A stretch of 64,000 bases of DNA, from contig JAFMBH010000002.1 of assembly GCA_017858735.1 (NCBI GenBank), forward strand, positions 85,363 through 149,362, read 5' to 3'. This document shows positions 1 to 64,000 of the stretch, piece by piece. The notes below the pieces were generated by a model. The model was not told where the DNA came from. It saw nothing but the letters and a program-made list of their open reading frames with translations, and searched no databases. Position 1 is the first letter of the stretch. Every line of letters starts with the position of its first letter. Source of the stretch: Bacteroidota bacterium (GTDB taxonomy: Bacteria; Bacteroidota; Bacteroidia; Chitinophagales; Saprospiraceae). The position numbers and the translations under genes were made by a program.

Positions 1-3000
1 GTAACGTCAGGTGGAAAGGGTCCATTTATTTATAGTTGGATATCCCTTGCAACAGGAAGGAATCTGGGTTCCGGCAATGCCATTAAAAATTTACCCGCTG
101 GCAGAATTTTATTAACGGTCATTGATTTATCCAATCCAAGTGTTAGAGGTACAGACACTATAAACATTGGTGTTGCACCAGGACAACCAACGGCCATTGC
201 GGGACCTGATGCGCTGTTAAAGTGTCTTCCCCGTTCATTAACGCTTACAGGTACAGGTACTTCCTCAACACCAGGGTCTGGAATTAATGTAAAATGGACA
301 ACCCCCAATGGTATTATTGAAGGTAACAATGAGCAATCTGTAGTAACTATTACTGAACCTGGATTATATATCTATCAGGTGGAAAACGCGATTGGTTGTA
401 TAGCAAAAGATACCATTGTAATTACTTCTATTCCCTTTTATAAGGCAGATGCAGGACAAGACAAAAGATTGACTTGTGATGTACCAACATCGTTTATAGG
501 CGTTCCTATTTTAACGAAAGGAGATTCTTTGACGGTAACCTGGAAAGCCATTAATGGCGGTCAACTAGACGCAGGACAGGAAAAACTGGATACTCCAACC
601 GTTACTTTTGGCGGTACTTATATCGTAACTGTTAGAAATACAAAGAGTTTTTGTACTAGTTCCGATACGGTTATGGTTACCAACAATGTACTGAAACCCA
701 TAGTTAGTGTTGGTAATGATATAGAAACGGGTTGTAAAGGTGAGTCAGTAACCCTTAAAGCAACAGCACAACCACATCCCAATCCTTTAGATTATTTATG
801 GGAAACACTCAGTGGTTCATTTTTAGGGTTGAATTCTTCGGTGGTAGTAAGTAAGTTGGGAAGTTATTCTGTTTTAGTCCGTGATGTAGCATCGGGTTGT
901 TCTACAAGAGATACCATAAATATTTTGCCAAATGCCGATTATGCCCGATTTACTCTGGCAGATACAACAGCCTGGACTTGTCTCGAGCCAAAAGCTACCT
1001 TAAAGGCTGCATTCAATACACAAAGAGATAAATATAGTATTCTGTGGACTGCCAATGCCGGGGGCATTCTTCCTGTGGGACAAGATACTATGCAACAACC
1101 TAAGGTTGAAAAAACAGGTATTTATACCATCAAAACAACTAATCTTGTTACCGGTTGCGTGCTTTCAGATAGTACCTTGTTAAATGATATCAGGGAGGTA
1201 GTTCAGGCTGATATTATAAAATATGGAGATACCCTAACTTGTAAGGATCCTAAAATGCTATTGGAAGGGGTAGCGGATACTGAAAATAAAGACTTACAAT
1301 ATTTTTGGTTTTTAAATGGCAATCAACTCGCTAAAGATACCTTGGATATTGAGGCAAAAGCAGGTGGATTATTTTCATTTAAAGCAATAAATAAGGTTAG
1401 TTTTTGTGAAGGAATAGATTCGGTTAGAATTATATCACAATTAGATTCTCCAAAAGTTACCCTAATAACCGACCCTAAAATTACGTGTAAGTATCCTCAG
1501 GGAAATATATCCGTTGCTGTTTCCCCAGCAGCAGATTATTCCTATAATTGGTTGACCTTAGACGGTACCATCGCTTCTGGCTTTGACTCTCCCAACCCAA
1601 AAGTGGCTACCAGTGGAACCTATATTCTGCAAATTCAGAATAAGACAACACTTTGTGAGGGTGGTATTGATGTTTTAGTGGGCTTAGATAAATTAGCACC
1701 GGAGGCAAAAATTGTATTTAACGAAACCCAGATTACCTGTACTCGCGATTCGATAGAATTGAAGGTAATGACCACTAACAATAATGCAGCAAGAGATTCT
1801 TATGCATGGCTCGATTCCAAGAGTGATCCTTTAAAATTAGATTCCAGTCTTATTTATAAAGTTAAAAAAGAGGGGACTTATCAACTCATCGCTACAAATA
1901 ATTTTACGGGTTGCCAGTCTGTTGATTCAATTATTATTACAGAGAATAAAAGGTTGCCAGACGCCTTTGCGGTTTTATCGGGCCCAATAACTTGTAATAA
2001 TCCAGTAGTAGAAATTAACGGTCAGAATGGTTCTTCCGTCGGGTCTGATTATCAGGTGTCATGGGTTCCCTTAGACAATCAGGTAAATGCTGTGCAGTTA
2101 ACCACTGATGCCTATTTGGTAAAAGTCAATAAACCAGGAAATTATTCTCTGGATATAAAGGACAAAAGAAATGGTTGTGTAGGTAGTACAAAAATCAATA
2201 TTCCCGATTCGACGCAACGTCCATTAGTTAATTTAGTTACCCCTCAACCCTTGGCGTGTCCAGGTAAATTTACTTTGATAGACACAAAGGGTACAAGCAG
2301 TGGGGCTTCATTCAAGTATTTGTGGAAAACCTTGACTGGAAAAGATACAGTAACAAATAATACCCAATTAAACGGACAGGTAAAACAAGTTGGTACATAC
2401 ACTTTAGACATAGTTAATTCTTTTTCAGGATGTACCTCGAAAGATACCGTGGTGTTTATCCTCGATCCGGCTTTACCATTGGCCAATGCAGGGGTTGATA
2501 CTATTAGTTGTGGGGAAAATATTAATCTTAATGCTAAATTATCTTCTTTAAACACCGGAAAATGGACTGTATCCGGAGGACCTCAGGTCGAGCTTCCCGA
2601 TGATGCAGGTAGTTTTGCTTTTGGATTAAAAGTAGGTAAAAATAATTTCACCTGGACTATTTCTACGGGAAGTTGTGAGGCTTATAGTGTTGATTCTGTC
2701 ACTATTACCCGCGAAACCAATCCTGTTGCAGTGGACGATTTACTCTCTATTCCTACGGGGACAAGAAAGGCTGTTTTAGTGGCCATTCAAAATGATCAGG
2801 TGAGCAAGTTGGGTGGTTTTAAACTGTCTGTGTTGAATCAACCGGTTAAAGGTTTAATTGATTCTGTTTCAGGAGGTATTATCAACTACAAAGTGAAGCC
2901 AGGGGGAAGTGGAGATGATAATTTTTCTTACAAACTATGCAATGATGCCTGCCCTACTTTGTGTGACACAGCAGCGGTAAGGGTTACCATAGCTTTCGAT

Positions 3001-3294
3001 CCTGATGCGCCGCTGCCAATCATTCCTAATACCATCACACCGAATGATGACGGTAAAAATGATGCGCTTGCCTTTGAAATTTTAGATGAATTTCCAGCTG
3101 ACTATCCTGATGCGGAGTTAATAGTTTTTAATAGATGGGGAGATATTGTGTTTACTCAAAGACCTTACAAAAATGAATGGAGAGGGGTGAATTCTATGAA
3201 TCAGCCGCTGCCCGATGGAACCTATTATTATATACTCAGATTGAATGTTCCAAATGGTAAAATTGAAAAAGGAGATGTAACGATTATTCGGTAA
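1..3294 (+). CDS. T9SS type B sorting domain (gliding motility-associated C-terminal) protein with repeated Ig-like/PKD-like domains; 5' end truncated by the window
   Basis: Frame 1 is open from base 1 through the listed ORF (379..3294). About 10 repeats of the type xLTCxxxxxxL...W...G.Y.L.V.n..tGC. C-terminus ITPNDDGKNDALAFEI...LIVFNRWGDIVF...LPDGTYYYILRL matches the CHU_C/TIGR04131-type domain. Confidence 0.85.
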   Translation, partial: VTSGGKGPFIYSWISLATGRNLGSGNAIKNLPAGRILLTVIDLSNPSVRGTDTINIGVAPGQPTAIAGPDALLKCLPRSLTLTGTGTSSTPGSGINVKWTTPNGIIEGNNEQSVVTITEPGLYIYQVENAIGCIAKDTIVITSIPFYKADAGQDKRLTCDVPTSFIGVPILTKGDSLTVTWKAINGGQLDAGQEKLDTPTVTFGGTYIVTVRNTKSFCTSSDTVMVTNNVLKPIVSVGNDIETGCKGESVTLKATAQPHPNPLDYLWETLSGSFLGLNSSVVVSKLGSYSVLVRDVASGCSTRDTINILPNADYARFTLADTTAWTCLEPKATLKAAFNTQRDKYSILWTANAGGILPVGQDTMQQPKVEKTGIYTIKTTNLVTGCVLSDSTLLNDIREVVQADIIKYGDTLTCKDPKMLLEGVADTENKDLQYFWFLNGNQLAKDTLDIEAKAGGLFSFKAINKVSFCEGIDSVRIISQLDSPKVTLITDPKITCKYPQGNISVAVSPAADYSYNWLTLDGTIASGFDSPNPKVATSGTYILQIQNKTTLCEGGIDVLVGLDKLAPEAKIVFNETQITCTRDSIELKVMTTNNNAARDSYAWLDSKSDPLKLDSSLIYKVKKEGTYQLIATNNFTGCQSVDSIIITENKRLPDAFAVLSGPITCNNPVVEINGQNGSSVGSDYQVSWVPLDNQVNAVQLTTDAYLVKVNKPGNYSLDIKDKRNGCVGSTKINIPDSTQRPLVNLVTPQPLACPGKFTLIDTKGTSSGASFKYLWKTLTGKDTVTNNTQLNGQVKQVGTYTLDIVNSFSGCTSKDTVVFILDPALPLANAGVDTISCGENINLNAKLSSLNTGKWTVSGGPQVELPDDAGSFAFGLKVGKNNFTWTISTGSCEAYSVDSVTITRETNPVAVDDLLSIPTGTRKAVLVAIQNDQVSKLGGFKLSVLNQPVKGLIDSVSGGIINYKVKPGGSGDDNFSYKLCNDACPTLCDTAAVRVTIAFDPDAPLPIIPNTITPNDDGKNDALAFEILDEFPADYPDAELIVFNRWGDIVFTQRPYKNEWRGVNSMNQPLPDGTYYYILRLNVPNGKIEKGDVTIIR

Positions 3295-3314
3295 TCTGGT
3301 TTTAGCCCATGAAT

Positions 3315-3355
3315 AAAAAAGGTTTCGCAAAGTAAAATTTGCGAAACCTTTTTTT
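3315..3355. terminator. Bidirectional intrinsic terminator between convergent genes
   Basis: aaaaaaggtttcgcaaa-gtaaaa-tttgcgaaacctttttt: long perfect stem flanked by A/T runs, between stops at 3294 (+) and 3382 (-). Confidence 0.9.
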
Positions 3356-3381
3356 ATGCAACTTTATTTATAAGATCTGCA

Positions 3382-4551
3382 TTATAGTTTTTCGTAGATA
3401 CCCGCAATACCCTGGCCTCCGCCTACACAGGCAGTGACCATCCCGTATTTTTTATTTTGTCTTCCGAGTTCATTGATTAGCTGGGTAGTCAGTTTCGCAC
3501 CTGTACAACCCAGTGGGTGACCCAATGCAACGGCTCCACCGTTAACATTTACAGATTCAGGGTTCAGACAGCCTTCTTTAATTACAGCAAGAGCCTGAGC
3601 GGCAAAGGCTTCGTTAAGCTCCACCAGATCTATATCGGAAAGGGATAAACCAGCTGATTTAAGTGCTTTAGGAATTGCAGCACAAGGCCCCATACCCATA
3701 TACAAAGGATCCACACCACCAACAGAACAGGAAACCATTCTGGCAATGGGTTGCCAATTAAATAATTTCACCATTTCCTCACTGGCAACCAGCACAAAGG
3801 CTGCACCGTCTGATGTCTGAGAAGCATTACCAGCGGTTATAATTCCTTTGGTATCAAAAACAGGTTTAAGTGCTGCTAATGAAGCCAGGGTAGTATCGGG
3901 TCTTACCCCTTCATCTACCGACACTAAGGTAGAAGTTTCGACTCTTTTATTATTTCTTACAGAAACATCCGTAACCTCGATGGGAACGATTTCATCTTTG
4001 AATTTACCTTCCTGGATGGCTTTTGCGGCCTTTTGGTGAGAGCTAACAGAAAATGTATCTGCATCCTCCCTGCTTATTCCATATTTTTTAGCCACGGCCT
4101 CAGCGGTAATGCCCATCCCTGTAAGATAATTAGGTGTTTGGTTAGCCACATCATAATTGGGCGCTAACTTATACCCTGTCATTGGAATTTGGCTCATACT
4201 TTCTGCCCCACCGGCAATAAAAATATGCCCCATTCCCGCGCGAATTTTTGCCACCGCCATGGAAATAGATTCCAATCCTGAGGCACAATATCTGTTAACG
4301 GTTACTCCGGGCACAGGAATACCCAGGGCACGTAAAGAGATTTGCCTTCCAATTTGAAAACCTTGTTCTCCTTCGGGGTTGGCGCAACCTACTATAACGT
4401 CATCAACGATATGTGGATCGAGTTCCGGCACCTGAGCCATAAGATGTTCAATGACCTTTACGGCAATGTCGTCAGATCTGAAATTTTTAAAACTTCCTTT
4501 TTTTGCTTTTCCTACAGCTGATCTATAGGCTTTTATGATATATGCTTCCAT
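3382..4551 (-). CDS. Acetyl-CoA C-acyltransferase (thiolase)
   Basis: 389 aa; thiolase motifs VNRYCASGLESI, NEAFAAQAL, NGGAVALGHPLGCTGAK, GMVTACVGGGQGIAGIYE. Confidence 0.93.
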   Translation of the reverse strand: MEAYIIKAYRSAVGKAKKGSFKNFRSDDIAVKVIEHLMAQVPELDPHIVDDVIVGCANPEGEQGFQIGRQISLRALGIPVPGVTVNRYCASGLESISMAVAKIRAGMGHIFIAGGAESMSQIPMTGYKLAPNYDVANQTPNYLTGMGITAEAVAKKYGISREDADTFSVSSHQKAAKAIQEGKFKDEIVPIEVTDVSVRNNKRVETSTLVSVDEGVRPDTTLASLAALKPVFDTKGIITAGNASQTSDGAAFVLVASEEMVKLFNWQPIARMVSCSVGGVDPLYMGMGPCAAIPKALKSAGLSLSDIDLVELNEAFAAQALAVIKEGCLNPESVNVNGGAVALGHPLGCTGAKLTTQLINELGRQNKKYGMVTACVGGGQGIAGIYEKL

Positions 4552-4577
4552 GAATTTTTCTTTTGTGAATGAGAAAA

Positions 4578-6977
4578 TTAGTTTCTGAGAGGTTTATTGT
4601 TCTGAAGCATATATTGAATCCTTTCCTGTGTTTTTTGTTCGCCACACAAGGATAAGAATGCTTCTCTTTCCACATCAAGCAGATATTGTTCACTGACTTG
4701 TTGTGTTCCTGAAAGGTCACCTCCACACAACACATAAGCTATTTTCTGCGCAATTTTAATGTCATGTTCAGAGGCAAAATGACCCAATTTCAACTCATTT
4801 GCCGCTAAATACAAGGGAGCAAGACCCGTTCGGCCAAGAACAGTGATATCGTCACGTAATATAGGCTGCGTGTAATTCCTTGCTAATTGAAGTACTTTTT
4901 GCTGAGCATAAGCAATGGCTCTATCTTTATTTAGCACTACTTCGTCGCGTCCTTTAATTAAGCTGCCATATTTGAATCCTTCATAAGCACTGGTAGCCAC
5001 AGAAGCCAGGGCAATGGCTTTAAATTTTTCTATGAGGGTAGGAATTTGAACGTCACCCTCAAAAAATAAATCTGAAGCTCGAAGGGCATATTCTTTGGTA
5101 CCTCCACCGCCAGGGATAAGGCCTATGCCCGCTTCTACTAATCCTATGTAGGATTCTGCACTAACAACAGCAGCATCACAATGCATTAAAATTTCGCACC
5201 CACCGCCAAATACATAACCTTGAGTGGCTGCAACAACAGGAATAGCAGAATACCTGCAACGCAGTGTAGTTTGTTGGAAGGCGTTGACAGCCATATTTAA
5301 CTGATCGAAATCTTGCTGATAGGCGAGCATGCCAATCATCATCAAATTAGCTCCTACAGAAAAATTAGTAGCTTGATTACCAATAACCAACCCTTTCCAA
5401 CCGCCATCTTCGGCCAGTTGAATGGATTCCTGAATACCCATTAACACTCCTTCTCCAATGGAGTTATGTGGACTGGTGAATTCCAGACATAACACCCCTT
5501 CGCCAATATCATGAAGAATGGTTTCGGATGTTTTGTGAACCGGTGATTTACTTCTGTAATTATCAAGTATTACTAAGCTATCCTGACCAGGAATAGGCTG
5601 ATAAGCCTTCAGTATCTGGTCGTAGTATAATTTTTTACCGTCTTGCTTTGAATAAAAGGAAGTGAACCCGGCGCTTATCATTTCATTGACCCAGGAAGGT
5701 ACTTTCTCCCCTGATTCTTTAATGAGCTGAACCCCTTTTTCAAGTCCGATAATATCCCAATACTCGAAAGGGCCTAATTCCCAGGCAAACCCGGCGCGAA
5801 TGGCATCATCAATTCTGAAGAAACTATCGGCTATTTCAGGTATTCTATTGCTTGCATAAGAAAATAGAGAAACCAATGATTCTTTTATTAAAGCAGCCCC
5901 ATTATCCTGAGCATCAAAAAAATGTCTGATTCTCCTTGGAAGATCATCCATCTGTTTTGCTGCTTTTAAGCTGGGAATATCAGGACGAATACTTGGTTCG
6001 TAAGTCAGAGTATTCAGATTTAAAGCTAAAATGACAGGTTTGCCCTTTTCGTCTTTCTCATTCGTTTTTTTATAAAATCCCTGACCCGATTTATTGCCCA
6101 GGAATTTATTCTCGAGTAAAAAATCAAGATAGGGAGGAACCTCAAAGGAGGAAACTTGTTCGTCGTTGGCGCAGTTCGCCTTTAAACCTCGAATAACATT
6201 TCCTGAGGTATCATGACCTACCAGATCACCTAATCGGAAGGTGCCTGTTTTAGGTCTTCCAATAACTGGTCCGGTTAGCGCATCTACCTCCTCAATGCGA
6301 AGATTATATTTTGAGGTGAGTTGGAACACTTTTGCCATAGCAAAAACGCCAATTCTATTGCCGATAAAAGCAGGAGTGTCCTTGCATAAAACGGTTGTTT
6401 TCCCCAGATAGTGATCTCCGTAATGCATAAAGAAATCAATAACTTCGGGCAGTGTATCCTGGGTGGGAATAACCTCTAAGAGGCGTAAATATCGCGGCGG
6501 ATTAAAAAAATGGGTGCCACAAAAATGCTTTTTAAAATCTTCCGACCGCCCCTCACCCATAAGATGAATAGGTATTCCTGAAGTATTGCTGGTTATCAGA
6601 GAGCCACTTTTTCTAAAAGTATCCACTTTAGCAAAAATCTCTTTTTTGATATCCAGGCGCTCAACCACCACCTCAATAACCCAGTCACAATCGGATATTT
6701 TTGAAAAATCATCTTCAAAATTTCCCGTTTTGATCCTTTTTGCAAAGGCTGCGTCATACAAAGGCGCAGGTTTAGATTTAATTGAAGCCATTAAAGCCTG
6801 GTCTGCTATTTTATTCCTGGCTTTGGGTTGTTTTTTTTCATCATCAGACAAATTATTTGGAATAATGTCTAATAACAAGACGTCGACACCTATATTGGCC
6901 AAGTGACAGGCAATACCCGATCCCATGACCCCGGAACCAAGGACCGCCGCTTTTCTTATTCTTTTTGTCATCCCCAT
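4578..6977 (-). CDS. 3-hydroxyacyl-CoA dehydrogenase / enoyl-CoA hydratase bifunctional protein
   Basis: 799 aa; N-terminal AVLGSGVMGSGIACHLANIG Rossmann motif, CGTHFFNPPRYLRLLEVIP, C-terminal crotonase segment GYVFGGGCEILMHCDAAV; next to the thiolase gene. Confidence 0.92.
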   Translation of the reverse strand: MGMTKRIRKAAVLGSGVMGSGIACHLANIGVDVLLLDIIPNNLSDDEKKQPKARNKIADQALMASIKSKPAPLYDAAFAKRIKTGNFEDDFSKISDCDWVIEVVVERLDIKKEIFAKVDTFRKSGSLITSNTSGIPIHLMGEGRSEDFKKHFCGTHFFNPPRYLRLLEVIPTQDTLPEVIDFFMHYGDHYLGKTTVLCKDTPAFIGNRIGVFAMAKVFQLTSKYNLRIEEVDALTGPVIGRPKTGTFRLGDLVGHDTSGNVIRGLKANCANDEQVSSFEVPPYLDFLLENKFLGNKSGQGFYKKTNEKDEKGKPVILALNLNTLTYEPSIRPDIPSLKAAKQMDDLPRRIRHFFDAQDNGAALIKESLVSLFSYASNRIPEIADSFFRIDDAIRAGFAWELGPFEYWDIIGLEKGVQLIKESGEKVPSWVNEMISAGFTSFYSKQDGKKLYYDQILKAYQPIPGQDSLVILDNYRSKSPVHKTSETILHDIGEGVLCLEFTSPHNSIGEGVLMGIQESIQLAEDGGWKGLVIGNQATNFSVGANLMMIGMLAYQQDFDQLNMAVNAFQQTTLRCRYSAIPVVAATQGYVFGGGCEILMHCDAAVVSAESYIGLVEAGIGLIPGGGGTKEYALRASDLFFEGDVQIPTLIEKFKAIALASVATSAYEGFKYGSLIKGRDEVVLNKDRAIAYAQQKVLQLARNYTQPILRDDITVLGRTGLAPLYLAANELKLGHFASEHDIKIAQKIAYVLCGGDLSGTQQVSEQYLLDVEREAFLSLCGEQKTQERIQYMLQNNKPLRN

Positions 6978-7063
6978 CGATTTATTTCATTAGGTTTATA
7001 AATTTAGCGAAATTTCGCTACGTACAAAAATACAAAGCATTTCCATATAAAAGCTATGAGATG

Positions 7064-7783
7064 CTAGGTATTTTTCGAAAAATATATTTTTACGAAATTA
7101 AGAAATTCTCTCTTTAAAATCACCCAGCTCAGGGAAGCAAACTGCACATCTTTGCGCAGCTCCACAGGCATGGCCTCCATTTTTATTCCTGGGGTGTTTG
7201 AAGCTAGTTTTATGACTTCTAAATCGAAAAGATATCTATTTATCTTTGTTTTTAATAATATCTGCCGTCCTTTTTGGCTAAACCCCTTTAAGCCTCCCTG
7301 GGTATCAGTTATTTTTACTTTTAAAAACTTGCCAATAAAAAATTTCAATAATCTGGAGATTGCCGCGCGGTACCAGGGTGTTTGTTGATAGTAATCTGCC
7401 TGTCGGATACCCACCAGAATATCAATTTCTTCATTTTGCAACTTTCGGAATAATCTTACAAAATCAGCTTCAACATAAGGGAAATCAATATCTGTAAAAA
7501 TGATAAATTCTGCGGTTGCCAACTTAAATCCTTCTCTGACTGCAAACCCCTTTCCTTGATTTTCAATGTATTCTATCATTCGAATCGCGGGAATTCTTTC
7601 TTTGATATAATCAATATGTTTTTGTTCCACACCGACAACACTACCATCATTGATGAGAATGGGTTCAATAGAAATATCACTAAGAATTAACTGAAGGCTT
7701 TCTAAATGCTGGCAAACTCTCATTTCCCAATCCTTTATTGGATTAAAGCAAGGTAAAATCAAATGAAGTCGACTAATTGGCAT
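7064..7783 (-). CDS. Glycosyltransferase family 2 (dolichyl-phosphate-glucose/mannose synthase-like)
   Basis: LILPCFNPIKDWE, ILINDGSVVG, NQGKGFAVREGFKLATAEFIIFTDIDFPY, TDTQGGLKGFS. Confidence 0.85.
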   Translation of the reverse strand: MPISRLHLILPCFNPIKDWEMRVCQHLESLQLILSDISIEPILINDGSVVGVEQKHIDYIKERIPAIRMIEYIENQGKGFAVREGFKLATAEFIIFTDIDFPYVEADFVRLFRKLQNEEIDILVGIRQADYYQQTPWYRAAISRLLKFFIGKFLKVKITDTQGGLKGFSQKGRQILLKTKINRYLFDLEVIKLASNTPGIKMEAMPVELRKDVQFASLSWVILKREFLNFVKIYFSKNT

Positions 7784-7943
7784 ATATATGTTGTCCCGTT
7801 AAAAAGCTAAAAATAATATTTTTTGAGTACTTATTTTTTTTATCCTTTTTTAAAGAATTTATAATTAGAAACATACAAAGTCCGTAATCAAAAGCGTTAC
7901 CTTCACATAAATATTTTATTTCAACATTTGAAAAACTAAAGGT

Positions 7944-8645
7944 ATGTTCCTAAAAGGGTCGGCATTATTTTTACAAGCAACGCCAACGTTAGAAAACGCA
8001 GAAAGTGTAGAAACGGTAATGGTTTCGCAAAGTCCTATGTCTATATTAGTTTCTGGCGGACTGATAGGTATTTTTATTTATGTAGTTCTGTTAATTTTAT
8101 CTATTATAGCTGTTTATATATTTTTTGAAAGGTATAGTGCTATCAATAGATCGGAGAAAATTGATCAGCATTTTATGAATAATATCAGGTCGAATGTTGC
8201 TGCCGGAAATATTACAGCAGCCAGAGCGCTTTGTCAGGCTACTGATTCTCCGGTTTCGAGGTTGGTCGAAAAAGGACTTCAACGCATTGGAAAACCTTTG
8301 AGAGATATTGATGCCGCAGTGGAAAATGCCGGAAATCTGGAGGTTTTCAGGTTAGAAAAAAATTTATCTTCCCTCGCAAGTATTGCCGGAGCCGCTCCTA
8401 TGGTCGGTTTCTTTGGAACGGTGACAGGTATGATCCTGGCTTTCTACAACATGGCCTCTCAACAAAATGTTACCCCTTCTTTGCTTGCAGGTGGTATCTA
8501 TCAAGCGTTGCTTACTACCGCTTTTGGACTGGCTATCGGTATTTTTGCCTTCGTTGGCTATAATCTTTTGGTTGCCAAAGTAGATAAGGTCATTTATATG
8601 ATGGAAAGAACCACCACAGAATTTATGGACATGTTGCATGAATAA
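7944..8645 (+). CDS. exbB: MotA/TolQ/ExbB proton channel family protein
   Basis: Three TM segments; LSSLASIAGAAPMVGFFGTVTGMILAF and ALLTTAFGLAIGIFAFVGYN; followed by two exbD genes and a tonB-like gene. Confidence 0.9.
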   Translation: MFLKGSALFLQATPTLENAESVETVMVSQSPMSILVSGGLIGIFIYVVLLILSIIAVYIFFERYSAINRSEKIDQHFMNNIRSNVAAGNITAARALCQATDSPVSRLVEKGLQRIGKPLRDIDAAVENAGNLEVFRLEKNLSSLASIAGAAPMVGFFGTVTGMILAFYNMASQQNVTPSLLAGGIYQALLTTAFGLAIGIFAFVGYNLLVAKVDKVIYMMERTTTEFMDMLHE

Positions 8646-8669
8646 TTTATTGGCCTAAAATATCATAAC

Positions 8670-9071
8670 ATGGCTTTAAAAAAAAGAAGTAAGATTAGTG
8701 CTGAATTTAGTATGTCCTCACTAACTGATATTATATTTCTTTTACTCATTTTCTTTATGCTCACTTCTACTCTGGTGAAAATCGAGGCAGTAGATTTACC
8801 AGAATCTGATTCGAAAACGGTCGCCCCAGTGTCAGTTGCAGTTATGTTATATCAATCTGGAATCTATAAAATTGAATCAGCAGAAATTGAGGAATTGCAG
8901 TTAGAAAATGTATTGAGAAATAAATACCAGGAATCAGGGGCTTCAACTGATTTTACCGTGACGATAGTGGCTGAAAAAGGTACCCCGTTTGAAAGAGTAG
9001 TAAGATTAATGACGCTGGCAGAAAAAATGAAAGTTAAAGCTATTTTGGCCACCCAGCCCAGAAAAAATTAA
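8670..9071 (+). CDS. exbD: ExbD/TolR family biopolymer transporter (copy 1)
   Basis: Single N-terminal TM with SSLTDIIFLLLIFFMLTSTLV. Confidence 0.9.
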   Translation: MALKKRSKISAEFSMSSLTDIIFLLLIFFMLTSTLVKIEAVDLPESDSKTVAPVSVAVMLYQSGIYKIESAEIEELQLENVLRNKYQESGASTDFTVTIVAEKGTPFERVVRLMTLAEKMKVKAILATQPRKN

Positions 9072-9081
9072 GTGCTTAATT

Positions 9082-9486
9082 ATGCCTATCAAGAAAAAAT
9101 CGAAAATTTCGGCCGAGTTTAATATGTCTTCTTTGACTGACATTATTTTCCTTTTGTTGATTTTCTTTATGCTTACGTCGTCTATCGTTGCCCCCAATGC
9201 ATTAAATCTTAAATTACCAGGGACAAGTCAGAAGAAGGCAACGCAACAAGAAGACTACGATGAGGTTTTTATATCGAAGTCAGGCGTTTTTGAGTTAAAT
9301 GGGAAAGTCAAATCTTTACCAGAAATTGAAGCGTTTTTGTTGGAAAAGTCAATGGATAAACCCGAGGATTTTAGTTTTATCATTCAACCAGAAAGAGAAA
9401 CACCGGTCGAATTTGTTGTATCTATTATGGATATTGCCTTAAGACTTAAAATTAATGGGGTTTTGGCTACCGCTCCCGTTGAATAA
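9082..9486 (+). CDS. exbD: ExbD/TolR family biopolymer transporter (copy 2)
   Basis: SSLTDIIFLLLIFFMLTSSIV; tandem paralogue of the preceding gene. Confidence 0.9.
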   Translation: MPIKKKSKISAEFNMSSLTDIIFLLLIFFMLTSSIVAPNALNLKLPGTSQKKATQQEDYDEVFISKSGVFELNGKVKSLPEIEAFLLEKSMDKPEDFSFIIQPERETPVEFVVSIMDIALRLKINGVLATAPVE

Positions 9487-9516
9487 GATTTATTTTTTGC
9501 CTTTAAATAATATGTT

Positions 9517-10362
9517 ATGCAGGTTTTGCATGTAGAAAAGGAGAAAAAGGAAAAGAGAAGAGCAATGATACTTAGCTTCTTTTTCCATCTGGGAGCTATC
9601 ATTCTGCTTATGCTCCCTCTTTTAGAATATCCAGATCCTCCTCCCGGTCAAGACGGTATCCTAATTGCTTTGGGTAATCCTGATGAAGGCACCGGGCCTA
9701 TAGAACCCGGAGGTCCAGAGGAACCTACTCCCGCAGAACCCATTGAGGAGCCTAAGCCCGAACCTAAACCTGTGGAGGAAGTTAAACCTAAGGAGAAAGT
9801 AAAAACAACTGATCCGTTAGTTTCAGAGAAGGAGTTCGAAATTAATAGAAGAAAAGCAGCGGAAAAAAAAGAAAAAGAGGAGCGGGATATTAAAGAAAAA
9901 GAGGAAGCTGCTGAAAGAGTAAGATTAGCAAAGGAAAAACAAGAGGCGATAGATAAGGAACAGCAGGAAGCTGCTGAATTAATTAAAAATATTAAAAAGG
10001 GTTCAGGGGGTTCCTCAGGTAAACCAGGCAAAGGCGGACAAGCTAATGGCGATGAAAATGGAAAGGTGGAAGAGGGGATTTCTACCGGAACCGGAATGGT
10101 TGGCGGTGGTTTGGGTGGAAGGGGTGTCGTTTCTTCTCCCGCTTTAAAAGATGATTCGAATAATAGGGGAAGTGTCGTAGTTGCTATTTGTCTCGATAAG
10201 GAAGGTAATGTTACCGAAGCAAAATTTCAATTGCAAGGCTCTACCATTACCTCGGGGAAATTAAGGGATCTTGCCGTGAGTAATGCTCGTCAATGGCGTT
10301 TTAAACCTGGCAATGAAGAGCGACAGTGCGGTAATATTACCTATTCTTTTAAAATCCAATAA
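9517..10362 (+). CDS. TonB-like energy transducer
   Basis: N-terminal TM, Pro/Glu/Lys-rich linker (EEPTPAEPIEEPKPEPKPVEEVKPKEKVK), C-terminal VVVAICLDKEGNVTEAKFQ...LRDLAVSNARQWRFKP. Confidence 0.88.
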   Translation: MQVLHVEKEKKEKRRAMILSFFFHLGAIILLMLPLLEYPDPPPGQDGILIALGNPDEGTGPIEPGGPEEPTPAEPIEEPKPEPKPVEEVKPKEKVKTTDPLVSEKEFEINRRKAAEKKEKEERDIKEKEEAAERVRLAKEKQEAIDKEQQEAAELIKNIKKGSGGSSGKPGKGGQANGDENGKVEEGISTGTGMVGGGLGGRGVVSSPALKDDSNNRGSVVVAICLDKEGNVTEAKFQLQGSTITSGKLRDLAVSNARQWRFKPGNEERQCGNITYSFKIQ

Positions 10363-10372
10363 TTTATTTCAA

Positions 10373-11689
10373 ATGGCATTAACCGAAAGGTATGCAGCTA
10401 CCCTGGATTTTTTATTTTCCAGGTTACCTATGTTTCAACGGGTTGGCTCCATCGCTTTTAGAGCAGACCTGACAAATATCCTTAATCTATTGGCTGGCTT
10501 GAATATGGAACTTAATAAGTTTCCTACCATTCATATAGCAGGTACGAATGGAAAAGGTTCTACCGCCCATCTTATAGCAGCTATGCTGACGGCACAAGGG
10601 TATAAAACAGGCTTATATATTTCTCCTCATTATGTAGATTTTAGAGAAAGAATCAGAATAAATGGTCAGCTGGTTTCAAAACGTTTTGTCATCGATTTCA
10701 CTGAAAGGGTAAAGCCCTTACTGGATGAAATTAATCCCTCGTTTTTTGAAATTACCTGGGTCATGGCGCTCGCCTGGTTCGAAAAGTCAAAAGTTGATGT
10801 GGCGGTCATAGAAACCGGGCTGGGCGGAAGATTGGATAGTACCAATGTGATAACTCCTGTTTTAAGTGTAATTACTAACATAGGTATGGATCATACGGCC
10901 TTTTTAGGAGACACGCTGCCTAAAATTGCCACTGAAAAAGCTGGTATTATTAAACCTGGCGTTCCCGTTGTCATTGGTGAAAAGCAAGAGGAAACAACCC
11001 CTGTTTTTAACTATTTTTCGGAAATGAATGAGGCTCCTATCTTTTTCGCCGATGAATGTTTTTATGTACAATGTCTCGACGCTAATCTCCTTTATGCTAC
11101 TTATAATGTCAGGAAAATTGGTAGTAATGATTTGTGGTTCAATGACTTAAAAGTAAATTTAGCAGGCGGATATCAGTTGAAAAATGTAAGGACCGCTTTG
11201 TGTGCCATCGATAAACTAAGGCCATTTTTTAAGGTGGAAAATGCAGCTATCATTGAAGGGTTATTACACCTGAAACGTTTGACCCGGTTTATGGGGCGGT
11301 GGCAGAAACTGGGTGATGATCCTCTCATTATTGCCGATAGTGCCCATAATATAGAGGGTTTAACCCTGGCAATGAATCAATTAAAAGAATTATCCGCAAC
11401 GGCGCTTCATCTGGTCATTGGTGTCGTTTCCGATAAGGATATTGCTGGTATGCTCTCCCTTTTACCTAAAAACGCTACTTATTATTTTGCCAGACCTGAC
11501 CTACCGAGGGGCTTAAATGCCCTCAAGTTAAAAGAACAGGCACATAGCTTTGGATTATATGGAAAAGCATACTCATCTGTGAAAAATGCGCTCAAAGCTG
11601 CTAAAAGAAAAGCAACGCCTTCCGATGTAGTCTATGTCGGAGGGAGTACCTTTGTGGTGGCTGAGGTCATTCGTTTTTCATATCCTTAA
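10373..11689 (+). CDS. folC: Bifunctional folylpolyglutamate synthase/dihydrofolate synthase
   Basis: IHIAGTNGKGSTAHLIAAML, ETGLGGRLDSTNVI, NIGMDHTAFLG. The listed ORF start (10283) overlaps the tonB-like gene; the in-frame ATG at 10373 is more likely. Confidence 0.9.
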   Translation: MALTERYAATLDFLFSRLPMFQRVGSIAFRADLTNILNLLAGLNMELNKFPTIHIAGTNGKGSTAHLIAAMLTAQGYKTGLYISPHYVDFRERIRINGQLVSKRFVIDFTERVKPLLDEINPSFFEITWVMALAWFEKSKVDVAVIETGLGGRLDSTNVITPVLSVITNIGMDHTAFLGDTLPKIATEKAGIIKPGVPVVIGEKQEETTPVFNYFSEMNEAPIFFADECFYVQCLDANLLYATYNVRKIGSNDLWFNDLKVNLAGGYQLKNVRTALCAIDKLRPFFKVENAAIIEGLLHLKRLTRFMGRWQKLGDDPLIIADSAHNIEGLTLAMNQLKELSATALHLVIGVVSDKDIAGMLSLLPKNATYYFARPDLPRGLNALKLKEQAHSFGLYGKAYSSVKNALKAAKRKATPSDVVYVGGSTFVVAEVIRFSYP

Positions 11690-11698
11690 TATCAACTC

Positions 11699-13321
11699 AT
11701 GAAATCAATTTTTTCCGTCGTATTTTTCCTTTTTGCTCTTTCCCTTTCAGCGCAGACAAAGACCACCTTCCCGGTTTCTTTATTACTTGTTCCTGAAAAA
11801 ACAAATTTTGAAAAAACCTCTACCTATTCTGATGTAATGTCTTTTTTAAACGCAATTAAACAGCTTAGTCCTTATATTTCTTTGCATAACATAGGTAAAA
11901 GTACCTCGGGATTAGATATTCCTATGGCGGTTTTGGCAAATCCAATGATTTCAAATGCAGATCAGGCTAATGCGTCAGGGAAACCAGTAGTTTATATTCA
12001 GGCAAATATTCATGCCGGGGAAGTGGAAGGAAAAGAGGTAGCTATGATGTTGATGAGAGATATTTTATTGGGTGACAAAATGGATTTACTCCAAAACCAG
12101 ATTATCATTTTTGTACCTATTTATAATGTGGACGGAAATGATAAGATGGAAAAGGGTTTAAGGGCATCACAGGAAAATAGCCCCTTAGAAACAGGTACCA
12201 GGGAAAATGGTCAAGGGCTCGATTTAAATAGAGATGGCGTTAAAATGGAAGCCCCTGAAACTAAAGGAATGATTGCTAACGTTTTAAATCTTTGGGATCC
12301 TCAGCTTACGGTCGATTTACATACAACCAATGGAACCTGGCACGGATATTCCCTGACCTGGGCGCCTGGTTATTTGTCCTCAGGTGAATCGGGTCCTTAT
12401 AATTATTTAAATGAGGTGATGCTTCCTTTAATAACAAAAAATGCAAAAGAAAAATACGATCTTAATTTGGGCCCATTTGGCGATTTTAGTACCAGAGAGG
12501 GTTGGCCATTGAAAAAATTTTATACCTATAATCATCATCCAAGATATATTATTAATCAAATTGGCCTTAGAAATAGAATGTCTATTCTAAGTGAATCTTT
12601 TGCTCACGAACGTTTTTATCAACGTATTCATAGTACTTATCATTTTGTGTATGAAATTTTGAATCATTGTAATAATCATTCGGAAGAAATTATAAAAATC
12701 AATAAACAGGCAGAATGGTCCGCCATTGAAAAGGTTAAAAATCAAGCTGGTACCCTTAAAAAAGGCGTTCGTTTTAAAATGGTACCTACCGATAAACCTC
12801 TCCAACATTTTAGAACTTACGATTATGAAAATTTCTTAAAAGAGGATGGAACAACGACTTTATTAAGAACAGGCAAAGTAGTTTATTATGATAATATAAC
12901 CTATTATGCTGCCTTCAAAGATACTGTAAGTGCTTTATTGCCAAGAGGATACATCATTCCATCGGGTTTAGATACTATCGTTGAACTTCTTCGACAACAA
13001 GGGGTAAAAGTCACAACGCTTGAAAAAAATCAACGTTTTTCAGGGGAATCTTTTTTTATAGAAAAATGGAATAAATCTCCAAGGAAATTTGAAGGACACA
13101 ATATGGTATCCGTAGAAGGTACATTTAATGCCAGGGAAATGTTGGCAAAAAAAGGCGATTTTATCGTTAATATGGCTCAACCATTAGCTAATCTTATATT
13201 TTATATGCTTGAACCTCAATCTGATGATGGGCTGCTTTCCTGGAATTTTTTCGACCATATTTTGAAAGGTTCCAATATGCCATTTTCACCCGTTGACTAT
13301 CCTGTGTTTAAGTATTTTTAA
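11699..13321 (+). CDS. Secreted M14 family zinc carboxypeptidase-like protein
   Basis: Signal peptide; zinc motif HAGEVEGKE; NVDGNDKMEKGLRASQ; DLHTTNGTWHGYSLTW. Confidence 0.85.
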   Translation: MKSIFSVVFFLFALSLSAQTKTTFPVSLLLVPEKTNFEKTSTYSDVMSFLNAIKQLSPYISLHNIGKSTSGLDIPMAVLANPMISNADQANASGKPVVYIQANIHAGEVEGKEVAMMLMRDILLGDKMDLLQNQIIIFVPIYNVDGNDKMEKGLRASQENSPLETGTRENGQGLDLNRDGVKMEAPETKGMIANVLNLWDPQLTVDLHTTNGTWHGYSLTWAPGYLSSGESGPYNYLNEVMLPLITKNAKEKYDLNLGPFGDFSTREGWPLKKFYTYNHHPRYIINQIGLRNRMSILSESFAHERFYQRIHSTYHFVYEILNHCNNHSEEIIKINKQAEWSAIEKVKNQAGTLKKGVRFKMVPTDKPLQHFRTYDYENFLKEDGTTTLLRTGKVVYYDNITYYAAFKDTVSALLPRGYIIPSGLDTIVELLRQQGVKVTTLEKNQRFSGESFFIEKWNKSPRKFEGHNMVSVEGTFNAREMLAKKGDFIVNMAQPLANLIFYMLEPQSDDGLLSWNFFDHILKGSNMPFSPVDYPVFKYF

Positions 13322-13332
13322 GAGGATTAAAT

Positions 13333-14265
13333 TTAAGATGGTCTGGATTTTAGGTTATCGATAATCTGCTGAGCAAGTTGCAAAGCTTTTACCCCATCAT
13401 TTACTGTAACAACGGGCTGTTTCTTATAAAATATAGCTTCTGCAAAGGAACGCAATTCTTCCTTCAAGGCATTATGATGCAAAAAAACAGGCATTTCTGT
13501 TTCATAATGTAAAGATGAACGTGAGATAATCTGGCTTTTTTTCTCTAAAAAATCCATGCTAATGTAAGCATCAGGTTGAAACAAACGCATTTTCCGCATT
13601 TTTTTCATCGAAATTCGAGAGGAGGTTACATTGGCTACTGCACCATTTGCAAATTCAATTCTTGCATTGGCAATGTCAGGAGTAGGACTTAAAATAGCTA
13701 CCCCATTTGCTCTGATATCTGTGATTTCGAAGGGAATAAGTTGTAATATAAGGTCTAAATCATGAATCATCAAATCTAAAACAACGGAAACATCAGTTCC
13801 CCGTGCATTGAAAGGTGCCAGTCTATGGACTTCTATAAACATCGGATGTAATCCGAGATCTTTGACACTTAACCAGGCAGGATTGAAGCGTTCGATATGT
13901 CCAACCTGAACTACGGGGTAAGTTTGTTTATCATTGAACCAGTTTTTTAAGGAAATAGCTTCCTCCAGCGTATCCGTTATGGGTTTTTCAATGAATAAAT
14001 GTTTATCATAGGATAAAACCTGTTTTGCATAAAAATAATGAAAAGAGGTTGGGACAGACAAAATAATGGCGTCAGAAGCTTCAATTAAGGAAGCTGCATT
14101 GTTAAAAGAGGTCCATTGGGATAAATCAGGCGATGAGTCGCCTATTTGTGGGTCATTATCGTGAAATCCAGCGACGGTGAACCATTCAGGTAATTCATTG
14201 AGTTGTTTTAATATTAACTTCCCTAAATGACCTGCACCAATGACTCCAACTGTAATCATAGCCAC
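13333..14265 (-). CDS. Gfo/Idh/MocA family oxidoreductase
   Basis: ITVGVIGAGHLGKLILKQL; SVPTSFHYFYAKQVL; KHLFIEKPITDTLEEA. Confidence 0.88.
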   Translation of the reverse strand: MAMITVGVIGAGHLGKLILKQLNELPEWFTVAGFHDNDPQIGDSSPDLSQWTSFNNAASLIEASDAIILSVPTSFHYFYAKQVLSYDKHLFIEKPITDTLEEAISLKNWFNDKQTYPVVQVGHIERFNPAWLSVKDLGLHPMFIEVHRLAPFNARGTDVSVVLDLMIHDLDLILQLIPFEITDIRANGVAILSPTPDIANARIEFANGAVANVTSSRISMKKMRKMRLFQPDAYISMDFLEKKSQIISRSSLHYETEMPVFLHHNALKEELRSFAEAIFYKKQPVVTVNDGVKALQLAQQIIDNLKSRPS

Positions 14266-14267
14266 GG

Positions 14268-14576
14268 TTATTCTCTAAAATACATTAAAACAGCCCCCAA
14301 GAGGGTGATAAGTACCATCAAAACAGAGGCCATTTTAATGGCTAATCTTATATATTTTGAGAAATCTCTAATAGCTTGGGCCTGATTTGGATATCGTGGT
14401 ATAACTTCCCTTTCCAGTTTATCTGGATGAAAAACATCCATCGCATTGAATTCTACCTTATGACGAACCAGGATTTGATAGTTATTTAAAACCTTGACAC
14501 GAAAATAAAAGGATAGGAAGAGCATGCTTAAAAAGAGCAGCGTAATAATGATAAATAGGGTAAGGAATAAACTCAT
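14268..14576 (-). CDS. Small membrane protein, function unknown
   Basis: 102 aa with N- and C-terminal hydrophobic segments; 4-bp overlap with the upstream gene. Confidence 0.65.
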   Translation of the reverse strand: MSLFLTLFIIITLLFLSMLFLSFYFRVKVLNNYQILVRHKVEFNAMDVFHPDKLEREVIPRYPNQAQAIRDFSKYIRLAIKMASVLMVLITLLGAVLMYFRE

Positions 14577-14950
14577 TTATTTAATTCTTTTTCTTTTTTC
14601 CAACCTGAACTTAATCCGGCAGCTATAAGAAGGTGTAAAGAACCTGCCCGAGCATCAGGATTATAAATAAACTGACTTAGACTGAGCAGGGTATGAAAAA
14701 GGATGAGTAAAATTATCAGTCCATTTCGTTGGGCGCTTCCCGGAACTTCCCGTAGGGCCCAAAAAGAAATGGCTACAGGCAGCATAGCGGCAGAACCATA
14801 CATAGCCAATAACATTTTCGGTGTATTTTCACCGTGTAAAGGCTGTAAGGCGGAAATAAATTTTAGGTACAAAGGGAAAAACCAGCATAATATGGCTATT
14901 CCTCCTTCTAAAACAATGGTAGTATAAAGTAATATCTTAACAATTTTCAT
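14573..14950 (-). CDS. Membrane protein, function unknown
   Basis: 125 aa with about four hydrophobic segments; within a tightly packed minus-strand gene run. Confidence 0.65.
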   Translation of the reverse strand: MKIVKILLYTTIVLEGGIAILCWFFPLYLKFISALQPLHGENTPKMLLAMYGSAAMLPVAISFWALREVPGSAQRNGLIILLILFHTLLSLSQFIYNPDARAGSLHLLIAAGLSSGWKKEKELNK

Positions 14951-14954
14951 CGGC

Positions 14955-15749
14955 TCATTTTCTATTTTCGCGAAGGTAATATGCAGACATCCAAATAACG
15001 ACAGCTTCGGGTAATCTTTTCATAATTGAAAGTAAAAAAGATAGTCCTTTACCTGGGACAACCAGATTTTTGCCATTTTTAATACCCTTAAGAATATCTC
15101 TAACTACCGTGTCGGGCGTTACTACCATCCAGTTTTTGAAGGTTCTGGACTTTTCCATTCCCGCCCGTTCCATAAATCCTGTGTTTACTACGGGCGTTGG
15201 ACAAACGGCCATCGTACGAACAGCAAACCCCGCTTCTCTTAATTCAAAATCAATAGATCGGGTAAACTGCAAAACAAAACTTTTAGTTGCACCATAAGTT
15301 CCTAAACGAGGGTTTGGCTGGAAGGCTGAAATGGAGGAAATGTTTATTATCCAACCACTATTGCGCTGAATCATATCTTTCAAAAAAAAACGGGTTAACT
15401 GGTAAACATTCAACATGTTTAACTGAAGCATTTTAAATTCGCTCTCCTGATCTGTTTCCCAAACATAGCCGTAGGTGCCAAATCCAGCGTTATTTACCAG
15501 GATATCAGGAACAAAATCGGCTTTTAAGGCCTGTTGATATACCGATAGGGCACTTTCCGGAAGCGTCAGGTCAATTTCTAGACCGATAAATTGCAGATTT
15601 GGAAAATCTTTTTTGAGATTTTCTATGGCCAAAGGAAGTAATCCGTCTTCCTTAGCCACTAAAAACAAAGCGTTCCCTTCTCGTGCAAATGCATTGGCAA
15701 GTTCAAGTCCAATGCCTTGGGAACCGCCAGTAATGAGCATTTTTTTCAT
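14955..15749 (-). CDS. Short-chain dehydrogenase/reductase
   Basis: ITGGSQGIGLELANAFAREG; LVNNAGFGTYG; YGATK catalytic motif. Confidence 0.92.
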   Translation of the reverse strand: MKKMLITGGSQGIGLELANAFAREGNALFLVAKEDGLLPLAIENLKKDFPNLQFIGLEIDLTLPESALSVYQQALKADFVPDILVNNAGFGTYGYVWETDQESEFKMLQLNMLNVYQLTRFFLKDMIQRNSGWIINISSISAFQPNPRLGTYGATKSFVLQFTRSIDFELREAGFAVRTMAVCPTPVVNTGFMERAGMEKSRTFKNWMVVTPDTVVRDILKGIKNGKNLVVPGKGLSFLLSIMKRLPEAVVIWMSAYYLRENRK

Positions 15750-15755
15750 GTAAAA

Positions 15756-17186
15756 TCAAGACAATTTGAAGGCAAGAAAAGAAACCAGTTTCTGTTTAAA
15801 CCCATTGTAAGGAGGATAAATAAAGGATAGGGTTCCAAAATTTCTTTTAACAATACCCCGCTCATTGGAGAAATCAACAAAAGAATGAAATCCCATCGCT
15901 TTGCCAATCCCACTGTTATTAACGCCACCGAAAGGAAGGTCCGGATTCAGGTATCCAAGTAAATAATCATTTATCACCGTTCCACCGGAGGACGTTTTAC
16001 TAATTATCTCGTTGATGAATGCGTTGTTTTTTGAGGCAACATAAAGAGAAAGTGGTTTAGGTTTTTCGTAAATAATCTCTACCACCTCATTTATATCCTT
16101 GAATGTCATCATAGGCATAACCGGGCCGAAAATTTCTTCCTCCATGATTTTCATATCATGAGAAACATTTCCAAGGAGGGTAGGGGAAATAAATCGGTCT
16201 GTTTCATCAAATTCTCCTCCGGCCAGTACTTTGGCTCCTTTAGAGATTGCATCATCAAATAATGCTTTTATTCTGTTAAAATGCCTGTTATTTATGATTC
16301 TGCAATAATCAGGAGAGTTTTTAATTCCTTTATTTTCAGGATTATAAAATGCGTTTATACTTTTTTGATATGCTTTAGTAAATTCTTCAGCGACGCTTTC
16401 CTGAACTAATAAATAATCGGGAGCGATGCATGTCTGACCATTATTAAAATGTTTTGCCCACACACATTTTTCTGCAGCATCAGATATTGGTGCTGATTTT
16501 TCAATGATGGCAGGAGATTTTCCACCCAGTTCCAGGGTAACTGAAGAAAGGTGTTGGGCAGCTGCGGCCATCACTACTTTTCCAATTTGAGGACTTCCTG
16601 TGAAATAAATATGATTGAAAGGCAGAGATAATAGTCGGCTTGCCAGAGAGGCATCTCCTTCCAAGACAGTAACTTCATCTTGTGGATAAAGTTCTGATAG
16701 CATATTGTTAATAAAATGAGCTGTGTGCGCAGCGAGTTCTGATGGTTTTAAAAGAACCGTATTTCCAGCGGCTATGGCATAGATTAAGGGAAGAATGGAC
16801 AGATTAAAAGGGTAATTCCATGGAGAAAGAATCAGGCAAACCCCCTTCGATTCGTATTTAACCCATGAAGAAGTTCCAACGAGGGTGATAGGTGTATCCA
16901 CCACTTTGTTGGCCATCCAACGCGCGAGATTTTTTTTAACATGAGTTATTTGCTGAATAATAGCACTTATCTCACTACTCATGACTTCGACGGGATGTTT
17001 CTTGAAATCGGCATATAAAGCGGTTTCCAACGATGTAATGTTTGCCGGGTTTCTCAAATAGGCTTCCAGTTTTTTTAATTTGTCGATTCTTTCCTTAACA
17101 GATGTGCGGGAAGTAATGCGAGCCTTCGATTTTAAATTTTGGAAAACTAACTGAAGATCGTCGGTGGTATTTGTTGAAATAGTCAT
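15756..17186 (-). CDS. Aldehyde dehydrogenase family protein
   Basis: LILSPWNYPFNLSILPL, VTLELGGKSPAII, NNGQTCIAPDYLLV, EEEIFGPVMPMMTF. Confidence 0.93.
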   Translation of the reverse strand: MTISTNTTDDLQLVFQNLKSKARITSRTSVKERIDKLKKLEAYLRNPANITSLETALYADFKKHPVEVMSSEISAIIQQITHVKKNLARWMANKVVDTPITLVGTSSWVKYESKGVCLILSPWNYPFNLSILPLIYAIAAGNTVLLKPSELAAHTAHFINNMLSELYPQDEVTVLEGDASLASRLLSLPFNHIYFTGSPQIGKVVMAAAAQHLSSVTLELGGKSPAIIEKSAPISDAAEKCVWAKHFNNGQTCIAPDYLLVQESVAEEFTKAYQKSINAFYNPENKGIKNSPDYCRIINNRHFNRIKALFDDAISKGAKVLAGGEFDETDRFISPTLLGNVSHDMKIMEEEIFGPVMPMMTFKDINEVVEIIYEKPKPLSLYVASKNNAFINEIISKTSSGGTVINDYLLGYLNPDLPFGGVNNSGIGKAMGFHSFVDFSNERGIVKRNFGTLSFIYPPYNGFKQKLVSFLAFKLS

Positions 17187-17223
17187 GTTTTTACATTTTG
17201 TTATAAATATATGTTATTTTAAA

Positions 17224-18912
17224 TCATTCCCAAATGATAGGAAGGTCAGATTGGCTCCATGCGTCAAATTTATGGCTAAATAGCTGATTTAAATGATGTC
17301 TCTTTATTTTTAGGGTTGGGGTTAATACGCCGTTTGAAACATCCCAGGGTTCTGAAAGAATCACAACGGAGGATATTTTTTCAAAATTCGAGACTAGCTG
17401 GTTAACTGCATTGAGCGTACTTTCCAAACGCTTATTTATATCTTCTTTGGGTAAAGTTTGAGCAAATTCAGATAAATTTATAAGCGCTAGTGGCTGAGGA
17501 AGCCCAATACCGACCACACAAACTTGTTCAATAAGATCATTGACAGCAAAGGGGAATTCAAGGGTAGCGGGCGAAATAAATTTACCTTTTGCCGATTTAA
17601 ATGTTTCTGATAATCGTCCGGTAATGTATAGATAACCCTCATCATCTATTTTTCCCATGTCACCGGTATGTAACCAATTATTCTCAATAACTGTGTTGGT
17701 TAAAGAATCGTCCTCGAAATAGCCCCTCATTAGCCAGGGAGCTTGCATTAATATTTCACTGTTTTCCGGATCTATTTTTAATTTAACGCCAGGCACGGCT
17801 TTACCCACTGTGCCATTTTTTTGAACATTTTGTGGCATGAGCGTGCAGCCTCCGCAGTTCTCAGTCATCGCATAAACCTCCTGAATAGGAATGCCTAATT
17901 TGTCAAAAAAAACTTTTAAACTATCTGAAGCAGGAGCAGCACCTGTGAGCCGGATTTTAGCATTGGAAAGACCTAAGTTTTTCTTGAGCAAATACTTTAA
18001 AAAATCACCCAGAAAAGGAATTTTCACGAGGTTAAAAAGCAATGGTTCCGGAATTTTTGATACAATTCCCATTCTAAATTTTGTCCAAATTCTTGGAACA
18101 GCCATAAAAACAGTTGGCTGTGTCTGTTTCAGATTATAAATAAAAGTTTGCAGGGACTCACCAAAGGAAATACTTCCACCGGTGTGTATCGCAGCTGCAG
18201 CGACAATAAGCCTCTCTGCAATATGATTTAAAGGTAAGTAGGAAAAAAAGCGATGGTGTTTTGTGTGGGCTAGCCCTAAAAAATTGGTTTCTTTTTCTAA
18301 TTGCATAAGAGCGGCAGGACCATCAAAATCGATCATAACCCCTTTGGGTTTACCTGTAGTTCCCGATGTAAAAAGGATGGTCCAGATATCATTTAATGCG
18401 GGCAACGGGTTGCCCAACAGGGGCTGATATCTATTGATCAAAACATCCCATTGAAAGCCATTGGAAACTAAACTATTACCTGCATAATGGGGAAATGAAA
18501 TCACCGGAAGATCTGTGGGAACCCCCTTTTGCTGGTTTTCCCAATCGTCTAATTTTCCTATAAAAAGGAGTTTTATTTTACCAGCTTCAATAACTTCTGA
18601 TAATTGATCAGCCGTTTGATTCGGATAAAATGGGACAGAGATCAGACCAGACATCATCAACGCGAGATCGGTGATAATCCAGTGGTAACAATTTTTTGAA
18701 AGAATGCCTACGTTATCGCCAGGTACCAGGCCCATATCAAGAAGCGCAGCGGCCATTCTTCTTGCCTGAGATCCGGTTTCTTTCCAACTTATATCCTTCC
18801 ATTTTTTACCTTCGGGTTGACGAAGAAATATACGATTGGGCTGTAACTCTTCCCATTCATAAAAATATTCCAGCAAGGATAATCTGTTTGTTTCAAGGGT
18901 TGTATTTTCCAT
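17224..18912 (-). CDS. AMP-binding protein, long-chain fatty acid--CoA ligase-like
   Basis: ILFTSGTTGKPKGVMID; EVYAMTENCGG; WLHTGDMGKIDDEGYLYITGR. Confidence 0.92.
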   Translation of the reverse strand: MENTTLETNRLSLLEYFYEWEELQPNRIFLRQPEGKKWKDISWKETGSQARRMAAALLDMGLVPGDNVGILSKNCYHWIITDLALMMSGLISVPFYPNQTADQLSEVIEAGKIKLLFIGKLDDWENQQKGVPTDLPVISFPHYAGNSLVSNGFQWDVLINRYQPLLGNPLPALNDIWTILFTSGTTGKPKGVMIDFDGPAALMQLEKETNFLGLAHTKHHRFFSYLPLNHIAERLIVAAAAIHTGGSISFGESLQTFIYNLKQTQPTVFMAVPRIWTKFRMGIVSKIPEPLLFNLVKIPFLGDFLKYLLKKNLGLSNAKIRLTGAAPASDSLKVFFDKLGIPIQEVYAMTENCGGCTLMPQNVQKNGTVGKAVPGVKLKIDPENSEILMQAPWLMRGYFEDDSLTNTVIENNWLHTGDMGKIDDEGYLYITGRLSETFKSAKGKFISPATLEFPFAVNDLIEQVCVVGIGLPQPLALINLSEFAQTLPKEDINKRLESTLNAVNQLVSNFEKISSVVILSEPWDVSNGVLTPTLKIKRHHLNQLFSHKFDAWSQSDLPIIWE

Positions 18913-18953
18913 CTAATCTATAAGAAACTGGGGATTTAAGGTTTGAAATGAGA

Positions 18954-19727
18954 TTAAAGCAAATAAGGACTACCGTGTAAATGTTGTCCTCCGTCCAGGT
19001 AAATAGTATCACCGGTCAGATAATCAGCGGCTTGTGTACTTAAAAAAAGCGTTAAGGATGCTACTTCGTCCACTCGACCCAATCTCTTGGCGGGAATATT
19101 TTCTGCCAGGCCATGTAACATTTGTGGTGGATAGTTGTCCAGGCCGGATGATAAAATGATCCCAGGGGCAATGGCGTTAATTTGAATATTGTATTTACTC
19201 CATTCTACGGCCAGCGATTTAGTTAGATTATCCACACCAGCTCTCGCGGCACCAGTATGAACCATTCCTGGAAATCCTCTGTAAATGTTTACGATAATAG
19301 TGACGATTTTTCCTTCTTTTTGAGGGATGAAAAATTGATTTGCCATGGTCTGGGTCATAAACCAGGTGCCATTTAAATTATTATTAATGACAGCGAGCCA
19401 GCCTTTTTCAGTAATATCTTCTGCAGGCGAGAGGAATTGGCCCCCCGCGTTATTTATTAATATATCTAATCGACCGGTTTTTTCTTTAATGAAATTGGCT
19501 AAATCTAAGATTTGTGCTGTTTCCCTAATATCTGTCGTTTTCTCAAAACAAGTGCCCAAAAGGCTTAGTTCCTCTATGGCCGCCTTTAATTTGGCTTCTT
19601 TTCGTCCACAAATAAATACGGTTGCCCCTGCTTTTAGAAACTGAGCGGCAATTTCTTTACCAATTCCCGTTCCGCCACCCGTTACTAAAACAGACTTATT
19701 TTTAAACAAATCATCTCTGAAAATCAT
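18954..19727 (-). CDS. SDR family oxidoreductase (peroxisomal trans-2-enoyl-CoA reductase/2,4-dienoyl-CoA reductase-like)
   Basis: VLVTGGGTGIGKEIAAQFLKAG; LINNAGGQFLSPAEDIT; C-terminal YLTGDTIYLDGGQHL. The catalytic YxxxK Tyr is not obvious (HTGAARAGVDN), as in DECR-type enzymes. Confidence 0.85.
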   Translation of the reverse strand: MIFRDDLFKNKSVLVTGGGTGIGKEIAAQFLKAGATVFICGRKEAKLKAAIEELSLLGTCFEKTTDIRETAQILDLANFIKEKTGRLDILINNAGGQFLSPAEDITEKGWLAVINNNLNGTWFMTQTMANQFFIPQKEGKIVTIIVNIYRGFPGMVHTGAARAGVDNLTKSLAVEWSKYNIQINAIAPGIILSSGLDNYPPQMLHGLAENIPAKRLGRVDEVASLTLFLSTQAADYLTGDTIYLDGGQHLHGSPYLL

Positions 19728-21067
19728 GCCGTTTCAAATTTATTTTTTCTTAATTCTTTTTTTAATTTATTCATAAAAGACTGATAATGCACTTCTATGG
19801 TGTGTCTTTTTGCTGAAAGGAATTCTTTTGAAATGTCATTTGCATCCTTTTCTGCTAATAATTTTAAATCACCCTCTGGCTTCCATTTTTTCATAATATA
19901 CTTCGCTGCTAATTTAGCCTGATAATCACTTAAGGGCCAAACAGCGCCTTGTGGTTGAAATAAACCAATGAAAATCAAGTTTTTATAATCAGGGTGAAAC
20001 ATTCTCAAATAGAGCGGCACGCTATCTCCCTCTTCCCATTGAATGAACTGTTTACTAAAAAAGGGGAAACTAATTTTATAACCTGTAGCAGCTATGATAG
20101 TATCAAAATTTTCATGTTTACCATCTTGAAAATATACTTCTTTATCTTCGATTTTTTTGATGCCAGTCCTTGGGGTAACCTTTCCGTGTCTTATTTTATA
20201 TAATAATTCAGAATTTAGGGTTGGATGAACCTTAGTCACTGCAAAATCTGGCTCGGGTAGCCCATAATCTTTGTATCGCCCAACCTGAATAAAAACAGAC
20301 AATCGCCGGAGAGGATTGGATATAAAGGTGGGAAGCCATGCCATGCCCTTATTAAAAGTATCTGTAGGTTTTCCAAGAAAAAATTTGGGAATGATATATT
20401 GAGGATTTCTAACAGAAATGGCAGTGTATTCGGCCACCCGGCTTATTTCAACAGCACAGTCACATCCTGAATTTCCCGCTCCAACGACTAAGACTTTTTT
20501 TTCCGTAAACGGTTTATTTGTCTTATAAAGGTGCGAATGTATTAATTCTCCTTTAAAAGAGGTAAGTTCCTCTGGAATTCTCGGTTTTGAATGATGACCA
20601 TTGGCAATAAGCAGGTAATCAAACATTCTAATCTCGCCAGTACTCAAAGTGAGTTCCCATCGTTCATTCTCCTGGATTTTTGCCTCTATGACCCGCGTAT
20701 TAAATTGAATATGAGGGAATAAATTAAAATGGGTAGCATAATCATGAAAATAACGCCATACTTGTTGGTGTGACGGATAGTCCGGATAATTTTCGGGCAT
20801 GGGGAAATCCTCAAAGGACGACATCGTTTTCGAACTTATAATGTGGGTGGTTTCACACACACTGGAATGAGATTCCTTTTCAGAGAAAAGCCAGTTTCCC
20901 CCAATTTGATCATTTTGTTCAAAACAAATAACTTTACCAACATTGGCTTGAATCATGTTTTTTAAGGTCGTAAGTCCTGAACAACCTGCCCCAATGATGG
21001 CAATAGATGGTTTATTTGGGTATTCTTTGCTTAACATTGTTATTTGCTTGTTTTTATCAGCTTTCAT
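19724..21067 (-). CDS. Flavin-containing monooxygenase (group B FMO)
   Basis: IIGAGCSGLTTLKN, FMO signature FKGELIHSHLY (FxGxxxHxxxY), second Rossmann motif VVGAGNSGCDCAVEIS. Confidence 0.9.
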   Translation of the reverse strand: MKADKNKQITMLSKEYPNKPSIAIIGAGCSGLTTLKNMIQANVGKVICFEQNDQIGGNWLFSEKESHSSVCETTHIISSKTMSSFEDFPMPENYPDYPSHQQVWRYFHDYATHFNLFPHIQFNTRVIEAKIQENERWELTLSTGEIRMFDYLLIANGHHSKPRIPEELTSFKGELIHSHLYKTNKPFTEKKVLVVGAGNSGCDCAVEISRVAEYTAISVRNPQYIIPKFFLGKPTDTFNKGMAWLPTFISNPLRRLSVFIQVGRYKDYGLPEPDFAVTKVHPTLNSELLYKIRHGKVTPRTGIKKIEDKEVYFQDGKHENFDTIIAATGYKISFPFFSKQFIQWEEGDSVPLYLRMFHPDYKNLIFIGLFQPQGAVWPLSDYQAKLAAKYIMKKWKPEGDLKLLAEKDANDISKEFLSAKRHTIEVHYQSFMNKLKKELRKNKFETA

Positions 21068-21159
21068 AAATATGGTAAAAATTATCTAAAAAAGAAAGGC
21101 TTTTTACATTCTGACACATTTTTATTACTTTTAATTTTCACAAACCTTATTTTAATATT

Positions 21160-23751
21160 ATGAAGCAACTATTTATCTCATTTCTATTGTCACTTACTTT
21201 TTTAGGCGGGTTAGCAGGCCAAAAAGTACCTTTATCTTATTATTTGCCTGAAATAGAATACCAGGCAAATATTCCTACTCCTGAAGCATTTTTTGGTTTT
21301 CAGGTGGGTGACTGGCATCTTTCTCATGACCAGCTTGTGTCATACCTCAAACACATTTCTTCGCTTTCTTCTAAAGCGAAATGGGTTGAACATGGCAGAA
21401 CCTACGAGGGAAGACCTTTGATTCACTTGGTTATTACCTCGGAGGAGAATCACAAAAATCTGGAAGCTCTTCGTTTAAAACACGTGGCTAATACTAATCC
21501 GGAACAATCTGCAAAGTTGAATCTTGAGGAGGTACCGCTCGTTTTTTATCTGGGAAATGCCATCCACGGGAATGAAGCCAGTGGATTCAATGCCGGTCCA
21601 TTGGTCGCCTATTATATGCTGGCTGGCAAAAGTCAGTCTATTGACAAATTCCTGGAAAAATGTATTCTCATTTTTGACCCAAGTTTAAATCCAGATGGTG
21701 CGCAACGTTTTTCTACCTGGGCAAATATGCATAAAAATGAAAATTTAACAGGTGATAATCAAGACAGAGAATATAATGAAACCTGGCCTGGTGGTCGTTC
21801 TAATCATTATTGGTTTGATTTGAATAGAGACTGGTTGTCCATGGCTCACCCGGAAAGTAGGGGTAGAATTTCCATTTTTCATCACTGGAAACCTAATGTT
21901 TTAACAGATCATCATGAAATGGGTACCAATGCGACTTTTTTCTTTATGCCCGGTGTGCCGAGTAGAGTAAATCCTAATACGCCAAAGAAAAATCAACAAC
22001 TAACAGCTAAAATTGGTCAGTATCACGTGAAGGCCTTAGATAAAATAGGTTCTCTTTATTATTCAGAGGAAGGATATGACGATTTTTACTACGGTAAAGG
22101 TTCTACTTTTCCAGATGCCAACGGATGTATCGGCATTCTTTTTGAACAGGCCAGCTCGAGAGGACATTTGCAACAATCGGAAAATGGACCTCTTGCTTTT
22201 CCCTTTACTATAAGAAATCAGGTAGTTACCGCGCTTTCTTCCCTGGAAGCTGCGTCTGAATTGCGCGTTGAGTTGTTAGAGCATCAAAGGGAATTCTTCC
22301 AGATCGCAAAAAAGGAGGCAGCAGCAGATACGAGAAAGGCCATTGTTTTTGGTGATAAATTTGATCCGGCCAGGGTAAATCATTTTATCGAAATATTGAG
22401 AAGGCAGCAAATTAAAGTTCATCATCTGGCTAAACCAGTGGCAGTTGATGGTAAATCGTTCGAGCCTTCTTCCTCTTTCATTATTCCAATGGAACAGGAT
22501 CAATATAAGCTGATATTAGGCGCTTTTCAGGTGTTAAATCAATTTGAGGATAGTATTTTTTACGATATCTCTACCTGGACTTTACCTCATGCATTTAATC
22601 TTGCTTATCAGTATTTGCCAAAAGCTGGATTTGATAATGCCTTGTTTGGTAAGGAAATCGTCGGATTAACACCGGATATGAATCCTCTGCCCGCAGTTTC
22701 AATGTCTCAGTATGCCTATTTGATGGAATGGGATAATTATTATGCGCCCAAAGCATTGTATCATATTCAGAAGGCGGGAATCAGAACAAAAGTATTTAGA
22801 GAGGGTATGACGCTGGGAGATAAAAAATATCAACCGGGAACGATTATGATTCCTGTACAAAATCAGGTATTGTCGCCAGAAAAAATACATGCTGTCCTTG
22901 CTGAAGCATCAAATAGCAGTAAGGTTGTTATTGAAGCGGTGAATACTGGTTTTACCATTAAAGGAATTGATTTGGGAAGTAATGGTTTGACAACCCTGGA
23001 AATGCCTAAAGTGGCTATAATCGTTGGGGAGGGAACTACCTCTTCTACTGTAGGTGAGGTTTGGCATCTTCTGGATCAAAGATATGGCATGGTAGTGAAT
23101 AAATTAGAGGTAAACAGGCTTTCAAGGTCTGATTTGTCCAGGTATAATGTCATTGTATTAGGTGGGGGTTCTTACCAGGGCCTGGGAACAGCGGGTGCTG
23201 CACAAATAAAAGAATTTGTCCAGGGTGGGGGTACTGTAGTAGGTATTCAAAACGCTATAAACTGGTTGAAAAGCCAAAATTTAGTATCTGTTACTTACCG
23301 TGAAGTTCCCAACAGCGAAAAAAATCGCAGACCTTACAGCGCTATGACAAACGATTTGTTTTCCCTTGAAATTCCAGGTACTATTTTTGAAGCAGATTTA
23401 GATATTTCACATCCTCTTGGATTTGGCTACAGACAAAGTAAAATTCCCGTTTTTAGAGATGGTGATTTAATTCTTGAGCCTTCAAAAAATCTTTATGCAT
23501 CCCCACTGGTCTATACACAAAATCCATTGTTAAGTGGCTATTTACCAAGAAAATACATTGGTAAAATGGGAGGTACTGCAGGAATTATTGTAGGAAGTGT
23601 AGGTACTGGAAAAATAATTATGATGGCTGATAATCCTAATTTCAGAGAACATTGGTTCGGGACAAATAAGTTATTCGCCAACGCCATTTTCTTCCCTAAA
23701 GCTATAAATAGCATGGGAACAGAATCGGCTCCCCGAACAGGAAACGAATAA
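21160..23751 (+). CDS. Secreted M14 family metallopeptidase with C-terminal glutamine amidotransferase-like domain
   Basis: Signal peptide; GNAIHGNEASGFNAG; DLNRDWLSMAHPES; TDHHEMGTNATFFF; C-terminal VIVLGGGSYQGLG...GGGTVVGIQNA. Confidence 0.87.
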   Translation: MKQLFISFLLSLTFLGGLAGQKVPLSYYLPEIEYQANIPTPEAFFGFQVGDWHLSHDQLVSYLKHISSLSSKAKWVEHGRTYEGRPLIHLVITSEENHKNLEALRLKHVANTNPEQSAKLNLEEVPLVFYLGNAIHGNEASGFNAGPLVAYYMLAGKSQSIDKFLEKCILIFDPSLNPDGAQRFSTWANMHKNENLTGDNQDREYNETWPGGRSNHYWFDLNRDWLSMAHPESRGRISIFHHWKPNVLTDHHEMGTNATFFFMPGVPSRVNPNTPKKNQQLTAKIGQYHVKALDKIGSLYYSEEGYDDFYYGKGSTFPDANGCIGILFEQASSRGHLQQSENGPLAFPFTIRNQVVTALSSLEAASELRVELLEHQREFFQIAKKEAAADTRKAIVFGDKFDPARVNHFIEILRRQQIKVHHLAKPVAVDGKSFEPSSSFIIPMEQDQYKLILGAFQVLNQFEDSIFYDISTWTLPHAFNLAYQYLPKAGFDNALFGKEIVGLTPDMNPLPAVSMSQYAYLMEWDNYYAPKALYHIQKAGIRTKVFREGMTLGDKKYQPGTIMIPVQNQVLSPEKIHAVLAEASNSSKVVIEAVNTGFTIKGIDLGSNGLTTLEMPKVAIIVGEGTTSSTVGEVWHLLDQRYGMVVNKLEVNRLSRSDLSRYNVIVLGGGSYQGLGTAGAAQIKEFVQGGGTVVGIQNAINWLKSQNLVSVTYREVPNSEKNRRPYSAMTNDLFSLEIPGTIFEADLDISHPLGFGYRQSKIPVFRDGDLILEPSKNLYASPLVYTQNPLLSGYLPRKYIGKMGGTAGIIVGSVGTGKIIMMADNPNFREHWFGTNKLFANAIFFPKAINSMGTESAPRTGNE

Positions 23752-23790
23752 TTCACAATAGACATGTGACCCCTCCGGGGTCAGGACACT

Positions 23791-23892
23791 ATTTAAAAAT
23801 AACCTTTCGAATCAAACCAACGACGTTATAGTTAATCCTCGAAATCCTGAAAATCCTGATTCAAACCAATGGCTGCTGCGCGCAAAATTTCC
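23791..23892. repeat. Half copy (right arm) of the 212-bp dispersed palindromic element
   Basis: atttaaaaataacctttcgaatcaaaccaacgacgttatagttaatcctcgaaatcctgaaaatcctgattcaaaccaatggctgctgcgcgcaaaatttcc is nearly identical to 24088-24190. Confidence 0.9.
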
Positions 23893-23947
23893 CACTAAGA
23901 CTGAGGGAGTTGCTTGTTTTTGGGGGATGTTTCCTGTAACTAATTTT

Positions 23948-24159
23948 GAATCAGGATTTACAGGATTTCCAGGATTACAGAGGACGTCTTCGTTTTTAAA
24001 GTAATGGTGATTTGTAGATTATTACTTTACATCCTTCTTTTCGCCGATGCGTAACGCATCGGCGAGGGGCCGGTAAATGAAAGCAAGATTTAAAAATAAT
24101 CTTTCGAATCAAACCAACGACGTTATGTTTAATCCTGGAAATCCTGAAAATCCTGATTC
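23948..24159. repeat. Full copy 1 of a 212-bp MITE-like palindromic element; conserved flank continues to about 24200
   Basis: 30-bp TIRs at 23948-23977 (gaatcaggatttacaggatttccaggatta) and 24130-24159 (taatcctggaaatcctgaaaatcctgattc), complementary at 29/30; central palindrome cgccgatgcg-taa-cgcatcggcg at 24042-24064. Confidence 0.9.
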
Positions 24160-24297
24160 AAACAATTGGCTGCTGCGCGCAAAATTTCCACCCAAGCATG
24201 CGTGCTTAGTATTTTATTTTTCCTATTATCGAAGGGCTGGTATCCTTTCGCGAGGGTAGTCGCTCTTTAAAGGCTTGTTGGCTTCACAGCCCATTTT

Positions 24298-24891
24298 TTA
24301 TATCTTATACGCTGCGGCGTATCTTGCGATATACTTTCCTAAAATATCAAATTCAAGATTTACGGGATCGCCTTCTTGTAAAGATTTAAAACTCGTATTT
24401 TCATAAGTGTAGGGAATAATGGCTACTTGAAAAGCAGATGAAGTAGGATTTATAACCGTTAAACTTACCCCGTTGATGCATACTGACCCTTTATCGACCA
24501 ATAAATGCTTGTTCTCTTCGGGAAAGTTGAAAGTGAAAATCCAGGAACCATCTTTATCTAATACACTATTTACGATGCCCACCGTATCTACGTGACCTTG
24601 GACCAAATGGCCGTCAAAGCGAGATAAACCAGACATGGCTCTTTCCAAATTGATAGATTCACCCATTTTCAAAGCACCCAGATTGCTTCTTAGTAAGGTT
24701 TCGTCAATAGAAGTAACATGGTGTTTACCATTTTCTATGGCAGTAACGGTAAGGCAAACGCCATTGTGTGCAAGACTTTGATCCACTTTTAATTCATTGG
24801 ATATAGCGGAGGAAATGGTGAATTCTTTATTAGAGCCATTCAGCCTGATTTCTTCCACTATGCCCATGGTTTCTATAATTCCTGTAAACAT
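24298..24891 (-). CDS. ribE: Riboflavin synthase, alpha subunit
   Basis: MFTGIIETMGIVEEI; duplicated lumazine-binding domains; SRFDGHLVQGHVDTVG; KGSVCINGVSLTV. Confidence 0.95.
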   Translation of the reverse strand: MFTGIIETMGIVEEIRLNGSNKEFTISSAISNELKVDQSLAHNGVCLTVTAIENGKHHVTSIDETLLRSNLGALKMGESINLERAMSGLSRFDGHLVQGHVDTVGIVNSVLDKDGSWIFTFNFPEENKHLLVDKGSVCINGVSLTVINPTSSAFQVAIIPYTYENTSFKSLQEGDPVNLEFDILGKYIARYAAAYKI

Positions 24892-24899
24892 AAATTTCT

Positions 24900-27716
24900 T
24901 TAATCGTTTCCGTTTTGTAATTCAATATATCCACTCAGGGTGCCTCCAAATGGAACAACACCATCGGTTCCATTTTCAAAAACTTTACAAACATAGTAAT
25001 AAGTGCCCGAGGGTAATTTTTGTCCTTGTAGCTGATTGCCATTCCAGTTAATAGCCGGATCTGTTGTTTGAAAAACAAGTTGCCCCCATCTGTTAAACAC
25101 CTTAAAATCGACAGAAGCAATAAAACATGACTTTCTTGGTTTAAAAAAGTCATTATTACCGTCATCGTTAGGCGTAAACGCGTTGGGAAGGTCATAAACG
25201 GGGCAATTAACGGAACAAACCTGGCTGCTTGGCTTACTTTCATTACCATTATTATCGAAAGCCGTCAATCGGTAACAACCAGCAAGCCCATTTACAGGAG
25301 CATGTCTGGTGGAACTCACATTGGCTCCGGTGATTGTTTTAACCTTTTCCTCTGGTTTTCCAACACCTGTAGAATAATAAAGGTAATAGCCAGCAATATC
25401 CGTATCGTTACAACCCGGCGTTTTAGTCCAGTTTAACTCATTACCCGTTGAGGCGATTTCATCGCAATCGGGATAATTCCCCGTTTCGCAAAAATTATTC
25501 ACCTTTAAAACAGGCGGACAAGGAGGAACATTGTCCCTGGGTGTAACACATATTTCCTGTGAAAAATTAATTATAGGGTCTGGTAAGCCAGACACGCCGT
25601 AGGTTCCCCAACTTTTAATCAAATAACAATAGGATCTCCCATTCGTCAGATTCTCATCGGTGAACGTTTTTTGATTTGTAAATCCAATAGAATCAAAAAC
25701 ACCGGCATTATTCTTCCTGTAAATGGTAAATCCATAATTTTCCCAGGTTGTTTGAAAATTCCAACCAAGAAAAGAAGATTTATCTGACCCTGAACCCGTT
25801 AAAAATACAGATGAGGTAGGATTAGTAGTACCCTGAATACGATTATTTGGACCAGTTACAAGGGTTATTTTATAAGAATAGGCATTTTTTTCAGTATCCA
25901 CCGAAGCATCCTCAAAACAGGTATCACTTAGGGTAAAAAAAGATAAAGCAGGGGTACTTCTCCAAATTTCACTGAAAGTCGCTGGATTATTACCTGTCCC
26001 TCTGGTTAAAACAAAGGTGTAAGGCGGAGGATTATTAATGGTGTCTAATACATCAGCTTTTGGCCTTATCCAGCAAATTTTCATCAGCCCATTTACAGCC
26101 GTTTTTTTAACATTTACCTCAATAGGTAGGGGTAAATCCCTTCCAAGTTGAATACATATCTCTTCTGAGGGTAAACTTTCCACCAGGTTGTAAGCATATC
26201 GACCATTAGGCGTGGTTCTTGCAAATTCTGCGAGAATCCTGTAGCAATAGGTTTTACCTGATTCAATAGATTTATCCTCATAAACATATCGATTATTTTG
26301 AATGTTAAGGATACTGAAATCGGTTAATTGCGTATAACCTTTGCCAGCAAGACCGGGTTGACAGGTATCGAGCGGAAACTGGCTGGTATTTACTTTTCTC
26401 CATACCGTAAATCCTCTAAAGTAATTTCCACCCACTGTATCACAGGCGTAGGGTTTCCCCCAGCTTAAGAGAATTGATTGTGGATTACTTTTTATCTGGA
26501 GGTCCTTTGGGGGCGGGCCTACTACCTTTATCCGTACTGTTTTTAGAATAGCCAATCCGGAGGAATCGGGAAAAAAGTTGTCTTGAGCTTTGAAGACGAC
26601 AGAGTAATATTGCTCTGAAATATGTTCACAGGAGGTTTTCCAGGTGAACACCTTGGTTACTGGATCTTGTTCAAAGAAACGGCCTGGGGGTAGAAAAGTG
26701 GCTGGACTCGGCTGAACCACAAAAGGTCCTCCTAAGGCAGTCAGTTTTACTCTTTGATTTGTTTCAATCAATGGTGCTGTTGCAGTAACCTCAAAACGCA
26801 GGGTTTCTCCCGCAATGACGCATATTTCGTCAAATGGAACTTCGATCTCAGGGGGCAGATTATCGCAATTCTTTATAAGTATTTGCATATCCCTTATGAT
26901 GGTATCAATAGGGAAACCATCGCGGTATTCTACAATAAAAATGGACAAGTTATATTCACCCGCGCGCTGAGGAGCGTCCCATACAATATCGCCTGTAACT
27001 GAATTGAGGGTCAAATTATTTTTAGGTCCCGGGCTGATATTACTTGGGAATATATAATTTGGGACCGCTAATCCTACATCTTGCAGAGGAACAGAAAAAT
27101 GATACGATAAACTATCACCGTCACTATCATAAGCATTAGGATTGTGTATGAATTTCTGTCCTACACAACCTATATCAATTGGAGGTTGTAAAAGTACCGG
27201 GGTATTGTTACAACCCTGGAATTGAGGATTTGGAAAAGAGTAGGTGGTTTGGATGTGAAATCTGATCTGTTCAGAATTGGGATAATTAACATTTAAAATA
27301 CCTCCATTTCTGTTCGGATCCGTGGTTGAAATTACATAAGTACCTCTGGACGGAAAGGTATGATATGCAATATAAATATTCCTTTTTGTATCATTTTCAA
27401 GAGGTTCTCCCTTTGGAACGCTTCCACCTCCGTTGGAACGGCCTACTTTTTCGCATTTTCCGTCACCCCAGCAAATGAAAAGAGTATCTCTGTCTGCCTG
27501 AATACTACTGGTCTTTGTATAAGTAGTAATTGTGGCTCTTATGGTAAGACTGGAGGTACAATCGCCTACTTGTGAAATAGAGATTTCGCCTGCTCTATTA
27601 TGGGTAGCATATATGTTAGGAATAAATATTACAAAAAGGACGAGTAAAAAAAGACCCCTTTGAAGGACATTATTCCGAAAGTCTGACTGGAAAAAACAGT
27701 TGAATTTATTCGGCAT
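24900..27716 (-). CDS. T9SS type B exported protein with fibronectin-like domains
   Basis: N-terminal signal and HNRAGEISISQVGDC; C-terminal LPNAFTPNDDGNNDFFKP...FKVFNRWGQLVFQT...LPSGTYYYVCKV. Confidence 0.87.
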   Translation of the reverse strand: MPNKFNCFFQSDFRNNVLQRGLFLLVLFVIFIPNIYATHNRAGEISISQVGDCTSSLTIRATITTYTKTSSIQADRDTLFICWGDGKCEKVGRSNGGGSVPKGEPLENDTKRNIYIAYHTFPSRGTYVISTTDPNRNGGILNVNYPNSEQIRFHIQTTYSFPNPQFQGCNNTPVLLQPPIDIGCVGQKFIHNPNAYDSDGDSLSYHFSVPLQDVGLAVPNYIFPSNISPGPKNNLTLNSVTGDIVWDAPQRAGEYNLSIFIVEYRDGFPIDTIIRDMQILIKNCDNLPPEIEVPFDEICVIAGETLRFEVTATAPLIETNQRVKLTALGGPFVVQPSPATFLPPGRFFEQDPVTKVFTWKTSCEHISEQYYSVVFKAQDNFFPDSSGLAILKTVRIKVVGPPPKDLQIKSNPQSILLSWGKPYACDTVGGNYFRGFTVWRKVNTSQFPLDTCQPGLAGKGYTQLTDFSILNIQNNRYVYEDKSIESGKTYCYRILAEFARTTPNGRYAYNLVESLPSEEICIQLGRDLPLPIEVNVKKTAVNGLMKICWIRPKADVLDTINNPPPYTFVLTRGTGNNPATFSEIWRSTPALSFFTLSDTCFEDASVDTEKNAYSYKITLVTGPNNRIQGTTNPTSSVFLTGSGSDKSSFLGWNFQTTWENYGFTIYRKNNAGVFDSIGFTNQKTFTDENLTNGRSYCYLIKSWGTYGVSGLPDPIINFSQEICVTPRDNVPPCPPVLKVNNFCETGNYPDCDEIASTGNELNWTKTPGCNDTDIAGYYLYYSTGVGKPEEKVKTITGANVSSTRHAPVNGLAGCYRLTAFDNNGNESKPSSQVCSVNCPVYDLPNAFTPNDDGNNDFFKPRKSCFIASVDFKVFNRWGQLVFQTTDPAINWNGNQLQGQKLPSGTYYYVCKVFENGTDGVVPFGGTLSGYIELQNGND

Positions 27717-27818
27717 CGTTCTATTATTATGCGTTTATTCCAATATACAATTTTATTGGTTAACGCCGATTATTTTTTTATATAAATAGAAAAATGAAGG
27801 CTTTAGTTCAATATTTGA

Positions 27819-28703
27819 TTAATCGTGGAATCTATTTAAACATTTTTGTAGAGCAGCGCGCCAATGTGGAATGTCCAATCCGAAAACTTCCTTGAAATGT
27901 GACTTATCCATAGCACTAAACGGTGGTCGCGGTGCAGGTAGGGGAAAAGAGGTAGTCCTAACGGGAGTGATTTTAGTCGAATGCCCACGGAATTGCATGA
28001 TAGATAGTGCAAAGTCATACCAGCTGCATATACCCTCGTTCGAGTAATTAAATATGCCTTTTGCTTCTCCGGCTTTTCCGTTGTCTATAATGGTTAATAG
28101 CATATTTGCTAAATCATAGACCCAGGTTGGAGAACCAATCTGATCAAAAACAACGTTAATTTCCTCTCTTTCTTTGCCCAATCGATCCATCGTTTTCACA
28201 AAGTTTTTACCATGTTCTCCGTAAACCCAGGAAGTACGGAAAATTAAATAGTCTGAGCTGTTTTGTTTTACCGCCTCTTCGCCCGCTAATTTAGATCTGG
28301 CATAAACTCCTTTGGGTTGAGGCAAATCCTTTTCTGTAAAAGGCGTGTTTTGTAAACTATGGTAAACGTAATCTGATGAAATGTAGATAAACTTCGTATT
28401 TTTTAAGGATAAATATTGTGCCAAATGCTTTACCGACATGGCATTCACCTGAAAACATAATTTTACATCCTTTTCAGCCTGATCTACTGCCGTATAAGCT
28501 GCAGCATGGATATAATAATCATAATGAGTTCCTAATAATTCATTAGGCCAGGCTATTTCTACACCTTTCGTCCCTATTTGTGATAAATCGAGTTGGTATC
28601 TATCCAGAAAATCAATCTTAAGATCAGGAAAATGAAGGGAAGCTTCTTGTAAAGCTTTTCCTAACTGTCCGTTTGATCCACTTACTAAGACTGATTTTCT
28701 CAT
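27819..28703 (-). CDS. rfbD: dTDP-4-dehydrorhamnose reductase
   Basis: VSGSNGQLGKALQEA; YIHAAAYTAVDQAEKD; YISSDYVY; YARSKLAGEEAV; FRTSWVYGEHGKNFV. Confidence 0.93.
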   Translation of the reverse strand: MRKSVLVSGSNGQLGKALQEASLHFPDLKIDFLDRYQLDLSQIGTKGVEIAWPNELLGTHYDYYIHAAAYTAVDQAEKDVKLCFQVNAMSVKHLAQYLSLKNTKFIYISSDYVYHSLQNTPFTEKDLPQPKGVYARSKLAGEEAVKQNSSDYLIFRTSWVYGEHGKNFVKTMDRLGKEREEINVVFDQIGSPTWVYDLANMLLTIIDNGKAGEAKGIFNYSNEGICSWYDFALSIMQFRGHSTKITPVRTTSFPLPAPRPPFSAMDKSHFKEVFGLDIPHWRAALQKCLNRFHD

Positions 28704-29263
28704 GGGATAAAAGGTATTTCAGAAGAGGAATGTTTCCCTAAAAGGGGAAGTATAGTATCCTTTTCAGATAAAATAAGCTGCGAAGCGGAAAAACTCCAGT
28801 CGATTTTCAATTCCGGGTCATTATATCTTATGCCCGCTTCCGCATTTTTATGATAATAAGTATCGCATTTGTATAAAATATCAGCAGTAGGACTCAGCGT
28901 TAAAAATCCATGAGCAAACCCTTTGGGAATATATAATTGTCTGTGATTCTCTTCACTAAGAACAACACTGTATGACCTTCCGAAGAAGGGTGAATTTTCT
29001 CTCAAGTCAACGGCTACATCTAAAATTTCTCCCCTTAATACGCGAATTAATTTAGATTGAGAAAATTCACCTGTCTGATAATGCAATCCACGAAGGACAC
29101 CCTGGGTAGATCTTGATTGATTGTCTTGAACAAAAGCAGTATGAATTCCTTGTTTTCTTAAAAAATCATCGCGAAAAGCTTCAAAGAAATATCCTCTGTC
29201 GTCAGGATAAACAGTGGGTTCGAAAAGCAAAAGTCCGGCAATAGGCGTTTCAAAACACTTCAT
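28700..29263 (-). CDS. rfbC: dTDP-4-dehydrorhamnose 3,5-epimerase
   Basis: FEPTVYPDDRGYFFEAFR; FVQDNQSRSTQGVLRGLHYQ; YIPKGFAHGFLTLS. Start trimmed to ATG at 29263 (MKCFETP), avoiding overlap with der. ATGA-type overlap with rfbD. Confidence 0.93.
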   Translation of the reverse strand: MKCFETPIAGLLLFEPTVYPDDRGYFFEAFRDDFLRKQGIHTAFVQDNQSRSTQGVLRGLHYQTGEFSQSKLIRVLRGEILDVAVDLRENSPFFGRSYSVVLSEENHRQLYIPKGFAHGFLTLSPTADILYKCDTYYHKNAEAGIRYNDPELKIDWSFSASQLILSEKDTILPLLGKHSSSEIPFIP

Positions 29264-29282
29264 AATATTAAAAAGGGCACCC

Positions 29283-30584
29283 TTATTTTTGTCTGAACAA
29301 TATGTGAATGGGAACGCCGGTAAAATTAAAATGTTTACGCATTTGATTTTCCAGAAAATTCCGATAATGGTCTTTAATATGTGTAGGGTGGTTACAGAAA
29401 AACACAAAAGAAGGGTTCCTCGTTGGCAGCTGAGTGATATATTTTATTTTAATATATTTTCCTCTATGTGCTGGCGGAGGCATATTTTCTATAATAGGTA
29501 AAAGGGTGTCGTTTAATTCTGACGTCTTTATCTTGCGTGATCTATTTTCATAGACAGATAACGCGGCTTCGAGCCCTTGAAAAATTCTTACTTTTTCAGT
29601 AGCCGAAATAAACAGAATAGGAACGTCGGTAAAAGGAGCGATTCTTTCACGAATTTCTTTTTCCAAATCACGGGAAGTATTCGTCTCTTTATTTATTAAA
29701 TCCCATTTATTAATGAGGATGACAATACCTTTTTGTCTTTTTTGAGCCAGGGCAAAGATATTAACATCTTGCGATTCCATACCTAAGGTGGCGTCAACCA
29801 ATAAGATACAGACATCACATTCTTCCATTGCTTTAATAGCGCGCATAACTGAATAAAATTCAAGGTCTTCATGTACCTTTCCTTTTTTTCTTATACCTGC
29901 AGTGTCAATGAGAATAAATTCCTTACCAAATTTCTTGTAATGACTATCTATGGCATCACGGGTAGTTCCGGCAATTTCAGTAACAATATTTCTATCTTCT
30001 CCCAAAAAAGCATTGGTTAGCGAAGATTTTCCTGCATTTGGCTGACCGACAATAGCAAAACGGGGAATCTCGTCTGTGGGTGCTTCCTCTTCATGAATAT
30101 GCTCCACCACGGCATCCAGGATTTCCCCCGTTCCCGAACCTGTGATGGAAGAAAGGAAGAAGACATTTTCGAAACCAAGGGCATAAAATTCATTAGCCTC
30201 TAACAAACGGGTGCCATTATCGACTTTATTAATGGCCAGAAAAACAGGTTTGTCTGTTCTTCGCAACATATCAGCTACCTCATCATCAAGGTCAGTAATA
30301 CCGGTAGTTACGTCAACCATAAAAATGATGGCTGCAGCTTCGTCGATAGCAATTTTTACTTGCGTTCTGATGGCCGATTCAAAAATATCCTGGGAATGCT
30401 TAACAAATCCGCCAGTATCAACGACGGTAAAATTTTTACCGTTCCAGTAACTTGGACCATATTGTCTGTCTCTGGTTACGCCTGAAACGTTATCAATAAT
30501 GGCTTTTCTCTCACCAATTAAACGATTGTATAGGGTTGATTTTCCTACATTGGGTCGGCCAACAATGGCCACTATATTATTCAT
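29283..30584 (-). CDS. der: Ribosome biogenesis GTPase Der (EngA)
   Basis: Two GTPase domains: [17 protein letters not shown]...DTGG and [17 protein letters not shown]...[11 protein letters not shown]-terminal KH-like region. Confidence 0.96.
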
Positions 30585-30637
30585 GTTTGACTTTTCAAAA
30601 ACTAAATGAAAGGGTAAAAATACGTATTATACCCCAA

Positions 30638-31534
30638 TTATCCTTCATATCCGAACTGCTTTAATGAGTGTTCATCATCGCGCCAATTCTCTCTTATTTT
30701 AACGAACAGCTCTAAATAAACTTTAGAGGCTAAAAACTTTTCAATATCCATTCTCGATGCCTCACCCAATGCCTTTAAGGAACTTCCCCCCCGACCAATT
30801 AAAATGGGTTTCTGGCTTTTTCGGGAAGCAAAAATGGTGGCTTGTATCATTACAATGGGTTTTCCCGAGGTGGTTACGTCTTCTTTGAAAGACTCCACCC
30901 GAACTTCCACAGAATAAGGTATTTCTTGCTTGTATTGAAGTAAAATTTTCTCGCGTATAATCTCTGCCACAAAAAATCGCTCATTTCTATCGGTTAGTTG
31001 ATCAGCGGGGTAATATTCAGGACCTTCAGGAAGATTTTCCTTGATAAAAGTCAATAAATCTTCCGTTTGGGTTTGCCTGAGGGCAGAAACGGCGAAAAAA
31101 TGAGCATTGGGAAATATATTTCTCTTCCTCTCAATCCAGCCCAAAATTTCATCGCGGGTGAGTAAATCTATTTTATTTAAAACTAAAACTAAGGGGATTT
31201 CTAAGGTATTTAATGATTCATGAAGTGCCTCCAAACTATTGTCAGGTTCTGAAAACTCTGATACCCAAACCAATAAATCAGCATCCTCAAAACTTCCCCG
31301 GACAGAACTGTTCATTGTTTTTTGCATCCTGTAGGCAGGATTATCAATGAAACCAGGGGTATCAGAAAAAATGAGTTGGAAATTTTCACCACTTAAAATG
31401 CCTAATATTCTGTGTCTTGTCGTTTGGGGTTTAGGTGTAATGATGGACATCTTTTCTCCCACTAAGGCATTCATTAGTGTTGATTTACCCACATTGGGTT
31501 TACCAATAATATTTACAAAACCGCTTTTGAACAT
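30638..31534 (-). CDS. era: GTPase Era
   Basis: [28 protein letters not shown]-terminal KH domain PILIGRGGSSLKALGEASRMDIEKFL. Confidence 0.96.
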   Translation of the reverse strand: MFKSGFVNIIGKPNVGKSTLMNALVGEKMSIITPKPQTTRHRILGILSGENFQLIFSDTPGFIDNPAYRMQKTMNSSVRGSFEDADLLVWVSEFSEPDNSLEALHESLNTLEIPLVLVLNKIDLLTRDEILGWIERKRNIFPNAHFFAVSALRQTQTEDLLTFIKENLPEGPEYYPADQLTDRNERFFVAEIIREKILLQYKQEIPYSVEVRVESFKEDVTTSGKPIVMIQATIFASRKSQKPILIGRGGSSLKALGEASRMDIEKFLASKVYLELFVKIRENWRDDEHSLKQFGYEG

Positions 31535-31567
31535 TCTGCAAAGGTAATCATTCGAATAACTTTAAAC

Positions 31568-32155
31568 CTACATTGAGGGTAAAGATTTTATGGAACCTTC
31601 AATTCGCTCCTCCAGTAATTTGAAAATATAGGGTGGTTTGAATATTCGCCAGTTGAAAGTATTATAATCGGAACCCATAAAAAACAGGTGATGAATGCGC
31701 GCATCCTTGAAATCGTTGTAAACATGTTTCGGCAGATTCAATAAGGCTACCCAACCTCCTTCCTCTGATACTTCTTCTACCCATTCCTGATAATAATCGT
31801 CATCGCCACTGTGAAACGTTAATATATTTTCTCCTATGAGTATATAATGTACAATGCCCAACGCTAACATTTTATCAATAACAGTCCTTTTTAAAACCTG
31901 ACAATCTTCCTCGATACAATCATTCCATTCACCTAAAAATTCAATGATGGTAAATTTTAAATCGTAATCAACCCATAAGATTTTAAGGTATAAGGTCTCC
32001 GAACCCATATCATCCCACTGCGGGTGAATTAGATAATTATAGATTTTATTATCATAATAAAATTCATTATAAGTTGTGTTAAAAAAAGGCGACCTTTCGT
32101 CTTTCGATGCAGAGTAATCGTCAATCCATTTGAAAAAAGGTTCAATATCATGCAT
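31568..32155 (-). CDS. Hypothetical cytoplasmic protein
   Basis: 195-aa uninterrupted ORF with soluble composition; family not recognised. Confidence 0.6.
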   Translation of the reverse strand: MHDIEPFFKWIDDYSASKDERSPFFNTTYNEFYYDNKIYNYLIHPQWDDMGSETLYLKILWVDYDLKFTIIEFLGEWNDCIEEDCQVLKRTVIDKMLALGIVHYILIGENILTFHSGDDDYYQEWVEEVSEEGGWVALLNLPKHVYNDFKDARIHHLFFMGSDYNTFNWRIFKPPYIFKLLEERIEGSIKSLPSM

Positions 32156-32201
32156 ATCTTTAGGTATTTAATTTTTGAAAATCTCCCTAATATCGATAAA
32201 A

Positions 32202-32717
32202 ATGATAAAAATTATAATCACTGGGCCAGAATCAACGGGAAAATCAACGCTGGCTAAAAGTCTATCTAACTACCTTAAGGAACCTTTTGTTCCAGAATTC
32301 TCGCGTTATTTTATACCTGCTTTGAAAGAATCATATACAGCAGCGAATCTGGTGGACATAGCTCTGGGGCAGCTTTATTGGCATCAATTATATAAGTCAA
32401 ATGCTAACAAAGTACTCCTTTGTGATACTGGCGTGGAAGCGATAGATATTTGGTTTCAATATCGTTTTGGTGACATCGATGCCCAGATACGGGAGCTTTT
32501 CACTGCCGATGAGGATTGTTTTTATTTGTTATGTAAACCAGATATTTCCTGGGTGGATGATCCTTTACGTGAGACACCTCATCAAAGACCTCAAATATTT
32601 GATTCTTTTGTATCTCTTTTAAATCAATTCGGGAAAAATTACTATATCATTGAAGGCCAACACGAAGAGGATAGATTTCGCTGTGCTTTGGATCATTTAA
32701 AGAAAATATTACCATAA
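32202..32717 (+). CDS. AAA/P-loop ATPase, NadR (ribosylnicotinamide kinase)-like
   Basis: IIITGPESTGKSTLAKSLS; LLCKPDISWVDDPLRETP. Internal ATG at 32202 preferred over 32175. Confidence 0.75.
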   Translation: MIKIIITGPESTGKSTLAKSLSNYLKEPFVPEFSRYFIPALKESYTAANLVDIALGQLYWHQLYKSNANKVLLCDTGVEAIDIWFQYRFGDIDAQIRELFTADEDCFYLLCKPDISWVDDPLRETPHQRPQIFDSFVSLLNQFGKNYYIIEGQHEEDRFRCALDHLKKILP

Positions 32718-32742
32718 TTATTTTTTTAATCCTCTTTTTTTA

Positions 32743-32750
32743 TACATTTG
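32743..32750 (+). promoter_or_regulatory. Candidate Bacteroidetes -7 promoter element (TAnnTTTG)
   Basis: tacatttg at 32743-32750, about 7 nt before the start of riboswitch P1 at 32757. Confidence 0.6.
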
Positions 32751-32756
32751 CATTCT

Positions 32757-32837
32757 CTCATTTGGGGTGCTACCATTTTGGTACGCTGAGATTATACCCA
32801 TTGAACCTGGCCGGGTAATTCCGGAAAGGAAAATGAG
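32757..32837 (+). promoter_or_regulatory. TPP (thiamin pyrophosphate) riboswitch aptamer
   Basis: THI-element signatures GGGGTGC...CTGAGA...ACCC...GAACCTG...CCGGGTAATTCCGG...GGAAAGGAAA; P1 closes as CTCATTT (32757-32763) with AAATGAG (32831-32837). Confidence 0.93.
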
Positions 32838-32915
32838 CATCGTTCGCGGTGCCTGCTGAACGAACTTTCCGAACCCCAATGGATCGTTATTTTTAATTTT
32901 AATATTTTATTAAAA

Positions 32916-35330
32916 ATGAAGATTCTATTTTCTATTTACCTTACGCTGGGTTTTTCCTTTTATTTATTTTCTCAAGGTTCTGTCGCTGGAAATATTAGAG
33001 ATGAAAATGGAAATCCCATGGAAGGGGTGTCTATTTCTTTAGAAAATGTCTCATTTGGCGTTGCATCCAATAGCAAAGGCGATTTTTTAATTGACAAAAT
33101 CCCTTTTGGTGATTATACGATAGTAATTTCTGCTATCGGTTATACTACCTATAAGGAAAAATTGAGGTTGACTGAAAAGCCGATAAACCTTCGGGTAGCG
33201 CTATCTCCTGAGAGCTATTTGCTCAATGAAATTGGTATAGTTAGCACGCGCGCGACAAACGAAACCCCCGTGGCTTATCAGTCTATTTCAGCGGAAGATA
33301 TAAAAGATCATAATCAAGGTCAGGATTTACCCTATCTTCTGCGATTTACCCCGTCGCTGGTAGTTAATTCAGATGCAGGTGCGGGGATTGGCTACACGGG
33401 CATGAGAATCAGAGGTGCTGATATTACCAGGATCAATGTTACCCTAAACGGTATTCCAGTGAATGATGCAGAATCGCATGGTGTATTTTGGGTGAATATG
33501 CCCGATTTGGCCAGCTCTATCTCCGATTTGCAAATACAACGGGGAGTGGGTACTTCTACAAATGGTAGTGGGGCTTTTGGTGCCTCTATTCATTTGAATA
33601 CCAAAGTAAATAGTGAAAAAGCTTATGTTTCTTCTCATCAATCTTTTGGCTCATTTAATTCCTGGAAAAGAAACCTTAAGCTGGGTACCGGAAATATGGG
33701 TAATGGTTTTTCATTTGATGCCAGATTGTCGAAAATTTCTTCGGACGGTTACATTGACAGGGCCAAAGCTGATTTAAATAGCTATTCCTTGTTTGGAACC
33801 TGGAAACAAAATAATTCAGTAATGAGGTTCTCTATTATTGACGGAAGTGAAAGGACCTATCAGGCATGGAATGGTGTTCCGCTCTCCCTGGAAGCTGATT
33901 GGAATACCAGGACATTTAATTCTGCCGGAGCAGAAAGACAGGGTTCTCCTCATCCCGATGAGATTGATAACTACCGCCAAACGCATTATCAATGGCATTA
34001 CGATAGATTATGGTCATCTAAATTTAGCTCCAATATTGCTTTACATTATACAAAAGGCAGGGGCTATTTTGAGCAATTTCGAAGTAATCAAAATGCATCC
34101 GATTACTCTTTTTCTCTACCTCAGGGTATAGATCCTTCAACCAATATTGATGTGATCCGTCGTCGCTGGCTCGATAATGATTTCTATGGTGGTATTTTCT
34201 CGGTTACCTATAAAGATACTAAAATGCAATCCGTTTTTGGAGGCGCAGTGCATAATTATGAAGGTCAGCATTTTGGAGAACTCACCTGGGCATCCATAGC
34301 TGGTAGTACATTTCCTGACCATAGGTATTACGATAATTTGGCAACAAAATTTGAGGCAAATGCTTACTGGAAAAATAATATTGAGATTTTACCCAATGTT
34401 TCCGCCTGGACTGACTTTCAACTTCGACACATTAATTATGAATTCGAAGGATTTAATGACTCGGGTCTGCGTATTCCCTCCGTTGAAAAATTAACTTTTT
34501 TTAATCCTAAAGCAGGTCTGTTCTGGGAATTTAAACCAAATTACAATCTGTTTATTTCCTACGCTATTGCAAATAGAGAACCAAACAGAGACGATTATGT
34601 AGATAATTTAAAGTCATTCAGACCAAAAGCTGAAAATTTACAAGACATAGAATTGGGTTTTCGGGCCTCAAACAAGGCCTTTCAATGGGAAGTAAATGGC
34701 TTTTACATGAAATATAAGAACCAATTGGTACAAACAGGAAGGCTAAATGATGTAGGTGCATATATCAGGGAAAATATGCCTGATGCTTATCGTATTGGGG
34801 TTGAATGGCAAGCCGGCTGGCAAATAAACTCAGTGCTTGAAATAAAATCTAATCTGGCAGTGAGTGCGAATAAAATAGGTTCTTATACCGCTTTTATTGA
34901 CGATTATGACGCAAATTGGGAATGGCAGGGGCAGGTGGCTTTACCATTTACCGGCACAGATATTGCTTTTTCGCCAGGAATCATCGCAGAGGCAGAGGTT
35001 AAATGGTCACTTTTTTCTCAGCTCCCTTTCTTTTTGGAAAATCCATTGGAGGTCATTTGGAATGCTAAATACGTAAGCCGGCAGTATTTAGATAATACAG
35101 GGAATAATCAAAACGTAATTCCATCTTTCTTTATTAATGATGCCTCCGTCAGATTTCAGTTAAAGAAGAATATAACCATTTCTGGAAATATTTTCAATGT
35201 GTTAAATCATCGTTATTTTAGTAATGGCTGGGTGTACAGCAGTTTCCTGAATGGTAAATTGCAAAGCGATATTGGCGTATATCCACAAGCGGGAAGACAT
35301 TTTTTCGTTGGTTTTGAATTTGGATTTTAA
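32916..35330 (+). CDS. TonB-dependent receptor, probably thiamine/thiamine-precursor uptake
   Basis: Signal peptide, carboxypeptidase-like regulatory domain (VAGNIRDENGNPMEGVSISLENVSFG), plug domain (GMRIRGADITRINVTLNGIPVNDAESHGVFW), beta-barrel; directly downstream of the TPP riboswitch. Confidence 0.88.
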   Translation: MKILFSIYLTLGFSFYLFSQGSVAGNIRDENGNPMEGVSISLENVSFGVASNSKGDFLIDKIPFGDYTIVISAIGYTTYKEKLRLTEKPINLRVALSPESYLLNEIGIVSTRATNETPVAYQSISAEDIKDHNQGQDLPYLLRFTPSLVVNSDAGAGIGYTGMRIRGADITRINVTLNGIPVNDAESHGVFWVNMPDLASSISDLQIQRGVGTSTNGSGAFGASIHLNTKVNSEKAYVSSHQSFGSFNSWKRNLKLGTGNMGNGFSFDARLSKISSDGYIDRAKADLNSYSLFGTWKQNNSVMRFSIIDGSERTYQAWNGVPLSLEADWNTRTFNSAGAERQGSPHPDEIDNYRQTHYQWHYDRLWSSKFSSNIALHYTKGRGYFEQFRSNQNASDYSFSLPQGIDPSTNIDVIRRRWLDNDFYGGIFSVTYKDTKMQSVFGGAVHNYEGQHFGELTWASIAGSTFPDHRYYDNLATKFEANAYWKNNIEILPNVSAWTDFQLRHINYEFEGFNDSGLRIPSVEKLTFFNPKAGLFWEFKPNYNLFISYAIANREPNRDDYVDNLKSFRPKAENLQDIELGFRASNKAFQWEVNGFYMKYKNQLVQTGRLNDVGAYIRENMPDAYRIGVEWQAGWQINSVLEIKSNLAVSANKIGSYTAFIDDYDANWEWQGQVALPFTGTDIAFSPGIIAEAEVKWSLFSQLPFFLENPLEVIWNAKYVSRQYLDNTGNNQNVIPSFFINDASVRFQLKKNITISGNIFNVLNHRYFSNGWVYSSFLNGKLQSDIGVYPQAGRHFFVGFEFGF

Positions 35331-35927
35331 TTAAAAATTTACCGTAAATCCAAATCTGAAGGTGAAAGGTGAAATAACATAAAGATTAGATTCCGGCGTC
35401 TGCAGGTTGTACAAGGCAACAATTTCAAATTTAGTGTTGCCTTGTCCACTGCTATAGCCACCACCTACATAGACATTGTTTTGTTGCAACCTGTCGGCGT
35501 ATAATTTCACACCGTCAAAAGAAACAAAGGCTTGATTAGCTATTTCATATTCTGCATGAGCAAAGATGGCAGAGATAACTTTTACCCGGGTGAATGCACC
35601 CACCCCCCAATTTACAGGTGTTATCTTGTTAATGAAAGAACGTCCTGAATATCTCGACGCAAGAAAACTAACTCTGGGACCCACGCTCCATCTGGGTAAA
35701 ATCTTGTATCCAACCATTGGACTCGCCCCAAGTTGTAGCACGTTTAGGCCGGATTGTCCTGAAAAACCTAAATTTAATCCCCCGCCATACCAGATTTTTG
35801 TGGACACAACACTAGGTTCTTTCGTAGGTTGTTTTTGATACTTTAAGCCAGAACTTGCCTGTCCGATTACATCCGATAATTTTAAAACAAAAATTATTCC
35901 AATAAATAAACATTTTGTAGCATTCAT
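35331..35927 (-). CDS. Outer-membrane beta-barrel protein, function unknown
   Basis: Signal peptide; alternating amphipathic strands ending FTFRFGFTVNF. Confidence 0.65.
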   Translation of the reverse strand: MNATKCLFIGIIFVLKLSDVIGQASSGLKYQKQPTKEPSVVSTKIWYGGGLNLGFSGQSGLNVLQLGASPMVGYKILPRWSVGPRVSFLASRYSGRSFINKITPVNWGVGAFTRVKVISAIFAHAEYEIANQAFVSFDGVKLYADRLQQNNVYVGGGYSSGQGNTKFEIVALYNLQTPESNLYVISPFTFRFGFTVNF

Positions 35928-36067
35928 GTTGTTTGGTTTACTTTTCTTTTAGTCGTTGATTAAGTCTAATTCCAAAAAAGACTGTAATTTACACCTTCAA
36001 TTGAAAAAACAGAAAGGAATAAATTTTATGGTCTGTCGTTATTATCCCATGACACAATATTAATGCA

Positions 36068-39000
36068 ATGAGACATTGTTTAGTTTTATTGTTCTCCATT
36101 TCGTTTTTTTTTAATGCAAAGGCTCAAAACTGCGGTTTTCAAGGGCCTAGACCTATTTATTTTGACTCCATTTTTACTTATGATATCAATGTATTTGATT
36201 ATATAAACGATGATTTATCGGGTAGTCAAAAAATAGATAGCATAACTTTGCGCTTTATCTCACCTGAATTATCAAAACTTTCTATTTCGCTCATTTCTCC
36301 CAAAGGTGATACTGTTTTTTTAGTAGGGCCAATCAATGATTATGTTGAAAATGATATTTTAGGGGGCATTTACAGACTAACTTTTATTCCAACAAGTATG
36401 TCAACGGATACTTTTCGATGGCAAAATGATTATCCCGGCATTCCACCAAATGGGGTGTATTTTCCTTTTAAAAATGATTTGCAGGGTTTTACAGGAAAGG
36501 TAAATGGTACCTGGAAATTACTTGTTAATACGAAAGGTACTGAAAATGAAATCAGTGGTGATTTAAACAGCATTCGGGACGTTAAAATCCATTTTGCTAT
36601 TATCGATGGGGATAATTGCTGTAAAGCCAATGCGGGGGAGATTAAGGATACCATCATCAATGCTTGTGCCGGCAATACTGAACTTGTTACTTTGCCTGGT
36701 CCTGCCTATGCCAGTGCAACAGATATACCCGATACCACTTTATATGGTTACGGATACATGATTTATAGAAATGATACCGTTTTTGACGTGTCGGCCAACA
36801 GAGATCTTAGAAACCTTCCTCCGGGAAATTATAAAGCGAAGGGATTTTCTTTTATAAAAGATTCTATTTCCATTTTCCAATCTTTCATTGGTAAAAAAAC
36901 CTCTTCAGAGGTTCTGGCTATTTTACAAAATCCATTGACAAAAAAGGATACCTGTGGCGCTCTTTCTAACGGTGAGTACGTGTTTAATCTAAAGCCTGCC
37001 AACTGTGTTAAAAAGTTAACCTGGATCCTTCCAAAAGGAGATAGCATTCTTTTTGATGGAAAGTTTTTGAAACAAGAAGGTGTTTATAAGCAGGTTATCC
37101 CCAAAATAGGGGCCTGTGATAGCATAACAGAACTTAATATTAAATTTATAGACTTCATTTGTCCAAAAGAGACATTTCAGGTAGGTGATTCTACTTTTAG
37201 AAAAGAAGGTGCTTTTTTAGTTAAACTGTCGGCAATATCTGGTTGTGATAGTTTGGTGAATGTGAAACTTAAATACTATAGTAGAGATCTTAAAATTATT
37301 TTGCCTGAGGAATTAACCTGTGTCAGAAATTCGGTTTCTATAGATGTCCGTGGAACAAAGTCAGCTATTTACAAGACTACCTTTGAATGGAGGAAATTAG
37401 ATGCCTCCATTGGCACCCCGATGGTAGTGGGCACTAATCCATTATTAACTGTTTCTGAGGCTGGTTTTTATCAGTTGAATATTATGTATGATGAAGACAG
37501 GATTTGCACTGATACCTTGTTGCAGGTAATTGAAAACAAGGCTATTCCACAAATAACGAAAGGCACTATCTTACCATACACTTGTAAGGTAGATTCGGTC
37601 ATTATGGGCGGTACCTTAACGTCTGAAGGAGTTGAATTCAGCTATTTTTGGTCAACCTCAGATGGTAAGTTGGGGGTAAAGAAAAATGAAAAATTTGCCT
37701 ACGCCTTATCTCCAGGCAATTATAAATTTAAGGTCTCAAACATTATAAATGGATGTCGGGACAGCACAGATATTAACATTCAGGCAGACACCTTAAGACC
37801 ATTGGTTTTGGGCGGTGGAGATAAATTTTTGACTTGTGCGACAAATACTGTAACCATTGGAAGCGCTCTTTCGGATGGAGGAAGCGGATTTATTGCCAGA
37901 TGGACGATAGTTCAGTCAAATAACCTTTCTTTTTTCTCTCAGCCCACAAGAAAAACCCAAACATTAAGTTCTCCGGGTATTTTTAAGTATAATGTGGAAA
38001 ACACCAGAAATGGTTGTAAAGATAGCGTTACCGTAATGGTGGCAATCGATACACTGCTTCCAATCATCAGTTTACCTCTTTCTGATACCTTAAATTGTGT
38101 AACGGGTAATGCTACATTGAAACTTTCAGTGAGTAGTCTCAACAGAATAAAGTTCAGTTGGAAAGGAGAGCAGGGTGGGGTGATAGAAGCTGAATCGAAT
38201 TTGTTGCAACCTACCATTAAGAATGCTGGTTTTTATAGATTCACCTTGTTGGACACTATCACTAGTTGTAGCAGAGAAACAGGTATTACCATTACAGAAG
38301 ATTGTACACCAAAACTTTTTTCCAACAAAGCGGATTCAATAAATTGCGTAAGGGCTATTGTAAATTATAAGGCAGGTATTACAAATCCAAATGCAGTTAC
38401 CACCTATAATTGGAACTCATTTCCGGGAAATAATTGTTTGCTTAGCGGGCAGGGGACGACGGATATTAGCCTAAATTGCCCGGGGGTGTATCGTTTAATC
38501 GCTACCAATACGGTGTTTAATTCTTCAGATACCTTGCTGGTTGAAATTATTGAAGATAAGCTTAAACCTACCGTGGTTATAGCAAAACCTGATACCATTA
38601 CGTGTAATGAAAAGGTGATTAAAGTAGATGGTTCCGGTTCTTCCTCTGGCAGTATCTTTAAATACGTTTGGTTGAATGCCAATGGAGATACAGTGACCAC
38701 TTTTCCCACTTTTATTACCATAAAACCAGAGTTATATTCCTTAGAAATTACCAATAAACAAAATGGTTGTTTTGCCACGGGGCAGGTAAATATTTTTCAG
38801 GATGAAGCGTTGCCTGTCATCAGATTTTTTAAAACTACCTATCCATGTAATCAGGATTCATTTGCGTACGCACCGCAGGTAATCCCTGTAAATCCAAGGT
38901 TTATTTATAAATGGAGTGGAACGGGCATTTATAAAAATGCAGATAGTTTGCAGGTCTGGATAAACAAACCCGGGAAATACTTCCTGGAAATTACCGATCC

Positions 39001-42000
39001 CTCCCAAAATTGTATAGTTATTGACTCTGTTCAGGTTGACGATCAGCCCTGTCCTCCCTGTTTAAAATTGATTGGAGCGCCTGATACTTTAACTTGTTCC
39101 CGCAGAGAAACAACCCTGCAAGTTGACTTGTGCAGACCCTGCCTGAATTGTGATATTAGGTGGACAGGACCTGGTATTTTACCTGGTAGCGACTTTAGAA
39201 ATCAACGGGTGGACAAACCAGGAACCTATACGCTAAGAGGATTGGCTGCCAATGGATTAGAGACGACCTTTGAAGTGATGGTGATAGGAGATTTAGTACC
39301 CCCACCTATCAAAGATCCTGAAAGTTATACCTTGAATTGCTTGATTGATACGGTCAGTTTATCTGCCCCTGTTTTAAGACCTGATACAAATTTTCAATAC
39401 AGGTGGTTACCCCCAATTGGGGAAAATATAGCGGTTTTAAATGGCTACAATCTCCTGGCAACCTCAGCGGGTTTATATCAGGTATATATTACAAATAAAC
39501 GTAATGCGTGTATTAACTTCGCGGAAGTTTTAGTGCGTGTGGACAGGAATAAACCAAGAGCGAATGCTGGAGCCGATAAATTATTGACCTGTGCACAAAC
39601 CCAGTTTAATCTGGATGGTTCTGCTTCTGCGAACGAAAGAGACAGATTCACTTATTTTTGGGAAGGTAAAAATGGAGGTCGTGTTCTTGGCGGTAAGAGC
39701 ACACTCAATCCGTTTATAACCGAGTCTGGTTCGTATTATCTTACCGTCACGGATGGTGTTAATGGTTGTTCGTCGGCAGATAGTATGGTGGTTTTAAAAG
39801 ATAATAATTTACCCATTGTACCTTCTTTCAATGATTCAACGTTGCTTTGTAAAAAAAGAGAATTAACCTATTTAGGAAAATTACCCTCTTCCACAGGATT
39901 TTCAGGAAAGTGGTGTGAGTTGGACACCTTAGGAAATAGAACCAATTGTAGCAGCGATCTAAGAAAGGTATTTTCTGTAGGGGGACTTTATCGTTTTGAA
40001 GTACAAAACACCTTGACGGGGTGTGTAAACGGTATAAGTGTTCTTATAAAAGAAGATTTTAATAGTCCCGCCGTTGATTATCCTTCCAGAGATACCTTAA
40101 GGTGTAATAAGCCAATTATTCAACTTAAGCCTAATCTTTTTGGTGATACCTTGAATTATACGTTTAGCTGGATAGCCAATAGTGGCAGATCGATGATAGA
40201 AAGGACGAATATTTCACCTCGTTTATTCAGAGAAGATATTTACAGAGTGCAGATCACAGAAAAGAATAATGGCTGTACCAGAACAGATACTATTTTTATA
40301 AAAGCAGATTTAAATCAACCTTCGGTCAATGCGGGAAAGGATACACTGCTCACTTGTCTGCATCCTGCCATAAAACTTCAAGGGGTAGCGAAGCCCAATG
40401 CTACGTCGGGGGTCATTTCCTACAAGTGGTACTCTGAAAACAGTGTTATACAGTCAGGTGCATTAACAGCCAACGCCTCGGTAGATAAAACCGGACTTTT
40501 CTGGTTATTGGTAGAAGATTCGGGGAACTTTTGTCAGGCAGTAGATATTGTTCAGGTGGGAGATGGATTTAATAAACCAAAAATAAATTTGAATTTAGAA
40601 GAGGGGCTTACCCTAAGTTGCAAAAAGGACGTTATTCGCCTGGATGCAACGCCTTCTGTAAGTGCATATAATTTTCCCTTACGATTTTTATGGAAAGAAA
40701 AGGTTGGGGGAAAAATAAGTTCTGTGCCCGATATGGCTGCCGTAAATGTTACTCAAACAGGAACTTATGAAGTTAAAGTTACAGATATTGTAACAGGTTG
40801 TGCATCGGAGTTACCTCTTGAGGTCATTGGCGATTTTGTTAAACCAGGATTTAAACTCTTTGATACCGTCGCTCTTTCTTGTCGCGTTAAAGAGGTTTGG
40901 ATGGCTCCCACGGCAATTTTCCCAAGTTCTGCTTTGTTTAAATGGATTCCCCCTTTGGATTTAAAGCCCATAGTAAATGGAAATCAACTCTTAGCCAGGG
41001 AAGTAGGTTTGTATAAGTTGGAATTAACGCGTCCAGACAATGGTTGCTCATTTACCGATTCTGTTTTGGTATATTATGATAACAGACCTATAGGATTAAA
41101 AGTAGAGGTACCTCAAACATTGAATTGTTCCAGAACACAAACGTTGGTAACCGTTAAAGTCCCTTCCAATCAGGCGTATAGATATTTATGGTCAACGCCC
41201 AACGGTGAAATCTTTGGTTCTCCCAATGGTTCATCTACCCTGGCCAGAAAGGAGGGAAATTATAATGTAGTCGTTGAGGAGGTTTCTTCAGGTTGTACAG
41301 AGGAGGCGTCGGTTCGGGTTATTTATTATGCTCCTGTGATTGATTCAGTCCAATATGATATTATACCCCCAGGTTGTCTTGGCGGACCAAAAGGGGAGTT
41401 GAAAATCAATAAAATATACGGAGGAACCCCACCTTTTTCTAGTTTTTTAAGTAATTCCAGTTCATTACAGCGACTCGAGTTAACTACTGCCGGGCCACAA
41501 ATTCTCATTTTAATAGATTCCCTGGGGTGTAAAAAGGAGTTTCCCTTTTTAGTACCCGAGCCGGTAATTCCGACGGTGGCTCTTGGAAATGATACCGTGA
41601 TAGTAGCGGGGGACAGTTTGATTTTAGGCGCAAATATTCCGATCATTCCCGGTGCAAACTATCGTTGGAATCCCTCCTTAAATCATTTGAATGTAAAATC
41701 TCCTTTTATTCAGGTAGCGCCAGTTAATACCACTGTTTACAGGCTTGAAGTGATTTCTTCCAATGGCTGTAAAGCAACCGACGTAATTAATGTGAGAGTT
41801 ACTCAAGATATTGAAGTTTTTATTCCTAATGTTTTTTCACCAAATGGTGACGGTGTAAATGATTTTTTCACCATTTTTGCGTCTGAAATAATCACAGAAA
41901 TTGCTTCATTAAGAATATACAGTAGAACGGGAAATTTATTATATGATGGTAAATCTCTTGTTCCTGGCGATGAAATGATGGGATGGGACGGAAAACATAG

Positions 42001-42103
42001 AGATCAATATATGACCTCGGGTGTTTTTATTTATCAGGCTGTGGTTAAACGTCGGGATGGAAAATTATTCCCTTTGCAAGGTACTATTACTTTAGTGAAA
42101 TAA
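36068..42103 (+). CDS. Giant (2011 aa) T9SS type B exported protein with P-domain-like N-terminus and about 16 Ig/PKD-like repeats
   Basis: Signal peptide; N-terminal DSITLRFISPELSKLSISLISPKGDTVFL...GKVNGTWKLLVNTKG resembles a proprotein convertase P-domain; repeats start (T/N/S)xxC and end GC; C-terminus IPNVFSPNGDGVNDFFTIF...LRIYSRTGNLLYDG...SGVFIYQAVVKRRDG. Confidence 0.9.
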   Translation: MRHCLVLLFSISFFFNAKAQNCGFQGPRPIYFDSIFTYDINVFDYINDDLSGSQKIDSITLRFISPELSKLSISLISPKGDTVFLVGPINDYVENDILGGIYRLTFIPTSMSTDTFRWQNDYPGIPPNGVYFPFKNDLQGFTGKVNGTWKLLVNTKGTENEISGDLNSIRDVKIHFAIIDGDNCCKANAGEIKDTIINACAGNTELVTLPGPAYASATDIPDTTLYGYGYMIYRNDTVFDVSANRDLRNLPPGNYKAKGFSFIKDSISIFQSFIGKKTSSEVLAILQNPLTKKDTCGALSNGEYVFNLKPANCVKKLTWILPKGDSILFDGKFLKQEGVYKQVIPKIGACDSITELNIKFIDFICPKETFQVGDSTFRKEGAFLVKLSAISGCDSLVNVKLKYYSRDLKIILPEELTCVRNSVSIDVRGTKSAIYKTTFEWRKLDASIGTPMVVGTNPLLTVSEAGFYQLNIMYDEDRICTDTLLQVIENKAIPQITKGTILPYTCKVDSVIMGGTLTSEGVEFSYFWSTSDGKLGVKKNEKFAYALSPGNYKFKVSNIINGCRDSTDINIQADTLRPLVLGGGDKFLTCATNTVTIGSALSDGGSGFIARWTIVQSNNLSFFSQPTRKTQTLSSPGIFKYNVENTRNGCKDSVTVMVAIDTLLPIISLPLSDTLNCVTGNATLKLSVSSLNRIKFSWKGEQGGVIEAESNLLQPTIKNAGFYRFTLLDTITSCSRETGITITEDCTPKLFSNKADSINCVRAIVNYKAGITNPNAVTTYNWNSFPGNNCLLSGQGTTDISLNCPGVYRLIATNTVFNSSDTLLVEIIEDKLKPTVVIAKPDTITCNEKVIKVDGSGSSSGSIFKYVWLNANGDTVTTFPTFITIKPELYSLEITNKQNGCFATGQVNIFQDEALPVIRFFKTTYPCNQDSFAYAPQVIPVNPRFIYKWSGTGIYKNADSLQVWINKPGKYFLEITDPSQNCIVIDSVQVDDQPCPPCLKLIGAPDTLTCSRRETTLQVDLCRPCLNCDIRWTGPGILPGSDFRNQRVDKPGTYTLRGLAANGLETTFEVMVIGDLVPPPIKDPESYTLNCLIDTVSLSAPVLRPDTNFQYRWLPPIGENIAVLNGYNLLATSAGLYQVYITNKRNACINFAEVLVRVDRNKPRANAGADKLLTCAQTQFNLDGSASANERDRFTYFWEGKNGGRVLGGKSTLNPFITESGSYYLTVTDGVNGCSSADSMVVLKDNNLPIVPSFNDSTLLCKKRELTYLGKLPSSTGFSGKWCELDTLGNRTNCSSDLRKVFSVGGLYRFEVQNTLTGCVNGISVLIKEDFNSPAVDYPSRDTLRCNKPIIQLKPNLFGDTLNYTFSWIANSGRSMIERTNISPRLFREDIYRVQITEKNNGCTRTDTIFIKADLNQPSVNAGKDTLLTCLHPAIKLQGVAKPNATSGVISYKWYSENSVIQSGALTANASVDKTGLFWLLVEDSGNFCQAVDIVQVGDGFNKPKINLNLEEGLTLSCKKDVIRLDATPSVSAYNFPLRFLWKEKVGGKISSVPDMAAVNVTQTGTYEVKVTDIVTGCASELPLEVIGDFVKPGFKLFDTVALSCRVKEVWMAPTAIFPSSALFKWIPPLDLKPIVNGNQLLAREVGLYKLELTRPDNGCSFTDSVLVYYDNRPIGLKVEVPQTLNCSRTQTLVTVKVPSNQAYRYLWSTPNGEIFGSPNGSSTLARKEGNYNVVVEEVSSGCTEEASVRVIYYAPVIDSVQYDIIPPGCLGGPKGELKINKIYGGTPPFSSFLSNSSSLQRLELTTAGPQILILIDSLGCKKEFPFLVPEPVIPTVALGNDTVIVAGDSLILGANIPIIPGANYRWNPSLNHLNVKSPFIQVAPVNTTVYRLEVISSNGCKATDVINVRVTQDIEVFIPNVFSPNGDGVNDFFTIFASEIITEIASLRIYSRTGNLLYDGKSLVPGDEMMGWDGKHRDQYMTSGVFIYQAVVKRRDGKLFPLQGTITLVK

Positions 42104-42118
42104 TAACAAGCTGGTAAA

Positions 42119-43054
42119 ATGAGCGTAAAAAAAGAAAAAAGTATGATGATCTTACCCAATATGACTCGTTTTTATAGGGGTAAAGTCAGAGATGTTTATA
42201 CCTTTAAAGATAGGATGCTCTTAGTAGCTTCAGATAGAATTTCTGCCTTTGACTATATTTTACCCAAACCTATACCTTACAAGGGCCAGGTTTTAAATCA
42301 AATGGCTGCTTATTTTCTAAATAATGCTAAAGATATTGTGCCTAATTGGCTCTTGGAGGTTCCCGCTCCAAATGCTGCTTATGGTCTTGCCTGTGAACCT
42401 GTGAAAGTGGAAATGGTTATCAGGGGATATTTGGCCGGACATTCCTGGAGAGTGTATGCCAGTGGATTAAGAAATCTTTGTGGTGTTAACCTACCAGACG
42501 GATTATGTGAAGGGGATAAATTACCCTTTCCCATTATAACGCCTACCACTAAGGCAGATGAGGGACATGACGCTGATATTTCCAGAGAGGAAATTTTAGC
42601 CAGTTCATTGGTTCCCGAAAAAGTTTACGAGCAAATGGAGGTTTATACCCGTTCTTTATTTGAAAGAGGAACTATATTAGCTGCAAAACAAGGATTAATA
42701 TTAGTAGATACTAAATATGAATTTGGCCTTTATGAAGGTAAAATTTATTTAATTGATGAAATTCATACACCAGATAGTTCCCGTTATTTTTTAGCAGAGG
42801 GGTATGAGGAAAGGCAAGCCCAGGGTATCAGGCAAACCCAGTTGTCTAAAGAGTTTGTTAGAGAATGGCTTATGTTAAATGGTTTCCAGGGTAAGGAGGG
42901 GCAAACTATCCCCGAGATGCCTGAATCTTTTGTAAATGAGGTGTCTGAAAGGTATATTGAATTATTTGAAAAGATAACCGGATTGACCTTTATCAAAGCG
43001 CCCGTTGAAAATTTAGAACAGACGCTTACCGATTTTTTACATCGACAGTCTTAA
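42119..43054 (+). CDS. purC: Phosphoribosylaminoimidazolesuccinocarboxamide synthase
   Basis: [79 protein letters not shown]. Confidence 0.95.
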
Positions 43055-43226
43055 GGTTAATCTTGGGATGAAGTTTCAAAGCCTGTTTATTAAATTTAAC
43101 AGGAAGTTCTCCTAATGAACGGGATGATATATTTAATGTATTAATCAGTAACACTTTTTTTTGTTTCTCTGATTAAATTGTTGATTTATTTTCCAGGCGA
43201 TGCAATCTTTTCTATTCTTGTATAAA

Positions 43227-43272
43227 CGTAATTGACCCGGGTATAATAAATTATTTACCCGGATCAATTACG
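43227..43272. terminator. Long inverted repeat between convergent genes, probable bidirectional terminator
   Basis: cgtaattgacccgggta / tacccggatcaattacg: 16/17 complementary, AT-rich loop, between purC (+) and 43311..43775 (-). No strong U-tract. Confidence 0.55.
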
Positions 43273-43310
43273 ATGTACCTTATTTCGCACAAATCTTATC
43301 TGGTCAGGTA

Positions 43311-43775
43311 CTAATTATGGTAAGCAGCGTTATGAGCTAACATGCCACCACAGCTTGAACATGCAGTAGCTGTTCCAGCTCCTCCGGCGCAACCTTTTGC
43401 ACAGGTATAATGCCATACTCCCGCTGCGTTTTGTGCAGGTTCTGCAGTTGGTGTCGCAGGATTAGGTGTAGGCGTAGGCGGCGGTGTAACCTGATTTTGA
43501 GCATCATTGGCATGAAATGCCTGGTTATGTAAATAGGCTGTTCCACAAACAGGACAATTTCCTTGTGCTTCGCCACCACTTCCCTGACAATTATTTGGAC
43601 AAATGTAGTGCTGAACACCAGCCAAAGCGCCACTTACAGGCATTTGATTAGTATTCGTCTGCGGGGAAGGCTGTGGCAATGTTCGTGCTGCTTTTTCGCG
43701 TATAGCACTATCGTTATCACAAGAAAGGAATAAAGAAAACAGGGCTACTGTTAAAAAAATACTAAGAATTTTCAT
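43311..43775 (-). CDS. Lipoprotein with two zinc-ribbon-like Cys/His modules
   Basis: Lipobox LFLSC; HYICPNNCQGSGGEAQGNCPVCGTAYLHNQAFH and HYTCAKGCAGGAGTATACSSCGGMLAHNAAYH joined by a Pro/Thr/Asn-rich linker. Confidence 0.75.
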   Translation of the reverse strand: MKILSIFLTVALFSLFLSCDNDSAIREKAARTLPQPSPQTNTNQMPVSGALAGVQHYICPNNCQGSGGEAQGNCPVCGTAYLHNQAFHANDAQNQVTPPPTPTPNPATPTAEPAQNAAGVWHYTCAKGCAGGAGTATACSSCGGMLAHNAAYHN

Positions 43776-43875
43776 AGTTGGTCGTTGAAATAGTTAAATT
43801 AACGCTAAACATTAAAGGTAATATTTTAATTTGGAAGATAAATGTCTAAAGATTAAACTTTCAACTTTATTTTAT

Positions 43876-45156
43876 TTAAGGCAAACTGTTAAAATCTATA
43901 TCGGGTTTTTGGGTAGAAGGAGGCAGACTAAAACTACTGTTTAAAGGGGTTGTGGAGTTGAAAAAACCCCCATTACGGAGAAAGAATGAGGCACCTTTAA
44001 TACCTCCGTCTGCATCTAATCGATATTGCCTTCTGGCAATATCATCGCCGGTGAATTTAGCCTTATGCAAGGAATACCAATTTCCATTATCATCCACAAC
44101 CCATTGATTCTGATATTGAACTTCTCTGTTTAAATAACCCAGTTCGTCATTAAAATTTTCAAGAAAAGAATGCGCCCTGGTGTACCAGGTACTGGTCTGT
44201 GGTCGCAAAAAACTGGCGATTAATATCCACTTCGCATTTTCAGGATCTTTAAAATAAGCTGTGTAAGTGGTATTCCCTTGATTATCAGGTTCCACTGAAG
44301 TTAAAAATTGGTAAGTAACGCCTGATTTCCATGGATAAACAAGGTAGCTTTGACCACCAGAACCTTCGTTTCCAAATTCCCCTGTATAGACATTTTCTCC
44401 TTTTTTCAATAATTTGATTTTCTGATTTTCTGGAATTTCCTTCGGATTATCTGTTGGGAAAGGGCTCCAAACTGAAAATAATATTCTTCGTTCTTTCAAA
44501 CTATTCACCTGAATGCCAAAATATCCTTCCCTAAATCCATTGGACATAAAGTACGAACCTATGGGGTCTTTATCTTTTGGTATCGTCATTTCATTATAAA
44601 ACCATTTCACCTTTACATTTTCTGGCATTTCATAAGACAAATGGACGGAAGGTCCCCTTCTTCCCCAATAAAATCGTTGATCAATATTATCTCTGACAAA
44701 TTTAAAATCATCCTTTCCCTGAAAATAAATTTTCAAATTTTTTACTTTAGGAAAGGGTGCCTTTCCTTTTGCATTGGCTTTTAAGTGGATGATATTATAC
44801 CCTTTTTTAAAAGTAAATTTACCTGCCTTAGATACTTGATTAGAAGATTTTTTTAAGACGATAGACTTAAATTTTCCTTCATTTAAGCTTATGTCCAATA
44901 CATTTTTAGTTTGAACAGATGAATATTCAATGGAAACAGATACTTTCCTGGCGGTTTCCGAATAAAAGTAGGTACTCCAAACACTTTCTGCATCATTCCA
45001 GCGTTGAATACCATTTTTATCCAGTTGGTCGGTATTTGCGCCATTGGTTTGAAAGGTATTTCCCCCCATCGGCACTTCAATAAAAATTTTTGACAGTGAG
45101 GGGGGCTGAAAGAATGCGAAATAAATGATTAAAAAAGGTAGAAAGATAATTTTCAT
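43876..45156 (-). CDS. Secreted DUF3472-type protein
   Basis: N-terminal signal; EVPMGGNTFQTNG; GYFGIQVNSLKERRILFSVWSPF; WYTRAHSFLENF; YQNQWVVDDNGNW. Confidence 0.7.
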   Translation of the reverse strand: MKIIFLPFLIIYFAFFQPPSLSKIFIEVPMGGNTFQTNGANTDQLDKNGIQRWNDAESVWSTYFYSETARKVSVSIEYSSVQTKNVLDISLNEGKFKSIVLKKSSNQVSKAGKFTFKKGYNIIHLKANAKGKAPFPKVKNLKIYFQGKDDFKFVRDNIDQRFYWGRRGPSVHLSYEMPENVKVKWFYNEMTIPKDKDPIGSYFMSNGFREGYFGIQVNSLKERRILFSVWSPFPTDNPKEIPENQKIKLLKKGENVYTGEFGNEGSGGQSYLVYPWKSGVTYQFLTSVEPDNQGNTTYTAYFKDPENAKWILIASFLRPQTSTWYTRAHSFLENFNDELGYLNREVQYQNQWVVDDNGNWYSLHKAKFTGDDIARRQYRLDADGGIKGASFFLRNGGFFNSTTPLNSSFSLPPSTQKPDIDFNSLP

Positions 45157-45175
45157 GAGGTAATCTTTGGGGTGA

Positions 45176-45541
45176 CTATTTTTTCTTTTTAGCTAATTGT
45201 TCGGCCAGACGAAAATGGACTATTTTAGTTACCAATGAAAGGGGAAGGTTTTGATTTGCAGGAAATTGAATAGCCCCTTTTGATGTTTTATAAGATGCCA
45301 GTTCAGAGGAAAAGTGAAGAATTGCAGCGGGTCCGGGATAAAAGCCAATGTGATTTTTGAAGGCAGCAAAATGTACCAGATTACCATGTAGAACAAAGGT
45401 AGGCATAGCATATTTTATGTCTTCGGTAGCCTCGGGTGCTGCCGTCGAAATTGTTTCCCACATTTGAATAAGCAAGGCCTGATATTTTGGCTCAAATTCA
45501 CTGATGTAATCACTAATATTTTTTGCAGTTGATTCTCTCAA
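45176..45541 (-). CDS. DUF1801-type (YdhG-like) protein
   Basis: ISDYISEFEPKYQALLIQMWETISTAAPEATEDIKYAMPTFVLHGNLVHFAAFKNHIGFYPGP. Confidence 0.8.
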   Translation of the reverse strand: MRESTAKNISDYISEFEPKYQALLIQMWETISTAAPEATEDIKYAMPTFVLHGNLVHFAAFKNHIGFYPGPAAILHFSSELASYKTSKGAIQFPANQNLPLSLVTKIVHFRLAEQLAKKKK

Positions 45542-46428
45542 AGGAAGTTAGATTTAATGAGCAGATCTTTAATCGTTTCTTTTTGTGCATCAGCCAGTGG
45601 AAGAAGCGGGCTACGGACAAAGCCACCTTTGTACCCTAATAAATCGGCCGCATATTTTAATCCAGCCACGCCAAAAGTTGCGGTAATGGCATGATTTATT
45701 GGGAATATAGCTCTATAAAGCTTTTCTGCCTCATGCATTTTACCTTCATTTACTAAAGATTGGACTTTCACACATTCTGCGGGAAGTATATTAGCCAGCG
45801 CCATAACGCCACCATTTATTCCAAGGGTTAGAGCAGGGTACCACAAAGCAGCAGTTCCTACCAACAAACTAAAATCAGATGAAATAATAGATTGATATTG
45901 AATTAATTGACTAATATTTCCAGCACTATCTTTCATTCCAATGATATTTGGATGATCCTTAAGGGAAGCTAAAAGGCCACCACTTACATTAACATGAGCA
46001 AATTTAGGTACATTATAAATAAGGATGGGAATGTCAACCTCGTCGGCTATTTTAAGGAAATGCTTCGTTAGTGCGGCATCGGACATATTACCTAAATAAT
46101 AAAATGGAGTGAGAATAAGGGCTACCTGAGCGCCCCTTTCAGCAGCTTTCTGCGTCAATGAAATAGTTTCTTGCGTAGATTCCATTCCCGTTCCAGCCAT
46201 TAATAATCTATCTTTTGGCATAGATTCAGCTGTTTTTTCTACAAGTAAAAGCTTTTCATTTTCAGTTAAATAAACCGACTCACTATTGGACCCCAATACC
46301 AGATAGCCTGAAAGAGGAGTCTGGTTCCATTTTTCCATGTTGAACAAATGACTCTCAATATCAAACGTGCCATCCTCTTTGAATGGGGTGAGCATAGGTG
46401 GAAAAACACCGCTTATAGATAATTTCAT
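45538..46428 (-). CDS. Dihydrodipicolinate synthase/N-acetylneuraminate lyase family aldolase
   Basis: GVFPPMLTPFKEDG; GYLVLGSNSESVYLTENEK; PILIYNVPKF; IIGMKDSAGN (Schiff-base Lys). ATG at 46428 preferred. Confidence 0.87.
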   Translation of the reverse strand: MKLSISGVFPPMLTPFKEDGTFDIESHLFNMEKWNQTPLSGYLVLGSNSESVYLTENEKLLLVEKTAESMPKDRLLMAGTGMESTQETISLTQKAAERGAQVALILTPFYYLGNMSDAALTKHFLKIADEVDIPILIYNVPKFAHVNVSGGLLASLKDHPNIIGMKDSAGNISQLIQYQSIISSDFSLLVGTAALWYPALTLGINGGVMALANILPAECVKVQSLVNEGKMHEAEKLYRAIFPINHAITATFGVAGLKYAADLLGYKGGFVRSPLLPLADAQKETIKDLLIKSNFL

Positions 46429-46534
46429 CTTTTTTGTACTAATATACAATCGTATGATTGATTTTTTAAAAAATCATAGGTCATATTACAAAAAGGATAT
46501 TATATTGGAGCAGAATTGCCACACAAACCTTTAT

Positions 46535-47737
46535 ATGTTAACTATTGGAATAATTCGGGAGGGTAAAAATCCTCCTGATCATCGCGTTGTGTTGAGTCCA
46601 TCTCAATGTAGATACCTTATTGACACTTTTCCTGTGAAAATAAAGGTACAACCTTCAAATAACAGATGTTTTTCAGATGCCAAGTATGAAAAGGAGGGAA
46701 TATATCTTTCTTCTGATGTAAGTGATTGTGACCTTCTAATTGGTATAAAAGAAGTGCCTGTTGAAGATCTTATGGCAGAAAAAAGATATCTGTTTTTTTC
46801 TCATACCATAAAAAAACAACCCTCAAATAAAAAGTTGCTTCAAGCCATTTTGCGTCAAAATATTGAATTAATTGATTTTGAATTAATTACAGATGCTAAT
46901 AATCAACGCTTAATAGCATTTGGGGAATTTGCCGGTATGGTAGGCGCTCACAATGCTTTATTAACCTGGGGGAGGCGAACTAAACAGTTTTCTTTACCCA
47001 GAATGTATCAATTAAAAGATTATCAGGAAGCAGTAGAATCTTATAAGCATATTCATTGGCCTCCGGTAAAAATAGTGTTAACAGGTACGGGAAGGGTAGG
47101 ACAGGGTGCTGCCAGTGTTTTGATGGATATGGGGATAAGGAAAACAGATGCTGCCACTTTTCTAAACCAATCTTTTGATGAACCTGTTTTTGTGCAATTA
47201 AAGAGTGAGGATTACCTGTTGCGTAAGGACGGAAGTAAATTTAACAGAGCGCATTTTCATCGTTTCCCATCTGAATATATTGCCAATTTTACGCTGTTTA
47301 CAGAAATGGCAGATATTTTTATAAATGGTATCTACTGGAATTTTGAAGCACCTGCATTCTTTACGAAAGAAGAAATGATGAAAGATACATTCAGGATAAA
47401 AGTGATAGCAGACTTAACCTGCGATATTGCTCCCGTTAGCTCCGTACCATCTACGCTGCGAGCCAGTTCGATAGAAGAGCCTATCTACAGCTATGTTCCC
47501 GAAACGAATGGGGAATCTTACCCAACAGATGAAAAGGGAGTGGATGTAATGGCCATTGATAATCTTCCCAATGAACTTCCACGCGACGCTTCGATTGCCT
47601 TTGGGGAAAAGTTTATTGTAGGAGTATTGTCTGATTTATTAACTGGCAACACCCCTAAAATAGAAAAGGCTACCATAGCAAGAAAAGGGGCATTAATGCC
47701 ATCCTTTTCTTACCTGGAAGATTATATAAAAGACTAA
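46535..47737 (+). CDS. Saccharopine dehydrogenase (lysine-forming)/alanine dehydrogenase N-domain-like oxidoreductase
   Basis: MLTIGIIREGKNPPDHRVVLSPSQC; FGEFAGMVGAHNALLTWGRR; IVLTGTGRVGQGAASVLMDMG; VIADLTCDIAPVSSVPSTLRAS. Upstream ORF extension to 46367 overlaps the divergent gene. Confidence 0.8.
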   Translation: MLTIGIIREGKNPPDHRVVLSPSQCRYLIDTFPVKIKVQPSNNRCFSDAKYEKEGIYLSSDVSDCDLLIGIKEVPVEDLMAEKRYLFFSHTIKKQPSNKKLLQAILRQNIELIDFELITDANNQRLIAFGEFAGMVGAHNALLTWGRRTKQFSLPRMYQLKDYQEAVESYKHIHWPPVKIVLTGTGRVGQGAASVLMDMGIRKTDAATFLNQSFDEPVFVQLKSEDYLLRKDGSKFNRAHFHRFPSEYIANFTLFTEMADIFINGIYWNFEAPAFFTKEEMMKDTFRIKVIADLTCDIAPVSSVPSTLRASSIEEPIYSYVPETNGESYPTDEKGVDVMAIDNLPNELPRDASIAFGEKFIVGVLSDLLTGNTPKIEKATIARKGALMPSFSYLEDYIKD

Positions 47738-47738
47738 T

Positions 47739-48710
47739 TTATTCTAAAACAAAAACTTCCTCGGCGGTTAATCTACCATTATCTTTGGCTTCAATTTTAA
47801 ACTCAACGCGGTCACCAATTCTAAGTTCTTCAAAATCAAAGTCTTTAAGACTTGAGAAATGGAAGAATACGTTATCCGGTGGGTATTTAATAAAACCATA
47901 ACCATCTTTTATAGACAGTACAATACTTTCAAACCTGTCAGTGTCAAGTTGAATGATATCATCGTGATCTTCCAGATTAACGGGAGGAGGAATAACTACA
48001 GGTTCTGACGGTTCTAATGGTTTAGTTCCGAACGCTTTATCAATTTGTTTTGGAACGAATAAGCGGTTTAAATCAAATTCACTTTCACTCGGATCGTCAA
48101 TAATTTCATGCATAGGCAGCGAGTAGGTTACCTCTTCCAATAAATCCTGAGACGTTCTGGTACTGAATCTATGTCCCTCCTCGTCAGTATATTCAAAATC
48201 CCAACTAAGCAATATGGTGTGTTTTCCCATACCGTTTAGTTTTCGCATTAAAGGCACATAGTCGCTATCAGAACCTACCAAAACAACCACGTCAAAATGA
48301 TCGTTAAAAGCCATTTCAATAGCCTCTAAAGAAAGCCATACATCGATACCTTTTTCCTGCCTTCTACCGTTGATGATTTTCACAGGCAAATAATGAGAGA
48401 CGATCCCTTCTCCCATTAGAATATCGTCAAATACTCGTTCGTAATAAAGCAAATTTCCTCGTTGACTAGCTTCACTAGCACTTAATCTACCTCTGAAATA
48501 ATGAGAATCAACTACGCGGCAAAGGCGAACTTCTTTGTCTTCGAGTTGACTGATTTGTTGTCTGATATATTCATGAAGACCTTTCAAGCTTAATCTACTT
48601 CTTCTCTCATGAACATAATGATAATAATTACTTACGTGGAGGAAATAATTTCCGTCGTAAAAAACACCGATTCGGGTTAGACTAGTTGACCCATTTACAG
48701 CAGCAGCCAT
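47739..48710 (-). CDS. NYN (PIN-like) domain protein with C-terminal cold-shock domain
   Basis: RIGVFYDGNYFLH; VVVLVGSDSDYVPLMRKLNGMG; C-terminal SIKDGYGFIKYPPDNVFFHFSSL. Confidence 0.85.
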   Translation of the reverse strand: MAAAVNGSTSLTRIGVFYDGNYFLHVSNYYHYVHERRSRLSLKGLHEYIRQQISQLEDKEVRLCRVVDSHYFRGRLSASEASQRGNLLYYERVFDDILMGEGIVSHYLPVKIINGRRQEKGIDVWLSLEAIEMAFNDHFDVVVLVGSDSDYVPLMRKLNGMGKHTILLSWDFEYTDEEGHRFSTRTSQDLLEEVTYSLPMHEIIDDPSESEFDLNRLFVPKQIDKAFGTKPLEPSEPVVIPPPVNLEDHDDIIQLDTDRFESIVLSIKDGYGFIKYPPDNVFFHFSSLKDFDFEELRIGDRVEFKIEAKDNGRLTAEEVFVLE

Positions 48711-48894
48711 TTTTAAATAGTTTAGGGTTGTGGATAGTTGTTTTCAGCCAAAATATAAAAAACCCTGTTCGCATTATTTTATCTTTAATAAGATGCTTAA
48801 ATTATTAAGATTAAAGATTCTTTTAATACTTGGAAGGGTAAATCCAAACTTAAAATATTAAGTTTTCTTTAAGGTTAGCAAATTTATATTTTTT

Positions 48895-48928
48895 TTTGAA
48901 GTTTGCAACAAAAAAAGGAATAATTTTG
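48895..48928 (+). promoter_or_regulatory. Candidate Bacteroidetes promoter for ssrA
   Basis: TTTG at 48895-48898 and taattttg (TAnnTTTG) at 48921-48928, about 37 nt upstream of the mature tmRNA 5' end. Confidence 0.5.
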
Positions 48929-48965
48929 TATATCATTATATATTCTAAAGTGAATATCAAATAAG

Positions 48966-49371
48966 GGGGACGTTCTGGTATCGACAGGATGGTGAACTTG
49001 TAAGTAAGCATGTCGAAACTTGATGGTTAGTTCCGTTATCAAATGGCCATCGAAAAACAACCGGCGAAAATAACTACGCCTTGGCTGCCTAATTTTAGAA
49101 ATTAGTAAGCCTTTACACGAAACGCCTGCTATTTTCAGCTCAGCTGATATAGCCTGCACGCCGCCTGAGAGAGCCTGCGTCTAGTGTATCATCCAAAAAA
49201 TCGGGCTGGTTTTTCTTTGTGGCTCATAAAGAAAAATAAGATTCAGAGCTGGGTCAGAAAATGTGTCCTTTGTTGTACCTACCTTCTGATTGAGATCAAA
49301 AACGGCAAATAAACATGTAGAAAGCTTACGGGTGCTGTTTTGGACGCGAGTTCGACTCTCGCCGTCTCCAC
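48966..49371 (+). ncRNA. ssrA: Transfer-messenger RNA (tmRNA)
   Basis: 5' ggggacgttctggtatcgacagg; 3' ggacgcgagttcgactctcgccgtctcca closes the tRNA-like acceptor/T-arm; tag ORF 49063-49092 ggcgaaaataactacgccttggctgcctaa = GENNYALAA*. Confidence 0.96.
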
Positions 49372-49392
49372 AATGAACATTACATTATTTAT

Positions 49393-49434
49393 GAAAAAAA
49401 GCCCTTCAGTATTCAATACCGAAGGGCTTTTTCA
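49393..49434 (+). terminator. Intrinsic terminator after ssrA
   Basis: aaaaaaagcccttcagtattcaataccgaagggctttttc: stem gcccttc(a/g)gtatt with A/T tracts. Confidence 0.85.
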
Positions 49435-49497
49435 TTTTAAATTTTTACTTTATTTTTAAGAGTTAATCTTTCTAAATGAAGCATGAAAATTTAAGGA

Positions 49498-51540
49498 TTA
49501 CTCATAATTCAGACCAAAACCAAAGGGGAATAAGGTATCTTTTTCAGGATATCCCGGTGCATCTGGATCTTGTTTTATAACCGCAGCACTTGTTTTTGCC
49601 AGAGCAAAAGGCAACTTTCCTGTTGGGTTAAATTTACCCATTATGATGTCCATTACGGCCGCATCGCTCACACCAAAAGTAGCAATTATTCCCGCGGCAT
49701 TAAGTAAACCACTGGCTTCATCAAGCACATAAGGCTGACGAAAGTCAATGGATAAAATGGTTTTATTGGCACCCACTGACTGCATAACGGCTTGAATGTC
49801 TTCTAATGATGGTGACATCTTCCAAGACTTTGATTTTGCCATGTCTGAAAAGGAAAGAAAGTCCAGTTCTGTCGAGTCAGCACCCCCAAATCTTCTGTCG
49901 CTTCCTCCGTCATTATAAACTTGAATACGTATTATCGCAATATCTGTTTCTTTTGAAATGGCAGGCAATGTTTCTTTTTTCGCCTTATTGTAATCACCTG
50001 AGGTAACCTTGTAATTTGTCCATTCGCGCTCTTTGAATAGGGCAGTGTTCATGCCCATAGTAAATATTTTCAAAGTGTCTTTACCTTTAGGTTGAGCCAG
50101 AGGAAGCGTCATTTTGTTTTGTAACAGCACAATTGATTTGCGTTGGGCTAGGTCAGCCTTTTGCTGGAAAGAAGGATTGCCCACCAAATACGCAGCTCGA
50201 TTTGGATCAACGTAAGGGTTTTCGAATAAGCCCAGTTCAAATTGTTCTTTCAATAATCTCGTTACAGACATATTTACGCGACTTTCTGAAAGTTTACCCG
50301 ATGTTACCAGGTCTAAAATTTGCTTATTATTGCTAAATCCAGAGAGAATATCCGTGCCGGCATCTATGGCAATCAAAATCTGTTCATCTATACTTTTATC
50401 TTCTATTCCCCAGGCTCTGTCTCCAATAATGCCAGTATCGGAATTCACGTAACCTCGGAACTTAAGCAAAGTGCGCAATAAATCTGTTAAGATTCCTTTT
50501 GAAAACGCCATCCCAACATTGTTTGGAAGGTATGGCTGACCTACCGGAATGCCATAGTAAGCCATAATAGACGAAGCACCTGCCTCAATAGCCGCTTTAA
50601 ATGGCGCCAGATGATAATCAAATTTACCGGCAGGATACACCTGGTTTTTTCCAAAAGTATAATGAGGATCACCGCCGCCTTCCTGTGGCCCACCACCCGG
50701 AAAATGTTTGATAGTCAAGGCAATGCTTTTTGAATTCAGCTTTTCTCCCTGCAGATTTTTAATGAGCACTTTGATAATGTCAGCTGCCAGGTCACTGTCT
50801 TCGGTAAAGGTTTCATGTACCCTGTACCACCTCGGTTCCGTGGACAAATCAGCCATGTAGCCATACATTCCGCGTAAGCCAATGGCTCGCCACTCTTCTG
50901 CCATGATCTTAGCAAAGTCGGCAATGAGCGCCATGTCCCGGGTTGCGGCCAGTCCACTCTCTTTTGGCCAGGACGAAAAAGACCCAGATTCAATATTTAT
51001 GCCAGCGCGCGCGTCAAACTCTATATGGTTTCGGGAATTAGATTTAAATAAAGCGGGGATACCCAGGCGGGTACGTTCGGAAAATTCCTGCACGGCATTC
51101 ATAAATTGTGCCGCCTCAAACGGGCTGATTTGCGCTCCGGCAAAACCATTTCCCGCTCCAGTAATTACAGGATTACTTTTAATGGTGTTTCTGAAAACGA
51201 ATCGGGTCATTTTCTGCTTTTCAATCAAGTCCACAGCAGCATCAGTCATTTTTCCCTTTTCACCTGCGTTGAGGGTGTTAATAAGTAGCATGCCCACTTT
51301 TTCTTCCAACGTCATCTGACTTACCAGATTCGCTACGCGCATATCCAACGGTTTACGCCAGTCTTCATAGACATCCAGGATATTATTTTTGTTAAGATCT
51401 TTAAAATGGAACTGTTTTTCATGGAGAAGATTAACTGCCCTGTTTTCAATTGCAGGTTGGTATAGATTGCTTTTCTGGGCAATGATTTTTCCAGCCAATA
51501 AGAGGGTCAAAATGATACTGGTGAATATATTTTTTAGCAT
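49498..51540 (-). CDS. Glycoside hydrolase family 3 protein (beta-glucosidase-like)
   Basis: Signal peptide; VSQMTLEEKVGMLLI; ALTIKHFPGGGPQEGGGDPHY; RGYVNSDTGIIGDRAWG; C-terminal NPTGKLPFALAKT and DTLFPFGFGLNYE. Confidence 0.88.
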   Translation of the reverse strand: MLKNIFTSIILTLLLAGKIIAQKSNLYQPAIENRAVNLLHEKQFHFKDLNKNNILDVYEDWRKPLDMRVANLVSQMTLEEKVGMLLINTLNAGEKGKMTDAAVDLIEKQKMTRFVFRNTIKSNPVITGAGNGFAGAQISPFEAAQFMNAVQEFSERTRLGIPALFKSNSRNHIEFDARAGINIESGSFSSWPKESGLAATRDMALIADFAKIMAEEWRAIGLRGMYGYMADLSTEPRWYRVHETFTEDSDLAADIIKVLIKNLQGEKLNSKSIALTIKHFPGGGPQEGGGDPHYTFGKNQVYPAGKFDYHLAPFKAAIEAGASSIMAYYGIPVGQPYLPNNVGMAFSKGILTDLLRTLLKFRGYVNSDTGIIGDRAWGIEDKSIDEQILIAIDAGTDILSGFSNNKQILDLVTSGKLSESRVNMSVTRLLKEQFELGLFENPYVDPNRAAYLVGNPSFQQKADLAQRKSIVLLQNKMTLPLAQPKGKDTLKIFTMGMNTALFKEREWTNYKVTSGDYNKAKKETLPAISKETDIAIIRIQVYNDGGSDRRFGGADSTELDFLSFSDMAKSKSWKMSPSLEDIQAVMQSVGANKTILSIDFRQPYVLDEASGLLNAAGIIATFGVSDAAVMDIIMGKFNPTGKLPFALAKTSAAVIKQDPDAPGYPEKDTLFPFGFGLNYE

Positions 51541-51766
51541 TGAAATAGGAGTTAATGTCCAAATAAAAGAGCGAAGGAAGTAGAAAATTCCAAAATATTA
51601 TAATAGTATTACTACAAATTTAACATATAATTTAACTCAACCGGTAAAACTTGTAGTAAGTTTTTAACCACAAAATAAAAAGATTAATGATGTATTAAAG
51701 GCAACATTGATTAAACAGACCCACATTTCAAGCCCCAGGTCATGAAAATGGTCAAGTGTTAGACCA

Positions 51767-52900
51767 TTATTTCAACCATTCACTAAAATTATTTATGTTT
51801 ATCAACTCAAAAGAAGCATCTGGATAGGCACTTTTCCATTGGGTTGGTATTTTAACTTTCTCTTCTTTCCATTTGAATTCATAACCAAACAAGGAACCAT
51901 CCCTTTCTTCGACCCAGTCAATTTCTTGTTGTTCATAGGTTCTCCAGAAATAATTGTTAGATGAAATCCTCCTGTATTCCTGATATTTTAATCTTTCGCT
52001 AATCATATAGTTTTCCCACAAAGCACCAATATCATTTCGTGCCTGCAGGGGATTGAAATTAGCAATTACAGCGTTCCTGATGCCATTATCCAGGAAATAC
52101 CATCTTGAATTTTTAGTAATTTCTTTTCTTAAATTTCGACTAAATCCTTCAACTTTATGAAGAATGAATACTTTACTTAATAAGTCCAGGTATTTTTCTA
52201 CCGTATTTTTACTTATGCCTAATTGGATACCTAATTCTTGAAGGGATACTTCTCCACCAATTTGAAAGGCAATCAACCGTAAAAGATTAAATATTTTCTG
52301 GGAATTCTTAATATGCTCATATACCAATATGTCTTTAAGCAAATAAGAACTAATCATTTCGTTTAAATAATCTACTTTATCCTGGCGATCAGGCAGATGC
52401 AATAATTCAGGATAATTACCGAAAATCAGTCTTTCCCGAACCTTGTCCATTTTATTAATATTATTTTCAATCTGGGTATATTCATTTTCAGATAGCGTAT
52501 ATAATGTAAAAGTGTATTTTCTTCCTGTTAAAGGTTCTCCGGCATTTTTATGTATGTCAAATGAAGATGAACCAGATATAATAATTCTAAGTCCTTCTAT
52601 TTCATCAATCATAAGTTTGAGTTTCAGACCTATTTCAGGAATTTTTTGTGCTTCGTCAATGTAGAGTAGTTTACAGGTACCTAAAATCTGTTTATAATTT
52701 TCTATACTTCTTATGGAAAGTTTATCATGAACATTTATATCATCTCCATTTAGCCTAAGTATTGGCTCATTCACTTTGGCAAGTATTTCATTTACAAGCA
52801 TCGTTTTTCCAACGCGTCGTGCGCCATATAAGATCACCACCTTGTTAGGTTGCAACTTTTTTAATATCAAATTCGATAACTCTCTGACTAAATAAATCAT
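51767..52900 (-). CDS. AAA-family ATPase with DUF4143 C-terminal domain
   Basis: VVILYGARRVGKTMLVNEIL; LLYIDEAQKIPEIG; IIISGSSSFDI; C-terminal RWYFLDNGIRNAVIANFNPL...LWENYMISER...FWRTYEQQEIDWVEE. Confidence 0.9.
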   Translation of the reverse strand: MIYLVRELSNLILKKLQPNKVVILYGARRVGKTMLVNEILAKVNEPILRLNGDDINVHDKLSIRSIENYKQILGTCKLLYIDEAQKIPEIGLKLKLMIDEIEGLRIIISGSSSFDIHKNAGEPLTGRKYTFTLYTLSENEYTQIENNINKMDKVRERLIFGNYPELLHLPDRQDKVDYLNEMISSYLLKDILVYEHIKNSQKIFNLLRLIAFQIGGEVSLQELGIQLGISKNTVEKYLDLLSKVFILHKVEGFSRNLRKEITKNSRWYFLDNGIRNAVIANFNPLQARNDIGALWENYMISERLKYQEYRRISSNNYFWRTYEQQEIDWVEERDGSLFGYEFKWKEEKVKIPTQWKSAYPDASFELININNFSEWLK

Positions 52901-53007
52901 AATCCCGTCATTTTAATGACGCAATTTAGGTAAAATTTAGTTATATTATATAATTTGTGGTCAGTTCATTGAAATTAATGGATTATCGCACAATATTGAA
53001 TTGATTA

Positions 53008-53121
53008 TTAAGGGGTGAAATGGTAAAAAAATATATTTCTCTCACTGAGGACTAAACTTCCCACTTCCAATGCTTCTGTATCAAACAAAAGTTGAACGTT
53101 TATTTTTTTTACAGACTTCAT
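53008..53121 (-). pseudogene. Truncated hipA-like remnant (37 codons)
   Basis: ATG at 53121-53119 overlaps the HTH stop TGA (53120-53118). Translation MKSVKKINVQLLFDTEALEVGSLVLSERNIFFYHFTP* resembles a HipA N-terminal strand region (VGxLxxxxRxIxFxY), then stops. Confidence 0.6.
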
Positions 53122-53408
53122 ATTCTGCGTTTTTTATCGCTGAATAATCGCTCAATCTCTTTCATGTTTTCAAAGGGTTTCAGTATCGTATCAAGGTCGT
53201 CAAGCCTTCCCAACACATCGATTAACAGGAATAGAGACTGGATGGAAATCTGCCCACTTGTTTCAAAACGTTTTAAGCTACCTAAAGAAACACCGGAGCG
53301 GCGCGCCAATTCACTTTGGGTAAATCCGGCTTGTTTTCTTAACATTTTATGTCGCTTTGCCATTTCCAGCATCCAGTCAGCTGGTTTTTTATTTAATCCA
53401 TATTGCAT
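53118..53408 (-). CDS. XRE/HipB-like helix-turn-helix transcriptional regulator
   Basis: LRKQAGFTQSELARRSGVSLGSLKRFETSGQISIQSLFLLIDVLGRLDDLDTIL. Confidence 0.9.
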   Translation of the reverse strand: MQYGLNKKPADWMLEMAKRHKMLRKQAGFTQSELARRSGVSLGSLKRFETSGQISIQSLFLLIDVLGRLDDLDTILKPFENMKEIERLFSDKKRRI

Positions 53409-53412
53409 AAAA

Positions 53413-53470
53413 TAGATAATATTTTAACTAAAATACGCATTTTTATTATAAATAGCTAATATATTATCTA
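53413..53470. promoter_or_regulatory. Twin palindromic operator-like sites upstream of the hipB-like gene
   Basis: tagataatattttaacta (53413-53430) and tagctaatatattatcta (53453-53470), starts 40 bp apart; also a perfect 14-bp IR aaaatagataatat (53409-53422)/atattatctatttt (53461-53474). Confidence 0.6.
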
Positions 53471-53614
53471 TTTTAAATGCACTTTAGGTTTAAATAAACC
53501 TGATGAAATAGCTTAATAGGTAAACTTCATTGGTATTATTTAAAAATGGAGTATATTAACATTGTAGAACTGATTATCTGCTTATATTTATTTAGAATTA
53601 GTTAAAAAATAGAT

Positions 53615-55831
53615 ATGAATAAATATCTCTTAGTCGTCTTTTTTGTCCCCTTTTTTCCAAATATGGTCTTCGCTCAGACGAAAATGGTCCAGCCTATTTA
53701 TCAGGATAAACCTTACCTACAAGACTATAGTGTAAAATATTATACTCAAAGTGCTGAGGTTCAACTTGAATCATCGCATAGTGACAGAAATGGTAACGTA
53801 AGTGTTTTTTCTAATAATGGTTTGCTAATTCCTCACAATGGGCAGTTTTTGTACCCGGGTACTTTTCAAGCCGATAAAAAATATCGGACCATTGGCAACA
53901 AAACGGTTCAAGGTGCTTTTGCTTACAAAGATCAATTTGTTTTAATCGATGATAAAGCCGTTTTTAGTAACGCCTGGGCTGGTTCTGTCTATTGTCATCA
54001 CGAGCTTCCAAAGGCAAATAAAGGCGTTGGGGGTAAAAATTTTGATTTTTTGATTGCTTACGAAAATGATTTTCATTATGTAAGTGAATCTAAAACACGG
54101 TTTACATCGACATTAGAGGATAAAATACTAAACCTTCGATATCAGGCGGGTTCCAATTTGTTCTGGTTACTTAGTGCGAAGGGCCTCTATAAATTTAATC
54201 CTGCAACGAATACTAATCTTTTGGTTTATAGCGGTACTGAACTTACCTCATTTGATATTCAGGGTAATAATGCCGTGATTGGAACTAAAAAGGGGTATTT
54301 TTTAGTCGATGTAGTCACCGGAAAAGCTTCCAGCTTAAATCAAAAATTACCTGTTACAGATATAACGGCTGTTTGCGTGATTGGGGATAGAATCTGGTTC
54401 GGTTCCACCAATGGTGCGTTTGCTTCGCGGAAAGATGGAAAGTATGATTATTATCAGGGGGAACGCTGGCTTCCGGGAAACCTTGTTAAAAGCATTAATC
54501 CAGGTCCAAATAATAGTGTCCTTGTGGTTACCGATGCTGGCCTGGGTCAGATTTGTTTTAAATCTATGACCTTACATGAAAAGGCACAGTTTTTTCAACA
54601 ACAAGTGCGTCAACGTCATATTAGAAATGGTTTTAACGCTTCGCTGGTAGGCATGGAAAAGGGAAATCTAAGCAGTGGATTTTTAGCAGATTCCGATAAT
54701 GATGGGCTTTGGACGTCCATGTATTTTGGTGCGGAAATTTTTCGCTATGCGGTAACTAAAGAGGCTGATGCCTTGGCAAATATCAGGGAATGCCTCGATG
54801 CTATGGAGCGTTTATATACGATTAATCCTATACCCGGCTTTCCATCTCGGTCTTTTGAACGACGCGGATTTATTGAAAAATTAAGTGATCCGGAACGTTG
54901 GCAACATTCTCCGGATCAGGAATGGGACTGGAAAGCGACTACTTCTTCAGACGAGGTGATTGGCCATATTTTTGCCTTTGGTGCCTTAGCTGAATTGGTG
55001 CAGGTTCCAGATGTGAAATCCCGCGCTATTCAACTTATCGATACCCTAATGTCGCATATCATTAAAAATGACTGGTATCTCATAGATTATGACGGGAAAC
55101 CTACTCTTTGGGGTAAATGGAATCCTTCTTATGTGAATGGTTTTCCTACCAATGTGGGTGACCGGAAATTAAATTCCAGTAATATCGTTGCTATGCTTCA
55201 AACAGCTTACCGCTTTACCAATAAACCAATCTATAAGGAGAAGGCTTTTGAACTCATGAATAAACATAAATATTATGAAAATTTAATGAGACCTATGGCT
55301 TTTATAAGCATGGCACCCGCAAATGCCGATGATTATTCCAAATATCTTTCCGAAGCGTGGAATCATTCCGATGATGAAATGTATTTTATGGGCTATTGGG
55401 GGCTTTTTAGATATGCTTTTAATGATACCCTGAAAACGAGTTTTAAAAAATCTATTATAGACCATTTTCAAGCGGAACGTCCGGAAAAAGAAGGTCTTTG
55501 GAATATTTTTACTGCCGTAACGGGTACGCCTGATTTCGATTTAAATGAGGGGGTTTGGTATTTGAAAGAACATCCCTTAGATCTTATCGATTGGGCCATT
55601 GCTAATAGTCATAGGGCAGATATTGAGAAAATAGCGCCTAATTTTAGAAATCAAACCATCAAGGAGGTACTTCCTCCCGATGAACGTCCTGTTCAACGTC
55701 ATAATGCCAATATGTTTAATCTCGATAGGAAGGCAGGTAACGGTGTTTCAGAACACAGTGCCGGCGATATCTGGCTTTTACCCTATTGGATGGGCCGATT
55801 CCTTGGGGTAATTAGTGCCCCATCAAAATAA
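53615..55831 (+). CDS. Secreted protein: N-terminal beta-propeller-like region and C-terminal (alpha/alpha)6-toroid-like region
   Basis: Signal peptide; propeller-type segments (DITAVCVIGDRIWFGSTNGAFASRKDGKYDYYQGERWLPGN); C-terminal helical part with SGFLADSDNDGLWTSMYFGAEIFRYAVTKEADALANIRECLDAMERL and SSDEVIGHIFAFGALAEL. Confidence 0.7.
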   Translation: MNKYLLVVFFVPFFPNMVFAQTKMVQPIYQDKPYLQDYSVKYYTQSAEVQLESSHSDRNGNVSVFSNNGLLIPHNGQFLYPGTFQADKKYRTIGNKTVQGAFAYKDQFVLIDDKAVFSNAWAGSVYCHHELPKANKGVGGKNFDFLIAYENDFHYVSESKTRFTSTLEDKILNLRYQAGSNLFWLLSAKGLYKFNPATNTNLLVYSGTELTSFDIQGNNAVIGTKKGYFLVDVVTGKASSLNQKLPVTDITAVCVIGDRIWFGSTNGAFASRKDGKYDYYQGERWLPGNLVKSINPGPNNSVLVVTDAGLGQICFKSMTLHEKAQFFQQQVRQRHIRNGFNASLVGMEKGNLSSGFLADSDNDGLWTSMYFGAEIFRYAVTKEADALANIRECLDAMERLYTINPIPGFPSRSFERRGFIEKLSDPERWQHSPDQEWDWKATTSSDEVIGHIFAFGALAELVQVPDVKSRAIQLIDTLMSHIIKNDWYLIDYDGKPTLWGKWNPSYVNGFPTNVGDRKLNSSNIVAMLQTAYRFTNKPIYKEKAFELMNKHKYYENLMRPMAFISMAPANADDYSKYLSEAWNHSDDEMYFMGYWGLFRYAFNDTLKTSFKKSIIDHFQAERPEKEGLWNIFTAVTGTPDFDLNEGVWYLKEHPLDLIDWAIANSHRADIEKIAPNFRNQTIKEVLPPDERPVQRHNANMFNLDRKAGNGVSEHSAGDIWLLPYWMGRFLGVISAPSK

Positions 55832-55837
55832 TGATTT

Positions 55838-55869
55838 AAGAGGCTGTTTAAAAAGATAATCTCTTTTTT
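55838..55869 (+). terminator. Weak intrinsic terminator
   Basis: aagaggctgtttaaaaagataatctcttttttt after the stop at 55831. Confidence 0.5.
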
Positions 55870-55895
55870 TAGGACGAGTTATTTAGTGGGGTTCT

Positions 55896-56107
55896 GAATC
55901 AGGATTTGCAGGATTTTGAGGATTAAAGAGAACGTCTTCGGTTTGGGTGTAAGGGTTATTTGTAGAGGATTACTTTTTACACTTCTTTTCGCCGATGCGT
56001 AACGCATCGGCGAGGGGCTTAGCAATGAAAGTACCATTTAATAATAATCTTCAGAATCAATCTAACGACGCTATGGTTAATCCTAGAAATCTTGTAAATC
56101 CTGATTC
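55896..56107. repeat. Full copy 2 of the 212-bp MITE-like palindromic element; conserved flank continues to about 56155
   Basis: TIRs 55896-55925 and 56078-56107 (26/30 complementary); identical 23-bp central palindrome cgccgatgcgtaacgcatcggcg at 55990-56012; same 212-bp length and same hairpin offset (94 bp) as copy 1. Confidence 0.9.
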
Positions 56108-56363
56108 AAATAACTTGCTACTGCACGCATAATTTCCACCCAAGAATGGGTGCATAATTGCTCCAAATTATTTTTATTTTACATTTTTGTAGGTTTTAGT
56201 GCCTTTAAGATAACTTATTAGGAGGGTATTTTTTATCTTTTTATACTTTAAATAAACAAGCTATTATTATTTATAAAGTAGGACAATAGCTTTATATGTA
56301 GTAAATTACAAAAAATTAAACAAATTGATTTTCAGCTTGTTTGAACCATTTTATCACCTTGGA

Positions 56364-57086
56364 ATGCCTACTTTAATCTCTTTTAAGTCCGTTGTCGGGT
56401 TATTTTTCCTTGTTTTTTTGCTCTCTTGCAAGAAAAACGAGAACGAAGTTGTGCCAAAAGAAATAGTGGGTTTTAATGGAGAGTTAGTTAAGTCATTGAC
56501 CTGGCTGGCATTAGGTGATTCTTATACCATTGGTCAGGGGGTAAAAGAACAGGAAAGATTTCCGGCACAGGCAGTTAAATTATTAGATGAACGAAACTTT
56601 TTTGTTAATGAGTTGAATTATGTTGCGGTAACTGGCTGGACCACAAATGATTTAATGGTTGGATTAGATTATTATAAACCAAAATCACATACTATCGTAA
56701 GTTTGTTGATAGGTGTGAATGACCAATACATAGAATGGGACACGGTAGGGTACAGGGAGAGATTGTCAGTCCTTATGAAACGGTCTATTGTGCTGGCAAA
56801 CAATAAACCTAATCATGTCTTTGTTTTATCCATTCCAGATTATAGCGTAACCCCTTATGCCCGTTTTCTCGATGCTAAGGAAATTGCTCTGCAGATTAAT
56901 CAGTTTAACCAGATTATTTATGAGGTGTCGGAAGAATATGGTTGTCCATTTGTCGATATTACCCCATTTACCAGGGAGGCCGAAAATAATCCGTCCTTAA
57001 TTTGCGATGATAATCTTCATCCTTCCGGCTATGATTATGGCAGATGGGCAGAAAAACTGGTAACCGCTATTCGGGGTGTTTTATAA
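56364..57086 (+). CDS. SGNH/GDSL hydrolase family lipoprotein
   Basis: Lipobox FLLSC; LALGDSYTIGQGV (GDS block), SLLIGVNDQY, CDDNLHPSGYDYGRWA (D-x-x-H). ATG at 56364 gives a normal signal peptide. Confidence 0.85.
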   Translation: MPTLISFKSVVGLFFLVFLLSCKKNENEVVPKEIVGFNGELVKSLTWLALGDSYTIGQGVKEQERFPAQAVKLLDERNFFVNELNYVAVTGWTTNDLMVGLDYYKPKSHTIVSLLIGVNDQYIEWDTVGYRERLSVLMKRSIVLANNKPNHVFVLSIPDYSVTPYARFLDAKEIALQINQFNQIIYEVSEEYGCPFVDITPFTREAENNPSLICDDNLHPSGYDYGRWAEKLVTAIRGVL

Positions 57087-57114
57087 TTACCCTGAATAGC
57101 AGGTTACAGATATT

Positions 57115-58443
57115 TTATTTTTCAAATTCAATGATGTATTCAGAAAAATATCTACCAAGATTAGAATATTTAAAGAAAAGTCGCGCTTTTTTACCAAGTT
57201 TCAAACTGGTATTTTTTGCTGCAATATCTTCTTTTGTTTTCATAGGTTGAAGGGAAGGGTACCAAAGAACATGACCAGGTTTTTGAACCAGAACCTGAGG
57301 TTCAGTCCATTTTTGAGAATGATCATCCATCCCTAAATCCTTATGATAATTAAAGGAAATATATAGTTTATCGCCTATCCATGATTGTCCTTCTACATGT
57401 CCCATCAGCATGACCCAGCAATTTAAATAGGTATTCCAGCTTACGGAAGGACCCCAATGAAATCCACCAGACTTAGATGAAGCGGGACCCCCGCCTTTTT
57501 CTATTGGAATCTGTAATGATTTGATAGGTTCACCGATACCGTCCCAGGGAGCATTAAATCCCGTTCCGTCCCAACGATTTGCTTTTCCCCGGGGTTGATC
57601 GAGATCTGAAATGAGCATTCTTGCCACACTAATACATTGTCCGGAATGTTCTTTTTCAGGCGTATAGGTGGCAGGGTCATATATACCAGGATAGCCGTAT
57701 TCACCATAAAAAAGATATAAATAATCGCCCACGGCAACGGCGGAAGGATCACCAATTCCCCCGGCAAACGTTTTAGATATATTATGTTTATTTAAAATCA
57801 TCCGAGGTTGTTTATCCTCGAGAAATAGCCCTTTATTTTCCCAGTGCCAGCCTCCGTCGGTCGATTTCATAACACCAATTCTGGGAACTGCGGCAGGGGT
57901 AATTCTATCCGTTAGACCCAGGGGCCAGTCTTTATCGAGGTAACCTTCCTTTGTTTCAGGATTAAAAGGCAGGGTTTCCGGATAGTTTTCATTGTGATAA
58001 ATGGCGTACAAGGTGCGACCAGAGGAGTCGTTTTTAGCCTGATAAACCGTTTCAAACCAAATGGCACCATGTAAGCCTTTTTGCCCTACTGGAGCATTCA
58101 GTGGTAAGGAAGGGGCTATATATTTATCTGCCGGCGTACTAAAAACCTCATCTGCATTGAATCCAGAGGCGAATTTCAAATCTCTGGCATACCCCCAAAC
58201 AGGATCCTCTCCATATTTTCCAGGAAAAATCCTGAGGGTATCGCCAATCCAGGCTTCCGCCATATTACAGTCAACAAAATTATTGAAATGAAAAGTATCC
58301 GTAGTTATCAACTTAAATTCAACCCCGTTAGACTGGTCAGTTTTACCTTCATTTTCTTTATACGAAGGTTGACACCCTGCCAACATTATTACTAAAAATA
58401 GAAGATTTTGGGCAGATAAATAAGGGCTGCTCTTGTATGCCAT
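57115..58443 (-). CDS. Lipoprotein, beta-propeller-like (glycosidase-fold-like), function unknown
   Basis: Lipobox IMLAGC; GGIGDPSAVAVGDYLYLFYGEYGYPG; RIGVMKSTDGGWHWENKGLFL; GPSVSWNTYLNCWVMLMGH. Confidence 0.65.
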   Translation of the reverse strand: MAYKSSPYLSAQNLLFLVIMLAGCQPSYKENEGKTDQSNGVEFKLITTDTFHFNNFVDCNMAEAWIGDTLRIFPGKYGEDPVWGYARDLKFASGFNADEVFSTPADKYIAPSLPLNAPVGQKGLHGAIWFETVYQAKNDSSGRTLYAIYHNENYPETLPFNPETKEGYLDKDWPLGLTDRITPAAVPRIGVMKSTDGGWHWENKGLFLEDKQPRMILNKHNISKTFAGGIGDPSAVAVGDYLYLFYGEYGYPGIYDPATYTPEKEHSGQCISVARMLISDLDQPRGKANRWDGTGFNAPWDGIGEPIKSLQIPIEKGGGPASSKSGGFHWGPSVSWNTYLNCWVMLMGHVEGQSWIGDKLYISFNYHKDLGMDDHSQKWTEPQVLVQKPGHVLWYPSLQPMKTKEDIAAKNTSLKLGKKARLFFKYSNLGRYFSEYIIEFEK

Positions 58444-58470
58444 AATTTCCTTAGTTTAAATATAAAAATA

Positions 58471-60408
58471 CTAAAACTTTAGATTTATTCCTCCGGAAAT
58501 CATGAACGGAATGCTTTGGTATCCATATATATCAAAGAATTTTTTGTTGAATAAATTCTGAGCATCAATGAAAAAGGAGACCTTATCGCTCATTTTATAC
58601 GACCCATATCCATTGAATATTGTGTATGGTTCTAACACTACATCTGCCTGTTCATAACCTCCTATGTCATATCTGGCACTCAAAGTTTTGCTGCTTATGC
58701 TGGCAAATAGCTTAGTGGATATCTCATAATTTAAGGTTAAGTTCAACGTATGTGCTGGTCTGCGCAATAAATACGGATAGGTAATGGATTCTTTGTTTGT
58801 CTCCCTGTTTTGGGTCAATTCCTGTCCACTTAAATAGGTGTAATTCATATTTAAATGAAAGGATTTAGTTACATCAAGATTCGATTCAAGTTCAAAGCCA
58901 TTAACTCGTTGTTCCACAAAATTGAAATACTTAAAGTCCACGAAATTATAGTCTATTCCGGAAGTTATCTGTCTTGAAAAAAAGACGCCTCTAAAAAAAG
59001 ATCGGGCAGATTTATATTGAACGCCCACCTCGACATTTATAGCTTCCTCTGGTTTTAAATCTAGATTTCCAGCGTAAAAATCATATAATTGATAGATACT
59101 TGGTACTTTGTAAGCAGAGGAAATACTTCCCATAATCATCCAATGTTCATTATACCGAAAAGAAGGATTGAGCGTAAAGGTAGAATTTACGCCATAAATG
59201 GAATGTTTATTAAATCTACTGCCCAATTCAAGTTGAAACGGATTTTTATCAGAGGAGTAAAGGATAGAACCGTAAACGGAATATTGGGAAATACGCGAAT
59301 CCTTAAATTCATTTTCGAACGGACCAAAAGAACTGACAGACAAATACAAACTGTTCATAGAAGAAGTGCGAAGTTCACTGCCCATTATGGCAGTTACGTT
59401 TTTTAAAATTTTGATGTTGCCAAACAACTCCGTATAATCCGAATATCCGTTCAGAGAATGAGTAGAAAATAGGGGACTCCCTGCACTAAAATCTTTATCG
59501 TAATATCTACTATTATTGACCTTTTGATAATTTCCGGTAAGGGAAAACTGCCCTTTTTTGTAGGTAAATCCAGCGCCTGCAAAGAGCGCCTGGTCTTCAG
59601 AGAAAAAATGTATGGCATCAGAAAAAGGCCCGTTATCTAAGTCAGTCTTGTAATATCTGTGTTGGATAAAGGAGTTGAAAGTTAGGGTTTTGTTAGCTTG
59701 ATACGCTAGGGATGCGCCAAAATTATTTCCAAATAGGGCATCGGTATCAAAACCTGAGGTGCCCGTGCTGTCAAATGCGGAGGAGAATCCTGCACTACTT
59801 TGATGATTAAAACGGGCAGTGTATTTAAATTTTCCGAATTTACCGGACGCATTTACATTGCTTTTAAAAACGCCATAATTACCTGCCGTCAAATTGGCGT
59901 TCAGGTGAACGAGTTTATCTATATCATTTTTAGTAGTGATGAAATTAATTACACCACCCAGCGCATCACTTCCATAGAGCGTACTTTGAGCTCCTTTACA
60001 AATCTCAATCCGCTCTATATCATTTACAGAGAGGAGATTAAGATTAAATTCATTGTTAATCATAGAGGGGTCATTCATAGGAATTCCGTCTATGAGAATC
60101 AATGTTCTACCACTTGATGCACCGCGGAGAAAAACGGTTTGCGCACTGCCAATATTATTGAGGGCACCGTTAACAATGAGACCTGCTTGTTCATTTAAAA
60201 TTTGTGCGACGGTTTTACCGGCACTTTTTTCCAGCAGATCTTTTGAAATAATAGTTATTATTTTCCCCGTTGTACTTTGTTTTTGTTCCGTTTTATTTGC
60301 GGTGACAACAATGGGGTCAAACAGGACAGAGGTAACGGTGTCGAGTTGTGAATAAACAACAAAAGGAATAGATAGGGCGGTTAAAAAACCAAACATTTTT
60401 TTACTCAT
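58471..60408 (-). CDS. TonB-dependent receptor, BtuB-like (cobalamin uptake)
   Basis: TonB box region VLFDPIVVTANKTEQ; plug SAQTVFLRGASSGRTLILIDGIPMNDPS, IERIEICKGAQSTLYGSDALGGVINFITTK; downstream of a cobalamin riboswitch on the same strand. Confidence 0.9.
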   Translation of the reverse strand: MSKKMFGFLTALSIPFVVYSQLDTVTSVLFDPIVVTANKTEQKQSTTGKIITIISKDLLEKSAGKTVAQILNEQAGLIVNGALNNIGSAQTVFLRGASSGRTLILIDGIPMNDPSMINNEFNLNLLSVNDIERIEICKGAQSTLYGSDALGGVINFITTKNDIDKLVHLNANLTAGNYGVFKSNVNASGKFGKFKYTARFNHQSSAGFSSAFDSTGTSGFDTDALFGNNFGASLAYQANKTLTFNSFIQHRYYKTDLDNGPFSDAIHFFSEDQALFAGAGFTYKKGQFSLTGNYQKVNNSRYYDKDFSAGSPLFSTHSLNGYSDYTELFGNIKILKNVTAIMGSELRTSSMNSLYLSVSSFGPFENEFKDSRISQYSVYGSILYSSDKNPFQLELGSRFNKHSIYGVNSTFTLNPSFRYNEHWMIMGSISSAYKVPSIYQLYDFYAGNLDLKPEEAINVEVGVQYKSARSFFRGVFFSRQITSGIDYNFVDFKYFNFVEQRVNGFELESNLDVTKSFHLNMNYTYLSGQELTQNRETNKESITYPYLLRRPAHTLNLTLNYEISTKLFASISSKTLSARYDIGGYEQADVVLEPYTIFNGYGSYKMSDKVSFFIDAQNLFNKKFFDIYGYQSIPFMISGGINLKF

Positions 60409-60527
60409 TGTAATGAAATATTAGATGACACAATGAGCTCCCGGATAATACGACAAATGAGATAAACCCCACTTTAGAGGTAAACAACACTAGCAGCCTT
60501 TCTCCCGAAAGCTTGAACGCTTTTTCA

Positions 60528-60703
60528 AAAGGCAGGTCTTCTGGCTCATTTTAAAATAGACACCTTCCCATTTGAAAAACAGTGGTGTATCGTCTATTTT
60601 TTATATACTTTTTATAGCATATCAAAATTTACAGCTACGGGGATAGCTCCTGATTTAAACAGGATTCCCTTTTAATTCCGCTTGAACGGAAACCAATTGA
60701 ACC
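60528..60703 (-). promoter_or_regulatory. Cobalamin (B12) riboswitch
   Basis: Minus strand: ggttcaattggtttcc...aaaagggaatcctgt...caggagctatccccgtagctgtaa...cactg...gggaaggtgtc...atgagccagaagacctgcc, the conserved cobalamin aptamer blocks including the B12 box. Confidence 0.93.
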
Positions 60704-60704
60704 T

Positions 60705-60712
60705 CAAATATA
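60705..60712 (-). promoter_or_regulatory. Candidate -7 element upstream of the cobalamin riboswitch
   Basis: Minus strand tatatttg (TAnnTTTG) immediately before the aptamer. Confidence 0.45.
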
Positions 60713-60814
60713 TTTTTATTTTATGTCAATCCAGTTTTTTTTGAAGGGAAAAATATTTAATTCTTATTCCTTATGGTTATTTTCAACCATTCATTTTTAA
60801 GATTGTTATTATAG

Positions 60815-63091
<2,277 letters not shown>

Positions 63092-63112
63092 TGAAGTAAG
63101 TTATATTTTGTT

Positions 63113-63148
63113 AAAGAGGTTATCTAAAAAGGTAGCCTCTTTTTTTTT
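63113..63148 (+). terminator. Intrinsic terminator after katG
   Basis: aaagaggttatc-taaaaa-ggtagcctctttttttttt: 12-bp stem with G.U pairs and a long U-tract. Confidence 0.85.
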
Positions 63149-63184
63149 GTTTTTTCTTGGCGAAAATTACCCCTAACGCTCGGC

Positions 63185-63270
63185 TTTGAATAAGGATTTT
63201 TAGGATTACAGAGGACGTCTTCGATTTGGGTGTAAGGTTTATTTGTCGAGGATTACTTTTACTATTCTGC
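63185..63270. repeat. Partial, degenerate left-half copy of the 212-bp dispersed element
   Basis: tttgaataaggatttttaggattacagaggacgtcttcgatttgggtgtaaggtttatttgtcgaggattactttt aligns with the left arm of 55896-55975 and then diverges before the central palindrome. Confidence 0.8.
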
Positions 63271-63537
63271 TTCAAATGAGTTACACGGCAAAGGTCTAAT
63301 ATTCGAAATTTTTATAAGATAGATATGTGTTAGATAATGAGCGTTTTAATAAAACCTATTTATAGAAAAGAAGAAACTTGGAATATTTCAACGATGATTT
63401 TTCAAGAAGGCTAATTAAATCAAGGCTTTTAGCATTATTTTAATAAAAAAAATTTATTATATTAATAAATAAAAATAATTAATAAATAAAAACTACCTTT
63501 AAGAAAACCAGATTTATAAAATTTAACACAAAGCGAG

Positions 63538-64000
63538 ATGAATGTAAGAATCATTATTCTTTTTCTCTTTCCGATGTTTGCTTTAGCCCAGACACCGCAA
63601 AAGATTAATTTCCAGTCTGTCTTGAGGAATAGCTCGGGCGAGGTGGTCGGAAATAGGGGAGTCAATATGCGAATTAGTATATTGTCTGGGAGTTCGAATG
63701 GAAGCAGCGTATTTAGTGAAACGCATGTTAAAACGACGGATGCCCTGGGATTGATTAGCTTACAAATTGGGATGGGTACGTTGCTATCTGGCGCGTTTAA
63801 TAATATTAATTGGGGTAATCTGGCTCATTTTATTAAGTTGGAAGCTGATTTTAATGGGGGAACCAGTTATGAGTTGTTGGGTACACAGGAACTGATGAGT
63901 GTTCCTTATGCACTTTACGCTATTAAGACAGATACATCAGTACTGAACCTGACGAGCAGATTAGCTACGAAGTTGAATGTTACGGACACCGCCTTTTTGT
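63538..64000 (+). CDS. Secreted protein, 3' truncated by the window; Bacteroidetes family with QELMSVPYALYA motif
   Basis: ATG at 63538; signal MNVRIIILFLFPMFALAQ; INFQSVLRNSSGEVV...YELLGTQELMSVPYALYAIKT; open to the window end. Confidence 0.75.
   Translation, partial: MNVRIIILFLFPMFALAQTPQKINFQSVLRNSSGEVVGNRGVNMRISILSGSSNGSSVFSETHVKTTDALGLISLQIGMGTLLSGAFNNINWGNLAHFIKLEADFNGGTSYELLGTQELMSVPYALYAIKTDTSVLNLTSRLATKLNVTDTAFL

Follow-up and report, generated by a model that had tools for sequence, protein, structure and literature searches.

The 212-bp palindrome analysed here is, on balance, probably a non-autonomous, gene-less (MITE-like) member of an undescribed family of palindromic elements linked to a nuclease. 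It lies in a 64,000-nucleotide stretch of a Bacteroidota contig (JAFMBH010000002.1), referred to below as the window. Its ends are shared with small units that carry a GxxExxY nuclease gene. The linkage holds for one clade of these proteins and is spread over several phyla; in this genus, gene-less copies are amplified and differ in presence and number from species to species. We infer that these ends are a substrate of the nuclease, which drives their spread.

The initial annotation had described terminal inverted repeats of 30 bp with 29 complementary positions. Comparing the left end, GAATCAGGATTTACAGGATTTCCAGGATTA, with the right end in reverse complement indeed gives 1 difference in 30 positions, and three extra outer base pairs (TTT/AAA) also match, the true inverted repeat being 33 bp. 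The left end is composed of GAATC and CAGGATT units with a spacing of ~9 bp; copies of the family contain two or three end units, and the numbers at the left and the right are uncoupled. The central palindrome, given previously as 10+3+10, is indeed perfect and measures 12+1+12. The arms between centre and ends had been called partly complementary, and the left ACGTC box pairs with the right GACGT box. On folding, each strand formed one long hairpin (-98.5 and -90.4 kcal/mol for the two strands; z = -13 and -11), and none of 200 shuffled sequences folded equally well, which bears out the earlier proposal that the whole element could form a single hairpin. As had also been stated, the element contains no credible ORF; the window copy itself has no gene, and none was found inside the other 212-bp copies. 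A transposase in or beside the 212-bp copies was considered and rejected, none being present among the ORFs listed near them. The coordinates of the element, its parts and further copies in the window are given in Table 1.

Table 1. Features of the palindromic element and of related copies in the window.
Feature	Position	Strand	Remarks
Full T-core-T palindromic element	23945..24162	.	Earlier extent 23948-24159 plus 3 bp at each end
Left inverted end: TTTGAATC and three ~9-bp CAGGATT units	23945..23977	+	Kept in 34 aligned copies
Right inverted end	24130..24162	-	Sequence, alignment of copies
Inner ACGTC box, left arm	23983..23988	+	Present in 32 or more of the 34 copies
Inner GACGT box, right arm	24119..24123	+	Pairs with left ACGTC
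Perfect central hairpin TCGCCGATGCGT-A-ACGCATCGGCGA	24041..24065	.	Two pairs show compensatory change
Conserved outer flank A (ggctgctgcgcgcataatttcc...)	24163..24196	+	Common to many copies
Second full copy	55896..56107	+	83% identical; absent from initial annotation
Right half of second, tandem copy and A flank	23800..23899	+	91% identical to 24097-24196; absent from initial annotation
Left-half copy with outer flank	63185..63265 (about)	+	Absent from initial annotation

A scan of the window against Rfam gave no match above gathering score at the element; the matches elsewhere were a tmRNA gene and a cobalamin riboswitch (48966-49373 and 60514-60712). Directly 3' of the upstream gene, at 23766-23783, lies a palindrome, GTGACCCCTCCGGGGTCA, that is probably a separate small repeat or terminator and is also found near the RAYT gene of the same genome.

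A BLAST search of the own genome, proposed in the initial annotation as a check for further copies, returned 106 pieces, of which about 30 were complete or almost complete copies of 73-84% identity, along with many half copies. The family is present in all 7 genomes of the genus (the own genome and six sister species), with 31-50 matches in each; the full 212-bp element or its core was found in 0 of 54 genomes outside the genus. The closest relatives of the window copy are two full tandem copies in the sister species G001 (89-90% identical); a half copy like that at 23800-23899 precedes them. Copies are mosaic and often tandem, with an outer module A on one side and a module B, ending in a second hairpin H2 (GACGCGAxGCATCGCGTC), on the other; array units are spaced at about 93, 297 and 366 bp. 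The palindromic repeat H2, GTAGAGACGCGA..TCGCGTCTTCTCCCC, resembles a GTAG-tagged REP, occurs at 38 distinct sites and forms the outer end of many composite copies.

Thirty-four copies were aligned in a single orientation and showed 86% identity per column. The central hairpin, described earlier as invariant, is strongly conserved and yet varies at two pairs, both with compensation (CG in 25, TA in 7 and TG in 2 copies; GC in 31 and AT in 2). In this alignment no covariation was seen at the variable bases that separate the end units (columns 25/197 and 26/196). Since the ends are kept by sequence and without compensatory pairing, an end recognised by a protein fits better than a purely structural RNA. 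A role in RNA structure only was rejected on this ground. Of 24 copies with scorable gene context, 11 lie between convergent and 13 between tandem genes, and none at a divergent site. The earlier wording, a non-autonomous mobile element or a structured intergenic repeat, remains a fair description that is partly supported: the element is multi-copy and intergenic, differs in copy number among sister species, and has ends that also bound a gene-carrying form.

Gene-less ends outnumber gene-carrying units in the genus. AAA+PD-(D/E)XK, YefM/YoeB and restriction-modification genes adjoin the repeats there. Multi-copy AAA ATPase genes (AAA_35 or AAA-ATPase_like) are often next to T or H2 repeats, one of them with a weak NucS-C-like nuclease match, and in the own genome a YefM/YoeB toxin-antitoxin pair lies between T ends (L010 1711-2222).

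The end sequence GAATCAGGATTTnCAGGATT was found in 9 of 299 Bacteroidota genomes, with zero matches for the reversed control pattern. In 3 of the 8 other genomes (G127, G070, G323) it was located directly beside or around GxxExxY genes, and the associated gene is a PF13366/TIGR04256 member, well above the curated cut-off. The end type seen at the left of the window element also flanks GxxExxY genes in other phyla. The initial annotation had advised looking for a transposase gene bordered by this inverted repeat; a gene so placed was found, and it is a PD-(D/E)XK GxxExxY nuclease and not a transposase.

The linkage was then examined in reverse, with 80 GxxExxY loci fetched by protein alone and scored for the end; the loci were chosen by likeness to sequences partly found via the repeat. 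An end was present within 500 bp in 61 of the 80, a proportion (76%) that is not a whole-family rate because the query alignment included repeat-found genes. Shuffled motifs gave a mean of 2 and a maximum of 7 loci. The density of ends was 3.5/kb at 0-250 bp from the gene as against 0.06/kb at 2-3 kb, and the outermost ends faced inward (46 vs 5 upstream, 36 vs 10 downstream). In a stricter test with the 17-bp consensus TTGTCTGAATCAGGATT, allowing up to 3 mismatches within 300 bp, 59 of the 80 loci had an end on at least one side, and inward ends were present on both sides in 38. The corresponding both-side counts were 0 of 29 for other GxxExxY genes, 0 of 29 for four-helix IVP genes and 0 for shuffled motifs. 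Four-helix-bundle IVP genes, which had been suspected as carriers, were rejected, with an end within 500 bp in 0 of 30 loci.

The bounded gene-carrying units are 451-779 bp long, mostly 451-680 bp, with four Pontibacter units of 564-572 bp. In each, a single gene is enclosed by inverted ends, (A)TTGTCTGAATCAGGATTTnCAGGATT(t)nAGGATTnnCAGGAT, and the ends usually lie within about 100 bp on both sides of the clade genes. No other gene was present inside the T pairs examined outside the genus. Tandem arrays of ends flanking GxxExxY genes were noticed in G001 and in Dolichospermum (L117 816-1424 and 1792-2349; L116; L212 3514-4013), the Dolichospermum array having six 81-bp units. Named phage records gave no match, and among plasmid records there was one match, on a Persicobacter megaplasmid, without T ends.

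GxxExxY proteins occur in 153 of 299 sampled Bacteroidota genomes, about half. The end was found at 2 of 29 GxxExxY genes of a best-scoring sample, and the 30 best family matches in Bacteroidota genomes mostly lack it. In a tree of 120 GxxExxY proteins, which is short (125 columns) and leaves many forks open, end-linked proteins made up 55 of 62 rows in one clade and 2 of 31 in the other deep clade. The label requires 18 changes on the tree against 39 when shuffled, and 0 of 500 shuffles were as low. The phyla represented among the labelled rows are Bacteroidota, Cyanobacteriota, Fibrobacterota, Balneolota, Ignavibacteriota, Spirochaetota and Binatota; single labelled contigs from Bacillota and Pseudomonadota MAGs may be binning errors. 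The linkage of end and nuclease is clade-specific and extends to six phyla or more. With the link limited to one clade, the GxxExxY family as a whole was rejected as carrier.

The gene-carrying unit contains one gene of 125 residues in about 500 bp. Residues E27, D66, E76 and K78 are invariant and fit the active site of PD-(D/E)XK nucleases. A model of a Pontibacter member of the clade had a mean pLDDT of 93.3. Its best PDB match was SSO0001 (4ic1; E 2.9e-5), a Cas4 protein, followed by lambda-exonuclease-type enzymes; by sequence, no related PDB chain was found at E 0.1. The clade nuclease is thus predicted, from the model, to have a Cas4-like fold. We know of no PD-(D/E)XK protein of this kind that transposes DNA alone.

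Within the genus, 212-bp elements lie on both sides of GxxExxY genes in two sister genomes (G006:C69 and G001:C88). The own genome carries an intact GxxExxY gene (C69:31786), so that candidate acting genes are co-resident with gene-less copies. Two inward variant ends (GAATCACGGATT) are upstream of this gene and one is downstream. Its homologue in G001 has four ends upstream and four downstream, in tandem arrays with units of 183 bp (upstream) and ~139 bp (downstream), the downstream units containing the 3' end of the gene. A second GxxExxY gene of the own genome (C175:19082) has degenerate ends. Genomes of the genus contain the variant end 8-63 times each. In G006:C56 (L115), several GxxExxY start fragments stand in a row around one intact gene.

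Copy number was compared across species. At locus J, the number of T-core-T units ranges from 0 to 2 across seven species. G075 lacks an island of ~800 bp that in G070 comprises palindromes together with a GxxExxY gene. The flanks of the homologous G075 site are 95% and 89% identical to those of G070, and this short site keeps TGATCAGGATTTTC, so that a T-like target and a deletion scar are indistinguishable here. At locus B of G006 (L261), outer flanks A and B are joined without T-core-T, and the junction is inexact. The comparison of occupied and empty sites that had been recommended showed differences in presence or absence between species but no exact empty site; in the own genus, larger blocks distinguish the species at loci G and J. 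Ends often stand in tandem arrays, and much of the copy-number change looks like tandem duplication. A target-site duplication, also sought on the earlier advice, was not detected in four clean GxxExxY units of ~565 bp. The 212-bp copies have outer flanks in common, which makes their ends unsuited to a clean check for such a duplication.

A mechanism can be outlined from these observations. The nuclease would recognise the repeated end, as a sequence in an extruded hairpin or cruciform, and would nick or cut it, and the break would be repaired by copying or by replication-linked recombination. Gene-less palindromes could in this manner spread in trans, with new units landing in or beside older ones, and the 212-bp form would then persist between genes, as a repeat on their 3' side. 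Weighing against this reading are the lack of a target-site duplication at the four clean units and of an exact empty site, the excess of gene-less ends and the other genes beside them in the genus, and the resemblance of much copy-number change to tandem duplication, as well as the fact that no PD-(D/E)XK protein of this kind is known to transpose DNA alone. In its fullest form, which we advance only tentatively, this would be a minimal mobile element having a single Cas4-like PD-(D/E)XK nuclease as its sole enzyme. The nuclease would recognise iterated CAGGATT ends in palindromic DNA and, through cut-and-copy repair, carry both itself and gene-less palindromes across phyla, with no recognised transposase or integrase and no target duplication.

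The strongest rival, which we regard as rather unlikely, is that the repeat is moved or amplified by other means (another recombinase, slippage during replication, or template switching at hairpins), with the nuclease travelling as a passenger, perhaps one of defence or toxin-like function that lodges in such repeats. In its favour, gene-less pairs are common, AAA+PD-(D/E)XK, YefM/YoeB and restriction-modification genes are neighbours of the repeats in the genus, and ends frequently form tandem arrays. It accounts poorly for a link that is found in one clade across many phyla with close ends on both sides and that fails for the sister clade and the IVP genes, and for T pairs that, outside the genus, enclose no other gene.

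The palindromes could alternatively be REP/BIME-like intergenic repeats, now immobile, whose hairpin is selected as a transcript-end, mRNA-stability or chromosome-structure signal. Strong folding of both strands, compensatory changes in the central hairpin and the location of copies after genes (convergent or tandem, never divergent) are consistent with such a signal, although the lack of divergent sites may only reflect harm to promoters. We judge this improbable, as the arms outside the centre do not covary, the ends are conserved in sequence, and these ends are common to gene-carrying units of other phyla while the 212-bp core was seen only within the genus. Mobilisation by the RAYT of the genus, a single-copy Y1_Tnp (TnpA-REP) gene, is highly improbable. 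A Y1_Tnp match is present in 6 of 7 genomes of the genus, syntenic in several, and another repeat in the vicinity, GTAGAGACGCGA..TCGCGTCTTC, resembles a GTAG-tagged REP (cf. PMC3733652). Against it, the RAYT gene is bordered by neither T nor central-hairpin nor H2 motifs, and T ends flank GxxExxY genes in many phyla; the RAYT gene, not being flanked, was rejected as mobiliser. A nuclease-linked family of which the window element is a gene-less member remains the reading that we prefer.

GxxExxY proteins are without known function, and the linkage gives one of their clades a candidate substrate. If the nuclease moves the repeat, the system would resemble a transposon based on a Cas4-like fold, with a bearing on the recruitment of Cas4 and related nucleases. 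Such movement, if true, would also explain why the repeat apparently fragments draft assemblies of the genus, in which many copies are near contig ends. No literature linking GxxExxY proteins to a repeat was found, the proteins receiving only passing mention, and the repeat sequence was not found in the literature.

Several known systems may be compared. Integron cassettes are bounded by attC sites, which have terminal RYYYAAC/GTTRRRY core sites and are used by an integrase; the GAATC/GATTC ends of the element appear unlike the attC core site. The end-linked gene is a member of the GxxExxY proteins (TIGR04256 / PF13366 PDDEXK_3), but this family is described only as a member of the nuclease superfamily, and most of its best-scoring members have no repeat. 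Rpn / Transposase_31 PD-(D/E)XK proteins are nucleases linked to RecA-independent recombination (PMC5350276) and provide an example of this fold promoting DNA mobility; they are a different family. Casposons and Cas4 nucleases (PMC4046053) resemble the present family in the predicted Cas4-like fold, whereas here there is no Cas1 integrase and only one 125-residue gene. With MITEs (PMC10969869) the element shares small size, absence of an ORF, inverted ends, multiple copies and ends in common with a gene-carrying relative; it differs in that neither a transposase nor a target-site duplication was found and that its copies frequently form tandems and mosaics with further repeat modules.

REP/BIME palindromes together with RAYT (TnpA-REP) genes constitute REPtrons (PMC2817692, PMC3733652). 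There, as here, a short palindromic intergenic repeat is present in many copies, inverted pairs surround a small single nuclease gene, and gene-less copies outnumber gene-carrying ones. Here, in contrast, a PD-(D/E)XK (Cas4-like) protein stands in place of an HUH Y1 transposase, the repeat forms the iterated 30-bp end of palindromes of 80-250 bp, and the RAYT of the genus is not flanked by it. The element family is thus best read, by analogy, as comparable to REP/RAYT in its logic, with an unrelated enzyme, and not as a member of REP/RAYT.
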